Shown here piece after piece: positions 1 through 64,000 of a stretch of DNA of 64,000 nucleotides. The notes under the pieces are model-generated. The model was given only the letters and a program-made list of their open reading frames with translations. It had not been told where the DNA came from and did not search any database. Source of the stretch: Streptacidiphilus jiangxiensis (GTDB taxonomy: Bacteria > Actinomycetota > Actinomycetes > Streptomycetales > Streptomycetaceae); NCBI RefSeq assembly GCF_900109465.1, contig NZ_FOAZ01000005.1:204473-268472 (forward strand). Reading direction: 5' to 3'. Every line of letters starts with the position of its first letter. Within the stretch, counting starts at the first letter, position 1. Made by a program: the position numbers and the translations under genes.

Positions 1-1
1 C

Positions 2-364
2 GGCCTGGCGCGCGAGCTCAACCTCGACGCCGAGGGCATCGACATGGGCCCGTCCCCGACGGACGCCGCCCTGGCCGCCGACCTGGCGCTGCCGATCGAG
101 GAGCTGGAGCTCACGGTCCGCTCCTACAACTGCCTCAAGCGCGAGGGCATCCACACCGTGGGTGAGCTCGTCGCCCGCTCCGAGGCCGACCTGCTCGACA
201 TCCGCAACTTCGGTGCGAAGTCGATCGACGAGGTCAAGGCGAAGCTGGCCGGCATGGGCCTGGCCCTCAAGGACAGCCCGCCCGGATTCGACCCGACCGC
301 CGCCGCCGACGCCTTCGGCGCCGACGACGACGACACGGGCTTCGCGGAGACCGAGCAGTACTGA
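2..364 (+). CDS. rpoA: RNA polymerase alpha subunit, C-terminal part (partial)
   Basis: Only the last 120 codons lie in the window; the frame is open from base 2 and begins [16 protein letters not shown]. The visible part is the alpha C-terminal domain, which binds UP elements and activators. It includes the helix-hairpin-helix core ([20 protein letters not shown], then [19 protein letters not shown]). The acidic tail DDDD near the stop is usual for actinobacterial alpha subunits. rplQ follows 167 bases downstream, behind a strong hairpin, which is the standard rpoA-rplQ order. Identification is certain; the start is outside the window. Confidence 0.98.
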
Positions 365-408
365 GACTGACGTCTCGCCGACTCTTCTGATTCACGGAGT
401 CATCTGGG

Positions 409-436
409 GTACGGGACCGCTTCGGCGGTCCCGTAC
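409..436 (+). terminator. rpoA-rplQ intergenic hairpin (TTCG tetraloop)
   Basis: A perfect 12-bp stem, GTACGGGACCGC paired with GCGGTCCCGTAC, closes on a TTCG tetraloop and is followed by TCTTGTT. It lies 45 bases after the rpoA stop. It looks like an intrinsic terminator, possibly partial or processing-related, because rplQ is normally cotranscribed with rpoA. Confidence 0.8.
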
Positions 437-531
437 TCTTGTTAGCTGTATGTCTAAGTCGTGCGGGCGCACCGCCCGTACGCCCGGCCCGGTTCCTCAC
501 ACGGCCGACGCCGGATATTGAAGGAGACACC

Positions 532-969
532 ATGCCTGCTCCCGCCAAGGGTGCCCGCCTCGGCGGCGGTCCGTCCCACGAGCGTCTGCTGCTCGCCGGT
601 CTGGCCCGTGAGCTGTTCCAGCACGGCCGCATCACCACGACGGAGGCCAAGGCCCGCCGTCTGCGTCCGTACGCGGAGAAGCTGATCACCAAGGCGAAGA
701 AGGGTGACCTGCACAACCGCCGTGAGGTCCGCAAGGTCATCACGGACATCGCGGTTCTGCACACCCTCTTCACCGAGATCGGTCCTCGCTACGAGAACCG
801 TCCGGGTGGCTACACCCGTATCACCAAGATCGGTACGCGCCGTGGCGACAACGCGCCCATGGCCGTCATCGAGCTGGTCGAGGGCCTGACCGTGGCCCAG
901 GAGGCCGTCGGCGAGGCCGAGGCCGCGACCAAGGTCGCCGCGAAGACGGAGGAGACCGCGGCGGAGTAA
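532..969 (+). CDS. rplQ: 50S ribosomal protein L17
   Basis: L17 is a structural protein of the large ribosomal subunit near the exit-tunnel rim. The 145-residue product begins [20 protein letters not shown] and contains the family core around [20 protein letters not shown] and [21 protein letters not shown]. The C-terminus is an Ala/Glu/Lys-rich extension ([11 protein letters not shown]) typical of actinobacteria. The ATG at 532 is chosen because AAGGAG sits at 521-526; an upstream in-frame extension to 439 has no ribosome-binding site and lacks family similarity. The order rpoA-rplQ-truA supports the call. Confidence 0.98.
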
Positions 970-990
970 TCCTCCCGCGTGATCCACAAC

Positions 991-1020
991 GGACCCGTCC
1001 CCTTTCGAGGGGACGGGTCC
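991..1020 (+). terminator. rplQ intrinsic terminator
   Basis: A perfect 13-bp stem (GGACCCGTCCCCT with AGGGGACGGGTCC) closes on a TTCG tetraloop at 1004-1007 and runs into TTTGCC. It starts 21 bases after the rplQ stop and would end the alpha-operon transcript before truA. Confidence 0.9.
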
Positions 1021-1039
1021 TTTGCCTAAGAGAGAGTCA

Positions 1040-1963
1040 ATGCTCTGTCAACAAGAAGCGGGCGAAGCAGAGCCGCGCCGCGACGGACCGGCTGATGGTT
1101 TCGTCCGGATCCGGCTGGACCTGGCCTACGACGGCGCGGAGTTCTCCGGCTGGGCGCGGCAGAAGAACGGTCGGCGGACCGTCCAGCAGGAGTTGGAAGA
1201 GGCGATCTCGGTGGTCACCCGGCAGCGGGAGATCTTCGCCCTGACGGTCGCGGGCCGTACCGACGCAGGGGTCCATGCGCGCGGTCAGGTGGCCCACGTC
1301 GACCTCCCCGAGGCGATTTGGCAGGCCGAGGGCGACAAGCTGCCGCGCCGTCTCGCGGGGCGGCTGCCCGGGGACATCCGGGTGTGGCGGCTCTCCGAGG
1401 CGCCGGCCGGGTTCGACGCGCGGTTCAGCGCCGTGTGGCGCCGGTACGCGTACCGCATCTGCGACACCCAGGGCGGCGTCGACCCGCTGCGGCGCGGGCA
1501 CGTGCTCTGGCACGACCGGCCGCTGGACGTCGCGCTGATGAACGAGGCCGCACGGCGGCTGGTCGGCGAGCACGACTTCGCCGCGTACTGCAAGAAGCGC
1601 GAGGGTGCGACGACCATCCGCGAGCTGTTGGAGTTCTCCTGGGAGCGGACCGAGGGCGACGCGCTGCTCGGGCCCGGCGTTCCGGGCCTGGTGATCGGCA
1701 CGGTCCGCGCGGACGCGTTCTGCCACAACATGGTGCGCGCGCTCGTCGGGTCCATGCTGCTGGTCGGCGGTGGCCAGCGGCCGCTGGACTTCCCGGCGGA
1801 GGTGCTCTCCGGGGGCGTGCGGAACTCCGCCGTCAACGTGGTCCGGCCCTACGGGCTGACCCTCGAAGAGGTCGGCTACCCGGCGGACGAGCTGCTCGCC
1901 GAGCGGAATCGGGCCGCCCGGCGGTTGCGGGTGCTTGGAAGCAGCAGCCTCGGGGGTCAGTGA
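1040..1963 (+). CDS. truA: tRNA pseudouridine(38-40) synthase TruA
   Basis: TruA isomerises uridine to pseudouridine at positions 38-40 of the tRNA anticodon stem-loop. The catalytic loop [18 protein letters not shown] is present, with the nucleophilic Asp at about residue 75, together with the late family motif [19 protein letters not shown]. Length (307 aa) fits the family. Start choice: a TTG at 1022 falls in the tail of the rplQ terminator, while the ATG at 1040 follows AGAGAG at 1031-1036, so 1040 is preferred; the TTG would add six residues. The 3' end overlaps the convergent gene at 1957 by 7 bases. Confidence 0.95.
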
Positions 1964-3042
1964 GGCAGCTCGGAACGGCCGCGGTCGGCGAGGTCCTGGA
2001 AGGCGAGTGACGCGAGGTCGTTGCTCGCCGTCAGGGCGACCGTGTCGTTGGCCGGGACCGCCTTGCCGGTCGGGTAGCCGGCGACGGTGAAGTAGGCGTA
2101 GCGGCCGACCGCGTTGGTGGAGATCCGGCAGACCTCCTTCTGGCAGAAGGGCTTCACCGCTCCGCCGAAGAGCGAGGCGATGTTGCCGGTCATGGCCGCC
2201 GCCTTCACCGCGGTGGCCTGGGCGGCGTTGTCGAAGACGGCGATGCCGACGGTGACCTCCGCCTGGCCGTTGCCGTAGGTGGCGCGGAAGACGCCCTGGC
2301 AGCCGTTCTTGGCGAGGATGCCCGCGAGGGCCGGTGAGGCGGCCTGGGCGCACGGGGACGTCGCGGTCAGGGCCTGGGTGTAGGAATGGCCGTTGACGGT
2401 GACGTTCTTCCCGGGGAAGAGCGTGGCCGCGCTGAGCGGCGCCTTGTCCGTGGCGGCGTTGGAGAGCAGCGCGACGGGGTCGATCAGGGTCGGGCTGGGG
2501 GTCGGCTGTGCCGAGGGAACGGCGGAGGGGACGGCCGAGGGCGTCGTCGGCGCGGCGGCCGCCTGGGTCGTGGCGGCCGCGGCGGCGGTGCGGTGCGCGC
2601 GGTGGCCGCCGTCGAGCGCCAGGGCGGCCGCTGTGCCGCCGACGAGGAGGACGACGGCGGTGCCCAGGACGAGCGTGCGGCGGCGGAAGCGTCTGCGCCG
2701 GGCGGTGGTGGCCGCGTAGGGCTGGGTCAGCTCGTCCAGATCGGGCGTGGGCCCCTCGTCGTCCGGGCTGCCGGGGCGGATCGCGAAGGCCGTGGCCGTG
2801 CGGGCGCCGACGCGGCTCGGCGCGCCCTGCTGCGGTTCGGGCGTGGGTGGCGTGGGCGCTCCCGGCCGGACGCGCACCGCGCTGCTGCGCAGCGCGCTCT
2901 TCGCGGCGGCGCGGAGCCTGCCGCTGCCGGGGGTGTACTGCGTCGGTATCCGCCCGTGCGCCTGCCGGTCGCGCCGGGGGAGCGGTGTGCCCTGACGGTC
3001 GCCCTGCTGGTTGTCCGGAGTCTGACCAGACCCTGTCGTCAT
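1957..3042 (-). CDS. Single-pass membrane-anchored protein of unknown function
   Basis: I do not recognise a named family. The 361-residue product starts [15 protein letters not shown] and has a long, Pro/Gln/Arg-rich, probably disordered cytoplasmic N-terminus. A basic stop-transfer ([10 protein letters not shown]) is followed by one membrane helix ([19 protein letters not shown]). Next comes a Thr/Ala/Pro-rich stalk ([17 protein letters not shown]) and an extracellular domain of about 160 residues with four Cys (PCAQ, GCQG, FCQK, VCRI), probably two disulfides. The ATG at 3042 is preferred over a 28-residue upstream extension. It is divergent from the ABC-F gene and tail-to-tail with truA. 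Confidence 0.75.
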
Positions 3043-3124
3043 GCGCCGGAAGCGTACTGGTAGGGGTGCGCCGAGGGAAAAACGGGTTTGGACCGGGCCC
3101 GGGCGGGAGCGAGAATCGCTGCTC

Positions 3125-4789
3125 ATGGGACACGTCGAGATTTCGCACCTGGAGTACTACCTGCCGGACGGACGGGTGCTGTTCGGCGACGCGTCCTTCC
3201 GGGTCGGTGAGGGCGCGGCCGTCGCGCTGGTCGGGGCCAACGGCGCCGGCAAGACGACGCTGCTGCGGCTGATCGCGGGTGATCTGAAGCCGCACGGCGG
3301 CTCGGTGACGGTCAGCGGCGGGCTGGGCGTGATGCGCCAGTTCGTCGGCACGACCGGTCGCGAGGCGACGCGGCAGGACGACGGCGCCGAGGCGCCGCTC
3401 GCGCCCGACGCGTCCGTGCGCGACCTGCTGGTCTCCGTCGCCCCGGGGAAGGTGAAGATCGCCGCGCGGGCCGTGGACGCGGCCGAGCTGGCGATGATGA
3501 CGCAGGAGGACGAGGAGACCCAGCTCGCCTACGCGCAGGCGCTGGCGGACTGGGCGGACGCGGGCGGCTACGAGTACGAGACCGTCTGGGACGTCTGCAC
3601 CATGGCCGCCCTCGGCACCCCGTACGAGCGGGCGCAGTGGCGGGCACTCAACACCCTCTCGGGCGGCGAGCAGAAGCGCCTGGTGCTGGAGTCGCTGCTG
3701 CGCGGCCCGGACGAGGTGCTGCTGCTGGACGAGCCGGACAACTACCTCGACGTGCCGGGCAAGCGGTGGCTGGAGGAGCAGCTCAAGGAGACCCGCAAGA
3801 CGGTGCTCTTCATCTCGCACGACCGCGAGCTGCTGAACAACGCCGCCAAGAAGATCGTCAGCGTGGAGACGGGCGTCGACGGCAGCGAGATCTGGGTGCA
3901 CGGCGCCGGGTTCGCGACCTACCACGAGGCCCGCGAGGAGCGCTTCGCCCGCTTCGAGGAGCTGCGCCGCCGTTGGGACGAGAAACACACCCAGCTGAAG
4001 AAGCTGGTGGTGGAGCTGCGCGAGTTCGCGAAGCGCTCGCCCGACATGGCCTCGCGGTACTCGGCCATGCAGACCCGGCTGCGCAAGTTCGAGGAGGCCG
4101 GCCCGCCGCCGGAGCCGCCGCGCAAGCAGGCGGTGACGATGCGGCTCAAGGGCGGGCGCACCGGCGTGCGGGCGTTCACCTTCGAGCAGCTGGAGCTGAC
4201 CGGGCTGATGAAGCCGTTCGACCTGGAGGTCTACTACGGCGAGCGGGTCGCGGTGCTGGGCTCCAACGGGTCCGGCAAGTCGCACTTCCTGCGGCTGATC
4301 GCGGGGGAGCCGGTCACGCACACGGGCGGGTGGAAGCTCGGCGCCCGGGTCGTGCCCGGCCACTTCGCGCAGACGCACGCCCACCCGGAGCTGCACGGCC
4401 GTACCGCCCGGGAGATCCTCGAGTCCGAGCACGCGCTGGACCGCAAGGCCGCGATGAGCGTGCTGCGCCGCTATGAGTTGCATCACCAGGAGGCGGTCCG
4501 CTTCGAGAACCTCTCCGGCGGCCAGCAGGCCCGGCTCATGATCCTGCGCCTGGAGCTGTCCGGCACGACGGCGCTGCTGCTGGACGAGCCGACGGACAAC
4601 CTGGACCTGGAGAGCGCGGAGGCGCTGCAGGAGGGCCTGGAGGCCTTCGACGGGACGGTGCTGGCCGTCACGCACGACCGCTGGTTCGCCCGTTCCTTCG
4701 ACCGCTTTCTGGTGTTCGGCCAGGACGGTCGGGTCTACGAGGCCCCGGAGCCGGTCTGGGACGAGAAGCGCGTGGCACGCGAACGCTGA
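3125..4789 (+). CDS. ABC-F family ATPase (ribosome-associated or antibiotic-protection type)
   Basis: This soluble protein has two ABC ATPase domains and no membrane segment, the hallmark of ABC-F translation factors, which act on the ribosomal E site; some members give antibiotic resistance. Domain 1 has Walker A GANGAGKTT (residues 37-45) and signature LSGGEQKR; domain 2 has GSNGSGKSH near residue 380 and LSGGQQAR. A charged helical linker (HTQLKKLVVELREF, then QTRLRKFEE) separates them, with positions matching the P-site tRNA interaction motif. Length is 554 aa. The ATG at 3125 is where family similarity (MGHVEISHLEYYLPDGRV) begins. Whether it is housekeeping or protective cannot be told from sequence alone. 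Confidence 0.9.
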   Translation: MGHVEISHLEYYLPDGRVLFGDASFRVGEGAAVALVGANGAGKTTLLRLIAGDLKPHGGSVTVSGGLGVMRQFVGTTGREATRQDDGAEAPLAPDASVRDLLVSVAPGKVKIAARAVDAAELAMMTQEDEETQLAYAQALADWADAGGYEYETVWDVCTMAALGTPYERAQWRALNTLSGGEQKRLVLESLLRGPDEVLLLDEPDNYLDVPGKRWLEEQLKETRKTVLFISHDRELLNNAAKKIVSVETGVDGSEIWVHGAGFATYHEAREERFARFEELRRRWDEKHTQLKKLVVELREFAKRSPDMASRYSAMQTRLRKFEEAGPPPEPPRKQAVTMRLKGGRTGVRAFTFEQLELTGLMKPFDLEVYYGERVAVLGSNGSGKSHFLRLIAGEPVTHTGGWKLGARVVPGHFAQTHAHPELHGRTAREILESEHALDRKAAMSVLRRYELHHQEAVRFENLSGGQQARLMILRLELSGTTALLLDEPTDNLDLESAEALQEGLEAFDGTVLAVTHDRWFARSFDRFLVFGQDGRVYEAPEPVWDEKRVARER

Positions 4790-4815
4790 CGGGGGACGTA
4801 GACTGGTACACAGCT

Positions 4816-4824
4816 TGTGGATAA
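4816..4824 (-). promoter_or_regulatory. Perfect DnaA-box sequence upstream of rplM
   Basis: The minus strand reads TTATCCACA, the consensus DnaA 9-mer, in the gap before rplM and about 30 bases upstream of the promoter -35. Only one box is seen, so it is not an origin; it could be a DnaA regulatory or titration site, or chance. Confidence 0.4.
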
Positions 4825-4848
4825 CCAGCGCGGCGTGTGGGCGGCGTT

Positions 4849-4878
4849 TTGACCCGCCCGCCGCCGTGCCGGTATTCT
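4849..4878 (+). promoter_or_regulatory. Vegetative (HrdB-type) promoter of rplM-rpsI
   Basis: TTGACC at 4849-4854 and TATTCT at 4873-4878 are separated by 18 bp, close to the principal-sigma consensus. Transcription would start near 4885, giving a leader of about 175 nt before rplM. No better candidate was seen in the 270-base gap. Confidence 0.65.
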
Positions 4879-4909
4879 GCGAGTTCGTTGTGCGTATTGG
4901 CTCGCTCTA

Positions 4910-4921
4910 TCTCACGTGAGA
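4910..4921. promoter_or_regulatory. 12-bp palindrome in the rplM leader
   Basis: TCTCACGTGAGA is a perfect palindrome about 30 bases downstream of the inferred start of rplM transcription. It could be a protein operator or a short RNA hairpin in the leader. No factor can be assigned. Confidence 0.4.
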
Positions 4922-5059
4922 GGTCGGTACGCCGGTCCGCCAGGCCGATGAGCGGCGGCATCGAACACCCGATTGCGTCCGGGTCCGGTGCTCAGGCTGT
5001 TCCGATCGTCCTGTTGGTCCTGTCAGGCACACACTCACTGAAAAGCGAAGGCTACGACC

Positions 5060-5503
5060 GTGCGTACGTACAGCCCCAAGCCCGGCGACGTCCAGCGTCA
5101 GTGGCTCGTCATCGACGCCCAGGACGTTGTCCTCGGCCGTCTGGCCTCTCAGGCCGCCTCCCTTCTGCGGGGCAAGCACAAGCCGGTGTACGCGCCGCAC
5201 CTTGACATGGGTGACTTCGTCATCATCGTCAACGCGGACAAGGTGCACCTGTCCGGGAACAAGAAGACCCAGAAGATGGCCTACCGCCACTCGGGTTACC
5301 CGGGCGGTCTGCGCTCCGTGCGTTACGACGAGCTCATGGACAAGAACCCGGAGAAGGCCGTCGAGAAGGCCATCAAGGGCATGCTTCCGAAGAACTCCCT
5401 GGGTCGTCAGATGCTCTCGAAGCTGAAGGTGTACTCGGGCGACCAGCACCCCCACGCTGCGCAGCAGCCGGTGGCGTTCGAGATCACCCAGGTCGCTCAG
5501 TAA
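5060..5503 (+). CDS. rplM: 50S ribosomal protein L13
   Basis: L13 is an early assembly protein of the 50S subunit. The 147-residue product starts at GTG ([20 protein letters not shown]) and carries the family blocks [36 protein letters not shown] and [25 protein letters not shown] at 5047-5051 serves as ribosome-binding site. rpsI follows after 44 bases in the universal rplM-rpsI pairing. Transcription probably starts at the TTGACC-N18-TATTCT promoter upstream. Confidence 0.98.
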
Positions 5504-5547
5504 GACCGGCCACACCCCAAATCTGACGAGAAGAACAGAGGACAACC

Positions 5548-6039
5548 GTGGCCGAGACCACTGCTGAGCTCCCCCTCGAGGTCGAGGAGACCTTCGAGGT
5601 CGAGGAGACCGAGTACACCAGCGAGTCCCTTCCCTCCCGCTTCGGCGAGGCCCTGCCGGGCGCCGGCCTGGGTCGCCGCAAGGAGGCGATCGCCCGCGTG
5701 CGCATCGTCCCCGGCACCGGCCAGTGGAAGATCAACGGTCGCACCCTGGAGGAGTACTTCCCCAACAAGGTGCACCAGCAGACCGTCAACGAGCCCTTCA
5801 AGATCCTTGAGCTCGATGACCGCTACGACGTCGTCGCCCGCATCAACGGTGGCGGCATCTCCGGCCAGGCCTACGCCCTGCGTCTCGGTGTCGCCCGCGC
5901 CCTGAACGAGGCCGACGTCGACGCCAACCGCCCGGCGCTGAAGAAGGCCGGCTTCCTGACGCGTGACCCGCGTGCGGTCGAGCGCAAGAAGGCCGGTCTC
6001 AAGAAGGCCCGCAAGGCGCCGCAGTACAGCAAGCGCTAA
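5548..6039 (+). CDS. rpsI: 30S ribosomal protein S9
   Basis: S9 contacts P-site tRNA through its basic C-terminal tail, here ending APQYSKR. The 163-residue protein starts at GTG behind GAGGA and has the S9 core [37 protein letters not shown] and [19 protein letters not shown] Glu-rich N-terminal extension of about 40 residues ([15 protein letters not shown]) precedes the core, as in other actinobacterial S9 proteins. It forms the second gene of the rplM operon and is followed by a strong terminator. Confidence 0.98.
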
Positions 6040-6085
6040 GTCGCACCCCGCTCCGCCGATCTTTGCTCGGGGGAGCTGGTTTTCG

Positions 6086-6123
6086 CCACGCCCTGGGAGC
6101 ACGGTTGTGTTCCCAGGGCGTGG
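6086..6123 (+). terminator. rplM-rpsI operon terminator
   Basis: A 13-bp perfect stem, CCACGCCCTGGGA with TCCCAGGGCGTGG, encloses a 12-nt loop and is followed by TTTCGTT. It lies 47 bases after the rpsI stop, before glmM. Confidence 0.85.
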
Positions 6124-6161
6124 TTTCGTTCATACGCGGCATTACCCGGAAGGCTTCAGCA

Positions 6162-7520
6162 GTGGGACGACTCTTTGGTACCGACGGCGTTCGCGGCCTC
6201 GCGAACGTGGACCTGACCGCGGAGCTCGCGATGGGCCTGTCCGTCGCCGCGGCGCACGTGCTCGGTGATCTGGGCGCGTTCGAGGGCCACCGCCCGGTGG
6301 CCGTGGTCGGTCGGGACCCGAGGGCTTCCGGCGAGTTCCTGGAGGCCGCGGTCGTCGCCGGCCTCGCCAGCTCCGGCGTCGACGTGCTGCGTCTCGGCGT
6401 GCTGCCGACGCCCGCCGTGGCCTACCTGACGGACGCCCTGAACGCCGACTTCGGCGTGATGCTGTCGGCCAGTCACAACTCCATGCCCGACAACGGGCTC
6501 AAGTTCCTGGCCAAGGGCGGCTTCAAGCTCGACGACGCGATCGAGGACGCCATCGAGGCGCACTACGAGCGCTTCGGCACGGAGGAGTGGTCCCGCCCGA
6601 CCGGTGCCGCGGTCGGTCGCGTCCGCGACCACGAGTCCGGTCTCGACCAGTACGTCCGGCACCTGCTCGGCGCCATGCCGAACCGCCTGGACGGCCTGAA
6701 GGTCGTCATCGACGCCGCGCACGGCGCGGCGGCCGCCGCCTCCCCGCAGGCGTTCCGCGCCGCGGGCGCCGAGGTGCTCGCGGTCATCGGCGCCGAGCCG
6801 GACGGCCTCAACATCAACGACGGCGTCGGCTCCACCCACCTCGGCCCGCTGCGCGCGGCCGTCGTCGAGCACGGCGCGGACCTCGGCATCGCCCACGACG
6901 GCGACGCCGACCGCTGCCTCGCGGTGGACCGCGAGGGCAACGAGATCGACGGCGACCAGATCCTGGCGGTCCTGGCGGTGGGCCTGCGCGAGGCCGGCGT
7001 GCTGGCCAAGGACACCGTCGTGGCGACGGTCATGTCCAACCTCGGCTTCAAGCTGGCGCTGCAGCGCGAGGGCATCGAGCTCATCCAGACCGCGGTCGGC
7101 GACCGCTACGTGCTGGAGTCGATGAAGGAGCACGGCTTCACGCTCGGCGGCGAGCAGTCCGGCCACGTGATCATGCTGGACCACGCGACGACCGGCGACG
7201 GCACGCTGACCGGCCTGCTGCTGGCCGCTCGCGTCGCGGCGACGGGCAAGCCGCTGGCCGAGCTGGCCGCGGTGATGACGCGACTCCCGCAGGTCATGAT
7301 CAACGTCAAGGGCGTGGACAAGTCCCGCGCGTCCCAGGACGAGGAGCTGCTCGCGGCTGTCGCCGCGGCGGAGGCGGAACTCGGCGAGACCGGCCGCGTC
7401 CTGCTGCGTCCCTCCGGGACGGAGCCGCTCGTTAGGGTCATGGTGGAAGCAGCGAACCACGAGCAGGCGCAGAGCGTGTGCGAGCGGCTCGCGGAAGTTG
7501 TTCGGCAGAGGCTCAGCTAG
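6162..7520 (+). CDS. glmM: Phosphoglucosamine mutase
   Basis: GlmM converts glucosamine-6-phosphate to glucosamine-1-phosphate on the route to UDP-GlcNAc. The GTG start gives the family N-terminus [19 protein letters not shown]. The phosphoserine loop is [11 protein letters not shown] (Ser near residue 104), the metal loop DGDADR lies near residue 246, the sugar loop is GGEQSGHV, and the phosphate-binding end is [14 protein letters not shown]. Length 452 aa is standard. GGAAGG at 6148-6153 supports the start. GlmS, the preceding enzyme of the pathway, is encoded 13 kb downstream. Confidence 0.97.
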
Positions 7521-7529
7521 GCAATATCC

Positions 7530-7633
7530 AGGGGCGCGAGGAACTGCGCGAGAAACCACCGGCGTGCGGATGGCCCTGCGCGTTCGGGGACTCACGGCAC
7601 AGGGTGGTTTCTCGCGCAGTTCCTCGCGCCCCT
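7530..7633. repeat. Palindromic intergenic repeat, copy 1 (31-bp perfect arms)
   Basis: Arms at 7530-7560 and 7603-7633 are perfect 31-bp inverted repeats beginning AGGGGCGCGAGGAACTGCGC and separated by 42 bases. The element fills the gap after glmM and could act as a terminator. Two related elements with the same AGGGGCGCGAGG termini occur at 39408 and 45787. Confidence 0.85.
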
Positions 7634-7655
7634 CAGTGGATCCGTGGGAGTAAAA

Positions 7656-8885
7656 GTGACGCTTCGTGAGGAATACGCAGAGCTCCAGTCCAAGGGGCTG
7701 AAGCTGGATCTGACGCGAGGCAAGCCCTCGCCGGAGCAGCTGAACCTGTCGAACCGGATGCTGGAGTTGCCGGGGGCCGGGGACTACCTCGCCGCCGACG
7801 GGACCGACACCCGCAACTACGGCGGGCTGACCGGGTTGCCCGAGCTCGTCGAGATCTTCGCGCCGCTGCTCGGCATCCCGAAGGGCCAACTGCTGGCCCT
7901 CGGCAACGCCAGCCTGCAGATCATGCACGACGTCATCGCGAACGCGATGCTCTCCCCCGTGCCCGGCGCCGCGCGCCGGTGGGTGGAGGAGGACGAGGTC
8001 GTGTTCCTGTGCCCGGTGCCGGGCTACGACCGGCACTTCGGGCTCTGCGAGCGTTTCGGCATCACCATGGTGCCGGTCGCGCTCACGGGCCAGGGCCCGG
8101 ACATGGACGAGGTCGAGCGTCTGGTCGCCGAGGACCCGCGGATCAAGGGCATCTGGTGCGTCCCGGCCTACAGCAACCCCTCCGGTGAGGTCTACAGCGC
8201 CGAGACCGTGCGCCGCCTCGCCGCCATGACGACCGCCGCGCCGGACTTCCGGATCTTCTGGGACAACGCCTACGCGATCCACGACCTCACCGAGCAGCGC
8301 GCCGAGCTCGCGGACGTCCTGGACGCGTGCGCGCGGGCCGGGAACCCGGACCGGGCCTTCGTCTTCGCGTCCACCTCGAAGATCACCCTCGCCGGGGCCG
8401 GCGTCGCGTTCCTCGGTTCCTCGACGGCCAACGTCGAGTGGCTGAAGGCGCTGATGTCGAAGCAGACCATCGGCCCGGACAAGGTCAACCAGCTGCGCCA
8501 CGTCCGCTTCTTCGGCGACGCGGACGGCGTGCTGGCGCACATGGCCAAGCACCGTGCGCTGCTCGCGCCGCGCTTCGAGACGGTCGAGCACGTGCTGGAG
8601 CGTGAGCTCGGCGGTCGGGGCATCGCCCGGTGGAGCCGGCCGGAGGGCGGGTACTTCGTCAGCCTGGAGGTGCCGGACGGCTGCGCGGCGGAGGTCGTGC
8701 GACTGGCCAAGGAGGCGGGCGTCGCGCTCACCCCGGCCGGTGCGGCGTTCCCGTACGGGCACGACCCGCGGGACCACCACATCCGCCTGGCCCCGAGCTA
8801 CCCGTCGCTGACGGAGCTGCGGGAGGCGATGGAGGCCGTGGCGCTCTGCGTGCGCCTCGCGGCCGAGGAGCAGAAGCAGGGGTGA
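7656..8885 (+). CDS. PLP-dependent aminotransferase, aspartate aminotransferase Ic-like
   Basis: This is a fold-type I aminotransferase most like the actinobacterial aspartate aminotransferase group (Pfam Asp_aminotransf, e.g. M. tuberculosis Rv3722c), which moves the amino group between aspartate and 2-oxoglutarate. Diagnostic blocks are LDLTRGKPSPEQL at the N-terminus, RNYGGLTGLPELVEIF, the cofactor region CVPAYSNPSGEVYS and the PLP-lysine segment FASTSKITLAGAGV (Lys near residue 241). GTG at 7656 is preferred because GGGAG sits 5 bases before it; GTG at 7644 has no site. Substrate is inferred from family only. Confidence 0.85.
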   Translation: MTLREEYAELQSKGLKLDLTRGKPSPEQLNLSNRMLELPGAGDYLAADGTDTRNYGGLTGLPELVEIFAPLLGIPKGQLLALGNASLQIMHDVIANAMLSPVPGAARRWVEEDEVVFLCPVPGYDRHFGLCERFGITMVPVALTGQGPDMDEVERLVAEDPRIKGIWCVPAYSNPSGEVYSAETVRRLAAMTTAAPDFRIFWDNAYAIHDLTEQRAELADVLDACARAGNPDRAFVFASTSKITLAGAGVAFLGSSTANVEWLKALMSKQTIGPDKVNQLRHVRFFGDADGVLAHMAKHRALLAPRFETVEHVLERELGGRGIARWSRPEGGYFVSLEVPDGCAAEVVRLAKEAGVALTPAGAAFPYGHDPRDHHIRLAPSYPSLTELREAMEAVALCVRLAAEEQKQG

Positions 8886-8890
8886 CACCG

Positions 8891-8938
8891 GTGAGCGGGA
8901 TCGGATAGCGTCCGCGGGCGTTGTCCGATCCTGCTCAC
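8891..8938 (+). terminator. Hairpin after the aminotransferase gene
   Basis: GTGAGCGGGATCGGA (8891-8905) pairs with TCCGATCCTGCTCAC (8924-8938), 14 of 15 positions being complementary, around a 18-nt loop. It starts 5 bases after the aminotransferase stop. It lacks a T run, as is common in actinobacteria. Confidence 0.55.
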
Positions 8939-8954
8939 GCTTCACGGGGGTTCC

Positions 8955-9449
8955 ATGCTCGACATCAGCGCGCATCCGTTCATCGCCATCTACGTGCTGT
9001 TGCTGTTGATCAGCGGCGTCGGCCTGGTGGTGCTCAGCGCCATGGGATCCGGGGGGCAGACGGTCGGCTGGCGGATCTTCGGCGTGATCGCCGGTCTCGC
9101 CTTCTTCGGTTACGGGATCTACCTGGGCTTCTTCTTCACCGGCGGCACCTACATCATCTCGTTCAAGGCGGTCATCCTGCCGTTCGTGATGCTCGCGGGC
9201 GTCATCGGCAAGCTGCGGGCGGGCAAGGCGCCGGACGCGGCCGCGCCGCAGGTGTACGTGGCGCCGCAGGGCGTGCAGCAGCACGCGTACAACGTCGCGG
9301 CTCCGTACGCCTCGCTGCCGCAGATGCCGCCGCCGCCCGTCGGGTACCAGCAGGAGCCTCCGGCGGGGTACCAGCCGGTGCAGCCCCAGGACGCCGCGCG
9401 TCCCTACGACGCCGCGCCGCCCCCGCCGATGGCGCCGCCGCAGGGCTAG
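8955..9449 (+). CDS. Small membrane protein with Pro/Gln/Tyr-rich tail, unknown function
   Basis: The 164-residue product has three predicted membrane helices ([40 protein letters not shown], and a third around [18 protein letters not shown]). A 75-residue low-complexity cytoplasmic tail follows, rich in P, Q, A and Y ([17 protein letters not shown]). ACGGGGG precedes the ATG. Its stop shares the palindrome CTAG with the stop of the convergent coaA, so the two genes overlap by 4 bases. No function can be assigned. Confidence 0.75.
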
Positions 9450-10426
9450 AGCTTGCGCAGGCTGACCCGCTGCACCTTGTGGTCGGGGCCCTTGCGCAGC
9501 ACGAGGTCGGCGCGGCCGCGGGTGGGGGCGACGTTCTCGACGAGGTTGGGGCGGTTGATCGTGCGCCACAGGTGGCGCGCGTAGTCGAGCGCCTCGGCCT
9601 CGGGAACCTCCGCGTAGCGCCGGAAGTACGACTCGGGGTCCTGGAACGCGGTCTCGCGCAGCTTGCGGAAGCGCTCCAGGTACCACTTCTCGATCTCGTC
9701 GGTGCGGGCGTCGACGTAGATGGAGAAGTCGAAGAAGTCCGCGACGGCGACGCGGGTGCGCCCGTCCTGCCCCGGCAGGGCGGGCTGCAGCACGTTCAGG
9801 CCCTCGACGATCAGGATGTCCGGGCGGTGCACCGTGAGCCGCTCGTCCGGGACGATGTCGTAGACCAGGTGCGAGTAGACCGGGGCGGTGACCTCCTCCT
9901 TGCCGGACTTCACGTCGGCGACGAAGCGGGTCAGCGCGCGGCGGTCGTAGGACTCGGGGAAGCCCTTGCGCGACATGAGCCCGCGACGGCGCAGCTCGTC
10001 GTTGGGCAGCAGGAAGCCGTCGGTGGTGACCAGCTCGACGCGCGGGTGCTCGGGCCAGCGGGCCAGCATGGCCTGCAGCAGGCGGGCCGTCGTGGACTTG
10101 CCGACGGCCACGGAGCCGGCCACGCCGATGACGAACGGTGTGCCGGGCTGGGTGTGGGTGTACTCGTTGCTGTCCAGGAAGTCGTTGAGCGCGCCCCGCA
10201 GCGCGCCCGTGGCCGTCACGTACAGGTTCAGCAGGCGTGACAGCGGCAGGTAGACGTCCTGGACCTCCTGCAGGTCGATGACGTCGCCGAGACCGCGCAG
10301 CCGCTCCAGCTCGGCGGCGGTCAGCGGGAGCGGGATGCGCTCGTGGAGCGCGCTCCACTCCGCTCGGTCGAGGTCGACGAAGGGGGACGCGTCAGCGCGG
10401 CGGTGGGCTTCCAGCGTTGGGGGCAC
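9446..10426 (-). CDS. coaA: Type I pantothenate kinase
   Basis: CoaA phosphorylates pantothenate, the first and feedback-controlled step of coenzyme A synthesis. The 326-residue protein begins at GTG and carries the P-loop [17 protein letters not shown] (about residues 101-117), the substrate motif [26 protein letters not shown] and VEGLNVLQP. The C-terminal [20 protein letters not shown] is diagnostic for the bacterial type I enzyme. ACAAT lies a few bases upstream of the GTG with no clear ribosome-binding site, so translation may be leaderless. Confidence 0.96.
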
Positions 10427-10492
10427 GGTCCTATTGTCGGCCGAGTACCGGATGGTCCGCGCCGAGAGATATGTCTCAGCGTCGGTAAATGT

Positions 10493-10990
10493 TCACGCAA
10501 GGACCTTGTCGAGGAACTCGTTCAGCTTGGTGTTCAGCCGCTCGAGCTGTCCCTCCACGCTGAGCGACTCCTCGAACCGGGCCCCCGGTTCGGCCTGCTT
10601 GAGGCCCCGGACGTAGAGCGGGCAGGCGAGGTCGGTGCACATGTAGAGCCCGACGGAGTTGCCCTCCCGCCCCGCCCTGCCGGCGCGGCGCGCGGTCAGC
10701 AGGGAGACTCCGCTGCGCGGGTGGGTGGTGTAGCAGAGCGAGCAGAGGCTGCGCTGGAGGAAGCCCCGCTGCGGAGGCGGGAAACGCAGGGTGATGCCGA
10801 CCAGCGCGCCGTCCGGCCGCTCGGCGACCAGCGCGCAGCGGTCGGGTGCCCCTGGGTCGCGCCATCCGAAGAAGTCGAGGCCCTCCCACGGGCGGTCGTC
10901 CAGGTCGTGCGGGATGTACAGGCGCGCGGCCTCGCCCTTGCTGCAGTTGACGAACGACGCGCGGATCCGGGATTCGGTGAGCTTCTCCAT
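10493..10990 (-). CDS. FBP-domain (FusB-like) zinc protein
   Basis: The 165-residue product has the C-terminal treble-clef zinc finger of FBP/FusB family EF-G-binding proteins: LCSLCYTTHPRSG, then YMCTDLACPLYVRG, giving a C-x2-C ... C-x4-C set. FusB-type proteins free EF-G from fusidic-acid-stalled ribosomes; chromosomal FBP homologues in actinobacteria have no established role known to me. ATG at 10990 (MEKLTESRIRASFVNCSKGE) is the natural start. An inverted repeat overlapping its likely -10 lies at 11010-11024. Confidence 0.8.
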   Translation of the reverse strand: MEKLTESRIRASFVNCSKGEAARLYIPHDLDDRPWEGLDFFGWRDPGAPDRCALVAERPDGALVGITLRFPPPQRGFLQRSLCSLCYTTHPRSGVSLLTARRAGRAGREGNSVGLYMCTDLACPLYVRGLKQAEPGARFEESLSVEGQLERLNTKLNEFLDKVLA

Positions 10991-11009
10991 GATCTCGACG
11001 GTAGGGTTT

Positions 11010-11024
11010 CCTAGTGATCCTAGG
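11010..11024. promoter_or_regulatory. Operator-like inverted repeat overlapping a minus-strand -10
   Basis: CCTAG-TGATC-CTAGG is a perfect 5-bp inverted repeat with a 5-nt centre. On the minus strand it contains TAGGAT, a good -10, 27 bases before the FBP-protein ATG. This position suits a repressor site for that gene or for the divergent ABC exporter. Confidence 0.4.
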
Positions 11025-11112
11025 CAAATGAATAAACACTGTAGGTGGACGTCCGTGCCGCTGACGCGCGCTGATACGGCCCCGTCAGCGTGGTGTCAGC
11101 GCCCTCCCGCAC

Positions 11113-11125
11113 CGTGGTCACCACG
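11113..11125. promoter_or_regulatory. Operator-like palindrome upstream of the ABC exporter
   Basis: CGTGGT-C-ACCACG is a perfect 6-bp inverted repeat around one base, 21 bases before the ATPase start and just ahead of its ribosome-binding site GGAGAG. It could be a repressor site; no regulator is assigned. Confidence 0.35.
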
Positions 11126-11145
11126 ACACGGAAGGAGAGCGCGAG

Positions 11146-12120
11146 ATGGAATTCGCGATCCAGGCGGAGGGCCTGGTCAAGACGTTCGGGAGCACGCGGG
11201 CGCTGGACGGGGTGGATCTCGTGGCGCGCGCCGGGACGGTGCTCGGGGTGCTGGGGCCGAACGGCGCGGGCAAGACCACCACCGTCCGGATCCTGGCGAC
11301 CCTGCTGCGGCCGGACGCCGGCAGGGCCTCCGTCGGCGGTCTGGACGTGGTCCGTGACGCCGGCGCGGTCCGCGCCGCGATCGGGCTGACGGGGCAGTAC
11401 GCCGCCGTCGACGAGATGCTGACCGGGACCGAGAACCTGGTGATGATCGGCCGCCTGCTCGGCCTGCCGCGCCGGGACGCCAAGTCCCGTGCCGCGCAGC
11501 TGCTGGAGCGCTTCGCGCTCACCGACGCGGCCGGTCGCGCGGCCGGGACGTACTCCGGCGGCATGCGCCGGCGGCTGGACCTGGCCGCGTCGCTCGTCGG
11601 GCGGCCGAGCGTGCTGTTCCTGGACGAGCCGACGACCGGTCTCGACCCGCACAGCCGCGGCGAGTTGTGGGACATCGTGCGCGGACTGGTCGCCGACGGC
11701 GTCACCGTGCTGCTCACCACTCAGTACCTGGAGGAGGCCGACCAGCTCGCCGACGAGATCGCGGTGATCGACCACGGCCGGGTCATCGCCGGTGGCACGC
11801 CCGACCAGCTGAAGGCGCAGGTCGGCGGCCAGACGCTGGAGCTGCGCCCGGCGCGGCCCGCCGAGCTCGGGCCGGTGCGGACGGTCCTGGCCGCGGTCTC
11901 CGGTCACGAGCCGGAGCTCTCGCCGACCGGCGTGCTCAGCGTGCCGGTGCGGGACGACGCCGTGCTGCCGGCCCTCGTGGCCCGGCTGACCGAGGCCGGG
12001 CTGGTCGCGGGTGAGCTCGCGCTGCGCCGCAGCAGCCTCGACGAGGTGTTCCTCACGCTGACCGGCCACCGGGAGGCCAGGCCGCACGACGACGCCGACA
12101 AGACGAAGGTGGGGGTCTGA
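11146..12120 (+). CDS. ABC transporter ATP-binding protein, DrrA-like
   Basis: This is the ATPase of an ABC-2 exporter of the daunorubicin-resistance DrrA type. Walker A GPNGAGKTT is at residues 37-45, the signature YSGGMRRRLDLA near 137, Walker B VLFLDEPTTGLDP near 159, and the switch region TTQYLEEADQLAD follows. The C-terminal ~100 residues match the DrrA accessory domain, ending RRSSLDEVFLTLTG. Length 324 aa. GGAGAGCGCGAG precedes ATG. The permease follows 4 bases after the stop, so the pair is an operon. The exported compound is unknown. Confidence 0.92.
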   Translation: MEFAIQAEGLVKTFGSTRALDGVDLVARAGTVLGVLGPNGAGKTTTVRILATLLRPDAGRASVGGLDVVRDAGAVRAAIGLTGQYAAVDEMLTGTENLVMIGRLLGLPRRDAKSRAAQLLERFALTDAAGRAAGTYSGGMRRRLDLAASLVGRPSVLFLDEPTTGLDPHSRGELWDIVRGLVADGVTVLLTTQYLEEADQLADEIAVIDHGRVIAGGTPDQLKAQVGGQTLELRPARPAELGPVRTVLAAVSGHEPELSPTGVLSVPVRDDAVLPALVARLTEAGLVAGELALRRSSLDEVFLTLTGHREARPHDDADKTKVGV

Positions 12121-12124
12121 ACCC

Positions 12125-12934
12125 ATGGCGACCATGACGATCACTTCGGGGACGGCACCTGCGAAACGCCGTGTCGGCGTCCTTGCGGGGCTGGAGCACA
12201 CGGCGACCCTCGCCTGGCGCAACCTGGTCCAGATCAAGCACAACCCGATGGAGCTGATGGACCTGTCCATCCAGCCCGTCATGTTCCTGCTGCTGTTCAC
12301 CTACGTGTTCGGCGGGCAGATGTCCGGCTCGACCCACGCCTACCTGAACTTCGCGCTCGCCGGGATCATCGTGCAGAACGGCCTGTTCGCGACGCTCAGC
12401 ACGGCCGTCGGGCTCAACAACGACATCCAGAAGGGCGTCTTCGACCGGCTGCGCAGCCTGCCCATCGCCCGGTCCGCGCCGCTGGCCGGGCGGGTGGCCG
12501 CGGACCTGGTCAAGCAGCTGTGGTCGATGCTGCTGATGCTGGGCATCGGTGTCGCCCTCGGGTTCCGGCCCCACAGTGCCGTCGGCGTGCTCGGCGCGGC
12601 GGCGCTGATGCTGGTCTTCGCCCTCGCCATGTCCTGGCTGTCGGTGCTGATCGGCATGCTCGCCTCCAGCCCGGAGAAGGTGCAGATGATGGCCTTCGTG
12701 GTGATGTTCCCGCTGACCTTCTCCTCCAGCGCCTTCGTCTCGCCCTCGACCATGCCGGGCTGGATGCAGGCGTGGGTGAAGGTCAACCCGGTCACCTCGC
12801 TGGTGGACGCGATGCGCGCGCTGCTGGACGGCGGCCCGCTGGCCGCGTCACTCACGCACACGCTGCTGTGGGCGGCCGCGCTGGCGGCGGTCTTCTTCCC
12901 GCTGGCGCTCAGGGCGTACCAGCGGCGGACCTGA
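12125..12934 (+). CDS. ABC-2 type permease, DrrB-like
   Basis: Membrane partner of the upstream ATPase. The 269-residue protein has about six membrane helices and the DrrB-type features: NPMELMDLSIQPVMFLLLFT near the N-terminus, FDRLRSLPIARSAPLAGR in the cytoplasmic coupling region, FSSSAFVSPSTMPGWMQ and VNPVTSLVDAMRALLDG. The gene ends inside the convergent SARP gene, with a 26-base tail overlap. Confidence 0.9.
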   Translation: MATMTITSGTAPAKRRVGVLAGLEHTATLAWRNLVQIKHNPMELMDLSIQPVMFLLLFTYVFGGQMSGSTHAYLNFALAGIIVQNGLFATLSTAVGLNNDIQKGVFDRLRSLPIARSAPLAGRVAADLVKQLWSMLLMLGIGVALGFRPHSAVGVLGAAALMLVFALAMSWLSVLIGMLASSPEKVQMMAFVVMFPLTFSSSAFVSPSTMPGWMQAWVKVNPVTSLVDAMRALLDGGPLAASLTHTLLWAAALAAVFFPLALRAYQRRT

Positions 12935-15900
12935 ACCCGGCCGGGCGGGCGTCGCCCACGCCGAGCAACTCCAGCACCTCCTGGCGCGGGGCCGAACGGC
13001 CCCGCGCCGAGGCGCGTTCGTACGGTTCCCCGCCCAGGGCTGCGAGCGCCGCCGCGCCGCTCGCGGCCACCTCCGGGTTCGAGCGGTCCGGCACGCCGCG
13101 CTGGCCCTCGGCCGCGCCGAGCAGGAACGCGGCACGTTCGGGGTCGTTCTGGCGCAGCGCCAGATCCGCGAAGCCCTGGAACGCGGCGGCGACGATCGGC
13201 CCGTCGTAGGCCTGGACCCCCGCACGCAGGGCCTGCCGGTGGGAGTCGGCCGCCTCGTCGAGCCGGCCGCAGGCACCGAGGGTCAGGCCCAGCTCGGTGT
13301 GGAGCAACGAGGTCATCTGCGGGAGCCCGTTGAGCCGTCGGTCCACCAGCCCCAGCGCCTCCTGCAGCAGCGGCAGGGCCCGTTCGGGCGCGCCCGTGCG
13401 CCGGTAGGCGGCGGCGAGCGCCGAGTGGGCCACCAGCGTCGGCGACCAGGACTCGCTGGCCCGGACCGTGACCACCAGCCGCTCCAGTTCGGCGACGGCC
13501 TCCGGGGTGCCGGCGCCGCCGTACCGGGCGGCGATCATCCGGGCCCGGTACTCGGGGGCGTCCGCGTTGACGCCCATGGCCTGCTCGAAGGCGACGGCCT
13601 GCTCCCACAGCTCGACCGCCCCCGCGACGTCCCCCCGCCACAGGGCGTAGTCGGCCAGGCCCGAGCAGCAGAACGAGCGGCCCCACAGGTCGCCGACCTC
13701 GCGGAACGCCTCCGCGGCGGCCCGCATCGCCGCCTCGGCCTCCTCGGCGCGGCCGTCGTTCTGCAGCGCGAACCCGAGGAAGAGCCGTCCGGCGGCCTGC
13801 ACCCAGGGGTGCGGGACGTCGAAGAGCTGCCGGGCGAGGGTGGTGACGTTCCAGTCCTGCTGCTCGAAGAGCGCCGTCATGATGTCGAGCAGTGGCAGCA
13901 GCGGGTGGGCGGACGGGTCGGGCAGCCGGTCGCGCAGCGCCATGGCCTGGTGCAGCAGCGCGAGCGTCGAGTCGAGCATCCAGTCCGTGTCGAGGGCGTA
14001 GAGCGCGGTGATGCCGGAGGCGACCGCGCGCGGCAGCAGGTCCACCTCGTCGGCGGGCAGAGCCAGGGCCTGGTGCACCAGCGGCAGGTTCTCGCCCTGT
14101 TCGCCGCGGCGCCACAGGTACCAGCCGAGACCGGCGACCAGACGGACGGCGGTGTCCGCGTCGCCGCACTCCACCGACCGGCGCAGCGCGGCGATCAGGT
14201 CGTCGTGGGCGGCGGAGAAGGCGGCGAGGGTGGCGATCTGGCCCGGACCGTAGAGCTCGGGCTCGCCGCGTTCGGCGAGCGCGAGGTGGTAGGCGGCGTG
14301 CGCCCGACGGGTCCCGGTGGTCGCGCCCGCCTCGTCGAGGCGCTCGGCGGCGTAGACGCGGATGGTCTCCAGCAGCCGGTAGCGGCCCGCGTCGGTGCGC
14401 ACCAGCAGGGACTTGTCGACCAGCGCGGCGAGCAGGTCGAAGACCTGGTCCGGCGTCACGTCGCCGTCCGCACCGGGGTCGGCCGCGCAGATCTGCTCGA
14501 CGGCGGTGAGTTCGGCCGGGCCGGAGAAGACCGAGAGCCGGGCGAGCAGCGCCCGCTCGGGGGCGTCCAGCAGGTCCCAGCTCCAGTCGACGACGGCGCG
14601 CAGGGTTCGGTGCCGGGGCAGCGCGGCCCGGCTGCCACCGGTCAGCAGCCGGAACCGCTGCGCCAAGCGCTCCTCGATGCCCTGCGGGTCGAGAGTGCGC
14701 ATCCGGGCGGCGGCGAGCTCGATCGCCAGCGGCTGCCCGTCCAGCGCCCGGCAGATGGCGACGACGGTCGCCAGCTCGGCGCCGGTCGCCCTCCAGTCGG
14801 GCCGGACGGCGGTGGCGCGGTCGGTGAAGAGCCGCACGGCGGCGTACCCGCCCGGGTCCTGCTGTTCCGCGTCGCCGGTCGGCAGGGCCAATGGCGGGAC
14901 GGGCAGCAGCTGTTCGCCGGTGATGGCGAGCGGCTCCCGGCTGGTGGCCAGGACGCGCAGCCGGGGGCAGGCGGCGAGCAGCCGGGCGGCGAACGCGGCG
15001 GCCGCGTCGATCAGGTGCTCGCAGTTGTCCAGGATCAGCAGCAGGTCGGTCGTCCCGATGGTGTTGATCAGCCGTTCGGTGACGTCCGAGGGGCTCACGG
15101 CGGTCAGCGAGCGGGAGGGCGCGGCCTCGCGCCGGTGCAGCGTCGCGGCGACGGCGCCGGGCAGGTCGCCGGCGTCCTTGACGGGCGCCAGCTCGACCAG
15201 GCGCAGCGGGGTCGGGTGGCTGCGGGCGGACTCGACGGCGAGCCGGGTCTTGCCCGCGCCGCCGGGGCCGATCAGGGTGACCAGGCGGGCGGCGGTCAAC
15301 GCCTGCCCCACGGCGGCGACTTCGTTGTCCCGGCCGAGGAAGCTGGTGAGCGCGGCCGGCAGGGCATGCGCGGCGAGCGCCTCCGGCGCCCCGGGCACCG
15401 CCGAACCGGGCCACACCTGGCCGGCGAGGCCCCCGCCTGCGCCGGGCAGGGCCGCGCTTGGGCCCGCTCCGGCTGCGCCGGGCAGGGCCGTGACTGCGCC
15501 GGGCGCCGCCGAGCCGTGCCAGGCCTGGTCGGCGAGGGCCCCGGCTGCGCCGGGCAGGACCGTGCCTGTGCCGGGCAGGGCCGTGACTGCGCCGGGTGCC
15601 GCCGAGCCGTGCCGGGCCTGGTCGGTGGGGGCCGTGCCTGCGCCCGCTCCGGCTGGGCCGGGCGTCGCTGGGGCGTTCCATGCCGTGCTGGTTGCGGCTG
15701 CGGGGGTCGCCCTCGGCGCAGTCAGGACCGCCAGGTGGGCGTCGCGCAGCAGCGGGGAGGGGTCCGCGCCCAGCTCCTCGGCCAGCACTGCCCGGGCCCG
15801 CTCGTACTCGGCGAGGGCCTCGGCGTCCCGGCCCGCCTGGTGCAGCGCGCGCAGCAGTTGCGCGCGCGGGCGCTCGCGCAGCGGGTCCGCGGCGACGTCG

Positions 15901-16385
15901 GCGCGCAGCGCCGGGATCTGCTGCTCGCCGCGTCCGGCGGCCAGCTCGGCGTCGACCACCTCGTCCTGCGCGGACTGGCGCAGGGCGAGCAGGCGGGCGG
16001 CCTCGTCCGGGTGGCCGGGCAGGTCGGGCGCGCCCCGCCACAGGGCCAACGCCTGCGGGTGCTCGGCGGACCGCAGCAGCCGGGCGAAGGCGGCCAGGTC
16101 GGTGTCGAGGGTCAGCCGGTAGCCGGCCGGGGTGAGTTCGACGGCGTCGCGGCCGAGCGCCGAACGCAGCCGGGAGGCGAGCGCCTGGACCGCGTTGGCG
16201 GGGTTGGCGGGCGGCTCGTCCGGCCACAGCGTGTCGGTCAGCGCGCCCAGCGGGACGGGCCTGCCGTCGGTCAGCGCCAGGGCCGCAAGGAGGGTGCGGA
16301 CACGCTCACCCTTGAGCTCCACGGCGTCGCCGTCCGGGCCGGTGACGGACAGAGGTCCGAGAAGTCGAATCCGCACGCGGTCCAT
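12909..16385 (-). CDS. AfsR/SARP-family regulator with BTAD, NB-ARC and TPR domains
   Basis: The 1158-residue protein resembles AfsR-type large SARP regulators. An OmpR-like winged helix occupies about residues 1-95 (RIRLLGPLSVTGPDG, ELKGERVRTLLAALAL). A bacterial transcriptional activation domain follows to about 225 (LRERPRAQLLRALHQAGRDA). A 110-residue Ala/Pro/Gly linker with internal repeats comes next, then an NB-ARC NTPase with P-loop LIGPGGAGKTRLAVES near residue 370 and LLLILDNCEHLIDAAAAFAA. The rest is a TPR-like helical array. It is divergent from an ABC exporter, with twin operators between, and overlaps the DrrB-like gene by 26 bases. Its target is unknown; local transporters are candidates. 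Confidence 0.88.
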   Translation of the reverse strand: MDRVRIRLLGPLSVTGPDGDAVELKGERVRTLLAALALTDGRPVPLGALTDTLWPDEPPANPANAVQALASRLRSALGRDAVELTPAGYRLTLDTDLAAFARLLRSAEHPQALALWRGAPDLPGHPDEAARLLALRQSAQDEVVDAELAAGRGEQQIPALRADVAADPLRERPRAQLLRALHQAGRDAEALAEYERARAVLAEELGADPSPLLRDAHLAVLTAPRATPAAATSTAWNAPATPGPAGAGAGTAPTDQARHGSAAPGAVTALPGTGTVLPGAAGALADQAWHGSAAPGAVTALPGAAGAGPSAALPGAGGGLAGQVWPGSAVPGAPEALAAHALPAALTSFLGRDNEVAAVGQALTAARLVTLIGPGGAGKTRLAVESARSHPTPLRLVELAPVKDAGDLPGAVAATLHRREAAPSRSLTAVSPSDVTERLINTIGTTDLLLILDNCEHLIDAAAAFAARLLAACPRLRVLATSREPLAITGEQLLPVPPLALPTGDAEQQDPGGYAAVRLFTDRATAVRPDWRATGAELATVVAICRALDGQPLAIELAAARMRTLDPQGIEERLAQRFRLLTGGSRAALPRHRTLRAVVDWSWDLLDAPERALLARLSVFSGPAELTAVEQICAADPGADGDVTPDQVFDLLAALVDKSLLVRTDAGRYRLLETIRVYAAERLDEAGATTGTRRAHAAYHLALAERGEPELYGPGQIATLAAFSAAHDDLIAALRRSVECGDADTAVRLVAGLGWYLWRRGEQGENLPLVHQALALPADEVDLLPRAVASGITALYALDTDWMLDSTLALLHQAMALRDRLPDPSAHPLLPLLDIMTALFEQQDWNVTTLARQLFDVPHPWVQAAGRLFLGFALQNDGRAEEAEAAMRAAAEAFREVGDLWGRSFCCSGLADYALWRGDVAGAVELWEQAVAFEQAMGVNADAPEYRARMIAARYGGAGTPEAVAELERLVVTVRASESWSPTLVAHSALAAAYRRTGAPERALPLLQEALGLVDRRLNGLPQMTSLLHTELGLTLGACGRLDEAADSHRQALRAGVQAYDGPIVAAAFQGFADLALRQNDPERAAFLLGAAEGQRGVPDRSNPEVAASGAAALAALGGEPYERASARGRSAPRQEVLELLGVGDARPAGFRSAAGTP
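15481..15633 (-). repeat. Imperfect 93-bp tandem repeat in the SARP linker
   Basis: Bases 15481-15540 and 15574-15633 match at 56 of 60 positions with a 93-bp period, a multiple of three. They encode the repeated peptide DQAxHGSAAPGAVTALPG in the disordered linker between the BTAD and NB-ARC domains. Confidence 0.75.
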
Positions 16386-16413
16386 TGTGCCGGGCGGTCA
16401 CGGACGGCCCGCC

Positions 16414-16433
16414 CATCAACCGATCGGTTGATG
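16414..16433. promoter_or_regulatory. Perfect 20-bp palindrome, TetR-type operator O1
   Basis: CATCAACCGATCGGTTGATG is a perfect palindrome in the 155-base gap between the SARP gene and the divergent ABC gene. Its core ACCGATCGGT (16419-16428) recurs exactly 25 bp away at 16444-16453. Confidence 0.7.
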
Positions 16434-16438
16434 CCGGG

Positions 16439-16457
16439 CATCGACCGATCGGTGTGG
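16439..16457. promoter_or_regulatory. Second operator copy O2 (core ACCGATCGGT)
   Basis: CATCGACCGATCGGTGTGG shares the 10-bp palindromic core with O1, centre to centre 25 bp, with less perfect flanks. Two such sites suggest cooperative repressor binding over the divergent promoters. No TetR-family gene lies in the window. Confidence 0.6.
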
Positions 16458-16540
16458 CGGTCGAGCCTGCTGGTCGATCCGGGGAGCACCCCTCGCGCGG
16501 GAGCGTGGAGGCAGTCGGATCGACGAGGGGAGCGAGGACC

Positions 16541-17440
16541 ATGGCGGTCATCGAGGTGGAGCAGCTGCACAAGCGCTACGGGGACGAGGTGGCCGTCGCC
16601 GACGTCTCCTTCGAGGTCGAGCAGGGCGAGATCTTCGGGGTGCTGGGACCGAACGGCGCCGGCAAGACGACGACGGTCGAGTGCCTGGCCGGGCTGCGCA
16701 CCCCCGACGGCGGGCGCGTCCGGGTCCTCGGTCTCGACCCGGCGCGCGAGCGCGACGCGCTGCGGCAGGTGCTCGGCGTGCAGCTCCAGCACAGCGGTCT
16801 GCCCGACCGGCTGAGGGCGCGTGAGGCGCTGGAGCTGTACGCCTCCTTCTACCGCCGGCCCGCCGACGTCCCCGCCCTGCTGGACCGGCTCGGCCTGACG
16901 GAGAAGGCCGGCACCGCCTACAAGAAGCTCTCCGGCGGTCAGCAGCAGCGCCTCGCGATCGCGCTGGCGATGGTCGGCAGCCCGCGCGTGGTCGTGCTGG
17001 ACGAGCTGACGACGGGTCTGGACCCGCACGCCCGCCGCGCCACCTGGGAGCTGGTGGAGCAGCTCCGCGACACGGGGGTGACGGTGCTGCTGGTCACGCA
17101 CTTCATGGAGGAGGCCGAGCGGCTCTGCGACCGCGTCGCGCTGATCGACGCCGGACGGGTCGTGGCCGTGGACACCCCGGCCGGGCTCGCCGCGCGGGCC
17201 GGACAGCGGCAGCGCTTGCGGTTCCGCCCCTCGGCGCCGCTGGACGTCGAGGCGCTGCGCGCGCTGCCGGAGGTCACCGCGGTGTCCCGGCACGGCTCGC
17301 TGGTCGAGGTGGAGGGCACCGGCAACCTCGTCCACGCCGTCACCTCGTTGCTGGCCCGGCGGCAGATCATCGCCGGCGACCTGCGGGTCGAACAGGCCAG
17401 CCTCGACGACGCGTTCGTCTCGCTCACCGGTAACCGCTGA
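16541..17440 (+). CDS. ABC transporter ATP-binding protein
   Basis: ATPase of a second ABC-2 exporter (299 aa). It has Walker A GPNGAGKTTTVECLAGL, Q-loop LGVQLQHSGLPDRLRAREAL, signature LSGGQQQRLAIALAM and Walker B VVVLDELTTGLDPHAR. The usual DEPT is DELT here, a tolerated substitution. The C-terminal segment EQASLDDAFVSLTG matches DrrA-type ends. The ATG at 16541 follows GAGGGGAGCGAGG; the upstream in-frame extension crosses the twin operators and is rejected. The permease, a histidine kinase and a response regulator follow on the same strand. Confidence 0.92.
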   Translation: MAVIEVEQLHKRYGDEVAVADVSFEVEQGEIFGVLGPNGAGKTTTVECLAGLRTPDGGRVRVLGLDPARERDALRQVLGVQLQHSGLPDRLRAREALELYASFYRRPADVPALLDRLGLTEKAGTAYKKLSGGQQQRLAIALAMVGSPRVVVLDELTTGLDPHARRATWELVEQLRDTGVTVLLVTHFMEEAERLCDRVALIDAGRVVAVDTPAGLAARAGQRQRLRFRPSAPLDVEALRALPEVTAVSRHGSLVEVEGTGNLVHAVTSLLARRQIIAGDLRVEQASLDDAFVSLTGNR

Positions 17441-17478
17441 ACCTCTGCCCCGCTCGCATCCCGTCAGGAGTGATGACC

Positions 17479-18240
17479 ATGACCACCGTTGCTCTTCCCG
17501 CCGCCCCGATGACCCGCAAGGGGTTCACCACCCTCACCGCCGTCCAGGCCAGGCTGCTGCTGCGCGAGCCCGCCGCGCTGGCCTGGCTGGCCGTGCCCGT
17601 CGTGGTGGTGCTGGTGCTCGGCAGCATCCCCGGCTTCCGCACCCCGCAGGCCGCCCTCGGCGGGCAGCGGGTGATCGACGTCTACGTCCCCACCTGCGCG
17701 GCGATGGTGCCGCTCTTCCTCGCGCTCACCGCGCTGCCGGTGACGTTCGCCTCCTACCGGGAGAAGGCGGTGCTGCGTCGGCTCTCCGTCAGCCCCGTGC
17801 CCGCGGCCGGCGTGCTCGGCGCGCTGGTCACCGTGATCGCGGCGCTGGCCGCGGTCGGGGTGCTGACCGTCGTGGCGATCGGCGCGCTCGTCTTCGACGT
17901 CAAGGCCCCCGCGCACCCGGCCGCGGCGCTCGCGGGGTTCGTGCTGGGCGGTGCGGCCGTGCTGGCGCTCGGCCTGGTGGTGGCGGCGCGGGCGCGGACG
18001 GCGGGTGCCGCGAGCGGGCTCGGGGTGCCGCTGATGGTGCTGAACTTCTTCGCCGCCGGCCTCTACGTCCCCGTCGCCGAGCTGCCGCAGACCCTGCAGC
18101 GCGTCTGCGAGTTCGTCCCGTTCGGCGCGGTGACGGCGATCTGGTCGGGCCACGGCCCGCTCTGGCAGCACCTGCTGGTGCTGGCCGGCTGGACCGTTGC
18201 GGGCGGCCTGGCGGCGGTGCGCTTCTTCCGGTGGGAGTAG
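17479..18240 (+). CDS. ABC-2 type permease
   Basis: Membrane component of the exporter encoded just upstream (253 aa, about six helices). Family marks include SYREKAVLRRLSVSPVPAAG in the coupling region and LYVPVAELPQTLQRVCEFVP near the C-terminus. Start choice: AGGAG at 17466-17470 lies 8 bases before ATG 17479, but only 2 bases before ATG 17473, so 17479 is preferred. The two-component system begins 38 bases after the stop, suggesting one transcript. Confidence 0.88.
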   Translation: MTTVALPAAPMTRKGFTTLTAVQARLLLREPAALAWLAVPVVVVLVLGSIPGFRTPQAALGGQRVIDVYVPTCAAMVPLFLALTALPVTFASYREKAVLRRLSVSPVPAAGVLGALVTVIAALAAVGVLTVVAIGALVFDVKAPAHPAAALAGFVLGGAAVLALGLVVAARARTAGAASGLGVPLMVLNFFAAGLYVPVAELPQTLQRVCEFVPFGAVTAIWSGHGPLWQHLLVLAGWTVAGGLAAVRFFRWE

Positions 18241-18278
18241 GAGGAGGGTCGGTGGGAGCGAGCGGGGAGGATGGGGTC

Positions 18279-19511
18279 GTGACCACCGACGCTGCCGCGC
18301 AGCAGACCCGCCAGGAGCGGATCCTGCACCTGGTTCCCTATGCCGGGCTCGCCCTGGCCGTGCCGCTGGCGCTGGCGACCGGCCCGGTGACCGCGCCGCG
18401 CCTGGCGGCCGTGCCGGCCCTGGCGGTCCTCGCCGCCGTCTGGCAGTTCCTGATGCACGTCCCGCAGGCCGAGCGGGAGGCGCACCGCACCAAGGCCGTC
18501 GTCTTCTACGGCGGCCTGCTGGTCCTCACCGGCCTGCTGGTGACGCTCAGCCCGTTCTTCGGCTTCTTCGGCTTCACCTGCTACCTCCAGGTCGGCCTGC
18601 TGCCGCGACGGCTCTGGCTGCCCGCGGTCGTGCTGACCGCCGCGCTGATGGCGACGACGCAGGTCGGCGGTGTGCCGATGCTGGCGCACGGGATGCTCGT
18701 GCCCTACCTCGGGCTGCTGGTCGTCAACGTCCTGATCGCCGGCACCATCACCTACCAGGCCCTGGACGAGGACCAGCGCAGCCGGGCCAGGGCCGCGCTC
18801 ATCGAGGAGCTGGCCGAGGCCAACGCGAAGCTCCGGGAGGCGCTGGAGGAGAACACCGGTCTGCACGCGCAGCTCGTCGCGCAGGCCCGCGAGGCCGGGG
18901 TGCTGGACGAGCGGCAGCGGATGGCGGGCGAGATCCACGACACCATCGCGCAGGGCCTGACCGGCGTCGTCACCCAGCTGGAGGCCGCCGCGCACGCCGA
19001 CCACGACCCGGAGCGGCGGGCCCGGCACCGCGACCTCGCGCACCGACTGGCCCGGGAGAGCCTGGCGGAGGCCCGCCGCTCGGTGCAGGCGCTCCGTCCC
19101 GGGCCGCTCGCCCAGGCCCATCTGCCGGAGGCGGTGCAGGAGCTGGCGGAGCGCTGGTCGCAGACCACGGGCGTGCCGGTACGGGTCGAGGTCACCGGCA
19201 ACCCGGCGCCGCTGCTGCCGGCCGTGGAGGTGGTGCTGTTCCGCGCGGCACAGGAGGGGCTGGCCAACATCGCCAAGCACGCGGCGGCGAGCCGCGCCGG
19301 GCTCACCCTCTCCTACACCGACGAGCTCGTCCTGCTCGACGTCGTCGACGACGGCGCGGGCTTCCCCGCCGGGAGCGTGGGCGTACAGAGCTACGGACTG
19401 GAGGCGATGCGGCAGCGGCTGCGGCAGATCGGCGGGGCGCTGGAGGTCGAGTCCGAGCCGGGGGAAGGCACCGCGTTGAGCGTCCAGGTGCCCGCCCTGT
19501 GGGGACAATGA
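18279..19511 (+). CDS. NarL-type sensor histidine kinase
   Basis: The 410-residue protein has an N-terminal region with about five membrane helices (LVPYAGLALAVPLALA onward), a helical linker, then a HisKA_3 domain. The phosphoacceptor motif is MAGEIHDTIAQGLTGVVTQL, His near residue 219. The ATP-binding domain has NIAKHAAASRAGL and VVDDGAGFP, and ends YGLEAMRQRLRQIGGALEVE. GTG at 18279 has GGGGAGG 8 bases upstream; GTG codons at 18231 and 18252 are less well placed. The stop overlaps the response regulator start (ATGA). Its position after the exporter suggests it controls it, perhaps sensing the exported or a membrane-active compound. Confidence 0.93.
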   Translation: MTTDAAAQQTRQERILHLVPYAGLALAVPLALATGPVTAPRLAAVPALAVLAAVWQFLMHVPQAEREAHRTKAVVFYGGLLVLTGLLVTLSPFFGFFGFTCYLQVGLLPRRLWLPAVVLTAALMATTQVGGVPMLAHGMLVPYLGLLVVNVLIAGTITYQALDEDQRSRARAALIEELAEANAKLREALEENTGLHAQLVAQAREAGVLDERQRMAGEIHDTIAQGLTGVVTQLEAAAHADHDPERRARHRDLAHRLARESLAEARRSVQALRPGPLAQAHLPEAVQELAERWSQTTGVPVRVEVTGNPAPLLPAVEVVLFRAAQEGLANIAKHAAASRAGLTLSYTDELVLLDVVDDGAGFPAGSVGVQSYGLEAMRQRLRQIGGALEVESEPGEGTALSVQVPALWGQ

Positions 19512-20149
19512 CGGATGTGACCATACGTCTGCTCATCGTCGACGACCATCCGATCGTGCGGGACGGCCTGCGCGGCATCTTCGCCCAGGATCCGGACTTC
19601 GAGGTGGTCGGGGAGGCCTCCGACGGCGCCGAGGCCGTCGAGCGGGCCCTCGCCCTCACCCCCGACGTGGTGCTGCTGGACCTGCGGATGCCGGGGGTGG
19701 GCGGTGTGGAGGCGATCCGGCGGCTGCGCGAACGCGCGCCGCAGGTGCGGGTCCTGGTGGTCACCACCTACGACAGCGACGCCGACGTGCTGCCTGCGAT
19801 CGAGGCGGGCGCGACGGGGTACCTGCTCAAGGACGCCCCGCGCGAGGAGCTGGTCCGGGCCGTCCGCGCGGCCCACCAGGGTCAGGCGGTCCTCGCGCCG
19901 ACCGTCGCGCAGAAGCTGCTGGGTGCCGTCCGCGCCCCGCAGCCGGCGCCCACGGCGCTGCTGACCGACCGCGAGCTGGACATCCTTCGGCTGGTGGCGG
20001 CGGGAACCAGCAACAAGGAGGCCGCGAAGCGGCTCTTCATCAGCGAGGCGACGGTCAAGACGCACCTCCTGCACCTGTACGGCAAGCTCGGCGTCCGGGA
20101 CCGCGCCGCCGCCGTGGCCGCCGGCTACCAGCGCGGGCTGCTCGGCTGA
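19508..20149 (+). CDS. NarL/FixJ-type response regulator
   Basis: Cognate partner of the preceding kinase, translationally coupled through ATGA. The 213-residue protein has a receiver domain with LLIVDDHPIVRDGLRGIF, phosphoacceptor Asp near residue 57 in VVLLDLRMPGVGG, and GYLLKDAPREELVRAVRAA. A LuxR-type helix-turn-helix follows (LTDRELDILRLVAAGTSNKE, then LFISEATVKTHLLHLYGKLG). It probably regulates the exporter upstream. A short CCCTCC/GGAGGG hairpin lies just after the stop at 20150-20166. Confidence 0.95.
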   Translation: MTDVTIRLLIVDDHPIVRDGLRGIFAQDPDFEVVGEASDGAEAVERALALTPDVVLLDLRMPGVGGVEAIRRLRERAPQVRVLVVTTYDSDADVLPAIEAGATGYLLKDAPREELVRAVRAAHQGQAVLAPTVAQKLLGAVRAPQPAPTALLTDRELDILRLVAAGTSNKEAAKRLFISEATVKTHLLHLYGKLGVRDRAAAVAAGYQRGLLG

Positions 20150-20156
20150 CCCTCCT

Positions 20157-20241
20157 CCCCGGAGGGCTGCGCGTCGTGGTGGCCGTAGAGGAGGACGGTG
20201 GGCGGTCCGAGGCGGACGAGGTCGGCCGGGAGGCCGTCCGT
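20157..20241 (-). pseudogene. Remnant of an M20-family metallopeptidase (dipeptidase)
   Basis: Read on the minus strand in one frame, these bases give TDGLPADLVRLGPPTVLLYG followed by HHDAQPSGEE. This closely resembles the conserved N-terminal metal-site region of M20 dipeptidases, where GHHDVQP holds the zinc His and Asp. Nothing recognisable lies on either side: upstream is a different frame with an intact-looking GGGGAG site and ATG at 20267 that stops after eight codons. I read it as a small gene relic between the two-component system and glmS. The call rests on about 30 residues. Confidence 0.5.
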
Positions 20242-20371
20242 CAGCGCTCGACGGTGGCCTCGAACATCTGCTCCCCTTTCACATGGCTTGTCCGATATGC
20301 ACCTTATAAAGCTGTGAGCCTCGTCGCACTTTCGGTCCAGGAGCGGAGGCGGCGCCTCCGCGAGGGGGCCT

Positions 20372-20377
20372 TAAGCT
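20372..20377 (+). promoter_or_regulatory. glmS -10 box placed for a leaderless transcript
   Basis: TAAGCT lies six bases before the glmS ATG, with no ribosome-binding site between. This spacing matches leaderless actinobacterial mRNAs and recurs at several genes here. A separate AT-rich block at 20294-20310 (containing TATAAA) might hold a second promoter. Confidence 0.5.
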
Positions 20378-20383
20378 GGGGCG

Positions 20384-22252
20384 ATGTGCGGAATCGTTGG
20401 ATACGTGGGCGAGCAGCCCGCCCTGGACGTCGTCCTGTCCGGGCTGCGGCGTCTTGAGTACCGGGGATACGACTCGGCCGGTGTGGCCGTGCAGACCCCC
20501 GAAGGCGACCTCGCGGTCGCGAAGAAGGCCGGAAAGCTCGCCAATCTCGAGGCGCTGCTCACCGAGACCCCCCTGGCTGAGGGCACAGTCGGGATAGGTC
20601 ACACCCGGTGGGCCACCCACGGCGGTCCGACCGACGCCAACGCCCACCCCCACGTGGGTGGCGCGGGCAAGGTCGCCGTCGTGCACAACGGCATCATCGA
20701 GAACTTCGCGCGGCTGCGTCTGGAGCTGACCGAGCGCGGCCACGTGCTCCTCTCCGAGACCGACACCGAGGTCGTGGCGCACCTGCTGGCCGAGGCGGTG
20801 GACGCGCAGCGGGCAGGCGGCGCGGATCTCGACCTCGCCGAGGCGATGCGCAGCGTCTGCCGCCAGCTGGAGGGCGCCTTCACCCTCGTCGCCACCCACG
20901 CCGACGCCACCGGCGTCGTCGTCGCCGCGCGCCGCAACTCGCCGCTGGTCGTCGGCGTCGGAAAGGGCGAGAACTTCCTCGCCTCCGACGTGGCCGCCTT
21001 CATCGCGCACACCCGCGACGCCATCGAGCTGGGTCAGGACCAGGTCGTCGAGCTGCGCCGCGAGGGCGTCACCATCACCGACTTCCACGGCAAGCCCGGC
21101 GAGTTCCGCGAGTACCACGTGGACTGGGACGCCTCGGCCGCCGAGAAGGGCGGCTACGACTACTTCATGCTCAAGGAGATCGCCGAGCAGCCGAAGGCCG
21201 TCGCCGACACCCTCCTCGGCCGCATCGGCACCGACGGCCGGCTCACCCTCGACGAGCTGCGCATCGACGACTCCGTGCTGCGCGAGATCGACAAGGTCGT
21301 CATCGTCGCCTGTGGCACCGCGTTCCACGCCGGCATGATCGCCAAGTACGCGATCGAGCACTGGACCCGCGTCCCCTGCGAGGTCGAGGTCGCCTCGGAG
21401 TTCCGCTACCGCGACCCGATCCTGGACGCGCAGACCCTGGTCATCGCGATCTCCCAGTCCGGCGAGACCATGGACACCCTGATGGCGCTGCGTCACGCGC
21501 GCGAGCAGGGCGCCAAGGTGCTGGCCATCTGCAACACCAACGGCTCCACCATCCCGCGCGAGTCCGACGCCGTGCTCTACACGCACGCCGGTCCCGAGGT
21601 CGCCGTCGCCTCCACCAAGGCGTTCCTGACCCAGCTGGTCGCCTGCTACCTGGTCGCCCTGTACCTGGGTCAGGTCCGCGGCACCAAGTGGGGCGACGAG
21701 ATCGTCGAGATCATCCACCAGCTCGCCGACGCCCCGCGCCAGGTCGAGCAGGTGCTGGAGACCATGGAGCCGGTCCGCGAGCTGGCCCGCTCGCTGGCCG
21801 ACGCCAAGTCGGTCCTCTTCCTCGGCCGCCACGTGGGCTTCCCGGTGGCGCTGGAGGGCGCGCTCAAGCTCAAGGAGCTCGCCTACATGCACGCCGAGGG
21901 CTTCGCCGCCGGTGAGCTGAAGCACGGCCCGATCGCGCTGATCGAGGAGGGCCTGCCGGTCGTCGTGGTCGTCCCGTCGCCGCGCGGCCGCTCGGTCCTG
22001 CACGACAAGATCGTCTCCAACATCCAGGAGATCCGCGCGCGCGGCGCCCGCACGCTCGTGATCGCCGAGGAGGGCGACGAGGCGGTCGTGCCCTACGCCG
22101 ACCACCTGGTCCGCATCCCGCAGACGCCGACGCTGCTGCAGCCGCTGGTCGCGACCGTCCCGCTGCAGGTCTTCGCCTGCGAGCTGGCCACGGCCAAGGG
22201 CCACGAGGTCGACCAGCCGCGCAACCTGGCCAAGTCGGTGACGGTCGAGTAG
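20384..22252 (+). CDS. glmS: Glutamine--fructose-6-phosphate aminotransferase (isomerizing)
   Basis: GlmS makes glucosamine-6-phosphate from fructose-6-phosphate and glutamine, the entry step to amino-sugar and peptidoglycan synthesis. The N-terminal Ntn glutaminase begins MCGIVGYVGEQPALDVVLSG, where Cys2 becomes the nucleophile, with GHTRWATHGGPTDANAHPH following. Two SIS sugar-isomerase domains contain CGTAFHAGMIAKY and ISQSGETMDTLMAL. The end PRNLAKSVTVE is diagnostic. Length is 622 aa. No glmS ribozyme is expected or seen. Confidence 0.98.
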   Translation: MCGIVGYVGEQPALDVVLSGLRRLEYRGYDSAGVAVQTPEGDLAVAKKAGKLANLEALLTETPLAEGTVGIGHTRWATHGGPTDANAHPHVGGAGKVAVVHNGIIENFARLRLELTERGHVLLSETDTEVVAHLLAEAVDAQRAGGADLDLAEAMRSVCRQLEGAFTLVATHADATGVVVAARRNSPLVVGVGKGENFLASDVAAFIAHTRDAIELGQDQVVELRREGVTITDFHGKPGEFREYHVDWDASAAEKGGYDYFMLKEIAEQPKAVADTLLGRIGTDGRLTLDELRIDDSVLREIDKVVIVACGTAFHAGMIAKYAIEHWTRVPCEVEVASEFRYRDPILDAQTLVIAISQSGETMDTLMALRHAREQGAKVLAICNTNGSTIPRESDAVLYTHAGPEVAVASTKAFLTQLVACYLVALYLGQVRGTKWGDEIVEIIHQLADAPRQVEQVLETMEPVRELARSLADAKSVLFLGRHVGFPVALEGALKLKELAYMHAEGFAAGELKHGPIALIEEGLPVVVVVPSPRGRSVLHDKIVSNIQEIRARGARTLVIAEEGDEAVVPYADHLVRIPQTPTLLQPLVATVPLQVFACELATAKGHEVDQPRNLAKSVTVE

Positions 22253-22270
22253 ACCGCCCCTGACAGAGTG

Positions 22271-22299
22271 GGGTCCGGACGCACCGCGCGTCCGGACCC
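22271..22299 (+). terminator. glmS terminator
   Basis: GGGTCCGGACGC pairs perfectly with GCGTCCGGACCC around a 5-nt loop (ACCGC), followed by TTCGTCGTTCT. It starts 18 bases after the glmS stop. Confidence 0.85.
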
Positions 22300-22324
22300 T
22301 TCGTCGTTCTACGGGAGCCTCGCA

Positions 22325-22693
22325 ATGATCATCGGAGTCGGCATCGACGTCGCGGAGATCAGCCGCTTCGAGGCGGCACTGGAGCGCACCCCCGCGATGG
22401 CCGACCGCCTCTTCACGGCGGACGAGCTGCTGCTCCCCAGCGGTGAACGGCGCGGCATCGCCTCGCTGGCGGCGCGGTTCGCCGCGAAGGAGGCCGTGGC
22501 CAAGGCGCTGGGCGCCCCCGGCAACCTGGAGTGGACCGACGCCGAGGTGCGCACCGAGTCCACCGGCCGTCCGGTGCTCACCGTGCGCGGCACCGTCGCG
22601 GAGTGCGCCGCGCGGCTGGGCGTGAAGACGTGGCATCTCTCCCTCAGCCACGACGCGGGCGTAGCGTCGGCGGTGGTGATCGCCGAGGGGTGA
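22325..22693 (+). CDS. acpS: Holo-[acyl-carrier-protein] synthase
   Basis: AcpS transfers 4'-phosphopantetheine from CoA to acyl carrier protein. The 122-residue protein has the N-terminal metal and CoA motif [18 protein letters not shown] and the second motif [17 protein letters not shown], with a late [23 protein letters not shown] at 22312-22316 supports ATG 22325. nnr follows after 15 bases, so the two are likely cotranscribed. Confidence 0.95.
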
Positions 22694-22708
22694 GGAGCGG
22701 AGTCGACC

Positions 22709-24277
22709 ATGCGTCGAGCACATGCGGTGGAGTGGGTCCGGGCGGCCGAGGGCGAGCTGATCGCCCGTCTGCCCGAGGGCACGCTGATGCAACGGGCGGC
22801 GGCGGGCCTCGCGGCCACCTGCGCGGAGCTGCTGCGTGAGGGGGTGCCCGGCCGCGTCTACGCGAGCCGGGTGCTGGTGCTGGCGGGCAGCGGTGACAAC
22901 GGCGGCGACGCGCTGTACGCGGGCGCGCGGCTGGCGCGCCGGGGCGCCCGGGTGCGGGCGGCGCTGCTGGCGCCCGCCCGCGTGCACGCGGGCGGGCTCG
23001 CCGCGCTCCTGGCAGCGGGCGGCCGGGTGACCGACGACCTCGCCGAGGCCGAACGGGCCGACCTGGTCCTCGACGGCATCGTCGGCATCGGCGGCCGCGG
23101 CCCGCTGCGGGACACGGCCCTCCCGTGGGTCGACGCCGCCGGGCGTGGCGCAGCCACCGTCGTCGCGGTGGACCTGCCCAGCGGCGTCGACCCGGACTCC
23201 GGCGCCGTCCCGGGCGCGGCGGTCCACGCGGACGTGACGGTCACTTTCGGCACCCACAAGCCGGGCCTGCTGGTCGACCCGGGCGCGTCGTACGCGGGCG
23301 TGGTCCGGCCGGTCGACATCGGCCTGGGGGAGGTGCGGGGGGCGGGCGCCGACGGCGAGGCCCTGTCCACCGGCGCCTCCGGCGCGGCGGGTCGGAGCCT
23401 GCGAGGCGCGGACACGACCCCCCTTCTCCTCGACGGGCACGTCGTCGAAGCGCTGCAGCAGGAGGACGTCGCGGCGCTGCTGCCCGCGCCGGACGCGGAG
23501 AGCGACAAGTACCGGCGCGGCGTCGTCGGGATCGCCGCGGGGTCCGCGCGCTACCCCGGGGCGGCGGTGCTGGCCGTCGGGGCGGCGCTGCACGGTGGGG
23601 TCGGCGCGGTGCGGTACGCGGGCGCGGCGGCACGGGAGGTGGTGCGGGCCCATCCCGAGGCGCTGGTCGGGGAGGGCGGACCGAAGGACGCCGGACGGGT
23701 GCAGGCGTGGGTCGTCGGCCCCGGACTCTCCCAGGACGCGGAGGCGGAGCGCGCGGTCGAGGAGGCGCTGGACGCGGGCGTCCCGGTGCTGGTCGACGCG
23801 GACGGGCTGCGCCTGCTGGCGCGGCGCGGCGCCGCACCGGCGGACGCCCTGCTCACCCCGCACGCCGGGGAGGCGGTCGCGCTGCTCGCCGGGATCGGCG
23901 TCACGGCCACGAGCGCCCAGGTCGAGGCCGAGCGACTGCGTTTCGCCCGGGAGCTCGCCCGCGGCTACGGCTGCACGGTGCTGCTCAAGGGCAGCACCAC
24001 GGTCGTCACCGGCCCGCACGGTCCTGCCCGGGTCAACCCCACCGGCACCGCGCAGCTGGCCACCGCCGGCAGCGGGGACGTCCTCTCCGGTCTCGCGGGT
24101 GCCCTGCTGGCGGCCGGGCTCACCCCCCTCGACGCCGGCTCGGTGGCCGCCTACCTCCACGGTCTCGCCGGCCGCCTCGCCTCGGGGGGCGACGTGCCCG
24201 TGGCGGCAGGCGCGATCACCGCGGCGCTGCCGGAGGCCTGGCGTCGGTCCTGTCACTCCGGTGGTGCAACCGGCTGA
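22709..24277 (+). CDS. nnr: Bifunctional NAD(P)H-hydrate epimerase / ADP-dependent dehydratase
   Basis: This metabolite-repair enzyme restores hydrated NADH and NADPH. The N-terminal YjeF epimerase half (about residues 1-215) has LVLAGSGDNGGDALYAGARL and VAVDLPSGVDPDSG. The C-terminal dehydratase half has GVVGIAAGSARYPGAAVLAV, LLTPHAGEAVALL, LLKGSTTVVTGP and the nucleotide motif TAQLATAGSGDVLSGLAGAL. A low-complexity insert of about 30 residues (GADGEALSTGASGAAGRSLR) joins the halves. Length 522 aa. It follows acpS closely and precedes an L,D-transpeptidase. Confidence 0.93.
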   Translation: MRRAHAVEWVRAAEGELIARLPEGTLMQRAAAGLAATCAELLREGVPGRVYASRVLVLAGSGDNGGDALYAGARLARRGARVRAALLAPARVHAGGLAALLAAGGRVTDDLAEAERADLVLDGIVGIGGRGPLRDTALPWVDAAGRGAATVVAVDLPSGVDPDSGAVPGAAVHADVTVTFGTHKPGLLVDPGASYAGVVRPVDIGLGEVRGAGADGEALSTGASGAAGRSLRGADTTPLLLDGHVVEALQQEDVAALLPAPDAESDKYRRGVVGIAAGSARYPGAAVLAVGAALHGGVGAVRYAGAAAREVVRAHPEALVGEGGPKDAGRVQAWVVGPGLSQDAEAERAVEEALDAGVPVLVDADGLRLLARRGAAPADALLTPHAGEAVALLAGIGVTATSAQVEAERLRFARELARGYGCTVLLKGSTTVVTGPHGPARVNPTGTAQLATAGSGDVLSGLAGALLAAGLTPLDAGSVAAYLHGLAGRLASGGDVPVAAGAITAALPEAWRRSCHSGGATG

Positions 24278-24362
24278 CCACTGCAACCATTCGCCCTCAG
24301 AGGTGGTCCTCACAGGCGAGGCCACTTTGGGTATCCGCCGTCGGCGGGAAGGCAGGGGCGAA

Positions 24363-24860
24363 TTGAAGCGTTTGAGGGCGCGGGTGACGGCTGTCGCGCT
24401 GGCGACGGCCGCGTTGCTCGGTGGGGTGGGCGCCGTGGGTGCGGGGCAGGCGGACGCGGCGGCGCAGGCGCGCTGGTCACCGACGCACTGCCTGACCAAC
24501 GTGGGCCGGGTGGCCTGCGTGGACCTGACCCACCAGAGGTTCTGGATCCAGGACGGCAGCAAGATCATCTACGGCCCGGTCAGGGTCCGCACCGGCCGAG
24601 CCGGTTACGTGACCCGCGACGGGCTCTTCCACATCTACAGCCGCCAGCGCAACCACTGGTCCACGCTGTACAACGTCGAGATGCCGTACAGCCAGTTCTT
24701 CAGCGGCGGTGAGGCCCTGCACGCGGTCTTCATCCCGATCTCGACGCCGCCGGGCTCGCACGGCTGCGTCAACATGACGATGCACGACGCCGCGGCCGCC
24801 TGGAACCTGCTGAAGCTCGGCTCCCCGGTCGACGTCTTCGGCCGCAAGCCCGGCACCTGA
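24363..24860 (+). CDS. Secreted L,D-transpeptidase (YkuD domain)
   Basis: L,D-transpeptidases form 3-3 peptidoglycan cross-links outside the membrane. The TTG start at 24363 gives a signal peptide (MKRLRARVTAVALATAALLG, then GVGAVGAGQADAAAQA) and a compact catalytic domain of about 130 residues. The active-site motif is HAVFIPISTPPGSHGCVNMT with the nucleophilic Cys in SHGC. AGGGG lies 4-8 bases upstream. An upstream in-frame TTG would add a basic stretch and is less likely. At 165 aa it is a minimal secreted enzyme without an added wall-binding domain. It sits between nnr and alr, matching a cell-wall role. Confidence 0.88.
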   Translation: MKRLRARVTAVALATAALLGGVGAVGAGQADAAAQARWSPTHCLTNVGRVACVDLTHQRFWIQDGSKIIYGPVRVRTGRAGYVTRDGLFHIYSRQRNHWSTLYNVEMPYSQFFSGGEALHAVFIPISTPPGSHGCVNMTMHDAAAAWNLLKLGSPVDVFGRKPGT

Positions 24861-24898
24861 TCCCGGTCGAACATCCCCGCGCACGACGCGCACGCTGT

Positions 24899-24925
24899 GG
24901 CGCCCGTCACGTTTGGGCGGGCGCC
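24899..24925 (+). terminator. Hairpin between L,D-transpeptidase and alr
   Basis: GGCGCCC pairs with GGGCGCC around a 13-nt loop (24906-24918), followed by CTCGTGCTTCT. It is a plausible terminator 38 bases after the transpeptidase stop. Confidence 0.6.
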
Positions 24926-24952
24926 CTCGTGCTTCTGGGAGACTGTCATCCG

Positions 24953-26128
24953 ATGGACACTGCACAGCGAGCCGAAGCCCTGATCGACCTGGCGGCGCTG
25001 CGCGGCAACCTTGCCGCGCTGCGCGAGCGCACCCGGCGCACGGGGTCGGCCCAGATCATGTCCGTGGTCAAGGCGGACGCCTACGGCCACGGCGCGGTGC
25101 CGTGCGCCCGCGCGGCGCTCGCCGCGGGCGTGCGCTGGCTCGGCACGGCCACGCCGGAGGAGGCCCTCGCGCTGCGCGCCGCCGGGATCGCGCTCGAGCA
25201 GGCCCGCGTGCTGTGCTGGCTGTGGACGCCCGGCAGCCCCTGGCGCGACGCCGTCGCGCAGGACCTCGACATCTCCGTCAGCGGCCTGTGGGCGTTGCCG
25301 CACGTGCTGGACGCGGTGCGCGCCGTCGGCCGTCCCGCCCGCGTGCAGCTGAAGGCCGACACCGGCCTGGGCCGCAACGGCGCCCAGCCCGCCGACTGGC
25401 CGGAGCTCGTCGCCGCCGCGCGCGCCGCCGAGCGGGACGGCCTGATCGCCGTCACCGGCGTCTGGTCACACTTCGCCTGCGCGGACGAGCCCGGACACCC
25501 CTCCATCGCCGCCCAGCTGGACGTCTTCCGCGAGGCCCTGGCTGTCGCCGAGGCCGCCGGGCTGCGCCCGGAGGTGCGGCACATCGCCAACTCCCCGGCG
25601 ACGCTCACGCTCCCGGAGTCGCACTTCGACCTGGTCCGCACCGGGCTCGCCCAGTACGGGCTCTCGCCCGTCCCGGAGGTCGGCTCGCCCGCCGACTTCG
25701 GCCTGCGGCCGGTGATGACGCTCCAGGCGCGCGTCGCCAACGTCAAGCGCGTCCCGGCCGAACACGGCGTCTCCTACGGGCACACCTACACCACCCCCGG
25801 CGAGACCACGCTCGCCCTGGTCCCGATCGGCTACGCGGACGGCATCCCGCGCCACGCCAGCGGCACCGGCCCGCTCCGGCTCGCCGACAAGTGGCACACC
25901 GTCGCCGGGCGCGTGGCGATGGACCAGTTCGTCGTCGACCTCGGCGGCGACTCGGCCGAGGTCGGGGACCTCGCGGTGCTGTTCGGCCCCGGCGACCGCG
26001 GCGAGCCCACGGCCGAGGACTGGGCCCGTGCCGCCGGGACGATCTCGTACGAGATCGTCACCCGCATCGGCGCGCGGGTGCCGCGCAGGTATGTGGGGGA
26101 GCAGGCGAGCGTGGGTGAGCACGACTGA
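24953..26128 (+). CDS. alr: Alanine racemase
   Basis: Alr interconverts L- and D-alanine with PLP, supplying D-Ala for peptidoglycan. The PLP lysine motif is MSVVKADAYGHGAVPCARAA near residue 40; the second catalytic residue, Tyr, is in EHGVSYGHTYTTPGETTL; DLVRTGLAQYGLSP and GRVAMDQFVVDLGG are further family blocks. ATG 24953 is where homology starts (MDTAQRAEALIDLAALRGNL). Length 391 aa. Its stop overlaps the start of the next gene (TGATG), indicating coupling to the alpha/beta hydrolase. Confidence 0.96.
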   Translation: MDTAQRAEALIDLAALRGNLAALRERTRRTGSAQIMSVVKADAYGHGAVPCARAALAAGVRWLGTATPEEALALRAAGIALEQARVLCWLWTPGSPWRDAVAQDLDISVSGLWALPHVLDAVRAVGRPARVQLKADTGLGRNGAQPADWPELVAAARAAERDGLIAVTGVWSHFACADEPGHPSIAAQLDVFREALAVAEAAGLRPEVRHIANSPATLTLPESHFDLVRTGLAQYGLSPVPEVGSPADFGLRPVMTLQARVANVKRVPAEHGVSYGHTYTTPGETTLALVPIGYADGIPRHASGTGPLRLADKWHTVAGRVAMDQFVVDLGGDSAEVGDLAVLFGPGDRGEPTAEDWARAAGTISYEIVTRIGARVPRRYVGEQASVGEHD

Positions 26129-27987
26129 TGGCCGAGGAGGGGGGCTCCGGGCTCGTCGCGGGCGCGGGCGAGGTGGTGCGCCAGGTCCGTGACGCGGCCG
26201 GGTCCGTCGTCGGCGACGTCGCCGCGGGCCGCTGGAGCCGCGCCGGGATCGTCGGGGTCTCCCTCGGTGTCGTCGCCGCGGGCGCGGCGGCCGGTGTCGC
26301 CATCGAGCGCCTCTCCGTCGGCCGCGAGATGCGCCGCCGCGCCGAGGCCGAACTCGACGCGGCCGCCGCCTTCGGCTCCCTGCGCGGCACCCCGCTCCAC
26401 CTCCCGGCCCCCGACGGCACCGACCTCTACGTCGAACTCGACGGCACGGGCTGGGCCGGTACGGAAGCCACCATCGCCCGCGAGGCCGCTGCGCGGGCAG
26501 CAGCCGGACCTGACTCCGACGCCGGCGCTCCGCGCGGCGGCGTGGCCGGCCCGGAGGCCCAGACCCCCGACGGCTCCGCCGGGCGGGCCACGCCACCCGA
26601 GATCGACGCCCCCTCCCCGCGCTCCACGCGCGGGGGCGCGGCCGGGCAGGGCCCGTCGGCCGGGCTGGCCGCAGCCCGCGCCTCGCGCACGGACGCAGCC
26701 GGTCCGCAGGCGCCGGCTCCCGGCGGCTCCGCCGGGCGGGCCACGCCACCCGAGATCGACGCCCCCTCCCCGCGCTCCACGCGCGGGGGCGCGGCCGGGC
26801 AGGGCCCGGCGGCCGGGCTGGCCGCAGCCCGCGCCTCGCGCACGGACGCGGCCGGTCCGCAGGCTCCGGCTCCCGGCGGCTCCGCCGGGCGGGCCACCGC
26901 CCCCGAGATCGACGGCACCTCCGTGCGTGCGGACGCCGCGCCGAACGGCAGGAGGCAGGGCCGCCTGCGCGGGTGGCTCGGTCGGCGCCGCGGCGGCGGG
27001 GAGCCGCAGCCGGGGCCGCTCGGCGGGGTGCTGTCCGGGGTCGGGACGTGGCTCGGCATGCCGCCGACCCCGCCGTTGACGGTGGTGTTCGTGCACGGGT
27101 ACTGCCTGAACCAGGACAGCTGGCACTTCCAGCGCGAGGCGTTCCGGGACGGCCTGCGGCTGGTCTTCTACGACCAGCGCAGCCACGGCCGCTCCGAGCG
27201 CTCCCGCAGCCACCTCGCCGGGGAGCCCGCCTCCATCGACCAGCTGGGCGGCGACCTGGGCGCCGTCATCGACGCCGTCGCGCCGACCGGGCCGCTGGTG
27301 CTGGTCGGACACTCGATGGGCGGCATGACCGTGATGGCGCTCGCCGACCAGCGGCCCGAGCTCTTCGCCGAGCGGGTCGCCGGCGTCGCGCTGCTCGGTA
27401 CCACCGCGGGGAACTGGCGCGACGTCACGCTCGGCCTGCCCGGCATAGGAGCGAAGGTGTTCCACCGGGTCGGCCCCGGGGTCATCAAGGCGCTGGGCCG
27501 TCAGGCGGGGCTGGTCGAGCGCGGCAGACGCCTCAGCAGCGACCTGACCGCCGCCGTCTACCACCGCTTCTCCTTCGGCACCGACGACGTCGACCCGGCC
27601 CGCGCCCGCTTCGCGCAGCAACTGCTGGAGTCGACGCCCGTCGACGTCGTCGCCGAGTTCTTCCCGGCCTTCCCGGCCCACGACAAGACCGCCGCGCTGG
27701 CGGTCCTGCAGGAGCTGCCGACGCTCGTGCTGGCGGGGGACAAGGACCTGCTCACGCCGCCCACGCACAGCGAGGCGATCGCCGAGCGGCTGCCCGACGC
27801 CGAGCTGGAGATACTGGCCGACACCGGGCACCTGCTCATGCTGGAGCGTCCGGAGCAGGTCAACGCCCGCCTGGCCGGCCTGCTGGAGCGTGCCGCCGCG
27901 TTCTGCGGCGCCGCCCTGCCGCCGTCCGTCCACGCGCTCGCCTCGCCCGCCGAACCCGTCGCGCCCGCCGACGCCCGACACGCCTGA
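26128..27987 (+). CDS. Membrane-associated alpha/beta hydrolase with repeat-rich insert
   Basis: The 619-residue protein starts one base before the end of alr. An N-terminal segment includes one hydrophobic stretch (AGIVGVSLGVVAAGAAAGVA). An alpha/beta hydrolase fold fills residues 310-600: oxyanion VVFVHGYCLNQDSWHFQR, YDQRSHGRSE, nucleophile elbow LVGHSMGGMTVMAL, acid in LVLAGDKDLLTP and His in LADTGHLLMLERPEQV. Between membrane segment and hydrolase lies an Ala/Pro/Gly/Arg insert containing two full 51-residue repeats and a partial third. The position between alr and tsaE is the usual one for this hydrolase in streptomycetes. The substrate is unknown. Confidence 0.85.
   Translation: MAEEGGSGLVAGAGEVVRQVRDAAGSVVGDVAAGRWSRAGIVGVSLGVVAAGAAAGVAIERLSVGREMRRRAEAELDAAAAFGSLRGTPLHLPAPDGTDLYVELDGTGWAGTEATIAREAAARAAAGPDSDAGAPRGGVAGPEAQTPDGSAGRATPPEIDAPSPRSTRGGAAGQGPSAGLAAARASRTDAAGPQAPAPGGSAGRATPPEIDAPSPRSTRGGAAGQGPAAGLAAARASRTDAAGPQAPAPGGSAGRATAPEIDGTSVRADAAPNGRRQGRLRGWLGRRRGGGEPQPGPLGGVLSGVGTWLGMPPTPPLTVVFVHGYCLNQDSWHFQREAFRDGLRLVFYDQRSHGRSERSRSHLAGEPASIDQLGGDLGAVIDAVAPTGPLVLVGHSMGGMTVMALADQRPELFAERVAGVALLGTTAGNWRDVTLGLPGIGAKVFHRVGPGVIKALGRQAGLVERGRRLSSDLTAAVYHRFSFGTDDVDPARARFAQQLLESTPVDVVAEFFPAFPAHDKTAALAVLQELPTLVLAGDKDLLTPPTHSEAIAERLPDAELEILADTGHLLMLERPEQVNARLAGLLERAAAFCGAALPPSVHALASPAEPVAPADARHA
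26572..26916 (+). repeat. 153-bp coding minisatellite (two full copies plus partial)
   Basis: Copies start at 26572, 26725 and about 26878, with a period of exactly 153 bp (51 codons). The two full copies are nearly identical and each begins GGCTCCGCCGGGCGGGCCAC. The peptide unit starts GSAGRATPPEIDAPSPRSTR. A diverged half-unit precedes copy 1. The near identity suggests recent duplication. Confidence 0.9.
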
Positions 27988-28025
27988 ACCCTCACGCACA
28001 GCACCACGGAAGGACCCCGAACGTC

Positions 28026-28559
28026 ATGGGCAACGCCGTCACCCTCACCGTCCCGGACCCGGCCGCGATGCAGGAGCTGGGTCGTACGCTCGCCACCGTG
28101 CTCCGGCCGGGCGACCTGGTGCTGCTCTCCGGCGAGCTGGGCGCCGGCAAGACGACGCTGACGCGGGGTCTGGGCGAGGGCCTGGGCGTGCGCGGCGCGG
28201 TCACCTCGCCGACCTTCGTGATCGCCCGGGTGCACCCCTCGCTGGTCGGCGGGCCGGCGCTGGTCCATGTGGACGCCTACCGGCTCGGCGGGGGCCTGGA
28301 CCAGATGGAGGACCTGGACCTCGACGTGTCGCTGCCGGATTCGGTGGTCGTGGTCGAGTGGGGTGAGGGCAAGGTCGAGGGGCTGTCGGAGTCGCGGCTC
28401 GAGGTGCGCATCGACCGGACCCTGGGCGGCGAGGAGGAGCTCTCGTTGGACCAGGACCTCGACCCGGACGTGCCGGACGAGCGCAGGGTGACCCTGGACG
28501 GCATCGGGCCGCGCTGGGCGGCGGCCGACCTGGGCACGCTGGCGGCGGCCCGCGCCTGA
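28026..28559 (+). CDS. tsaE: tRNA t6A biosynthesis ATPase TsaE
   Basis: TsaE is the ATPase that works with TsaB and TsaD to place the threonylcarbamoyl group on A37 of ANN-decoding tRNAs. The P-loop is LLSGELGAGKTTLTRGLGEG; the next blocks, VTSPTFVIARVHP and LVHVDAYRLGG, hold switch and Walker B-like residues, and VVVVEWGE is typical. Length 177 aa with an acidic C-terminal extension. GGAAGGA at 28009-28015 supports ATG 28026. tsaB and tsaD lie 3.5-5.2 kb downstream, separated by secreted-protein genes. Confidence 0.95.
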   Translation: MGNAVTLTVPDPAAMQELGRTLATVLRPGDLVLLSGELGAGKTTLTRGLGEGLGVRGAVTSPTFVIARVHPSLVGGPALVHVDAYRLGGGLDQMEDLDLDVSLPDSVVVVEWGEGKVEGLSESRLEVRIDRTLGGEEELSLDQDLDPDVPDERRVTLDGIGPRWAAADLGTLAAARA

Positions 28560-28634
28560 GCGGGCGCGTCCTGCCGGGTGTCACCGCACGTCCGGCCGCC
28601 TCGCAGGGGTGAGGCCCACCGGTCGGCGGTTGTG

Positions 28635-28655
28635 TTCCCGACGCGGTGTCGGGAA
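28635..28655. promoter_or_regulatory. Inverted repeat upstream of a small ORF
   Basis: TTCCCGAC-GCGGT-GTCGGGAA is a perfect 8-bp inverted repeat with a 5-nt centre, about 40 bases before the small ORF at 28696. It could be an operator or a short hairpin after tsaE. Confidence 0.35.
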
Positions 28656-28695
28656 GATGGCCCCAGCCAGCGCCGACACCCCTCGGGGAGACCGC

Positions 28696-28860
28696 ATGCC
28701 CGGCACGACCCCTTCCGTCCGTCACGTCGCCGATGTCCGGGATGTTCCCGCCCGGTGCGAGGCGGCCGCCCAGCAGCAGGTCCCCGCGCCCGAGGTGACG
28801 GTGGCCCGACTGCTCGCCTGCCAGGCCTCCGTCGCGGCCGTTTCCCGGCCACCCGAGTGA
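28696..28860 (+). CDS. Small hypothetical protein (54 aa)
   Basis: The ORF begins MPGTTPSVRHVADVRDVPAR and ends ASVAAVSRPPE. GGGGAGA at 28685-28691 is a good ribosome-binding site at normal spacing, which is the main support. No domain, signal peptide or membrane segment is recognised. It stands alone between tsaE and the S53 peptidase gene. It may be a real small protein or a chance ORF with a good leader. Confidence 0.35.
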   Translation: MPGTTPSVRHVADVRDVPARCEAAAQQQVPAPEVTVARLLACQASVAAVSRPPE

Positions 28861-29082
28861 CTTGGCGTCACTTTTCTTTTAGAGCCCAGGATCACGGTAA
28901 AGGGATTTGTCGACCCGGGGCCGAAGCATTGCCGTTCGTAAAATCTCGCCTTGTCACCACGCGAGTCGGTAACACACCACCTCGCACTCTTGACCGATCA
29001 TTCATTCCCCGGTTCGATTCCCTCTATCACCACAGGGGGATCGTGAAGCCCACTGTTCATGCGGCCCGGGGAGGGGCGTTTG

Positions 29083-31056
29083 ATGCACATCAGGGGAGTC
29101 AATCGGCGAGCAGGCGTGGCACTGGCAGCGACACTGCCGTTGCTTGCCGCTGCCGTCGCCGTGGGAGCGCCCGCCGTCGCTGCGTCGCCCTCGGGGCACG
29201 TTGTCGCAGGCGGTAAGCCGGCGTGGACCGCGGCAGCTGTCGACCGCGGCCAGACCGCGGCGCACAACTCCGTCACCGCACGCGTTTATGTGATGGGGGA
29301 TCAGGCCGGGCTGCAGGCGTTCGCCGCCGCGGCGTCCGACCCGAGCAACGCCGCCTACGGGCACTACCTGAGCCCCGCTCAGGTCAAGCAGCGCTACGGG
29401 GCCACCAAGGCCCAGATCGACCGGATCGTCACCTGGCTCAAGGGTGCCGGTCTGCGCACGTCCGTCGACCCGGCCGGCAACTACGTCTCCGTCACCGGTG
29501 ACGTGTCCACCGTCCAGGCCGCCTTCAGCGTCAAGCTGCACGACTACGCCGTGTCGGGCCACGTCTACCGCGCCCCGGCCACCTCGCCGGTCGTGCCGGC
29601 CGACATCGCGTCGGACATCGTCGCCATCACCGGCCTGGACAACAAGCCGACGCAGGCGACGCACGACGACACGCTGCCCGGCCCGGGCGCCGCGTTCGTC
29701 AACGCCGGTCCGTTCTCGTCGTACTACGGCCAGAACCTGGCCAAGTCCCTGCCGAAGGCGTACGGCAGGACCGTCCCGTACACCGTCAAGGGCTACAACG
29801 GCCACCAGCTGCGTGACGCCTACGGCGCCACCGCCAGCGGCCGGACCGGCAAGGGCGTCACCGTCGCCATCGTCGACGCGTACGACTCGCCGACCATCAA
29901 GTCGGACATCGCCACCTACGCCCACCGCAACGGCGACGCGCCGTACAAGGCGGGCCAGTTCAAGCAGATCGACGCGGCCACCTGGACCAACACCGGTGAC
30001 CCGTCCCAGGCCAACCCCAACGGCTGCGGCGCGTCGGGCTGGTACGGCGAGCAGACGCTCGACATCGAGGCGGTCCACGCGGTCGCCCCGGCGGCGGACA
30101 TCCGCTACGTCGGTGCCGCGTCCTGCCAGGACAGCGACCTGATCAACGCGCTGAGCTACATCGTCGACCACCGCACGGCCACCATCGTCTCCGACTCCTG
30201 GGGCGAGCCGGAGCTGGGCAGCGACGCGGCCAACGACGCGGTCTACGACAACATCTTCCTGCGCGGTGCGGCCGAGGGCATCGGTTTCTACTTCTCCTCC
30301 GGTGACAACGGCGACGAGGTCGCCAACACCGGCACGAAGCAGAGCGACTCGCCGGCCTCCCTGCCGTACGTGACGGCCGTCGGCGGTACCTCGCTGGCTG
30401 TCGGCAAGCACGGCAACTACGAGTTCGAGACGGGCTGGGGCACCGGCAAGTCCACCCTGTCCACCGACGGCAAGAGCTGGGTCGGCTTCCCCGGCGCCTA
30501 CCACGGCGGCGCGGGCGGCGGCACCAGCGCGCGCACCACGCAGCCCTGGTACCAGCACGGCATCGTGCCGGCGGCGCTGTCGCACGCGAACGGCACCAAG
30601 GCCGCGATGCGCGTCGTGCCGGACGTGGCGGCCGTCGCCGACCCGAACACCGGCTTCCTGGTCGGCCAGACCCAGACCTGGCCGAACGGCACCGTCAAGT
30701 ACGGTGAGTACCGCATCGGCGGCACCAGCCTGGCCTCCCCGGTCTTCGCGGCCATCCAGGCGCTGGCGCAGCAGGAGCAGGGCTTCCCGCTCGGCTTCGC
30801 CAACCCGGCGATCTACGCCCGCCACGGTCTGCTCCACGACGTGACCGACCACCCGTTCGGCCCGAAGGTCGGCCTGGCGGTCGCCCGCGTGGACTTCGCG
30901 AACGGCGTCGACGCGAGCAACGGCCTCGCGGTCTCGCTCCGCACCCTGGGTCAGGACTCCTCGCTCGCGGCCACCAAGGGCTACGACGACGTGACCGGTG
31001 TCGGCTCGCCGACGCTGTCCTACATCGAGTCGTACAACTGGCACCACTTCCGGTGA
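29083..31056 (+). CDS. Secreted S53 family (sedolisin/kumamolisin-like) peptidase
   Basis: S53 enzymes are acid-active serine-carboxyl endopeptidases made as proenzymes. The 657-residue precursor has a signal peptide (VALAATLPLLAAAVAVGAPA), an activation prodomain to about 200 (ASDPSNAAYGHYLSPAQVKQ) and a catalytic domain. Catalytic Glu and Asp are in GEQTLDIEAVHAVAP near residues 322-326, the oxyanion Asp in VSDSWGEPE near 369, and the nucleophile in GGTSLASPVFAAIQ near 548. ATG 29083 follows GGGAGGGG; an upstream ATG at 29059 has no site. A possible promoter is TTGACC at 28990 with TTCGAT 17 bp away. A strong terminator follows. Confidence 0.94.
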   Translation: MHIRGVNRRAGVALAATLPLLAAAVAVGAPAVAASPSGHVVAGGKPAWTAAAVDRGQTAAHNSVTARVYVMGDQAGLQAFAAAASDPSNAAYGHYLSPAQVKQRYGATKAQIDRIVTWLKGAGLRTSVDPAGNYVSVTGDVSTVQAAFSVKLHDYAVSGHVYRAPATSPVVPADIASDIVAITGLDNKPTQATHDDTLPGPGAAFVNAGPFSSYYGQNLAKSLPKAYGRTVPYTVKGYNGHQLRDAYGATASGRTGKGVTVAIVDAYDSPTIKSDIATYAHRNGDAPYKAGQFKQIDAATWTNTGDPSQANPNGCGASGWYGEQTLDIEAVHAVAPAADIRYVGAASCQDSDLINALSYIVDHRTATIVSDSWGEPELGSDAANDAVYDNIFLRGAAEGIGFYFSSGDNGDEVANTGTKQSDSPASLPYVTAVGGTSLAVGKHGNYEFETGWGTGKSTLSTDGKSWVGFPGAYHGGAGGGTSARTTQPWYQHGIVPAALSHANGTKAAMRVVPDVAAVADPNTGFLVGQTQTWPNGTVKYGEYRIGGTSLASPVFAAIQALAQQEQGFPLGFANPAIYARHGLLHDVTDHPFGPKVGLAVARVDFANGVDASNGLAVSLRTLGQDSSLAATKGYDDVTGVGSPTLSYIESYNWHHFR

Positions 31057-31075
31057 CCTGAGCACCACGTAACGG

Positions 31076-31110
31076 ACGGGCCCCTCACGCCGACGGCGTG
31101 AGGGGCCCGT
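31076..31110. terminator. Bidirectional terminator between convergent genes
   Basis: A perfect 16-bp stem, ACGGGCCCCTCACGCC with GGCGTGAGGGGCCCGT, closes on GAC. It stands 19 bases from each of the two convergent stops (31056 and 31130) and can serve both. Confidence 0.9.
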
Positions 31111-31129
31111 TCCGTTGTCCCTCGGCGGC

Positions 31130-31702
31130 TCACGCCACGACGACGACCTTGGTGTCGAACGGCGCGAAGGCGAACAGCGCCTGTCCGTCGGCGACGGTCT
31201 CGCGGATGCCGCCGGTCTTCCTGGCCGGGTCCGGGGCGGGCGTGGAGCCGTCGACCGCCGCGCTGAAGCCGATGAAGAGGCCCCCGCGGGTGGTGAAGCG
31301 GACGATGTTCTCGACCTTCTTGCCGTCCGAGCCGGTGGCCGGGCCGGCCTCGGTGCTCATCACCGCGTAACTGCCCGGCGCCGGGTCGAGCGTGCCGGGC
31401 TGGACGGTGAACGTGCGCGTCGCGCCCGACTGGGCCGGGTCGACCAGCCACACCCGCTTCTGGCCGACCGAGTACACCACGCGCTTGCCGCTGCCCGAGT
31501 CCTTCGGCACGGCGACCGGCTTGTCGGGGGTCGCCTTCGTGCCCGGCTTGCTGCTGGCGGAGACGGCCGGCGCCTTGCCGCCCGCACCGGACGCGGTCGT
31601 CGTCGACGCGGAGCTCTTGGCCTGCACGGCGAGCATGGCCACGACGGCGAGCGCGCCGGCGGTCAGCGCGGTGACGACCGAGCCCGAACCGAGTTTCGCC
31701 AC
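31130..31702 (-). CDS. Exported YkuD-like protein lacking catalytic residues
   Basis: The 190-residue product has an N-terminal membrane anchor or signal (VVTALTAGALAVVAMLAVQA), a Ser/Thr/Ala/Lys stalk, then a domain whose strand pattern follows L,D-transpeptidases. KRVVYSVGQKRVWLVDPAQS is the start, TLDPAPGSYAVMST matches the usual TPxGxYxV, and FIGFSAAVDGS the usual GFHG region. In place of the SHGC(V/x)R active site it reads TGGIRETVADGQALFAFAPF, so both His and Cys are missing. I infer a non-enzymatic relative, perhaps wall-binding. Start GTG 31702. Confidence 0.7.
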   Translation of the reverse strand: MAKLGSGSVVTALTAGALAVVAMLAVQAKSSASTTTASGAGGKAPAVSASSKPGTKATPDKPVAVPKDSGSGKRVVYSVGQKRVWLVDPAQSGATRTFTVQPGTLDPAPGSYAVMSTEAGPATGSDGKKVENIVRFTTRGGLFIGFSAAVDGSTPAPDPARKTGGIRETVADGQALFAFAPFDTKVVVVA

Positions 31703-31846
31703 GGGGATCCTCCAACGACAGCGGCAAGCAGTGGCCTAAGCCTCTCATCCTTCCACCTGCCCGCGGCGACAAGCAGGGCGGCACCGGCCCGGAGCGGGAC
31801 ACCAGAGGGTCCGGCAGCGAGGGGCCGGCGTCGCGACGCCCGGACT

Positions 31847-31875
31847 CTCCCCCAGCCTTCGGCCGGGGGTGCCCC
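31847..31875 (+). repeat. GC-rich hairpin repeat CTCCCCCAGCCTTCGGCCGG, copy 1
   Basis: The 29-base sequence forms a CCCCC(A)GCC-TTCG-GGC(C)GGGGG-type hairpin and continues TGCCCC. Copies of the same element are at 31916, 39455 (inverted) and 48111. It lies in the 346-base gap between two divergent genes. Confidence 0.8.
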
Positions 31876-31915
31876 TGGCCGGGTTGTCCTCAGTCGCCGA
31901 TGCTCCGCACGGACT

Positions 31916-31945
31916 CTCCCCCAGCCTTCGGCCGGGAGGTGCCCC
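31916..31945 (+). repeat. GC-rich hairpin repeat, copy 2
   Basis: Second copy in the same gap, 69 bases from copy 1 and differing by one insertion-like change (GGGAGGTGCCCC). The 5' flank CGGACT is also shared by both copies, so about 34 bases are duplicated. Confidence 0.75.
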
Positions 31946-32048
31946 TCTCGTCCGCCCCGCCCAGACTCGGCCCGCTGTGAACACCAGCCGCTCCGCGGCG
32001 GGCGCTCCTCCCCCGGCCCCCCGCTGCCGGACCCTCTAACCTGGGACC

Positions 32049-32735
32049 GTGCTTCTGCTTGCGTTCGACACCGCCACGCCCGCCGTCACGGCCGCCGTCC
32101 TCGACACCGGGACCGGTGAGGTCCTCGCGTCCGCCGACCAGATCGACGCCCGACGCCACGGCGAACTGCTGCTGCCGACGATCGACGCGGTGCTGAGGGA
32201 GGCCGGCGTCGCCAAGGAGCGGGTCGGCGGCATCGCCGTCGGCGTCGGTCCCGGCCCCTACACCGGCCTGCGGGTGGGCCTCGCCACCGCCGCCGCCCTC
32301 GGGCACGCGCTTGGCATCCCCGTGCACGGCGTCTGCACCCTCGACGGCATCGCCCGCGCCGCCCGTGACACCGGCGCCGTCAGCGGCCCGTTCGTGGTCG
32401 CGACCGACGCCCGCCGCAAGGAGGTCTACTGGGCCCGCTACGACGCCGACGGCGTCCGCGTCGAGGGCCCCGCCGTGGACCGCCCGGCCGACATCGCCGA
32501 GAAGGTCGCGGGGCTGCCCTCCGTCGGGGCCGGGGCGCTGCTCTACCCGGAGACATTCCCCGGCGCGGTGCAGGACGGCCCGGCCCACCAGTCCGCCGCC
32601 GCGCTCGCCGCCTTCGCCGCCGACGCCGTCGCGGCCGGGACCTCCGCCGAGCTGCCCTCTCCGAGTACGCCGCTGTACCTGCGCCGCCCCGACGCCGAGG
32701 TGCCGAAGAACTACAAGACGGTGCTGCCCGCATGA
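32049..32735 (+). CDS. tsaB: tRNA t6A biosynthesis protein TsaB
   Basis: TsaB is the non-catalytic ASKHA-fold partner of TsaD in threonylcarbamoylation of tRNA A37. The 228-residue product begins MLLLAFDTATPAVTAAVLDT and has ARRHGELLLPTIDAVLREAG, GGIAVGVGPGPYTGLRVGLA and VVATDARRKEVYWARYD, all characteristic. TAACCT six bases before the GTG, with no ribosome-binding site, indicates a leaderless transcript. rimI begins 4 bases before its stop. Confidence 0.94.
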   Translation: MLLLAFDTATPAVTAAVLDTGTGEVLASADQIDARRHGELLLPTIDAVLREAGVAKERVGGIAVGVGPGPYTGLRVGLATAAALGHALGIPVHGVCTLDGIARAARDTGAVSGPFVVATDARRKEVYWARYDADGVRVEGPAVDRPADIAEKVAGLPSVGAGALLYPETFPGAVQDGPAHQSAAALAAFAADAVAAGTSAELPSPSTPLYLRRPDAEVPKNYKTVLPA

Positions 32736-33259
32736 CGACCTCGCTCGAACCGCGCACGGCGACGCTCCGCGAGATGCGCTGGTGGGACATCGAGCCGGTG
32801 CTGGAGCTGGAGCGCGAGCTCTTCCCCGAGGACGCCTGGTCGGCGGGGATGTTCTGGTCCGAGCTCGCCGACGCCCGGCACGCCCGCGCCACCCGCTGGT
32901 ACACGGTCGCCGAGGACGCGGACGGCCGCCTCGTCGGGTACGCGGGCCTGATGGCGATCTCCGGTGAGGGCGACGTGCAGACCATCGCCGTGGCCGAGGA
33001 CCAGTGGGGCACCGGCCTCGGCGCACGGCTGCTGCAGCGCCTGCTCGACCAGGCCGAGTCGGCCCGCTGCACCGAACTGCTGCTGGAGGTGCGCGTCGAC
33101 AACGACCGCGCGCAGCGTCTCTACACGCGCTTCGGCTTCGAGCCGGTGGGCTTCCGCCGCAACTACTACCAACCGTCCGGCGTCGACGCCCTGGTGATGC
33201 GCCGCCTGATGGCCGACGGTCCGACGACAGATGAGGGAAGCACTGACGATGGCCGCTGA
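32732..33259 (+). CDS. rimI: Ribosomal-protein-alanine N-acetyltransferase (RimI-like GNAT)
   Basis: A GNAT acetyltransferase of the RimI group, which in other bacteria acetylates the N-terminus of ribosomal protein S18 and possibly other proteins. [20 protein letters not shown] opens the domain; the acetyl-CoA loop is [20 protein letters not shown], and [20 protein letters not shown] and [15 protein letters not shown] are RimI hallmarks. Length 175 aa, with a short polar tail. It overlaps tsaB by 4 bases and tsaD by 11, in the common tsaB-rimI-tsaD operon. Confidence 0.93.
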
Positions 33260-34325
33260 CGAACCGCTGGTCCTCGGGATCGAGACCTCCTGCGACGAGA
33301 CCGGCGTCGGCATCGTCCGGGGCACCACCCTGCTCGCCGACGCCGTCGCCTCCAGTGTCGAGGAGCACGGCCGCTTCGGCGGCGTCGTGCCCGAGATCGC
33401 CAGCCGCGCGCACCTGGAGGCCATGGTGCCGACCGTGCAGCGGGCGCTGGACGAGGCCGGGATCAAGGCGAGCGACCTCGACGGCATCGCCGTCACCGCC
33501 GGGCCCGGCCTCGCGGGCGCGCTGCTGGTCGGCGTCAGCGCCGCCAAGGCCTACGCGTACGCGCTCGGCAAGCCCCTCTACGGCGTCAACCACCTTGCCT
33601 CGCACATCTGCGTCGACCAGCTGGAGCACGGCCGACTGCCCTCGCCGACGATGGCGCTGCTGGTCTCCGGCGGCCACTCCTCGCTGCTGTTCACCGAGGA
33701 CATCACCAGCGAGGTCCGCTCGCTCGGCGCCACCATCGACGACGCGGCCGGCGAGGCCTTCGACAAGGTCGCCCGCCTGCTCAACCTGGGCTTCCCCGGC
33801 GGCCCGGTGATCGACCGCTACGCCCGCGAGGGCGACCCGGCCGCCATCGCCTTCCCCCGCGGGCTGTCCGGCGCCAAGGACCCCGCCTACGACTTCTCCT
33901 TCTCGGGCCTGAAGACCGCCGTCTCGCGCTGGGTCGAGGCCAAGCGCCGGGCCGGCGAGGAGGTGCCGGTCCGCGACGTCTCCGCCTCGTTCCAGGAGGC
34001 CGTCGTCGACGTGCTGACCCGCAAGGCCGTCCGCGCCTGCAAGGACGAGGGCGTCGACCACCTGATGATCGGCGGCGGCGTCGCCGCCAACTCCCGGCTG
34101 CGGGCGATGGCCCAGGAGCGCTGCGACCGCGCGGGCATCACCCTGCGTGTCCCGCGTCCGAAGCTCTGCACCGACAACGGCGCGATGGTCGCCGCGCTCG
34201 GCGCGGAGATGGTCCGGCGCGACCGGGCCCCCTCGGCGTTCGATCTCTCGGCGGACTCTTCCCTTCCCGTAACCGAGACGCACGTTCCGGCGTCTCATGA
34301 TGAGTTGCACCGTCTGTCCGAGTAG
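33249..34325 (+). CDS. tsaD: tRNA N6-adenosine threonylcarbamoyltransferase TsaD
   Basis: TsaD is the catalytic subunit that transfers the threonylcarbamoyl group to A37. It has the N-terminal [16 protein letters not shown], the metal-binding HLEAMVP and GVNHLASHI histidines, [12 protein letters not shown], and the late [18 protein letters not shown] and [13 protein letters not shown] blocks. ATG 33249 is preferred because GAGGGAA at 33233-33239 is correctly spaced; ATG 33231 overlaps that site. Length 358 aa. It is the last gene of the tsaB-rimI-tsaD operon. Confidence 0.96.
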
Positions 34326-34345
34326 AGAGCACCAGGTTCGTAGAA

Positions 34346-35203
34346 ATGAAGAAGTGGCTCGGCGCGGTGACCGCGCTCGGGATGGCCCTGACCGTCGCGG
34401 CCTGCGGAAGCGGGTCGGGTGCCAAGGCCGCGCCGCAGCCGACGGGCGTCCCCACCGAGACGGCCTCACCGCTCGGCGACGGCACGTCCAACGACTCCGT
34501 CCCCGCGGCCCTGTGGGCCAAGTGGGGCCTCAAGCCGCTGCTCCCCGCGCCCGCGCCGCCGGCGGACAAGCCGGTCAAGCTGTCGGCGACGGGCAAGGTG
34601 CCGGTGATCTCGCACATCCCGACCACCGACAAGGTCGTCTTCATCACCCTCGACGACGGCGCCGAGAAGGACCCGCGCTTCGTGAAGCTGATGGAGGATC
34701 TGAAGATCCCCGTCACGATGTTCCTGACCAAGGACATCATCAAGAACGACTACGGCTACTTCAAGCCGCTCCAGGCGCTCGGCAACCGCATCGAGAACCA
34801 CACCGTCAGCCACCCGCCGATGAACACCATCTCGCTCGCGGCGCAGAAGCAGCAGGTCTGCGAGGACCAGAAGACGCTGACCTCCGTCTACGGCACCGCG
34901 CCCTACCTGTTCCGCCCGCCCTACGGCGCGGGCGCGTACACCGGCAGCCTCAACACCGCCGTCCAGGCGTGCGGCCCGCGCGCGATCATCCTGTGGAAGG
35001 AGACGATGCAGATCACGGGCTTCCAGTACCAGGCGGCGGACAGGAAGCTGCGCCCCGGCGACATCATCCTCGCCCACTTCCGCGGGCCCTCCGAGCTCAA
35101 GGGCGAGTCCATGGTGGCGATGTTCGTCAACATGGTGAAGCGGATCGAGGAGCAGGGCTTCAGCGTGGCCCGGCTCGAGGACTACATCGCTCCGCCGGCC
35201 TGA
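34346..35203 (+). CDS. Polysaccharide deacetylase lipoprotein (CE4/NodB fold)
   Basis: The 285-residue precursor has a lipoprotein signal (MKKWLGAVTALGMALTVAAC) with the lipobox Cys at about residue 20. The NodB-homology domain shows motif 1 VVFITLDDGAEKDPRF, where both metal-site Asp are kept, motif 2 NRIENHTVSHPPMN with the two His, and motif 3 LFRPPYGAGAYTG. CE4 enzymes N-deacetylate chitin-type or peptidoglycan sugars. Motif 1 reads LDDGAE rather than the classical FDDGP. The substrate is unknown. It lies 20 bases after tsaD, probably cotranscribed. Confidence 0.88.
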   Translation: MKKWLGAVTALGMALTVAACGSGSGAKAAPQPTGVPTETASPLGDGTSNDSVPAALWAKWGLKPLLPAPAPPADKPVKLSATGKVPVISHIPTTDKVVFITLDDGAEKDPRFVKLMEDLKIPVTMFLTKDIIKNDYGYFKPLQALGNRIENHTVSHPPMNTISLAAQKQQVCEDQKTLTSVYGTAPYLFRPPYGAGAYTGSLNTAVQACGPRAIILWKETMQITGFQYQAADRKLRPGDIILAHFRGPSELKGESMVAMFVNMVKRIEEQGFSVARLEDYIAPPA

Positions 35204-35207
35204 CCCT

Positions 35208-36374
35208 TCAGGCGGGCCGACCCACCAGCATCACGGGTGCACCGGCGGCCCGGGTCAACACCACGACCGCCGAGTTCACCCCCTCCGGCTTGATCTTCTT
35301 GCGCAGCTCCTCCGGCTCGATCGCGGAGCCGCGCTTCTTGATGACCAGGGTCCCGATGCCGCGCTCGCGGACCAGCGCCTTGAGCTTCTTCAGGTTGAAC
35401 GGCAGCGTGTCGGTGATCTCGTAGGCGGTGGCCCAGGGAGTGGGCGTCAGCTGGTCCGTCGTCAGGTACGCGATGGTCGGGTCGATGAGGGTGGCCTCCA
35501 GCTCGGCGGCCACCTCGGCGACCAGGTGCGCGCGGATCACGGCGCCGTCCGGCTCGTAGAGGTAGCGCCGGACCGGCCCCGGCTCCGGGTCCGGCAGCCG
35601 ACCGCCCGTCAGACTGGCCCCGGCGGGCAGCAGCGTCGCCCGGTGCGGCTCGGCGGCCTTCGTGCCGAACCAGATCGCCGCCTCCTTCACGTCCCCGGCC
35701 TCCGACACCCACTCCGCCTCGGCGTCCTCGGGGACGGCCTCGTGCGGGATGCCCGGGGCCACCTTGATGGCACCCACGGAGGCCTTGCGGGCGGCCTGTA
35801 CGGCCCAGCTGAGCGGCGGGGCGTAGGCCTCCGGGTCGAAGATGCGGCCGCGCCCGCCACGGCGCGCAGGGTCCACGAAGACGGCGTCGCAGCCGGTCGT
35901 GTCGACCTCCGCGACGTCCGCGCAGCGGGCCTCGATCAGGTCGGCCAGGCCCAGCGCCTCGGCATTGGCCTGCGCGACGGCGTGGGTGACCGGGTCCAGG
36001 TCCACCGCCAGCACCCTGATCCCGGCCCGGGCCAGCGCGATCGCATCCCCGCCGATGCCCGAGCAGAGGTCCGCGACGGAGGTGACCCCGAGCGCCCTCA
36101 TCCGCTGCGCCCGCCACTCGGCCACGTTGCGGCGGGTGGACTGCTCGACGCCGTTGGGCGTGAACCACATCCGGGCCGCGTCCGCGCCGAACTTCGGCTC
36201 CGCCCGGCTGCGCAGCCGCGCCTGCGCGAGCGCGGCGGAGACCAGCTCCGCCGGGTGCGTCCGCCGCAGCCGCGTGGCCAGCGCCAACTCGTCGCCGGGG
36301 GAGTAGTCCCGCAGCTCGGCCAGCAGGTCCTGGCCCTCGGGCGTCAGCAGGGCGTGGAGGTCTTCGGTGCGCAC
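35208..36374 (-). CDS. THUMP-like class I SAM-dependent methyltransferase
   Basis: The 388-residue protein has an N-terminal helical region, then a Rossmann methyltransferase core: motif I SVADLCSGIGGDAIALARAG, acidic motif VLAVDLDPVTHAVAQAN, and catalytic-type FVDPARRGGRGRIFDPE. A C-terminal THUMP-like domain includes LPFNLKKLKALVRERGIGTL and VIKKRGSAIEPEELRKKIKP. It is probably an RNA or DNA methyltransferase; the target is unknown. GTG 36374 (MRTEDLHALLTPEGQDLLAE) is chosen over a 18-residue extension. CACAAT lies six bases before the GTG without a ribosome-binding site, suggesting a leaderless mRNA. Confidence 0.85.
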   Translation of the reverse strand: MRTEDLHALLTPEGQDLLAELRDYSPGDELALATRLRRTHPAELVSAALAQARLRSRAEPKFGADAARMWFTPNGVEQSTRRNVAEWRAQRMRALGVTSVADLCSGIGGDAIALARAGIRVLAVDLDPVTHAVAQANAEALGLADLIEARCADVAEVDTTGCDAVFVDPARRGGRGRIFDPEAYAPPLSWAVQAARKASVGAIKVAPGIPHEAVPEDAEAEWVSEAGDVKEAAIWFGTKAAEPHRATLLPAGASLTGGRLPDPEPGPVRRYLYEPDGAVIRAHLVAEVAAELEATLIDPTIAYLTTDQLTPTPWATAYEITDTLPFNLKKLKALVRERGIGTLVIKKRGSAIEPEELRKKIKPEGVNSAVVVLTRAAGAPVMLVGRPA

Positions 36375-36421
36375 GGGACCATTGTGACGGGGCCCCGCCG
36401 TCGAAACACATGGGCGACGCG

Positions 36422-36448
36422 TTGGCACTCTGGTTGACCGAGTGCTAA
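36422..36448. promoter_or_regulatory. CIRCE element 1 (HrcA operator)
   Basis: TTGGCACTC-N9-GAGTGCTAA matches CIRCE (TTAGCACTC-N9-GAGTGCTAA) at all but one position. It overlaps the -35 of the groES promoter, so HrcA binding would block transcription until heat shock. Confidence 0.93.
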
Positions 36449-36462
36449 CCGCCGCCTACAGT
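36434..36462 (+). promoter_or_regulatory. groES-groEL1 vegetative promoter
   Basis: TTGACC (36434-36439) and TACAGT (36457-36462) with 17 bp spacing form a strong principal-sigma promoter whose -35 lies in CIRCE 1. Transcription would start near 36469, inside CIRCE 2. Confidence 0.85.
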
Positions 36463-36467
36463 CGTCG

Positions 36468-36494
36468 TTGGCACTCTCCACACGAGAGCGCTAA
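36468..36494. promoter_or_regulatory. CIRCE element 2 (HrcA operator)
   Basis: TTGGCACTC-N9-GAGCGCTAA is a second, slightly less perfect CIRCE 46 bp downstream, covering the transcription start. Tandem CIRCE sites at groES-groEL1 are known in streptomycetes. Confidence 0.9.
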
Positions 36495-36592
36495 GCGTGA
36501 GACGGTACGTCCGGCACCGCGACGACGGGCATGCCATGTCTTCACGCCCCAAGACATGTGTACCCCGGATCTCCGAAGGGGGAGGTCGGATC

Positions 36593-36901
36593 GTGACGAC
36601 CACCAGCTCCAAGGTTGCCATCAAGCCGCTCGAGGACCGCATTGTGGTCCAGCCGCTCGACGCCGAGCAGACCACCGCCTCTGGCCTGGTCATCCCGGAC
36701 ACCGCGAAGGAGAAGCCCCAGGAGGGCGTCGTCCTCGCGATCGGTCCGGGCCGCTTCGAGGACGGCCAGCGTCTTCCGCTGGATGTCGCCGTCGGCGACG
36801 TCGTCCTCTACAGCAAGTACGGCGGCACCGAGGTCAAGTACCAGGGCCAGGAGTACCTGGTCCTCTCGGCCCGTGACGTGCTCGCGGTCATCGAGAAGTA
36901 A
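36593..36901 (+). CDS. groES: Co-chaperonin GroES
   Basis: GroES caps the GroEL folding chamber. The 102-residue product begins at GTG ([20 protein letters not shown]) and carries the mobile-loop and core blocks [55 protein letters not shown] and [23 protein letters not shown] upstream supports the start; an in-frame extension to 36497 crosses the untranslated leader. It is controlled by two CIRCE sites and cotranscribed with groEL1. Confidence 0.97.
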
Positions 36902-36916
36902 GACCTGACCAGCTGA

Positions 36917-38644
<1,728 letters not shown>

Positions 38645-38669
38645 CGCTGCCTGATCGCGTCGATCACGC

Positions 38670-38704
38670 GGAAGCCCGGCCCCCCTCGGGGGTGCCGGGC
38701 TTCC
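38670..38704. terminator. groES-groEL1 terminator
   Basis: GGAAGCCCGGC pairs with GCCGGGCTTCC and encloses a second stem, CCCCC-TC-GGGGG. It starts 25 bases after groEL1 and ends just before the convergent MOSC gene, so it may act on both strands. Confidence 0.8.
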
Positions 38705-38710
38705 GGCGTC

Positions 38711-39364
38711 TCAGACCCCCAACCGCTTCGCGGCCGACTCGCGGTGCCCCTCGGCCAGGCCGGGCAGATCCAGCATCAGGGGGAGCACCTCCGGCGCACG
38801 GGAGTGCAGCGCGCGGAAGACGTCCGCCGAGCTGACGCCGTGCTCCGGCGTGTGCACCACGGTGATCGCGTCGCCCGAGCGGATCACGCCGGGCGTGAGC
38901 ACCCGCAGGTATGCGCCGGGGCGCGCGCGGTCCGTGAACGTCCTGACCCAACGCTCCTGCTCCATCCAGCCGGCGAAGGTCCGGCACGGGATGCGGGTCG
39001 CGCTCACCTCCAGCAGCAGCGTCTCGCCGATCCGCCAGCGCTCCCCGATGACCGCGTCGGAGACGGCGAGCCCGGTGGTGGTCAGGTTCTCCCCGAACAC
39101 CCCGTCCGGCAGCGCGCGGCCGAGCTCCTCGGCCCACACGTCCAGCTCCTCGCGGGCGTACGCGTACACGGCCTGGTCCACCCCGCCGTGGTGCCGCACG
39201 TCGCAGATCGCGTCCCCGGCCAGGCCGCTGACGCCCTTGCGCTCGGTCGGCGCGGTGACCTCGACGGGGCCGTCCACGGGCTTCTTCCCGATGGCGGTGA
39301 CGCCGGGATCGGAGTACTCGGTCGGCTCCGGCCGCCCGACGTTGACGGAGATCAGGGTTCCCAT
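38711..39364 (-). CDS. MOSC domain-containing protein (YiiM-like)
   Basis: MOSC proteins carry the C-terminal domain of molybdenum-cofactor sulfurase and, in the YiiM/YuaD group, act in molybdenum-dependent reductive detoxification. This 217-residue protein begins MGTLISVNVGRPEPTEY and has the core GLAGDAICDVRHHGGVDQAV, GVFGENLTTTGLAVSDAVIG, ETLLLEVSATRIPCRTFAGW (with the conserved Cys) and GVIRSGDAITVVH. ATG 39364 is preferred over a 12-residue extension. TAGCCT lies eight bases upstream of the ATG on the minus strand, suggesting a leaderless mRNA. Confidence 0.88.
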   Translation of the reverse strand: MGTLISVNVGRPEPTEYSDPGVTAIGKKPVDGPVEVTAPTERKGVSGLAGDAICDVRHHGGVDQAVYAYAREELDVWAEELGRALPDGVFGENLTTTGLAVSDAVIGERWRIGETLLLEVSATRIPCRTFAGWMEQERWVRTFTDRARPGAYLRVLTPGVIRSGDAITVVHTPEHGVSSADVFRALHSRAPEVLPLMLDLPGLAEGHRESAAKRLGV

Positions 39365-39407
39365 GGCAGACAAGGCTAAGTCGCACCCTCCAGGAGGCAC
39401 AGCCTCC

Positions 39408-39507
39408 AGGGGCGCGAGGCGCTACCTGTGCGGCTCCGCCGCGTGGGCGCGACAATCCCCCGGCCGAAGGCCGGGGGAGGGTTCCTCGCGCGGTTCCTCG
39501 CGCCCCT
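39408..39507. repeat. Palindromic intergenic repeat, copy 2
   Basis: AGGGGCGCGAGG at 39408-39419 faces CCTCGCGCCCCT at 39496-39507. The interior holds a tandem TTCCTCGCGC and a nested copy of the GC-rich hairpin repeat (39455-39480). It separates the MOSC gene from the LysR gene. Same termini as copies at 7530 and 45787. Confidence 0.75.
39455..39480 (-). repeat. GC-rich hairpin repeat, copy 3 (inverted)
   Basis: On the minus strand this reads CCTCCCCCGGCCTTCGGCCG and continues GGGGAT, a slightly more symmetric copy of the element at 31847. It is nested inside palindromic repeat copy 2. Confidence 0.75.
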
Positions 39508-39537
39508 GAGGTCGTGCGACGTCCCTAAGCTGGCCCC

Positions 39538-40425
39538 GTGATCGAGGCCAGACATCTCCGCGTGCTGCGCGCCGTGGAACGCCAGGGCAGCTTCTCCGCC
39601 GCCGCGCGCGAGCTCGGGCTGACCCAGCCCGCGATCAGCCAGCAGATGAAGGCACTGGAGCGCTCCCTCGGCACCCCGCTCGTGGTCCGCGTCGGGCGCG
39701 GCGTCGCGCTGAGCGAGGCCGGCCGCGTGCTCGCCGAGCACGCCGCGGGCGTGCTCGCGGGGCTCGCCGCCGCGGAGGACGCCGTCGCGGGGATCGCGGG
39801 GCTGCGGACGGGCCGGGTGCGACTGGTCTCGTTCCCGACCGCGAGCGCCACGCTCGTGCCCGCCGCGGTGGCCGCGCTGCGCGTGGAGGCGCCGGGGGTG
39901 CAGGTGTCGCTGACCGAGGCCGAGCCGCCGGCCTCCGTCGGGATGCTGCGGGCCGTCGAGTGCGAGCTCGTCCTCGCCTTCCGCTACCCGTCCGCCGAGC
40001 CGGAGGACTGGAGCGATCTGGCCGTGACGCGGCTGCGCCGGGACCCGCTGGTGGCGCTTCTCCCGGCCGACCACCCGCTCGCGGGGGAACCGGAGCTCGG
40101 CGACCTCGCCGCGCTGCAGGCGGACCCGTGGATCGCCGGATGCCCGCAGTGCCGGGGGCACCTGGTGGACCTGTGCGAGGCCGCGGGCTTCACGCCGCGG
40201 ATCGACTTCGCGACCGACGACTACCCGGCCGTCCTGGGGCTGGTCGCCGCGGGACTGGGCGTGGCCGTGCTGCCGCGGCTCGCCCTCGCGGCCACGCGGA
40301 CGGACGGGGTCGCCGTCGTCCCGCTGGCCGCGGAGGTGGCCCGGGAGATCGTCGCGCTGACACTGCCGGACCTGGGACGGGTTCCGGCAGTGGCGCTGAT
40401 GGTGGAGAAGCTCAAGGGCCTGTAG
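39538..40425 (+). CDS. LysR-family transcriptional regulator
   Basis: The 295-residue protein has the N-terminal LysR winged helix (LRVLRAVERQGSFSAAAREL, then TQPAISQQMKALERSLGTPL and VALSEAGRVLAEHA) and a periplasmic-binding-like effector domain (RLVSFPTASATLVPAAVAAL, LVALLPADHPLAGEPEL, LGLVAAGLGVAVLPRLALA). A CxxC pair (GCPQCRGH) lies in the effector domain. TAAGCT six bases before the GTG start, with no ribosome-binding site, suggests a leaderless mRNA. The target is unknown; the divergent MOSC gene is a candidate. Confidence 0.92.
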   Translation: MIEARHLRVLRAVERQGSFSAAARELGLTQPAISQQMKALERSLGTPLVVRVGRGVALSEAGRVLAEHAAGVLAGLAAAEDAVAGIAGLRTGRVRLVSFPTASATLVPAAVAALRVEAPGVQVSLTEAEPPASVGMLRAVECELVLAFRYPSAEPEDWSDLAVTRLRRDPLVALLPADHPLAGEPELGDLAALQADPWIAGCPQCRGHLVDLCEAAGFTPRIDFATDDYPAVLGLVAAGLGVAVLPRLALAATRTDGVAVVPLAAEVAREIVALTLPDLGRVPAVALMVEKLKGL

Positions 40426-40480
40426 ACGAAGCCGACAGGCCCTGGTGGAGCGGTGAAGAAACGTTCCGTCAGCTCTCGTT

Positions 40481-40798
40481 TCAGTCGACGGGCAGCAGCG
40501 AGAGCGGATCGAGGGTGCGGCGGCGGGCCCGCCCCAACAGCTCCTCGCGTTCGTCCTCGGTGAGGCCGCCCCAGACCCCGTAGGGCTCACGTACCGCCAG
40601 TGCGTGCGACGCGCACTCCGCGCGCACCGGGCACCGCATGCAGACCTCCTTGGCGGACTGTTCCCGCGAGGTCCGTGCGGCTCCACGCTCTCCTTCCGGA
40701 TGGAAGAACAGAGAGCTGTCCACGCCGCGGCAAGCGGCGGAGAGCTGCCAGTCCCACAGGTCTGCGTTCGGGCCAGGAAGCCGTGAGTAGTCGGCCAT
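40481..40798 (-). CDS. whiD: WhiB-family iron-sulfur regulator WhiD
   Basis: WhiB-like proteins are small [4Fe-4S] regulators that bind the principal sigma factor. This 105-residue protein has the four cluster Cys at 23, 53, 56 and 62 (C-x29-C-x2-C-x5-C) and the turn GVWGGLTEDEREELL. The N-terminus MADYSRLPGPNADLWDWQL and the position beside bldM match WhiD, the streptomycete orthologue of mycobacterial WhiB3, needed for spore maturation. The ATG is preceded by AAGGGAT. It is divergent from bldM. Confidence 0.9.
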   Translation of the reverse strand: MADYSRLPGPNADLWDWQLSAACRGVDSSLFFHPEGERGAARTSREQSAKEVCMRCPVRAECASHALAVREPYGVWGGLTEDEREELLGRARRRTLDPLSLLPVD

Positions 40799-41262
40799 GG
40801 TCGTTGATCCCTTGAGTGGTGCTAGCGATTCAGTACGAACTGATGGAAATATGACTCATGCAGATCTAACGGACAAGAGGCCATCAGCGTTGCATAACGT
40901 GCCGATAACCATCAAATCCCATGAAAACGGACTAATCCACCACGTGGCGGGGAAGCGTGTCCTGCATGCGGGTGCACTCGTTGGGCCTAACGGCAAGCCC
41001 GACGAGGCGCGCGGTCGTCGTACGAGCGGCGCATTTGCGCCGGTGTGCACCGCGAGGTGGATGATCCGTAGCGGGTCAAACACGTAGAGTGGTGGAGGCT
41101 GCGGCCAGACCGTAACTCATTCGGGTGACGGTCGTTGGGAGTGCGGAGGCGGCAAACGGCACGGGCGTCGGGGAAGACGCCGGTCCACCGGAGGCCGTGC
41201 CGGTGACGATTCGTACCAGCCAGGAGGCTCAAGGTGACGCTCATCAGCAACGGAGGCGGGTC
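40799..41262. other. whiD-bldM divergent regulatory region
   Basis: This 464-base gap has no convincing gene. It is less GC-rich than its surroundings at 40840-40940. It should hold the minus-strand whiD promoters and the bldM promoter described at 41111. Apart from that promoter and the bldM ribosome-binding site (GGAGGCGG before 41263) I can assign no sites in it. Confidence 0.6.
41111..41138 (+). promoter_or_regulatory. Sigma-BldN-type promoter of bldM
   Basis: CGTAAC (41111-41116) and CGTTGG (41133-41138) are 16 bp apart, matching the sigma-BldN consensus CGTAAC-N16-CGTTGA at 11 of 12 hexamer positions. It lies about 125 bases before bldM, a known BldN target in Streptomyces. Confidence 0.85.
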
Positions 41263-41874
41263 ATGACTTCCGTTCTCGTCTGTGACGATTCCCCGCTCGC
41301 CCGCGAGGCACTGCGTCGCGCCGTCGCGACGGTGCCCGGAGTCGATCGAGTGACCACGGCCACCAACGGCGAGGAGGTCCTCCGCCGTTGGGTGGCGGAC
41401 CGCTCCGACCTGGTGCTGATGGACGTCCGTATGCCGGGTCTGGGCGGGGTGGAGACGGTCCGCCGTCTTCTCTCGGCCGACCCGGGTGCGCGCATCATCA
41501 TGCTGACGGTCGCCGAGGACCTCGACGGCGTGGCGCTCGCGGTCGCCGCCGGCGCCCGTGGCTACCTGCACAAGGACGCCTCCCGCGCCGAGCTGCGGGC
41601 CACGGTCACCCAGGCGCTCGCCGACCCGACGTGGCGGCTCGCCCCGCGCCGGCTGCGCTGCGCCGAGATGGGTGCGGCCCCCACGCTGACGGCTCGTGAG
41701 ATCCAGGTGCTGGAGGGCATGAGTCATGGCCGCAGCAACGCCGAGATCGGCCGTGAGCTGTTCCTCTCCGAGGACACCGTCAAGACGCACGCCCGTCGGC
41801 TCTTCAAGAAGCTCGGTGCGTCCGACCGTGCGCACGCCGTGGCACTGGGCTTCCGCTGGGGCCTGGTCCGCTGA
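41263..41874 (+). CDS. bldM: Response regulator BldM
   Basis: BldM is an orphan LuxR-type response regulator required for aerial hyphae and spores; as a homodimer or with WhiI it activates developmental genes. The 203-residue protein begins MTSVLVCDDSPLAREALRRA. The receiver domain has VLMDVRMPGLGGVETVRRLL and GYLHKDASRAELRATV, and the DNA-binding domain has LTAREIQVLEGMSHGRSNAE and LFLSEDTVKTHARRLFKKLG. Adjacent whiD and shbA and the BldN-type promoter support the name. ATG 41263 follows GGAGGCGG; a 46-residue upstream extension crosses the promoter region and is rejected. Confidence 0.93.
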   Translation: MTSVLVCDDSPLAREALRRAVATVPGVDRVTTATNGEEVLRRWVADRSDLVLMDVRMPGLGGVETVRRLLSADPGARIIMLTVAEDLDGVALAVAAGARGYLHKDASRAELRATVTQALADPTWRLAPRRLRCAEMGAAPTLTAREIQVLEGMSHGRSNAEIGRELFLSEDTVKTHARRLFKKLGASDRAHAVALGFRWGLVR

Positions 41875-41898
41875 TCGCCTGACCGGCTTGTGGCCTGC

Positions 41899-41932
41899 CG
41901 GGTGGGAGGGGGCATGGCCCGTTTCCCACCCG
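41899..41932 (+). terminator. bldM terminator
   Basis: CGGGTGGGA pairs with TCCCACCCG around a 16-nt loop that can itself fold GGGC-ATG-GCCC. It lies 25 bases after the bldM stop. Confidence 0.65.
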
Positions 41933-42060
41933 AGGGCGCACCATGGATGGTGTGACGCGGAGTCCGGCAGGGCGGGGGTGGTGGCGTGGCGGATAACGTT
42001 CCGATGCACAAGTCAGGGTGCGGTGTCACGTTTTCGCCGGTGACCAGGCACCATGGACCA

Positions 42061-42690
42061 GTGCGTGACGACGAGGCGAGCCCCGGCCAGGGGTCCGGTA
42101 TGCCCATCGGGCCGCTCCTCGAGCACGCCGTCGGCGGGGATCCGGACGCGGTCGACGCCCTGCTCTCGCAGGTCCACCCGCTGGTACTGCGCTACTGCCG
42201 GGCCAAGCTGGTCCGTCTTCCGGGCAACGCCCGGCACCACGTCGACGACGTGGCCCAGGAGGTCTGCCTCGCGGTCCTGTGCGCGCTGCCGCGCTACCGC
42301 GACGAGGGCCGCCCGTTCGAAGCCTTCGTCTACAGCATCGCCGCTCACAAGATCGCCGATCTGCAGCGCGCCGCGATGCGCGGCGGTCCCGCGCAGAGCG
42401 TCCCGCTGGGGGAGGAACTCCCCGACACGCCGGACGACGCCCTCGGTCCCGAGGAGCGCGCGCTGCTGAGCAGCGACGCCGCGTGGATGCGCGAGCTCCT
42501 GGCGCTGCTGCCCGAGCGGCAGCGCGAGCTGGTTCTGCTCCGCGTCGCCGCGGGTCTGACCGCGGAGGAGACGGGCGAGGTCCTCGGCATGACCCCCGGC
42601 GCGGTCCGCGTCGCCCAGCACCGTGCGCTGTCGCGTCTCCGCGCGCTGGCGGAGAACGGCCCCGAGGGCCCGGAGGGGCTCTCGGCCTAG
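42061..42690 (+). CDS. shbA: ECF sigma factor ShbA
   Basis: ShbA is the extracytoplasmic-function sigma factor that drives transcription of the principal sigma gene hrdB in streptomycetes; it corresponds to mycobacterial SigD. Region 2 reads [20 protein letters not shown] and [20 protein letters not shown]; region 4 reads [20 protein letters not shown] and [20 protein letters not shown]. Length 209 aa from GTG 42061. The name rests on family plus position between bldM and guaB. No ribosome-binding site precedes the GTG; CACCAT is six bases upstream, so the mRNA may be leaderless. An in-frame start at 41986 would add 25 residues. Confidence 0.88.
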
Positions 42691-42754
42691 CCGGCAGGGG
42701 TGCGCGAGGCTCCCGGGTGGCAACTGGAGGATCGTCCCAAGTTCGGGAATGTGA

Positions 42755-44431
<1,677 letters not shown>

Positions 44432-44513
44432 CCGCCGCAGCAGCCGTCTGCTGGACCGGACGTCTCACGGAGCGGCCGCTCCGGTAGCCCGCGCTGAGGC
44501 GCAGCGTAGATTG

Positions 44514-44550
44514 AGGGCCCGCATCGCGAGGAACGAGCGATGCGGGCCCT
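44514..44550 (+). terminator. guaB terminator
   Basis: A perfect 14-bp stem, AGGGCCCGCATCGC with GCGATGCGGGCCCT, encloses a 9-nt loop. A separate 14-bp palindrome GGAGCGGCCGCTCC lies at 44469-44482, closer to the guaB stop. Confidence 0.8.
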
Positions 44551-44660
44551 CGGCCGTAGCGGAGCCGAAGCGGAGGGCGCATGCCGCGCGCGGCCCCTCC
44601 GGCGTTGTGCGAGATACTGGGCGCTGGCAGTCGCTGAGCACAACCGAGGGAGCAGTTCAG

Positions 44661-45773
44661 GTGACCGAGATCGAGATCGGGCGGGGCAAGCGGGGCCGGC
44701 GGGCGTACGCCTTCGACGACATCGCGGTCGTTCCGAGCCGCCGCACGCGGGACCCGAAGGAGGTCTCGATCGCGTGGCAGATCGACGCCTACCGCTTCGA
44801 GCTGCCGTTCCTGGCCGCCCCGATGGACTCGGTCGTCTCCCCGGAGCAGGCCATCGCGATCGGCCGCCTCGGCGGTCTCGGTGTGCTGAACCTCGAGGGC
44901 CTGTGGACCCGCTTCGAGGACCCGCGCCCGCTGCTGCAGGAGATCACCGAGATCAAGGACGAGGCCGTCGCGACGCGTCGCCTCCAGGAGATCTACCGCC
45001 AGCCGATCAAGGCCGAGCTGATCACCCAGCGCCTGAAGGAGATCCGGGAGTCCGGCGTCGTCACCGCCGCGGCCCTGTCGCCGCAGCGCACCGCCGAGTT
45101 CTCCAAGGTCGTCGTCGACGCCGGCGTCGACATCTTCGTGATCCGCGGCACGACCGTCTCCGCCGAGCACGTCTCCAGCGCCGCCGAGCCGCTCAACCTC
45201 AAGCAGTTCATCTACGAGCTCGACGTCCCGGTCATCGTCGGCGGCTGCGCCACCTACACCGCGGCCCTGCACCTGATGCGCACCGGCGCGGCCGGCGTCC
45301 TGGTCGGCTTCGGCGGCGGCGCCGCGCACACCACGCGCACCGTGCTGGGTATCCAGGTCCCGATGGCCACCGCCGTGGCCGATGTCGCGGCGGCGCGTCG
45401 CGACTACATGGACGAGTCCGGTGGCCGCTACGTCCACGTCATCGCCGACGGCGGCGTGGGCTTCTCCGGCGACCTGTCCAAGGCGATCGCCTGCGGCGCC
45501 GACGCCGTCATGATCGGCGCGGCGCTGGCGCGGGCCACCGACGCGCCCGGCCGCGGCTTCCACTGGGGCAGCGAGGCCGTCCACGAGGAGCTGCCGCGCG
45601 GCAAGCGTGTCGACCTCGGCACGGTCGGCACCACCGAGGAGATCCTCCTCGGCCCGTCGCACACCCCGGACGGCACCATGAACCTCTTCGGCGCGCTGCG
45701 CCGCGCGATGGCGACCACGGGCTACTCGGAGCTCAAGGAGTTCCAGCGGGTGGAAGTGACTGTCGCCCGATAG
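44661..45773 (+). CDS. guaB3: GuaB3 family IMP dehydrogenase-related protein
   Basis: GuaB3 proteins are CBS-less relatives of IMP dehydrogenase, conserved next to guaB2 in actinobacteria. Members from cyanobacteria have been reported to act as GMP reductases, while the role in actinobacteria is unsettled. The 370-residue protein starts at GTG (MTEIEIGRGKRGRRAYAFDD) behind GAGGGAGCAG. It has the barrel blocks FLAAPMDSVVSPEQAIAIGR and VIADGGVGFSGDLSKAIACG. The loop aligning with the IMPDH catalytic GSICTTR reads GGAAHTTR, so the nucleophilic Cys is replaced by His. It ends TGYSELKEFQRVEVTVAR. Confidence 0.93.
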   Translation: MTEIEIGRGKRGRRAYAFDDIAVVPSRRTRDPKEVSIAWQIDAYRFELPFLAAPMDSVVSPEQAIAIGRLGGLGVLNLEGLWTRFEDPRPLLQEITEIKDEAVATRRLQEIYRQPIKAELITQRLKEIRESGVVTAAALSPQRTAEFSKVVVDAGVDIFVIRGTTVSAEHVSSAAEPLNLKQFIYELDVPVIVGGCATYTAALHLMRTGAAGVLVGFGGGAAHTTRTVLGIQVPMATAVADVAAARRDYMDESGGRYVHVIADGGVGFSGDLSKAIACGADAVMIGAALARATDAPGRGFHWGSEAVHEELPRGKRVDLGTVGTTEEILLGPSHTPDGTMNLFGALRRAMATTGYSELKEFQRVEVTVAR

Positions 45774-45786
45774 TTGCACCCAGCCC

Positions 45787-45939
45787 AGGGGCGCGAGGCT
45801 CTGCCGATTCGCGGCTCCGCCGCGCGGGCGCGAGCAACCACCCACCGCGGACGGCCCTGCTCGCTCGGCGAGTCACCACACAGAGTGGCTTGTCGCGCTC
45901 ACGCGGCGGAGCCGCATGTCGGCAGAGCCTCGCGCCCCT
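45787..45939. repeat. Palindromic intergenic repeat, copy 3 (21-bp arms)
   Basis: AGGGGCGCGAGGCTCTGCCG plus one base at 45787-45807 is a perfect inverted repeat of 45919-45939. A second, imperfect inner pair (GCGGCTCCGCCGCG facing CGCGGCGGAGCCGC) follows. The element fills most of the guaB3-glpD gap and could act as a terminator. The termini match those at 7530 and 39408. Confidence 0.85.
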
Positions 45940-46032
45940 GAAGGTTCCTGCAACTGACTCCGTGCCTTTAGCCGGATCCCGCCGCACTTTCCGTAGTGTT
46001 GATCGGAAGGCCGGGCCATCCGCGGAGGCGTC

Positions 46033-47742
46033 ATGCGAAGCATCAAGCTGGGTCCCACCGAACGCGCGGCAGCGCTCGCGCGGCTCGCGGAGCGCGAACT
46101 CGACGTCCTCGTCGTCGGCGGGGGCGTGGTCGGCGCGGGGACCGCGCTGGACGCGGCGACACGCGGCCTGGCGACCGGTCTCGTCGAGGCCCGGGACTGG
46201 GCCGCCGGCACCTCCTCCCGGTCCAGCAAGCTGATCCACGGCGGGCTGCGCTACCTGGAGATGCTCGACTTCGCGCTCGTCAAGGAGGCCCTGCAGGAAC
46301 GCGGTCTCCTGCTGGGGCGCCTGGCTCCGCACCTGGTCAAGCCGGTGCCGTTCCTCTACCCGCTGCAGGGGCGCGGCTGGGAGCGGCCGTACGTCGGCTC
46401 CGGCATCGCGCTGTACGACGCGATGTCCGTCTCCTCCGGTCACGGCCGCGGGCTGCCGCTCCACAAACACCTCAGCCGCCGCCAGGCCCTGCGGCAGGCG
46501 CCCTCGCTGCGCAAGGACGCACTGGTCGGCGCGGTGCAGTACTGGGACGCGCAGATGGACGACGCGCGTTTCGTGACCACCCTCGTCCGCACCGCCGCCT
46601 CCTACGGCGCGCACGTCGCGAACCGGGCCCGGGTCATCGGGTTCCTGCGCGAGGGCGAGCGCGTCGTCGGCGCGCGCGTCGACGATCTGGAGTCGGGCAG
46701 TCAGTTCGTCGTCCGGGCCCGCCAGATCGTCAACGCGACCGGCGTGTGGACGGACGAGACGCAGGCGATGGTCGGCGAGCGCGGGCAGTTCCACGTGCGC
46801 GCGTCCAAGGGCATCCACCTGGTCGTGCCGCGCGACCGGATCCACTCCTCGACCGGTCTGATCCTGCGGACCGAGAAGAGCGTGCTGTTCGTCATCCCCT
46901 GGGGTCGCCACTGGATCGTCGGCACGACCGACACCGAGTGGACCCTCGACAAGGACCACCCGGCCGCCAGCAGCGCGGACATCGCCTACCTGCTCGACCA
47001 CGTCAACAGCGTGCTGGCGGTACCGCTGACCCGCGAGGACGTCGAGGGCGTCTACGCCGGCCTGCGCCCGCTGCTCGCAGGCGAGTCCGAGGCGACGTCC
47101 AAGCTCAGCCGCGAACACGTGGTGCAGCACGCCGCGCCGGGGCTGGTCGTGGTCGCGGGCGGCAAGTACACGACCTACCGGGTGATGGCCAAGGATGCCG
47201 TCGACGAGGTGGTGCACGGTCTCGACCAGCGCGTCGCGCCCTGCTGCACCGACACCGTCCCGCTGGCCGGCGCCGAGGGATACCGCGCGTTGTGGAACGC
47301 GCGCGGCGAGCTCGCCCGCCGCAGCGGCCTGCACGTCGCGCGCGTGGAGCACCTGCTGAACCGCTACGGGGCGCTGACGGAGGAGGTGCTCCAGCTCATC
47401 GCCGAGGAGCCCGGCCTGGCCGAGCCGCTGAGCGGCGCGGACGACTACCTGCGCGCCGAGGTCGTCTACGCGGCCCGCGCGGAGGGCGCCCGCCACCTCG
47501 ACGACGTGCTGGCGCGCCGGACCCGCATCTCCATCGAGACCTTCGACCGCGGCACCGCGGTCATGGCGGAGGCGGCCGCCCTGATGGGCGCCGAACTGGG
47601 CTGGGACAAGGCCCAGATCGACAAGGAGGTCGAGCACTACCGGGTGCGCGTCGCCGCGGAGCGCGAGTCGCAGGAGCAGCCCGACGACCTGACCGCGGAC
47701 GCGGCGCGTCTGGGGGCGCCGGACATCGTGCCGCTCAAGTAG
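46033..47742 (+). CDS. glpD: Glycerol-3-phosphate dehydrogenase (FAD, respiratory type)
   Basis: GlpD oxidises glycerol-3-phosphate to dihydroxyacetone phosphate, passing electrons to quinone at the membrane. The FAD motif is VLVVGGGVVGAGTALDAATR near residues 25-44, followed by TSSRSSKLIHGGLRYLEMLD, KGIHLVVPRDRIHSSTGLIL and VVVAGGKYTTYRVMAKDAVD. The C-terminal ~130-residue GlpD cap domain is present. Length 569 aa. GGAGGC precedes the ATG. The last codons (ATC GTG CCG CTC AAG TAG) match the unit of the tandem array that follows. Confidence 0.95.
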   Translation: MRSIKLGPTERAAALARLAERELDVLVVGGGVVGAGTALDAATRGLATGLVEARDWAAGTSSRSSKLIHGGLRYLEMLDFALVKEALQERGLLLGRLAPHLVKPVPFLYPLQGRGWERPYVGSGIALYDAMSVSSGHGRGLPLHKHLSRRQALRQAPSLRKDALVGAVQYWDAQMDDARFVTTLVRTAASYGAHVANRARVIGFLREGERVVGARVDDLESGSQFVVRARQIVNATGVWTDETQAMVGERGQFHVRASKGIHLVVPRDRIHSSTGLILRTEKSVLFVIPWGRHWIVGTTDTEWTLDKDHPAASSADIAYLLDHVNSVLAVPLTREDVEGVYAGLRPLLAGESEATSKLSREHVVQHAAPGLVVVAGGKYTTYRVMAKDAVDEVVHGLDQRVAPCCTDTVPLAGAEGYRALWNARGELARRSGLHVARVEHLLNRYGALTEEVLQLIAEEPGLAEPLSGADDYLRAEVVYAARAEGARHLDDVLARRTRISIETFDRGTAVMAEAAALMGAELGWDKAQIDKEVEHYRVRVAAERESQEQPDDLTADAARLGAPDIVPLK

Positions 47743-47976
47743 CCGTGGCGCTCATGTGGCTGTGGTGCTTGAGTGGTCGCGCCGTTTGAGTGGCCGTGGC
47801 GCTCATGTGGCCGTGGCGTTTGAGAGATCGCGCCGCTCATGTGGCCGTGCCGCTCGTGTAGCTGTGCCGCTGGAGTGGCGGCGCCGCTCGTGTGGTCGTG
47901 CCGCTCACGTGGCTGCGCCGCTCATGTCGCCGTGCCGCTCGTGTAGCCGTACCGCCTGAGTGGCGGCGCCGCTCGA
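47722..47976 (+). repeat. 17-bp degenerate tandem array downstream of glpD
   Basis: From 47739 to 47976 the sequence divides without a break into 14 units of exactly 17 bp, consensus about GTGGCCGTGCCGCTCAT. Each unit starts at 47739 plus a multiple of 17. The preceding 17 bases (47722-47738), which are glpD codons, match at about 13 of 17 positions, so the array starts within the gene. The period is not a multiple of three and stop codons occur in the reading frames. It is not a CRISPR: there are no spacers. Confidence 0.9.
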
Positions 47977-48000
47977 GCGGCGCGAGCAGGGCACCGCGGC

Positions 48001-48054
48001 GCGGGCAGGTTACCCGGGTTCGGTACCCTGCGCCCGCAGGCGAACCCCGCCTGC
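48001..48054 (+). terminator. Two hairpins after the 17-bp array
   Basis: GCGGGC at 48001 can pair with GCCCGC at 48032-48037 across an inner region, and GCAGGCG (48036-48042) pairs with CGCCTGC (48048-48054). The two overlap, so they are alternatives. One probably ends glpD transcription. No T run follows. Confidence 0.45.
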
Positions 48055-48110
48055 CTGATTGTGCGTCCTTCACGGCAGGATGGACCGCGACAGCGCCACG
48101 CGGCACGACC

Positions 48111-48140
48111 CTCCCCCAGCCTTCGGCCGGGGGCACCCCC
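48111..48140 (+). repeat. GC-rich hairpin repeat, copy 4
   Basis: CTCCCCCAGCCTTCGGCCGG, continuing GGGCACCCCC, is the fourth copy of the element at 31847. It ends 17 bases before the kinase start and only 2 bases before the GGAGGG site, so as RNA it may influence kinase translation. Confidence 0.8.
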
Positions 48141-48157
48141 TTGGAGGGACCTCGCGG

Positions 48158-49873
48158 ATGAGCGACACGCACCCGGACAACACCGGCATGCTCCTCGCCT
48201 CGCGGTACCGCCTCGCGGCCGTGCTCGGCCAGGGCGGCATGGGCACGGTGTGGCGCGCCGTGGACGAGTTCCTCGGGCGCGACGTCGCCGTCAAGGAGCT
48301 GCGGTTCGCGGCGGGCGTGGACGACGACGAGCAGCACCGGCTCGTGGCACGGACGCTGACGGAGGCCAAGGCCATCGCGCGGATCCGGCACAACGGTGCC
48401 GTCACCGTCTACGACGTGGTCGAGGAGGACGGCCGGCCCTGGATCGTCATGGAGCTGGTCGAGTCCCGCTCGCTCAGCGAGGTCATCCGCACGGACGGCG
48501 TGCTCCCGCCGCAGCGGGCCGCCGAGGTGGCGCTGGAGCTGCTCGGGGTGCTGGCCGAGGCGCACCGCGTCGGCATCCTGCACCGGGACGTGAAGCCGTC
48601 GAACGTGCTGATCGGGTACGACGGCCGGGTCGTGCTGACGGACTTCGGCATCGCCCGGGTCGAGGGGGACCCGTCGGTCACCTCGACGGGCATGCTGGTC
48701 GGTGCGCCTTCGTACATCTCACCGGAGCGGGCCCGCGGCCACGTGCCGGGCCCGCCGGCGGACATGTGGTCGCTCGGGGCGACGCTGTACGCGATGGTCG
48801 AGGGCGTGCCTCCCTACGACAAGGGATCGGCCCTGTCGACGCTGACGGCCGTCATCACCGAGCCGGTGCCGACACTGAGCGGTGACAAGCTGCTGCAGCC
48901 GGTCGTCGCCGGGCTGTTGCACAAGGACCCGGCCCAGCGGCTCGACGCCTCGACCACGCGCCGGATGCTGGGCGGCGTCATCGGCGAGTACGAGCGCCGT
49001 GCGCGCGCCACGGCCCACCTGGGGAGCGTGGCGGAGGCTCCGACGCAGTCCGTCCCGGCGCCGGACCCCACCCGGGTCCAGCCGTTGCCGACCGTGCCGT
49101 CCGTGCCGACCCGTCCGACGGCGCCGATGGACTCGGCCGCGCCGACGGTCACTCACCAGTACGACCACACCGCGACGGAGGGGCGTTCCGGGCACGCCGG
49201 GCGGTCGGGGCGGCCCGCGTCGTCGGGAAGGTCGCGGCGTCCGCTGTTCGTCGCCGCGATCGTCGTCGCGGCCGTGCTGCTGGTCACCGCCGCCGTGGCC
49301 GCGCTGCACCACGACAGTGGCACCGGCAGTGGCAGTGCCGCCGGCAGTGGCGGCGGCGCGTCGAGCCAGGACGGCGCCTCCTCGTCGCCGCGCGCCGGCA
49401 CGGACGCCCCGAGCACGGACCGGAACCCCGCCGCCGGCTTCCACACCGTGACCGGTCCGGGCGGTTCGACCATCGCGATCCCGATCGGCTGGCGGGAGAC
49501 CGCGCGCACCGCCACCCGGGTCAGCTGGACCGGCGCGGCCGGGACGCTGGTCGTCGACTTCACCCCGCACCCGGCCAAGTCCGGTGCGCTCAAGGCCTGG
49601 CAGAACGAGGAGCCGCGGGTCGCCGCCGGTCTGACCGACTACCACCTGGTCCGGCTCGGGGCGGTCCCGTACCGGGGGTGGGACGCCGCCGACTGGGAGT
49701 GGACCTTCCGCGCGGGCCTGGTCCAGCGGCACTCGCTGAACCGCGGCTTCGTGGTGGACGCGTCCCACGGCTACGCGATCTACTGGACGGCATCCGAGGC
49801 GGCCTGGCAGGGCGCCCGCAACGCCACCCTGATCGACGACTTCTTCAAGAGCTTCCAGCCGGCGGGGGGCTGA
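48158..49873 (+). CDS. Transmembrane serine/threonine protein kinase (Hanks type)
   Basis: The 571-residue protein has an N-terminal kinase domain (residues 18-275): glycine loop AVLGQGGMGTVWRAVD, VAIB lysine in VAVKELRFAAG, catalytic HRDVKPSNVLIGYDG, LTDFGIARVEG and APSYISPERARG. A Pro/Thr-rich juxtamembrane linker follows, then one membrane helix (LFVAAIVVAAVLLVTAAVAA, about 361-383), a Ser/Gly stalk, and an outside domain of about 130 residues starting HTVTGPGGSTIAIPIGWRET. GGAGGG at 48142 supports ATG 48158. First of three kinase-like genes in a row. Confidence 0.93.
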   Translation: MSDTHPDNTGMLLASRYRLAAVLGQGGMGTVWRAVDEFLGRDVAVKELRFAAGVDDDEQHRLVARTLTEAKAIARIRHNGAVTVYDVVEEDGRPWIVMELVESRSLSEVIRTDGVLPPQRAAEVALELLGVLAEAHRVGILHRDVKPSNVLIGYDGRVVLTDFGIARVEGDPSVTSTGMLVGAPSYISPERARGHVPGPPADMWSLGATLYAMVEGVPPYDKGSALSTLTAVITEPVPTLSGDKLLQPVVAGLLHKDPAQRLDASTTRRMLGGVIGEYERRARATAHLGSVAEAPTQSVPAPDPTRVQPLPTVPSVPTRPTAPMDSAAPTVTHQYDHTATEGRSGHAGRSGRPASSGRSRRPLFVAAIVVAAVLLVTAAVAALHHDSGTGSGSAAGSGGGASSQDGASSSPRAGTDAPSTDRNPAAGFHTVTGPGGSTIAIPIGWRETARTATRVSWTGAAGTLVVDFTPHPAKSGALKAWQNEEPRVAAGLTDYHLVRLGAVPYRGWDAADWEWTFRAGLVQRHSLNRGFVVDASHGYAIYWTASEAAWQGARNATLIDDFFKSFQPAGG

Positions 49874-49877
49874 ACCG

Positions 49878-51146
49878 ATGGCCAAGGCCTCCGGTGGCCG
49901 TCTTCTCGCCGAGCGCTACCAGCTGACCGAGCGACGGCGCGGGGGCGCGGTCGAGGCGCGTGACCTGCGCAGTGGCGCGCCGGTGCTGCTGGAGGCGGTG
50001 CCGCTGCCGGAGTTGGTGACGCCCTTCGACCAGGACGGTCCGGGCGGTCACGGCCTTCCCGGCGGTCCCGGCGGTTTCGAGGGTGCGGGCGACGGCGTGG
50101 TCGACGACGGCGGCGACGCGCGCTCGACCGCGCTGCGGCACGCCGCGACCGCGGCCCGCGCCGTGCCCGACCACCCGCGGCTGAGCCAGGTGTTCCAGGT
50201 CTTCGCCGAGGACGGCTACCTGTGGGTGGCGGGGGAGTGGGTGGCCGGTGCGCCGCTCGCCCAGGTGCTGGAACGGGCCCCGCTGTCGCCCTACCGTGCC
50301 GCCGAACTGGCCTACGACGTCAGCGCGGGTCTGGAGGTGATCCACCGGGCGGGGCTGGTCCACGGCAATCTGACCCCGGCCACGGTCACCGTCTGCGAGG
50401 ACGGTGCCGCGCTGCTCGGTGGTCTCGCGGCCGCCGCCGCGCAGGAGGCCCTGTGCGGGGGGCCGGGCGCGGTCGAGGCAGGTGCCTCGGTGCCGACGTC
50501 GCTCTGGAGCCCGGCACGGGTGCGGGCCAGGGACGCACGGGCCGTCATCGTCGGTGCGGTGCCGGAACGGTGGGCGCCGGAGCAGCTGGGCATCGTCGGT
50601 TCCGCCGGGCTGCCGGTCGGCCCGGCCGTGGACACCTGGGCGTTGGGTGTCCTGCTCTACCGCTCGGTCACCGGCGTGCCGCCGTATCCCGAGGGCGGGG
50701 TCGAGGAGCTGTTCGCGGCGGTCCGGGCCGGATTCCGGCCGGACACCCGGCCCGCCGGACCGCTGCGCCCGCTGCTGGACCGGCTGCTCGACCAGGACCC
50801 CGCACGCCGTCCCGGCCTCGCCCAGGTGCGGGCCGCGTTGCGCCAGTTGCTGCTGCGTGCGCCCGAGCCGCTGGACCGCGAGGCGCAGCTGGCCGCGCTG
50901 CCGCCGGGGGCGGGTCGCGGTGGTGCTGTCGAGCTGCCGACCGGGACGCGTCTGCCCGCGCCGAGACCCGGCGGCTTGCCGGCGCAGCGGTCGCGCGCTT
51001 CGAGCGAGATGGTCGACCGGAGACCGGAACGGCACCACCATGCGGCGCCCCGGCGCCGTGGCGCGCTGCTGGGTCCGGTCCTCGTGGGTGCGATTATCCT
51101 TGTGGTCCTGGTCACGCTGGCGCTGGCCGCCAACCTGAAGGGCTGA
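49878..51146 (+). CDS. Membrane-anchored pseudokinase
   Basis: The 422-residue protein has kinase-fold similarity (ERYQLTERRRGGAVEARDLR, LAYDVSAGLEVIHRAGLVHG, VDTWALGVLLYRSVTGVPPY) but lacks the catalytic residues. The glycine loop is degenerate, the ATP-binding Lys position reads VLLEAVPL, the HRD loop is VHGNLTPATV, and the DFG Asp is absent (LLGGLAAAAA). A basic region and one C-terminal membrane helix (LLGPVLVGAIILVVLVTLAL) end the protein, with no outside domain. It is 4 bases after the first kinase gene, so it is cotranscribed. A regulatory or scaffold role for the neighbouring kinases is inferred. Confidence 0.82.
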   Translation: MAKASGGRLLAERYQLTERRRGGAVEARDLRSGAPVLLEAVPLPELVTPFDQDGPGGHGLPGGPGGFEGAGDGVVDDGGDARSTALRHAATAARAVPDHPRLSQVFQVFAEDGYLWVAGEWVAGAPLAQVLERAPLSPYRAAELAYDVSAGLEVIHRAGLVHGNLTPATVTVCEDGAALLGGLAAAAAQEALCGGPGAVEAGASVPTSLWSPARVRARDARAVIVGAVPERWAPEQLGIVGSAGLPVGPAVDTWALGVLLYRSVTGVPPYPEGGVEELFAAVRAGFRPDTRPAGPLRPLLDRLLDQDPARRPGLAQVRAALRQLLLRAPEPLDREAQLAALPPGAGRGGAVELPTGTRLPAPRPGGLPAQRSRASSEMVDRRPERHHHAAPRRRGALLGPVLVGAIILVVLVTLALAANLKG

Positions 51147-51325
51147 GCGCGCGTAGACCCCGGTCCGGGCGGGGAACGGGACCTTCGCTGCCGAAGCGTC
51201 ACATCCCGGTCTCAAGGCCGTGCCCGGGACGCTGAGGTGTTCGACGGTAGGGATAGGGTGCGCGTACCGCGGTTCCTGCCGCGGAACGGGAAGCAACGGC
51301 AGGATCCGCGACTAGGGGGCAGACG

Positions 51326-53350
51326 GTGGGTACGGAGGCGGGCCGCGTGCTCGCGGGTAGATACCTGCTGGGCCCGCGCCTGGGGCGCGGCGGCATGGGC
51401 ACGGTGTGGCGTGCGACGGACCAGATGCTCGACCGCGAGGTCGCGGTCAAGGAGCTCTCCGTCGGACACCTGGCCGAGGAGGATCTGCAGATCGTCCAGT
51501 CCCGGATGAAGCAGGAGGCCCGCGCCGCGGCGCGGATCAAGCACCCGGGTGTCATCACCATCCACGACGTCGTCGAGCAGGACGGCAAGCCGTGGATCGT
51601 GATGGAGCTGATCGACGGCCGTTCGCTGTCCGAGCTCGTGGAGCAGGAGGGTGTGATCGATCCGCGCGAGGCCGCGCGGATCGGTGCCCAGGTGCTCGCC
51701 GCGCTGGAGCGCGCCCACCTGGCCGGCGTGATCCACCGTGACGTCAAGCCCGCCAACGTGCTGTTGGAGCGCGGCACCGGCCGGGTGGTGCTGACCGACT
51801 TCGGGATCGCCACCTTCGTCGGCGACTCGGCGCTCACCCGCACCGGCGACCTGGTCGGCTCGCCCGACTACCTGGCGCCCGAGCGCGTCCACGGCGGCCG
51901 CCCCGGTCCGGAGTCGGACCTGTGGGCGCTCGGCGCGACGCTGTACGCGGCGGTGGAGGGCCAGTCCCCGTTCCGTCGCGAGTCGCCGCTGACCACGCTG
52001 GCGGCCGTCGTCACCGACCCGCTGCCCGAGCCGCGCAACGCCGGCCCGCTGGCGCCGGTACTGCAGGCGTTGATGGCCAAGGAGCCGCAGCAGCGTCCTC
52101 CGGCGACGGACGTGCGCCGCATGCTGGAGAACATCGCGGCCGGCCACACCACCAACATCACCCTGGAGTCCCTGGGCGCGAGCCCGCTGCGGACCCCGAC
52201 CCAGGCCGTTCCGGCCGTCGACCGCCTCGGCGCCGCAGGCAGGGAGACCGACGCGGGCTTCCCCGGCTACACCCCGACCACCCTCGGCACGGCGGTCAAC
52301 GGCGCGTCGGGCGGCACCGCGGGCGGCACCGCGGGCGGCGGCGCGACGGGCGGCGGTACGGCCGTCGGTGGAGGGGCACTGGGCGGCGGCGCGACGGCGC
52401 CCACGGCCCGGGTGCCCGCGCAGAACGCGCCGCACGTCCCGGCCTCCGCCTCCGGCGCGCCCCGTCTGCTCGGCGGGCCGCTCTTCGCGGACGAGGCCGG
52501 GTACACCGGCACGCAGGACAACGGATACGGCCGCACGGCGCACGACAACGCCGGGCAGGGTACGTACGCCGGGCAGGGGTCGTACGCCGGCCAGGCTACG
52601 CACGGCGGCCAGGATTCGTACGGCGGCCAGGGTACGTACGGCGGCCAGGATTCGTACGGCGGCCAGGGTACGTACGGCGGGCAGGGCGACGGTCTCGCGC
52701 AGGGGCCCGCCTCCGCTCGTCCGCGACGTGGGCGGCGCTGGGCCTGGCTGCTGGTGGCCGCGCTGATCGCCGGCGGCGCCGGTGCGGGCGGCACGTACTG
52801 GTACAACCACCGGCACAAGTCCGCGAGCCCCTCCGCGACGGACAAGCCGACCTCCGGCGCGTCCGCCACCCCGTCGGACCAGCCGGTCCAGGTCCCGCCG
52901 GGCTACCAGCTCACGCACGACCCGTACGGCTTCAGCTTCGGCCTGCCCGTGAGCACCGACCAGCCGTGGGTGCGCACCGCCCCCAAGGGCCCGCTTGCGA
53001 TCACCTACAGCCCGGGCAACGACCTCTACGAGATCATCTTCGGGTACACCTACGCCAACTCCCGTTCCGCCGTGGAACAGGCGAAGTGGCTGATGTCGCA
53101 GCTCCAGGCGAACGACAAGAGCTACAAGCTGTTGCACTACAACACCAACAACTTCAAGAACTCGGTCGGCGCGCAGATCGAGTTCCTCTTCACCACCAAG
53201 GCCACCGGGCAGAAGATGCACGGCATCGAGCAGTTCTACAAGGCGCCCAACGGCAACGAGTACGACACCTTCGTGGCCTACCCGGTCGACGACTGGACCA
53301 CCGGCTACCAGCGCTTCGAGGAGATTCTGCAGACCTTCACCGTGCCATAG
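51326..53350 (+). CDS. Transmembrane serine/threonine protein kinase with Gly/Tyr repeat linker
   Basis: The 674-residue protein has an intact kinase domain (RLGRGGMGTVWRATDQ, VAVKELSVGHL, IHRDVKPANVLLERG, LTDFGIATFVGDSALTRTGD). A long Gly/Ala-rich linker contains eight six-residue repeats of the type YGGQGT/YGGQDS. One membrane helix lies at about 472-493 (WAWLLVAALIAGGAGAGG), and an outside domain of about 150 residues starts PPGYQLTHDPYGFSFGLPV and is similar in layout to that of the first kinase. The GTG start is preceded by GGGGGC. It shares the cluster with a kinase and a pseudokinase. Confidence 0.92.
   Translation: MGTEAGRVLAGRYLLGPRLGRGGMGTVWRATDQMLDREVAVKELSVGHLAEEDLQIVQSRMKQEARAAARIKHPGVITIHDVVEQDGKPWIVMELIDGRSLSELVEQEGVIDPREAARIGAQVLAALERAHLAGVIHRDVKPANVLLERGTGRVVLTDFGIATFVGDSALTRTGDLVGSPDYLAPERVHGGRPGPESDLWALGATLYAAVEGQSPFRRESPLTTLAAVVTDPLPEPRNAGPLAPVLQALMAKEPQQRPPATDVRRMLENIAAGHTTNITLESLGASPLRTPTQAVPAVDRLGAAGRETDAGFPGYTPTTLGTAVNGASGGTAGGTAGGGATGGGTAVGGGALGGGATAPTARVPAQNAPHVPASASGAPRLLGGPLFADEAGYTGTQDNGYGRTAHDNAGQGTYAGQGSYAGQATHGGQDSYGGQGTYGGQDSYGGQGTYGGQGDGLAQGPASARPRRGRRWAWLLVAALIAGGAGAGGTYWYNHRHKSASPSATDKPTSGASATPSDQPVQVPPGYQLTHDPYGFSFGLPVSTDQPWVRTAPKGPLAITYSPGNDLYEIIFGYTYANSRSAVEQAKWLMSQLQANDKSYKLLHYNTNNFKNSVGAQIEFLFTTKATGQKMHGIEQFYKAPNGNEYDTFVAYPVDDWTTGYQRFEEILQTFTVP
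52547..52690 (+). repeat. 18-bp coding tandem repeat (8 units)
   Basis: Eight in-frame 18-bp units of type TACGGCGGCCAGGGTACG encode NAGQGT, YAGQGS, YAGQAT, HGGQDS, YGGQGT, YGGQDS, YGGQGT and YGGQGD. Units 4-5 and 6-7 are alternating pairs, giving a 36-bp higher-order repeat. They lie in the kinase juxtamembrane linker. Confidence 0.9.
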
Positions 53351-53421
53351 GCCGCCGCGCCCGGTACCGTGGTGTGAACCGAGCCGTCCCCCGAAGTTCA
53401 CCTGTTGACCGGGAGGCCGTC

Positions 53422-54822
53422 ATGCCTGCAACGGTGCGAGAGACCCCGGATGCGGTCGTCATCGGAATGGGCCCGGGAGGCGAGGATCTGGCCGGAAGGC
53501 TGGCCGACGCCGGCCTGGACGTCGTCGGGGTCGATGAACGGCTGGTCGGTGGTGAGTGCCCGTACTGGGGCTGCATCCCGTCGAAGATCATGGTGCGTTC
53601 GGCCGACCTCGTCGGCGAGGCGCGACGCATCCCCGGCATGGCCGGCATCGCACGGGTGCACCCCGAGTTCCGGCCCGTCGCCCGCCGGGTGCGGCAGGCC
53701 ACCGACGACTGGAACGACAAGGTCGCCGTCGACCGGTTCACCGGACGCGGCGGCCGCTTCCTGCGTGGCACCGCCCGACTGACCGCCCCCGGTGAGGTCA
53801 CCGTGCTCGGCGCGGACGAGCGCGAGACCGTACTGAGGCCACGTCAGGCCATCGTGCTGGCAACGGGTTCCGAGCCGGCGGCGCCCCCCGTGCCGGGTCT
53901 GGCCGCGACGCCCTACTGGACCAACCGCGAGCTGATCGAGGCCGAGGAGCTGCCCGAGTCGCTGCTGATCATCGGCGGCGGGGCGATCGGACTGGAGCTC
54001 GGGCAGGCCTGGCAGCGGCTCGGCTGCGCGGTCACGGTGGTCGAGGCGGGACCGCAGCTGCTGGGCCGCGAGGAGCCGGAGTCCGGCGACCTGCTGACGC
54101 AGGTGTTGAGCGCCGACGGCGTGTCCGTGCACACCGGCGTCGAGGTGCAGGGCGTGGAGTACCGCGACGGACGGTTCCAGCTGCTCTGCAAGCGGGGCGA
54201 GCGGTTCTCCGCGGACCGGCTGCTCGTCGCGACGGGCCGCAGGATCGCGCTGGACCGGATCGGCGGCGGCGTGCTCGGCCTCGGTTCGGAGGCGCGGGCA
54301 GTCCCGGTCGACGAGCGACTGCGCGTGGTCGGCACACAGGGCAGCTGGCCGGTCGGGATCTGGGCGATCGGCGACGTGACCGGCAAGGGCGCGTTCACCC
54401 ACATGGCCATGTACCAGGCGGACGTCGCGGTGCGTGCGATCCTCGGCCAGGGCGGTGCCCCCGCCCGCTATCACGCGGTGCCGCGGGTGACCTTCACGGA
54501 TCCCGAGATCGGCGCGGTGGGCCTGACCGAGGCGCAGGCCCGAGCGGAGGGACGCCGGGTCCGCACGGCCCAGACGGAGCTGTCCGCGAGCAGTCGCGGC
54601 TACATCCACGGGTCGAACGGCAATGCGGGCTTCGTGAAGCTCGTCGCCGACGGCGACACCCTTGTCGGCGCCACCTCGGCCGGCCCCAGCGGGGGCGAGG
54701 TGCTGGGCCTGCTCTCCCTCGCCGTCTCGGCGCGGATCCCGATCGCCGAGCTGGCCGCCACGATCTGGGCCTACCCGACCTTCCACCGCGCGGTCGGCAC
54801 TGCCGTCGCCGAACTGGCGTGA
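53422..54822 (+). CDS. FAD-dependent pyridine nucleotide-disulfide oxidoreductase
   Basis: A member of the dihydrolipoamide dehydrogenase/mercuric reductase superfamily (466 aa). The N-terminal FAD site is AVVIGMGPGGEDLAGRLADA, and the redox-active pair lies in GGECPYWGCIPSK (Cys46 and Cys51, C-x4-C). The NAD site is LLIIGGGAIGLELGQAWQRL, GIWAIGDVTGKGAFTHMAMY holds the second FAD contact, and the C-terminal interface is present with AYPTFHRAVG, where the catalytic His of this class sits. The substrate is not evident. GGGAGG supports ATG 53422. Confidence 0.9.
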   Translation: MPATVRETPDAVVIGMGPGGEDLAGRLADAGLDVVGVDERLVGGECPYWGCIPSKIMVRSADLVGEARRIPGMAGIARVHPEFRPVARRVRQATDDWNDKVAVDRFTGRGGRFLRGTARLTAPGEVTVLGADERETVLRPRQAIVLATGSEPAAPPVPGLAATPYWTNRELIEAEELPESLLIIGGGAIGLELGQAWQRLGCAVTVVEAGPQLLGREEPESGDLLTQVLSADGVSVHTGVEVQGVEYRDGRFQLLCKRGERFSADRLLVATGRRIALDRIGGGVLGLGSEARAVPVDERLRVVGTQGSWPVGIWAIGDVTGKGAFTHMAMYQADVAVRAILGQGGAPARYHAVPRVTFTDPEIGAVGLTEAQARAEGRRVRTAQTELSASSRGYIHGSNGNAGFVKLVADGDTLVGATSAGPSGGEVLGLLSLAVSARIPIAELAATIWAYPTFHRAVGTAVAELA

Positions 54823-54949
54823 GCGCCCGGGTCGGAACGACCACGGTGGTTTCACGTGCCACTCGACCGCGCACCAACCGTTCGTAACCGGAGCGCATTC
54901 TGTTACTGGTGGGTATCGCAACGGCCCGAAACCGCCTACGCTGCCTGGC

Positions 54950-56572
54950 ATGACTGACATCAGCACCGGCAGCAGCACTGCCGTCCAAGGCAACCCCGTG
55001 GCCACCCCCGGCGCGCGGAGCGTCGCCGACGCCGTGCCGCCGCAGCTGGTCGCGCGGCTCGTCAGCGCCGTCGTGACCGGCTCCGAGCCGACGCTGGCGA
55101 CCAGTCGCTGCCCGTTCACGGGCGACGTGCTGGCGCAGATCCCCGAGTCCTCCCCGGCCGACGTCGCCACCGCGTTCGTCCGGGCCCGCGCCGCCCAGCG
55201 CGACTGGGTCAAGCGGCCGGTGCGCGAGCGCGCCGCTGTCCTGCTGCGCTTCCACGACCTGATCCTCAAGCACAAGGACGAGCTGCTCGACCTGGTCCAG
55301 GCCGAGACCGGCAAGACCCGCGCCCACGCCTTCGAGGAGGTGCTGGCCTCCGCGATCGAGGCCCGTCACTACGGGCGCGCCGGCGCCGGCTACCTCAAGC
55401 CGCGCCGCCGCGGCGGGGTCTTCCCGGTGCTCACCCAGGTCCTGGAGCTGCGCCAGCCCAAGGGCGTCATCGGCCAGATCTCGCCCTGGAACTACCCGCT
55501 CGCGCTGTTCACCGGCGACGCGGTCCCCGCGTTCGTCGCGGGCAACGCCGTCGTCACCAAGCCCGACTCGCAGACCGCGCTCACCGCGCTGCGCGCCCGC
55601 GAGCTGATGGTCGAGGCGGGCCTGCCGGCCGAGCTGTGGCAGATCGTGATCGGCGACGGCCCGGTGGTCGGCCCCGAGGTCGTCGCCCACGCCGACTACG
55701 TCTCCTTCACCGGCTCCACGCGCACCGGCCGCGACGTCGCCCAGCGCGCCGCCGCCCGCCTGATCGGCGCCTCGATGGAGCTCGGCGGCAAGAACGCCAT
55801 GCTGGTGCTTGCCGACGCCGACCTGGAGAAGGCCGCCGAGGGCGCCGTCCGCGCCTGCTTCTCCTCCGCCGGCCAGCTCTGCATCTCCATCGAGCGGCTC
55901 TACGTCGCCTCCTCGATCGCGGACGCCTTCCTGGAGAAGTTCGTCGCCCGCGCCAAGGCCCTCAAGCTCGGCAACAGCCTCTCCTGGGGTGCCGACATGG
56001 GCTCGCTGGTCTCCCAGCGCCAGTTCGACACCGTCACCCGCCACGTCGAGGACGCCGTCAAGAACGGCGCCACCGTCCTGGCCGGTGGCAAGCCGCGTAC
56101 CGACGTCGGTCCGCTCTTCTTCGAGCCGACCATCCTCGACGGCGTCACCACCGAGAGCGCCGTGTGCACCGAGGAGACCTTCGGTCCCGTCGTCTCGATC
56201 TACCGCTTCGACGACGAGGAGGAGGCCATCGCCCAGGCCAACGGCACCTCCTACGGCCTCAACTCCAGTGTCTGGAGCAAGAACCTGCGCCACGCCAAGT
56301 CCGTCGCGGCCCGGCTGCACAGCGGCACCGTCAACGTCAACGAGGGCTACGCACCCGCGTACGCGAGCGTCGCCGCGCCGATGGGCGGCATGGGCGACTC
56401 CGGCATCGGCCGCCGCCACGGCTCGGAGGGCATCCTCAAGTACACCGAGGTGCAGACCGTCGCCGTGCAGCGGCTCATCCAGATGACGCCGTCGTTCGGA
56501 CTCGACGACGAGGGCTACGCCAAGCTGCTGGGCAAGTCCCTCGGGATGCTCAAGGCCCTGCGCTTCAAGTAG
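54950..56572 (+). CDS. Succinate-semialdehyde dehydrogenase (NADP+)
   Basis: An aldehyde dehydrogenase (540 aa) closest by motif to actinobacterial GabD2-type enzymes that oxidise succinic semialdehyde to succinate. It contains PKGVIGQISPWNYPLALFTG, VSFTGSTRTGRDVAQRAA, the catalytic Glu in SMELGGKNAMLVLAD, the catalytic Cys in FSSAGQLCISIERLYVA, and TEETFGPVVSIYRFDDEEEA. The first ~50 residues are poorly conserved. TACGCT seven bases before ATG 54950, with no ribosome-binding site, suggests a leaderless mRNA. Substrate assignment is by family resemblance. Confidence 0.87.
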   Translation: MTDISTGSSTAVQGNPVATPGARSVADAVPPQLVARLVSAVVTGSEPTLATSRCPFTGDVLAQIPESSPADVATAFVRARAAQRDWVKRPVRERAAVLLRFHDLILKHKDELLDLVQAETGKTRAHAFEEVLASAIEARHYGRAGAGYLKPRRRGGVFPVLTQVLELRQPKGVIGQISPWNYPLALFTGDAVPAFVAGNAVVTKPDSQTALTALRARELMVEAGLPAELWQIVIGDGPVVGPEVVAHADYVSFTGSTRTGRDVAQRAAARLIGASMELGGKNAMLVLADADLEKAAEGAVRACFSSAGQLCISIERLYVASSIADAFLEKFVARAKALKLGNSLSWGADMGSLVSQRQFDTVTRHVEDAVKNGATVLAGGKPRTDVGPLFFEPTILDGVTTESAVCTEETFGPVVSIYRFDDEEEAIAQANGTSYGLNSSVWSKNLRHAKSVAARLHSGTVNVNEGYAPAYASVAAPMGGMGDSGIGRRHGSEGILKYTEVQTVAVQRLIQMTPSFGLDDEGYAKLLGKSLGMLKALRFK

Positions 56573-56573
56573 C

Positions 56574-56611
56574 CGCTCACGTGGACGTTCAAGCTGACGC
56601 TCACGTGGACG
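56574..56611 (+). repeat. 24-bp direct repeat after the aldehyde dehydrogenase stop
   Basis: CGCTCACGTGGACG occurs at 56574-56587 and 56598-56611, a 24-bp period, beginning two bases after the stop codon. CCGCTCACGTGG also occurs in the glpD-downstream array, and both follow a Lys-stop end. Confidence 0.7.
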
Positions 56612-56661
56612 CCTGTCCACACACGCTTCACCCCACCCTCGTTCGGAAAGCGGGCGCGTAG

Positions 56662-58470
56662 ATGAGTTCTCAGGATCAGGGGCAGCCGACCGCGGACGCC
56701 GGTTACGACTACGACGTCGTGATCGTCGGCTCCGGCTTCGGGGGCTCGGTGTCGGCTCTGCGGCTGACGGAGAAGGGCTACAAGGTCGGCGTGCTCGAGG
56801 CCGGCCGTCGGTTCACGCCGCAGACGCTGCCGAAGACCTCCTGGGACACCAAGAACTACGTCTGGGCGCCCGCCCTCGGCCTCTACGGCATCCAGCGCAT
56901 CCACGTGCTCGACAACGTGATGGTGCTCGGCGGCGCGGGCGTCGGCGGCGGCTCGCTCAACTACGCCAACACTCTCTACGTCCCGCCGCAGCCCTTCTTC
57001 CAGGACCCGCAGTGGAAGGACATCACCGACTGGTCCGAGGAGCTCGCGCCCTACTACGACCAGGCCCAGCGCATGCTGGGCGTGCGGAAGAACCCCACCG
57101 TCACCCCCTCCGACGTGCACCTGAAGTCCGCCGCGGAGAAGCTCGGCTACGGCGACACCTTCCACATGGCCCCGGTCGGCGTCTTCTTCGGGGACGGCAA
57201 GGACTGCGGCGGCGACGGCGCGAAGGCGGAGCCGGGCGCGGCCGTGGACGACCCGTATTTCGGCGGCGTCGGCCCCAAGCGCCGCGCCTGCACCGAGTGC
57301 GGCGAGTGCATGACCGGCTGCCGCCACGGTGCCAAGAACATGCTGACGGAGAATTACCTCTACCTCGCCGAGAAGGCGGGCGCGGAGATCCTCCCGATGA
57401 CCACGGTGGCCGCGATCCGTGTCGACGGCGACGGCTACGCCGTCGACACCCGCCGCACCGACTCCCGCTCGAAGAACCCCGCCAAGAACGGCTTCCGGAC
57501 CGTCCGCGCCAAGCACGTCGTGGTGTCGGCCGGCACCTACGGCACCCAGAAGCTGCTGCACAAGCTGCGCGACGAGGCCGTGCTGCCGGGCATCTCGGCC
57601 CGCCTCGGCGAGCTGACCCGCACCAACTCCGAGGCGATCGTCGGGGCGATGACCACCGACAGCCGCTACGGCACGCGCGCCGACTTCACCAAGGGCGTGG
57701 CCATCACCTCCTCGGTCCACCCCGACGAGAACACCCACATCGAGCCGGTCCGCTACGGCAAGGGCTCGAACGCGATGAGCCTGATGACGACGCTGCAGGT
57801 GCCGGGGGAGGGCCGGGCGCCGCGGCTGCTGCGCGCCGTCGGCCGCTCGATCGTCCGTCCCGACCTGCTGCTGCGGGTGCTGGACAAGCGCCGCTGGTCC
57901 GAGCGGACCATCATCGGCCTGGTCATGCAGTCGCTGGACAACTCCGTCGTGGTCTCGCGCCGCAAGAGCGGCCTGCTCAAGGGACAGCTGAGCTCGCGTC
58001 AGGGCCACGGCGCCCCGAACCCCAAGTTCATCCCCGCGGCCGAGGTCGCGGCCGGTGCCGTCGCCGCGGAGATCGGCGGCTTCCCCGGCAGCAACGTCGG
58101 CGACCTGATGGGCCGCACCCTGACCGCCCACTTCCTCGGCGGCTGCGTCATCGGCGACTCGCCCGAGCGCGGCGTCGTCGACCCCTACCAGCGGCTCTGG
58201 GGCTACCCGGGCATCACCGTGGCCGACGGCTCCACCGTCTCGGCCAACCTCGGCGTCAACCCGTCCCTCACCATCACCGCCCAGACCGAGCGGGCGATGG
58301 CGTTCTGGCCCAACAAGGGCGAGGCCGACCCGCGCCCGGCCCAGGGCGAGGCGTACCAGCGGGTCGAACCCGTCGCCCCGCACCACGCGGTGGTGCCGGA
58401 GAGCGCCTTCGGCGCGCTGCGCCTGCCGCTGCTGGCGGTGCCCAAGGTCCCGGCGCGCGAGAAGGAGTAG
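56662..58470 (+). CDS. GMC-family oxidoreductase, cholesterol oxidase-like
   Basis: The 602-residue flavoprotein resembles actinobacterial ChoD-type proteins, which lie next to guaB3 in mycobacteria. The FAD motif is VVIVGSGFGGSVSALRLTEK, then MVLGGAGVGGGSLNYANTLY. The C-terminal GMC block is TLTAHFLGGCVIGDSPERGV and SANLGVNPSLTITAQTERAM. A Cys-rich segment CTECGECMTGC (near residue 215, C-x2-C-x2-C-x3-C) resembles an iron-sulfur site. Sterol oxidation is possible but unproven; true cholesterol oxidase activity of such homologues is debated. ATG 56662 has a weak site (GGAAAG). Confidence 0.85.
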   Translation: MSSQDQGQPTADAGYDYDVVIVGSGFGGSVSALRLTEKGYKVGVLEAGRRFTPQTLPKTSWDTKNYVWAPALGLYGIQRIHVLDNVMVLGGAGVGGGSLNYANTLYVPPQPFFQDPQWKDITDWSEELAPYYDQAQRMLGVRKNPTVTPSDVHLKSAAEKLGYGDTFHMAPVGVFFGDGKDCGGDGAKAEPGAAVDDPYFGGVGPKRRACTECGECMTGCRHGAKNMLTENYLYLAEKAGAEILPMTTVAAIRVDGDGYAVDTRRTDSRSKNPAKNGFRTVRAKHVVVSAGTYGTQKLLHKLRDEAVLPGISARLGELTRTNSEAIVGAMTTDSRYGTRADFTKGVAITSSVHPDENTHIEPVRYGKGSNAMSLMTTLQVPGEGRAPRLLRAVGRSIVRPDLLLRVLDKRRWSERTIIGLVMQSLDNSVVVSRRKSGLLKGQLSSRQGHGAPNPKFIPAAEVAAGAVAAEIGGFPGSNVGDLMGRTLTAHFLGGCVIGDSPERGVVDPYQRLWGYPGITVADGSTVSANLGVNPSLTITAQTERAMAFWPNKGEADPRPAQGEAYQRVEPVAPHHAVVPESAFGALRLPLLAVPKVPAREKE

Positions 58471-58618
58471 CGCCGCCGCTGCGGTCCCGGTGCCGCCCGG
58501 GTGAGGGATCGCTGCCGTCCCGGCGAGGGACCGCTCGTCGGGGCCCGCTCGCGCGGGCTGGTCCGGGATGGATGTGATCGACCACCAAGTCGTCCGTGGG
58601 GCTCTAGAGTTGCGCCTC

Positions 58619-59269
58619 GTGAACGAATCCGGGCGCGTCGAGGCCTTCAGCGACGGCATCTTCGCCATCGCCATCACCCTGTTGGTGCTGCAGCTGGCCG
58701 TCGACCCGCACACGCAGGTCGACACGGCCGGCCAGGCCTGGCGCGCGCTCGGGCACATCTGGCCGGCCTACGACGCCTACCTGGTCAGCTTCCTCGTCAT
58801 CGGCATCATGTGGCTGAACCACCACACCGTCTTCGGCTACGTGGCCCGGGTCGACCGAGGGCTGCTCGTGCTCAACCTGATGCTGCTCCTGGTGGTGGCC
58901 GCACTGCCGTTCCCGACCGCGCTGGTCTCGGACTGGCTCCAGAAGCCCGGCCCGGCGGAGGTCTCGGTCGCGGTCTTCAGCGGCTTCATGGTCGCCCACG
59001 CGCTGACCTTCCAGACCCTGTGGTGGTGGCTGACCCGTACCGGGCACCTCTTCGACAAGCGCGTCGACGTCGAGGCGGCCCGGCGCACCCGGTTGCGGTT
59101 CGCGGCGGGGACCGTCGCCTACCCGATCCTGGTCGGCCTGAGCTTCGTCTCCCCGGTGCTCACGCTGGGCCTGCACTTCGCCCTGGCGCTCTACTACGCC
59201 TTCAACCAGCTCCCCATCCCGCTCAAGCCCGGCGCCGCGGCGGACGACGAGGGCGCGGTCGCGATCTGA
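58619..59269 (+). CDS. TMEM175-like (DUF1211) membrane protein
   Basis: The protein begins at GTG (MNESGRVEAFSDGIFAIAIT with GTG read as Met) and carries the FSDG motif of the TMEM175/DUF1211 family, potassium channels in those members tested. About six membrane helices follow, including SFLVIGIMWLNHHTVFGYV and LLVLNLMLLLVVAALPFPT. Length 216 aa. TAGAGT eight bases before the GTG, with no ribosome-binding site, suggests a leaderless mRNA. An ATG at 58568 would add 17 residues and lies upstream of that -10, so it is less likely. Confidence 0.85.
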   Translation: MNESGRVEAFSDGIFAIAITLLVLQLAVDPHTQVDTAGQAWRALGHIWPAYDAYLVSFLVIGIMWLNHHTVFGYVARVDRGLLVLNLMLLLVVAALPFPTALVSDWLQKPGPAEVSVAVFSGFMVAHALTFQTLWWWLTRTGHLFDKRVDVEAARRTRLRFAAGTVAYPILVGLSFVSPVLTLGLHFALALYYAFNQLPIPLKPGAAADDEGAVAI

Positions 59270-59360
59270 GGTCTGCACGACCGGGCGCGTGGGCGGCCGT
59301 GCACGTGTGGCCGGGCGCGTGGGTGGCTGCGCGCGCGGCTGCGTGTGTCGCTGCGTGTGG

Positions 59361-59394
59361 CAAGGGGCCCCGCGGGGGAAGACGGGGCCCCTTG
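59361..59394 (+). terminator. Terminator after the TMEM175-like gene
   Basis: A perfect 12-bp stem, CAAGGGGCCCCG with CGGGGCCCCTTG, encloses a 10-nt loop. It ends the transcript about 100 bases after the stop, beyond a short G/T-rich repetitive stretch (59270-59360). Confidence 0.8.
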
Positions 59395-60148
59395 CTGTCA
59401 GCACACGACGTCAGGGCCGCGTCGGTGCTGTGGCAACGGCACCGGGGGAGGGTGCCGTCGGTCGGTTGGCTCTGGTTTGTTCTGCGTGGGGGCGCACACC
59501 ACGCGTGCGCGCCTGTCCCACTCAAGGTGAGGCTGAATCGCTACTGAACGTCACCGAATGCGGTCGGTGACCAGCCAAGCACGGCTGCCGGGACCGGCCT
59601 GCCGCCGGGCGTCTCCGCCGCCTGCAGTCCACCCCCTCACCAGCATCGTGGGGGATATGGCCCGCTCGGCGCAACCAGTTCGACAGACTTCGGCACCGCG
59701 GAATTTCGTTACGCTCCGCAAGGATCGGCCCCTGGGGAGAGCCGGTAGTGCGGATCCCGCAGTGCGCCGGGGTGGCGCAACGCCACCCCGGGTGAGCGAG
59801 TGGCTGCTGACGGGCGGGGTGCGGCCCCGGTCGGACGGGGGCCGCCGGAATCAAGACCGCTGGAATCAGGGGTGGCCGACTCCGGGCGTCCCCCTCGCCG
59901 GCCACCCCGTCTCCGCAGTCGCAACCGGGCCGCTGTCCCCTGCTGTCCGGTCACAGCGTGGCCGCGAGGTCCCACGGCGCGTGCCACAGCACACGCCTCA
60001 TCGCGTCCACGGACTGGTTTCACTCCCACGCGTGGTCCTGCCTGCCGCACGATCGCCCCCGGAAGGAGGCTGGAACCCGTCCCTGGCGGGGATGCGAACC
60101 CCGTACGGTCATGGGGGACAACGATTCTCCTGGCGACGGGTCACGCGC
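59395..60148. other. Gene-poor interval before the chorismate mutase leader
   Basis: About 750 bases have no convincing coding sequence. Reading frames on both strands are open in places but rich in Arg, Pro and Ser with no recognisable domain, and none has a good ribosome-binding site plus codon bias. One perfect 11-bp hairpin lies at 59767-59791. The interval could hold an unrecognised regulatory RNA or a decayed gene. Confidence 0.5.
59767..59791. other. Strong isolated hairpin
   Basis: CCGGGGTGGCG pairs perfectly with CGCCACCCCGG around a 3-nt loop (CAA). It has no adjacent gene end, so it could be a terminator of an unannotated RNA or an operator. Confidence 0.5.
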
Positions 60149-60154
60149 TAGGAT
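60149..60154 (+). promoter_or_regulatory. -10 box of the chorismate mutase leader transcript
   Basis: TAGGAT lies six bases before the leader-peptide ATG at 60161. TTCTCC at 60125-60130 is a weak -35 at 18 bp. The spacing implies a leaderless transcript starting at or next to the ATG. Confidence 0.6.
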
Positions 60155-60160
60155 CGCAGC

Positions 60161-60229
60161 ATGTTCCAGATGGCCTACTTCTTTACCTATGGCACCGGAG
60201 GCTCCGGTCGCCATGGTGATGCCGTCTGA
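60161..60229 (+). CDS. Putative Phe/Tyr-rich attenuator leader peptide (22 aa)
   Basis: The short ORF reads MFQMAYFFTYGTGGSGRHGD followed by AV and a stop. Three Phe and two Tyr fall in the first ten residues, with four of these aromatic codons clustered as TAC TTC TTT ACC TAT; TTT and TAT are very rare codons in this high-GC sequence. A hairpin starts at the last Tyr codon, and a terminator lies between this ORF and chorismate mutase, an enzyme of the Phe/Tyr branch. This is the pattern of ribosome-mediated attenuation. Translation would be leaderless. The role is inferred; the ORF itself is plain. Confidence 0.65.
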   Translation: MFQMAYFFTYGTGGSGRHGDAV

Positions 60230-60278
60230 ACTGACGCAGACCCCTGAAGGCGCCCCGGGCCGATGGCCCAGGGGCGTC
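60189..60278 (+). promoter_or_regulatory. Putative transcription attenuator (pause, antiterminator and terminator stems)
   Basis: Stem 1:2 is ATGGC-ACCGGA with TCCGGT-C-GCCAT (60189-60214) and begins at the last Tyr codon. Stem 3:4 is GGCGCCCCGGGCC (60249-60261) with GGCCC-A-GGGGCGTC (60265-60278), 13 pairs with one bulged A, followed by TTCTCGTTT: an intrinsic terminator. Strand 2 (CCGGTCGCC) can also pair with strand 3 (GGCGCCCCGG), giving an antiterminator. Unlike the classical trp case, strand 2 lies within the leader ORF, upstream of its stop. Confidence 0.6.
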
Positions 60279-60328
60279 TTCTCGTTTCCGGGCTCTCGGC
60301 GTCGGGGCCGGACCCTGGAGAGTTCGCC

Positions 60329-60712
60329 ATGAGCCCCGACACCCTGAGCCCCGACACCCTGAACCCCGCCACCTCGGCGGACGCCACCGTGAACCCCGCC
60401 ACCTCGGCGGACGCAACCCTCGCCCCGGCCGATGTGGCGGTCGATCCCGCCGCGCTGACCAAGGCGCAGGCCGACGCCGTCATCGCCGGCGCCCGCGCGC
60501 GGATCGACGAGCTCGACACCCGGATCCTGGACCTCGTGCGGCGCCGTGTCGCCGTCTCGGCCGAGGTGCAGGCGGCGCGGATCGCCGCGGGCGGTCCGCG
60601 GCTGTCGCTGACCCGCGAGATGGAGATCCTGGATCGCTACCGCGCCCAGCTCGGAGCCTCCGGCACCGAGATCGCGATGCTGTTGCTGGAGCTGTGCCGC
60701 GGCAGGGTGTGA
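60329..60712 (+). CDS. Chorismate mutase (AroQ type)
   Basis: Chorismate mutase converts chorismate to prephenate at the head of Phe and Tyr synthesis. The 127-residue protein has a repetitive, unconserved N-terminus of about 40 residues and then the AroQ helical domain: ARARIDELDTRILDLVRRRV, SAEVQAARIAAGGPRLSLTR and EMEILDRYRAQLG, with the catalytic Arg and Glu positions kept. GGAGAG at 60317-60322 supports ATG 60329. An attenuator with a Phe/Tyr leader peptide lies just upstream, and guaA follows 90 bases later behind its own -10. Confidence 0.92.
   Translation: MSPDTLSPDTLNPATSADATVNPATSADATLAPADVAVDPAALTKAQADAVIAGARARIDELDTRILDLVRRRVAVSAEVQAARIAAGGPRLSLTREMEILDRYRAQLGASGTEIAMLLLELCRGRV
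60332..60421 (+). repeat. Coding repeats at the chorismate mutase N-terminus
   Basis: Two identical 15-bp units (SPDTL twice) are followed by two 30-bp units (NPATSADATV and NPATSADATL) that differ at few bases. Together they encode most of the non-conserved N-terminal tail. Confidence 0.85.
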
Positions 60713-60756
60713 TCACCGACGCGTCCGGATGTGTCGGGGGTCGGCGGCTCGACCGT

Positions 60757-60762
60757 TAGAAT
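60757..60762 (+). promoter_or_regulatory. guaA -10 box
   Basis: TAGAAT lies 40 bases before the guaA GTG, downstream of chorismate mutase. A small palindrome GGGTCGACCC sits just after it at 60765-60774, near the expected transcription start. Confidence 0.5.
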
Positions 60763-60802
60763 GAGGGTCGACCCCCCATAGCAACCGCCGGAAGGCCGCA
60801 CT

Positions 60803-62398
60803 GTGGCATCAGCGACCCCCGACCCCGCGGACAGCGCCGTCGACACCGTTCTGGTCGTCGACTTCGGCGCGCAGTACGCCCAGCTCATCGCACGGCGTGT
60901 CCGTGAGGCCCGTGTCTACAGCGAGATCGTGCCGCACAGCATGCCGGTCTCCGAGATGCTCGCCAAGAACCCCAAGGCGATCATCCTCTCCGGCGGGCCG
61001 TCCTCGGTCTACGAGCCGGGCGCGCCCACCGTCGACAAGGCCCTGTTCGAGGCCGGCGTGCCGGTCTTCGGCATGTGCTACGGCTTCCAGCTCATGGCCA
61101 CGGCCCTGGGTGGCACCGTCGACAACAGCGGCGCGCGCGAGTACGGCCGCACCCCGCTCGCCGTCTCGCAGACCGGCTCGACCCTCTTCGAGGGCACGCC
61201 CGCCCAGCAGTCGGTGTGGATGTCGCACGGCGACGCCTGCTCCGCCGCGCCCGAGGGCTTCATCGTGAGCGCGTCCACCGGCGTCGTTCCGGTCGCCGCC
61301 TTCGAGAACGACGCCAAGCGGCTCTACGGCGTCCAGTACCACCCCGAGGTGATGCACTCCACCCACGGGCAGCAGGTGCTGGAGCACTTCCTGTACCGCG
61401 GTGCGGGGCTTGCCCCGACCTGGACCACGCACAACGTGGTCGAGGAGCAGGTGGCCGCGATCCGTGCCCAGGTCGGCACCAAGCGTGCGATCTGCGGTCT
61501 CTCCGGCGGTGTCGACTCCGCAGTGGCCGCCGCCCTGGTGGCGCGCGCCATCGGCGACCAGCTGACCTGCGTCTACGTCGACCACGGCCTCATGCGCAAG
61601 GGTGAGACCGAGCAGGTCGAGAAGGACTTCGTTGCGGCCACGGGCGTCAAGCTCAAGGTTGTCGACGCCGAGGAGCGCTTCCTCACCGCTCTTGCCGGGG
61701 TCACCGACCCCGAGGAGAAGCGCAAGATCATCGGTCGCGAGTTCATCCGCGTCTTCGAGCAGGCCCAGCTGGAGATCATCGCCGAGGCCGGCGCCACCGG
61801 CGAGCCGGTCGAGTTCCTGGTCCAGGGCACGCTCTACCCGGACGTGGTGGAGTCCGGCGGCGGCTCCGGCACCGCGAACATCAAGTCGCACCACAACGTC
61901 GGCGGGCTCCCGGAGGACCTGGAGTTCAAGCTGATCGAGCCGCTGCGCAAGCTCTTCAAGGACGAGGTCCGGATGGTCGGCCAGGAGCTCGGCCTGCCGG
62001 AGGAGATCGTCCAGCGGCAGCCGTTCCCCGGCCCCGGCCTGGGCATCCGCATCGTCGGTGAGGTCACCAAGGACCGCCTCGACCTGCTTCGTGAGGCCGA
62101 CGCGATCGCCCGCGCCGAGCTGACGGCGGCCGGCCTGGACCGTGAGATCTGGCAGTGCCCGGTCGTCCTTCTGGCGGACGTCCGCTCCGTCGGCGTCCAG
62201 GGTGACGGTCGCACCTACGGCCACCCGATCGTGCTGCGCCCCGTCTCCTCCGAGGACGCGATGACCGCCGACTGGTCGCGCCTGCCCTACGAGGTGCTGG
62301 AGAAGATCTCCACCCGGATCACCAACGAGGTGCGCGACGTCAACCGCGTCGTCGTCGACGTGACCAGCAAGCCGCCGGGCACCATCGAGTGGGAGTGA
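60803..62398 (+). CDS. guaA: GMP synthase (glutamine-hydrolysing)
   Basis: GuaA aminates XMP to GMP using glutamine and ATP. The class I glutaminase domain has [20 protein letters not shown], the nucleophile in [15 protein letters not shown] and the His-Glu in [12 protein letters not shown]. The ATP-pyrophosphatase P-loop is [19 protein letters not shown], and the dimerisation domain holds [18 protein letters not shown] and ends [10 protein letters not shown]. Length 531 aa. GGAAGG precedes GTG 60803. It completes the guanine route begun by guaB. Confidence 0.98.
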
Positions 62399-62413
62399 CC
62401 ACTCCCTGACGCC

Positions 62414-62444
62414 ACGGGCTCCAGCCGTTCCGGCTGGGGCCCGT
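62414..62444 (+). terminator. guaA terminator
   Basis: ACGGGC-T-CCAGCCG pairs with CGGCTGG-G-GCCCGT around a 3-nt loop, followed by TCGCGTG. It starts 15 bases after the guaA stop. Confidence 0.75.
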
Positions 62445-62482
62445 TCGCGTGTCCGAGCCGTCCTCTGGTGCATTCCACAACT

Positions 62483-62500
62483 GAGCGGTAACTTCCGCTC
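62483..62500. promoter_or_regulatory. Inverted repeat framing the aldolase -10
   Basis: GAGCGG-TAACTT-CCGCTC is a perfect 6-bp inverted repeat whose 6-base centre is TAACTT, placed six bases before the ATG as for a leaderless promoter. A regulator bound here would cover the -10 directly. Confidence 0.5.
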
Positions 62501-63298
62501 ATGACGAACCCAGCGCCGCAGCCGATCCCCCTGGACCAGCTCCACTTCGCCATGCCGCCGACCTTCGCGACGGTGGAGGAGGAGAGGGCGCACCGCAAGG
62601 CCCGACTCGTGACGGCTCTTCGGCTCTTCGGCAGGTTCGGATTCGAGGAGGGGGTCGCCGGCCACATCACCGCACGCGACCCCGAGTGGACCGACCACTT
62701 CTGGGTCAATCCCTTCGGCATGTCGTTCAAGCTGATCAAGCAGAGCGACCTGCTCCTGGTCAATCACGAAGGTCGGGTCGTCCACGGGCGGCACCACATC
62801 AACCAGGCGGCCTTCGCGATCCACTCCGAGGTCCACGCGGCCCGCCCCGACGTCGTCGCCGCCGCCCACAGCCACTCCACCCACGGGCGTGCCTTCTCGG
62901 CGCTCGGGCAGCTGCTGGACCCGATCACCCAGGACGTGTGTGCCTTCTACCAGGACCACGCCCTGTTCGACGACTACACCGGGGTGGTGCTCGACCGTGA
63001 GGAGGGGCGCCGCATCGGTGCCGCCCTCGGCCCCCACAAGGCCGTGGTGCTGCGCAACCACGGGCTGCTGACCGTCGGCAGTACCGTCGACGCCGCCGCC
63101 TGGTGGTTCATCACCATGGAGCGCTCCTGCCAGGTGCAACTGCTGGCGCAGGCCGCCGGCAAGCTTGTGCCGATCGACCACGACAGCGCCGTGCTGACCC
63201 GCGATCAGATCGGCAGCGACCTGGCCGGATGGGTCAACTACCAGCCACTCGCGGCAGGCCACGCCGACGCCCTGGCCGGAGCATTCGACGAGGACTGA
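62501..63298 (+). CDS. Class II aldolase/adducin family protein
   Basis: The 265-residue protein has the zinc-binding class II aldolase fold: GFEEGVAGHITARDPEWTDH, FWVNPFGMSFKLIKQSDLLL, the metal His cluster in AAAHSHSTHGRAFSALG, and VVLRNHGLLTVGSTVDAAAW. Family members include fuculose-phosphate aldolase and ribulose-phosphate epimerases, but this subgroup (starting LDQLHFAMPPTFATVEEERA) has no activity that I can name. It appears to be transcribed alone without a leader. The DoxX gene begins 70 bases after its stop. Confidence 0.87.
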   Translation: MTNPAPQPIPLDQLHFAMPPTFATVEEERAHRKARLVTALRLFGRFGFEEGVAGHITARDPEWTDHFWVNPFGMSFKLIKQSDLLLVNHEGRVVHGRHHINQAAFAIHSEVHAARPDVVAAAHSHSTHGRAFSALGQLLDPITQDVCAFYQDHALFDDYTGVVLDREEGRRIGAALGPHKAVVLRNHGLLTVGSTVDAAAWWFITMERSCQVQLLAQAAGKLVPIDHDSAVLTRDQIGSDLAGWVNYQPLAAGHADALAGAFDED

Positions 63299-63368
63299 AC
63301 CGGCCCTGATGCGGCGGCGTAGTAACCGGGGACCGAGGACCGCGGTACGAGAGAGGCCAGGAGCAGCA

Positions 63369-63869
63369 GTGACCGGTGGAACGCTGACGCGTGAGCGCTT
63401 GAAGGCACAGGGCACCACCTATGCGCTGCTGCCCCTACGGGTCTTCCTGGGGGTGACGTTCATCTACGCCGCCCTCTACAAGTTCAGCGACCCGCACTAC
63501 CTGCACGGCGTCTCCGACCCCTCCTCGTTCGCCGCCATGACACAGGGGCTGAGGGACGCCAGCCCCATCGGCCCGTTGCTGGGCCTGGCCCTCAAGGCCC
63601 CGACGGCTTTCGCGGTCGTCTTCGCCCTCGGCGAGCTGGCCGTGGGCATCGGCACCCTCGTGGGGCTGCTGGGCCGCGTCGCCGCGCTCGGCGGCGCCCT
63701 GCTGAACCTGAGTCTCTTTCTCACCGTCAGCTGGCAGACCTACCCGTACTTCCTGGGCAACGACCTGATCTACCTGATGGCCTGGCTGCCGTTGATCCTC
63801 GCGGGCACGCCCTACCTGTCGCTGGACGCCTGGCTCCGGTCCCGGCGGGTACGCGAGCGGCGGGAGTAG
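63369..63869 (+). CDS. DoxX-family membrane protein
   Basis: The 166-residue protein has four membrane helices: LLPLRVFLGVTFIYAALYKF, APTAFAVVFALGELAVGIGT, LVGLLGRVAALGGALLNLSL and LIYLMAWLPLILAGTPYLSL. The first is the usual DoxX start, followed by the short SDPHYLHG segment. DoxX proteins are linked to thiosulfate or redox functions in a few organisms; here the role is unknown. GTG 63369 has AGGAG six bases upstream; the longer frame to 63309 adds an Arg-rich tail and is rejected. Confidence 0.85.
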   Translation: MTGGTLTRERLKAQGTTYALLPLRVFLGVTFIYAALYKFSDPHYLHGVSDPSSFAAMTQGLRDASPIGPLLGLALKAPTAFAVVFALGELAVGIGTLVGLLGRVAALGGALLNLSLFLTVSWQTYPYFLGNDLIYLMAWLPLILAGTPYLSLDAWLRSRRVRERRE

Positions 63870-64000
63870 CCGGCGGAGAACAGAGCGGCCAGGACCAGCC
63901 CGGCCGCCTCCAGCGGCAGGACCACCCGGCTCGTCGGGTGGAGGACCCCAGCTGCCTGGAGCAGGTACAGCACCCCCACCACGAGGAAGACCAGGCCGCC
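63812..64000 (-). CDS. Membrane protein C-terminus (partial), possibly PspC-domain
   Basis: The minus strand is open from the window edge to a TAG at 63812-63814. It reads GGLVFLVVGVLYLLQAAGVL and continues HPTSRVVLPLEAAGLVLAAL, two hydrophobic segments, then a basic tail (YSRRSRTRRDRSQASSDR). The segment resembles the C-terminal helices of PspC-domain proteins found beside guaA in other streptomycetes, but the diagnostic PspC domain lies outside the window. The last 58 bases overlap the convergent DoxX gene. Confidence 0.5.
   Translation of the reverse strand, partial: GGLVFLVVGVLYLLQAAGVLHPTSRVVLPLEAAGLVLAALFSAGYSRRSRTRRDRSQASSDR

Follow-up and report, generated by a model that had tools for sequence, protein, structure and literature searches.

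A candidate leader-peptide attenuator with conserved Phe and Tyr codons upstream of chorismate mutase in Streptomycetaceae

Background

In E. coli, Phe codons in the pheL leader control transcription into the chorismate mutase activity of pheA, as we propose here for another leader. The pheL target is a fused chorismate mutase-prephenate dehydratase, and the leader, which has a ribosome-binding site, is keyed to Phe only.

The closest known system is found in C. glutamicum, where the AroR leader of aroF (DAHP synthase) carries the motif Phe-Tyr-Phe and is reported to respond to Phe but not to Tyr (Neshat et al. 2014 via PMC11802643; PMC4046766). AroR and the leader studied here are both actinobacterial and both act, or would act, by ribosome-mediated attenuation of an aromatic pathway gene; however, AroR controls DAHP synthase, the first step, whereas our leader precedes chorismate mutase (CM). 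The trpL/trpE attenuators of Streptomyces, from the same group of organisms, likewise combine a leaderless leader peptide with a GC-rich terminator and an antiterminator, but have Trp codons and a Trp gene, and the accessible portions of the two reports do not describe the helix that we term 0:B1 below (PMC1262725, PMC8079986). The mutationally tested ilvBNC attenuator of C. glutamicum also has terminator, antiterminator and anti-antiterminator hairpins, although it answers to a branched-chain signal and belongs to a different operon (PMC11857589). The RNA elements listed in a 2005 survey of Actinobacteria are confined to Trp, Cys, Leu (together with ilvB) and ileS; earlier work on the ilvB and leuA leaders of S. 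coelicolor did not fit classical attenuation (PMC1262725), which cautions that attenuator look-alikes can mislead. RNA-seq of S. lividans yielded eight leader peptides, none of them for Phe or Tyr (PMC8079986). Our literature search returned no CM attenuator of the present kind; it covered subscription papers thinly, so that a report there could have been missed.

We analysed a 64,000-nucleotide stretch of Streptacidiphilus jiangxiensis DNA (the window), in which a preliminary description had proposed a transcription attenuator sensing Phe and Tyr upstream of a CM gene.

Results

The leader and its neighbours

The features of the locus, all on the forward strand, are as follows.

60149-60154, +: -10 box TAGGAT, read from the sequence and followed by six bases to the ATG
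60161-60229, +: leader ORF MFQMAYFFTYGTGGSGRHGDAV, 22 codons, ATG at 60161, stop TGA at 60227-60229
60163-60174, +: strand 0, at the 5' end of the ORF and complementary to 60221-60231
60176-60190, +: control codons TAC TTC TTT ACC TAT, in which TTT (60182-60184) and TAT (60188-60190) form a near-invariant pair
60189-60199, +: strand 1, 5' arm of the anti-antiterminator hairpin 1:2, from folding
60200-60216, +: strand 2, 3' arm of 1:2 plus loop, partner of strand 3 once strand 1 is covered
60221-60231, +: strand B1, region of the stop codon, with strand 0 as one partner and B2 (through 60224-60228) as the other
60237-60241, +: strand B2, CAGAC, partner of GTCTG at 60224-60228, giving a helix inside the 2:3 antiterminator
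60246-60261, +: strand 3, 5' arm of the terminator and also partner of strand 2, from folding and compensatory change
60265-60281, +: strand 4, 3' arm of the terminator, followed by TCTCGTTT
60329-60712, +: monofunctional chorismate mutase of the AroQ class, matching Pfam CM_2 and NCBIfam NF005894
60803-62398, +: guaA-like GMP synthase ORF, identified from the preliminary description and the sequence

Direct reading of the sequence confirmed that a 22-codon ORF with a leaderless-type start lies before CM and that four aromatic codons fall within five positions; the TTC at codon 2 is a fifth. Two of the four had been called very rare, and counts over the 37 high-GC3 genes of the window agree: TTT makes up 4/361 Phe codons (1.1%) and TAT 5/304 Tyr codons (1.6%). 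The window has one leaderless-type start with such an ORF, and 20 shuffles gave none. The transcript is predicted to be leaderless, starting at the A of the ATG (60161). A simple consensus scan called neither a promoter nor a terminator at the locus, since its consensus does not accommodate high-GC promoters or short T tails. The approximately 880 bases 5' of the leader (59270-60148) contain no obvious gene.

That the next gene encodes an AroQ chorismate mutase is borne out by matches to CM_2 and NF005894, both above their cut-offs. Between CM and the guaA ORF lies a TAGAAT box (60757-60762), a hint that guaA has a promoter of its own and hence is probably not part of the attenuated unit. Elsewhere in the genome from which the window comes, the class II DAHP synthase gene and two other CM_2 genes have no leader of this type.

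Folding recovered the hairpin described at 60189-60214, which begins within the last Tyr codon rather than at its first base. The terminator hairpin was also found, slightly longer than had been given, at 60246-60281 (-32.8 kcal/mol), while the T tail after it (TCTCGTTT) is weak. Strand 2 does lie inside the ORF, as had been pointed out. The Rfam leader, riboswitch and T-box families gave no match in the window at gathering score, and permissive thresholds over 60100-60400 gave only chance-level matches.

Conservation of codons and linkage to chorismate mutase

By plain DNA search, the element was found in 121 of 200 sampled Streptomycetaceae genomes, representing all 17 sampled genera, although a few of the weakest matches consist of the terminator alone. 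We extracted 124 loci, in which a few species are present twice because two collections were used; near-identical loci include those of S. neutrinimicus and S. pinicola. In 123/124 loci the start codon is preceded, at a distance of 10-13 nt, by a TANNNT-type box or a near match to it, which implies leaderless transcripts in the relatives as well.

Residue 0, the window's TTT position, is Phe in all 124 leaders, and residue +2, two codons later, is Tyr in 122. Residue -2 is aromatic in 107 leaders (TTC in 88, TAC in 19), and this interchange is the pattern expected from selection on charged Phe or Tyr tRNA. The aromatic motif reads TTTACCTATGGC in 107 leaders and TTTAGCTATGGC in 13. The preliminary description had staked its reading on conservation of these codons, which are near-invariant across the 124 loci; conservation on this scale rules out chance. 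In eight leaders the tail of the peptide is frame-shifted (e.g. FTYGTGPVRLPWSCCLSH, GTGPVRLPWSCCLSH); the aromatic codons, which precede the shift, are intact and the RNA is still recognisable, which argues that the conserved thing is the RNA and not the peptide tail. Departures from the core are L008 (also L112), which has TTC with Gln replacing Tyr, L260, with TTC and Tyr, and L262, with TTT and His replacing Tyr. In these the switch may be decaying or changing its signal.

At residue 0, UUU is kept in 122/124 leaders despite its share of only 1.1% of Phe codons in the window. It is retained in nearly all lineages, while the codon after it varies (ACC, AGC, TAC, TTC, TGG or none), and it has no consistent pairing partner. 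This suggests that the codon itself matters, perhaps through slow decoding by wobble.

CM lies downstream of the leader in 124/124 loci. As a check on this linkage, we took 15 genomes of the family without a DNA match and scored CM by the NF005894 cut-off and the leader by a covariance model. An NF005894 CM is present in 4/15, and the leader adjoins it in 4/4; the other 11/15 have no such CM above the cut-off, and the leader is found in 0/11. Leader and CM are gained or lost together. Neither a guaA-linked CM nor a leader is present in genus g14 or in some g6 genomes, which keep only more distant CM-like genes.

Coevolution of the helices

Over 37 diverse sequences, hairpin 1:2 and the terminator have standard pairs in 96.6% of cells and show 22 double-sided changes against 4.2 in shuffles, the observed number exceeding that of 500/500 shuffles. 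To control for kinship we drew edge-disjoint pairs of tips from a CM tree and, across these pairs, set cognate arms against swapped ones. Terminator stem 3:4, on whose conservation the earlier reading had also been staked, shows strong compensatory change and coevolves in 21/22 contrasts (p = 7e-7). The arms of 0:B1 do so in 21/28 (p = 7e-4; about 0.009 when corrected for 13 tests). For B1:B2 the contrasts gave p = 0.04, which is non-significant after correction; its arms occur as GCTTG/CAAGC, GTCTG/CAGAC, GCCTG/CAGGC and GCATG/CATGC. Eight control pairings gave no signal in edge-disjoint contrasts. Pairings 1:2 and 2:3 are near-invariant and so offer too little variation for contrasts of this kind.

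As judged from these alignments, the 0:B1 helix is an addition to the earlier reading, an extra competing helix in which B1 would pair with either strand 0 or B2, and pairing with the stop region accounts for the TTC at codon 2 better than a sensing role does. A single-pair covariation between codon 2 and the base after the stop was set aside: it gave p = 5e-9 without the tree but 0.13 on it, and for that reason we relied on the whole-helix contrasts. RNAalifold on the full alignment returned only a weak consensus, since indels around the stop blur helix B.

A computed switch

The preliminary description had called for RNA folding. We modelled the switch by removing the RNA up to the leading edge of the ribosome and folding the rest with strand 3 made and strand 4 not yet made. 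The mean probability of 2:3 over 94 leaders is 0.42 without a ribosome, 0.99 with the A site anywhere from TTT to TAT and 0.01 with the ribosome past strand 2; in the window sequence it is 0.00 without a ribosome, because 1:2 dominates. In the model, then, a stall on the control codons frees strand 2 for strand 3, and these codons are placed where a stall is predicted to matter. Pairings 1:2 and 2:3 are predicted to be mutually exclusive in all clades folded.

True terminator arms bind strand 2 better than about 92% of generic terminator arms, and the stalled-state fold is -29.6 kcal/mol with true arms versus -24.7 kcal/mol with generic ones. We stress that generic arms still reach a 2:3 probability of 0.89, so that GC richness by itself accounts for part of the computed switch. 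The switch mechanism as computed is plausible, short of proof.

Related leaders outside the family

When genomes outside the family were searched with a covariance model of the Streptomycetaceae leaders, related leaders were found before CM in the actinobacterial families f31, f37, f46 and f48. Direct inspection of CM loci added f12, f14, f18, f21 and f35, in which the core is often shrunk to UUU-UAU or UUU-UAC. In f4, whose genomes do have CM, a pattern search turned up no such leader. Weak covariance-model matches elsewhere (about 26-40 bits) were mostly ordinary terminators and were discarded. In f18 (L239, L242-L246, L248-L250) the CM leaders are down to about one UUU-UAU or UUU-UAC pair; in L239 and L242 the hairpins are followed by no clear T tail, and the ribosome-binding site of CM may be masked by a hairpin close to the start of the gene, so that control there may be translational.

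In families f17 and f28, leaders such as MQRNFWRFYGYRP...ALR or MRTAWSFWYGDGP...ALR precede DAHP synthase (NF006421/TIGR01361). These are leaderless Phe/Tyr-rich peptides, often with Trp (MQRNFWRFYGYRP, MRTAWSFWYGDGP, VRNRFFSYGDAP), accompanied by a hairpin and a terminator, and DAHP synthase is the next gene in the loci examined (f17: L162, L165, L169, L173-L177, L181-L183, L185, L188, L190, L192, L193, L198; f28: L171, L196). Trp beside Phe and Tyr is what would be expected for the first common step of the pathway.

Discussion

Comparison across the family favours the attenuator reading, through the near-invariant codons, the compensatory change in the terminator and the linkage to CM. On this evidence and the folding model, the element is very probably a ribosome-mediated transcription attenuator of CM, working in the manner of pheL or trpL and keyed to the charging of Phe-tRNA and probably of Tyr-tRNA. 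Set against E. coli trp, the CM leader differs in its leaderless start, in having strand 2 inside the ORF and in its strand 0/B1/B2 switch; judged by comparison, it appears to bring a known mechanism to a new target in a variant layout, and it is widely conserved.

We infer the following course for stalling, termination in vivo, the amino acid signal and the role of 0:B1. RNA polymerase would start at the leader ATG, with a ribosome following. When Phe-tRNA and Tyr-tRNA are charged, the ribosome would pass TAC TTC TTT ACC TAT and cover strand 2 as far as the stop, upon which hairpin 3:4 would form and transcription would end, leaving a discrete RNA predicted to be about 120 nt. When charged Phe-tRNA (and probably also Tyr-tRNA) is scarce, the ribosome would halt with TTT or TAT in its A site and strand 1 covered; strand 2 would then capture strand 3 before strand 4 is made, B1:B2 within the 2:3 loop would help to bring the two strands together, and transcription would enter the CM gene. 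If there is no translation, strand 0 would pair with the stop region, 1:2 would form and the terminator would form again. The terminator is the hairpin of greater stability; which fold is taken would be decided by kinetics, as it is in E. coli trp.

The Tyr half of the Phe/Tyr claim is the weaker, given that the comparable AroR leader of C. glutamicum is reported to respond to Phe and not to Tyr (PMC11802643). The same attenuator might sense Phe alone, with UAU kept as the base of hairpin 1:2, where it pairs with CAU in strand 2, rather than for Tyr-tRNA; AroR and the fact that UUU is the most constant feature fit such a scheme. However, Tyr is kept as TAC where its partner becomes CGT (L161, L164), and the TTC/TAC interchange at -2 suggests that either amino acid serves. 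We regard sensing of Phe alone as unlikely, though with appreciable weight.

Other explanations dispense with attenuation of CM. The highly conserved FTYG core could denote a functional small peptide whose message the terminator merely ends, but eight leaders keep the RNA with a frame-shifted tail, and the N terminus is variable where the linkage to CM is constant, which makes this highly improbable. We find it only slightly easier to credit, and still very improbable, that the leader, once terminated, works chiefly in trans, either as a small RNA or as a peptide: although a discrete RNA of this size is predicted and peTrpL of Sinorhizobium offers a reported precedent (PMC7298713), attenuation alone explains the strict linkage in cis to CM and the position-specific control codons. 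GC-rich terminators like this one are common in these genomes, and a chance ORF might stand beside the terminator of an upstream unit; the conservation, promoter box and codon pattern of 124 loci refute this, and we assign it a negligible probability.

Taken jointly with the leaders outside the family, the preferred reading of a CM attenuator can be extended to a single old actinobacterial aromatic attenuator, reused at shikimate nodes with codons matched to the node (Phe/Tyr before CM; Phe/Trp/Tyr before DAHP synthase), in which the genome-avoided UUU would be a conserved, slowly decoded sensor and the stop region an additional switching strand. We offer this tentatively, its chances being somewhat short of even.

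Conclusions

CM commits the cell to the synthesis of Phe and Tyr, and chorismate, Phe and Tyr are precursors from which Streptomyces and its relatives make many antibiotics as well as other products, while little is known of how the Phe/Tyr branch is controlled in them. The element would offer a direct, editable control point at chorismate mutase, and it would make a general question testable, namely why attenuators keep the rare UUU, given that it shares its tRNA with the common codon.
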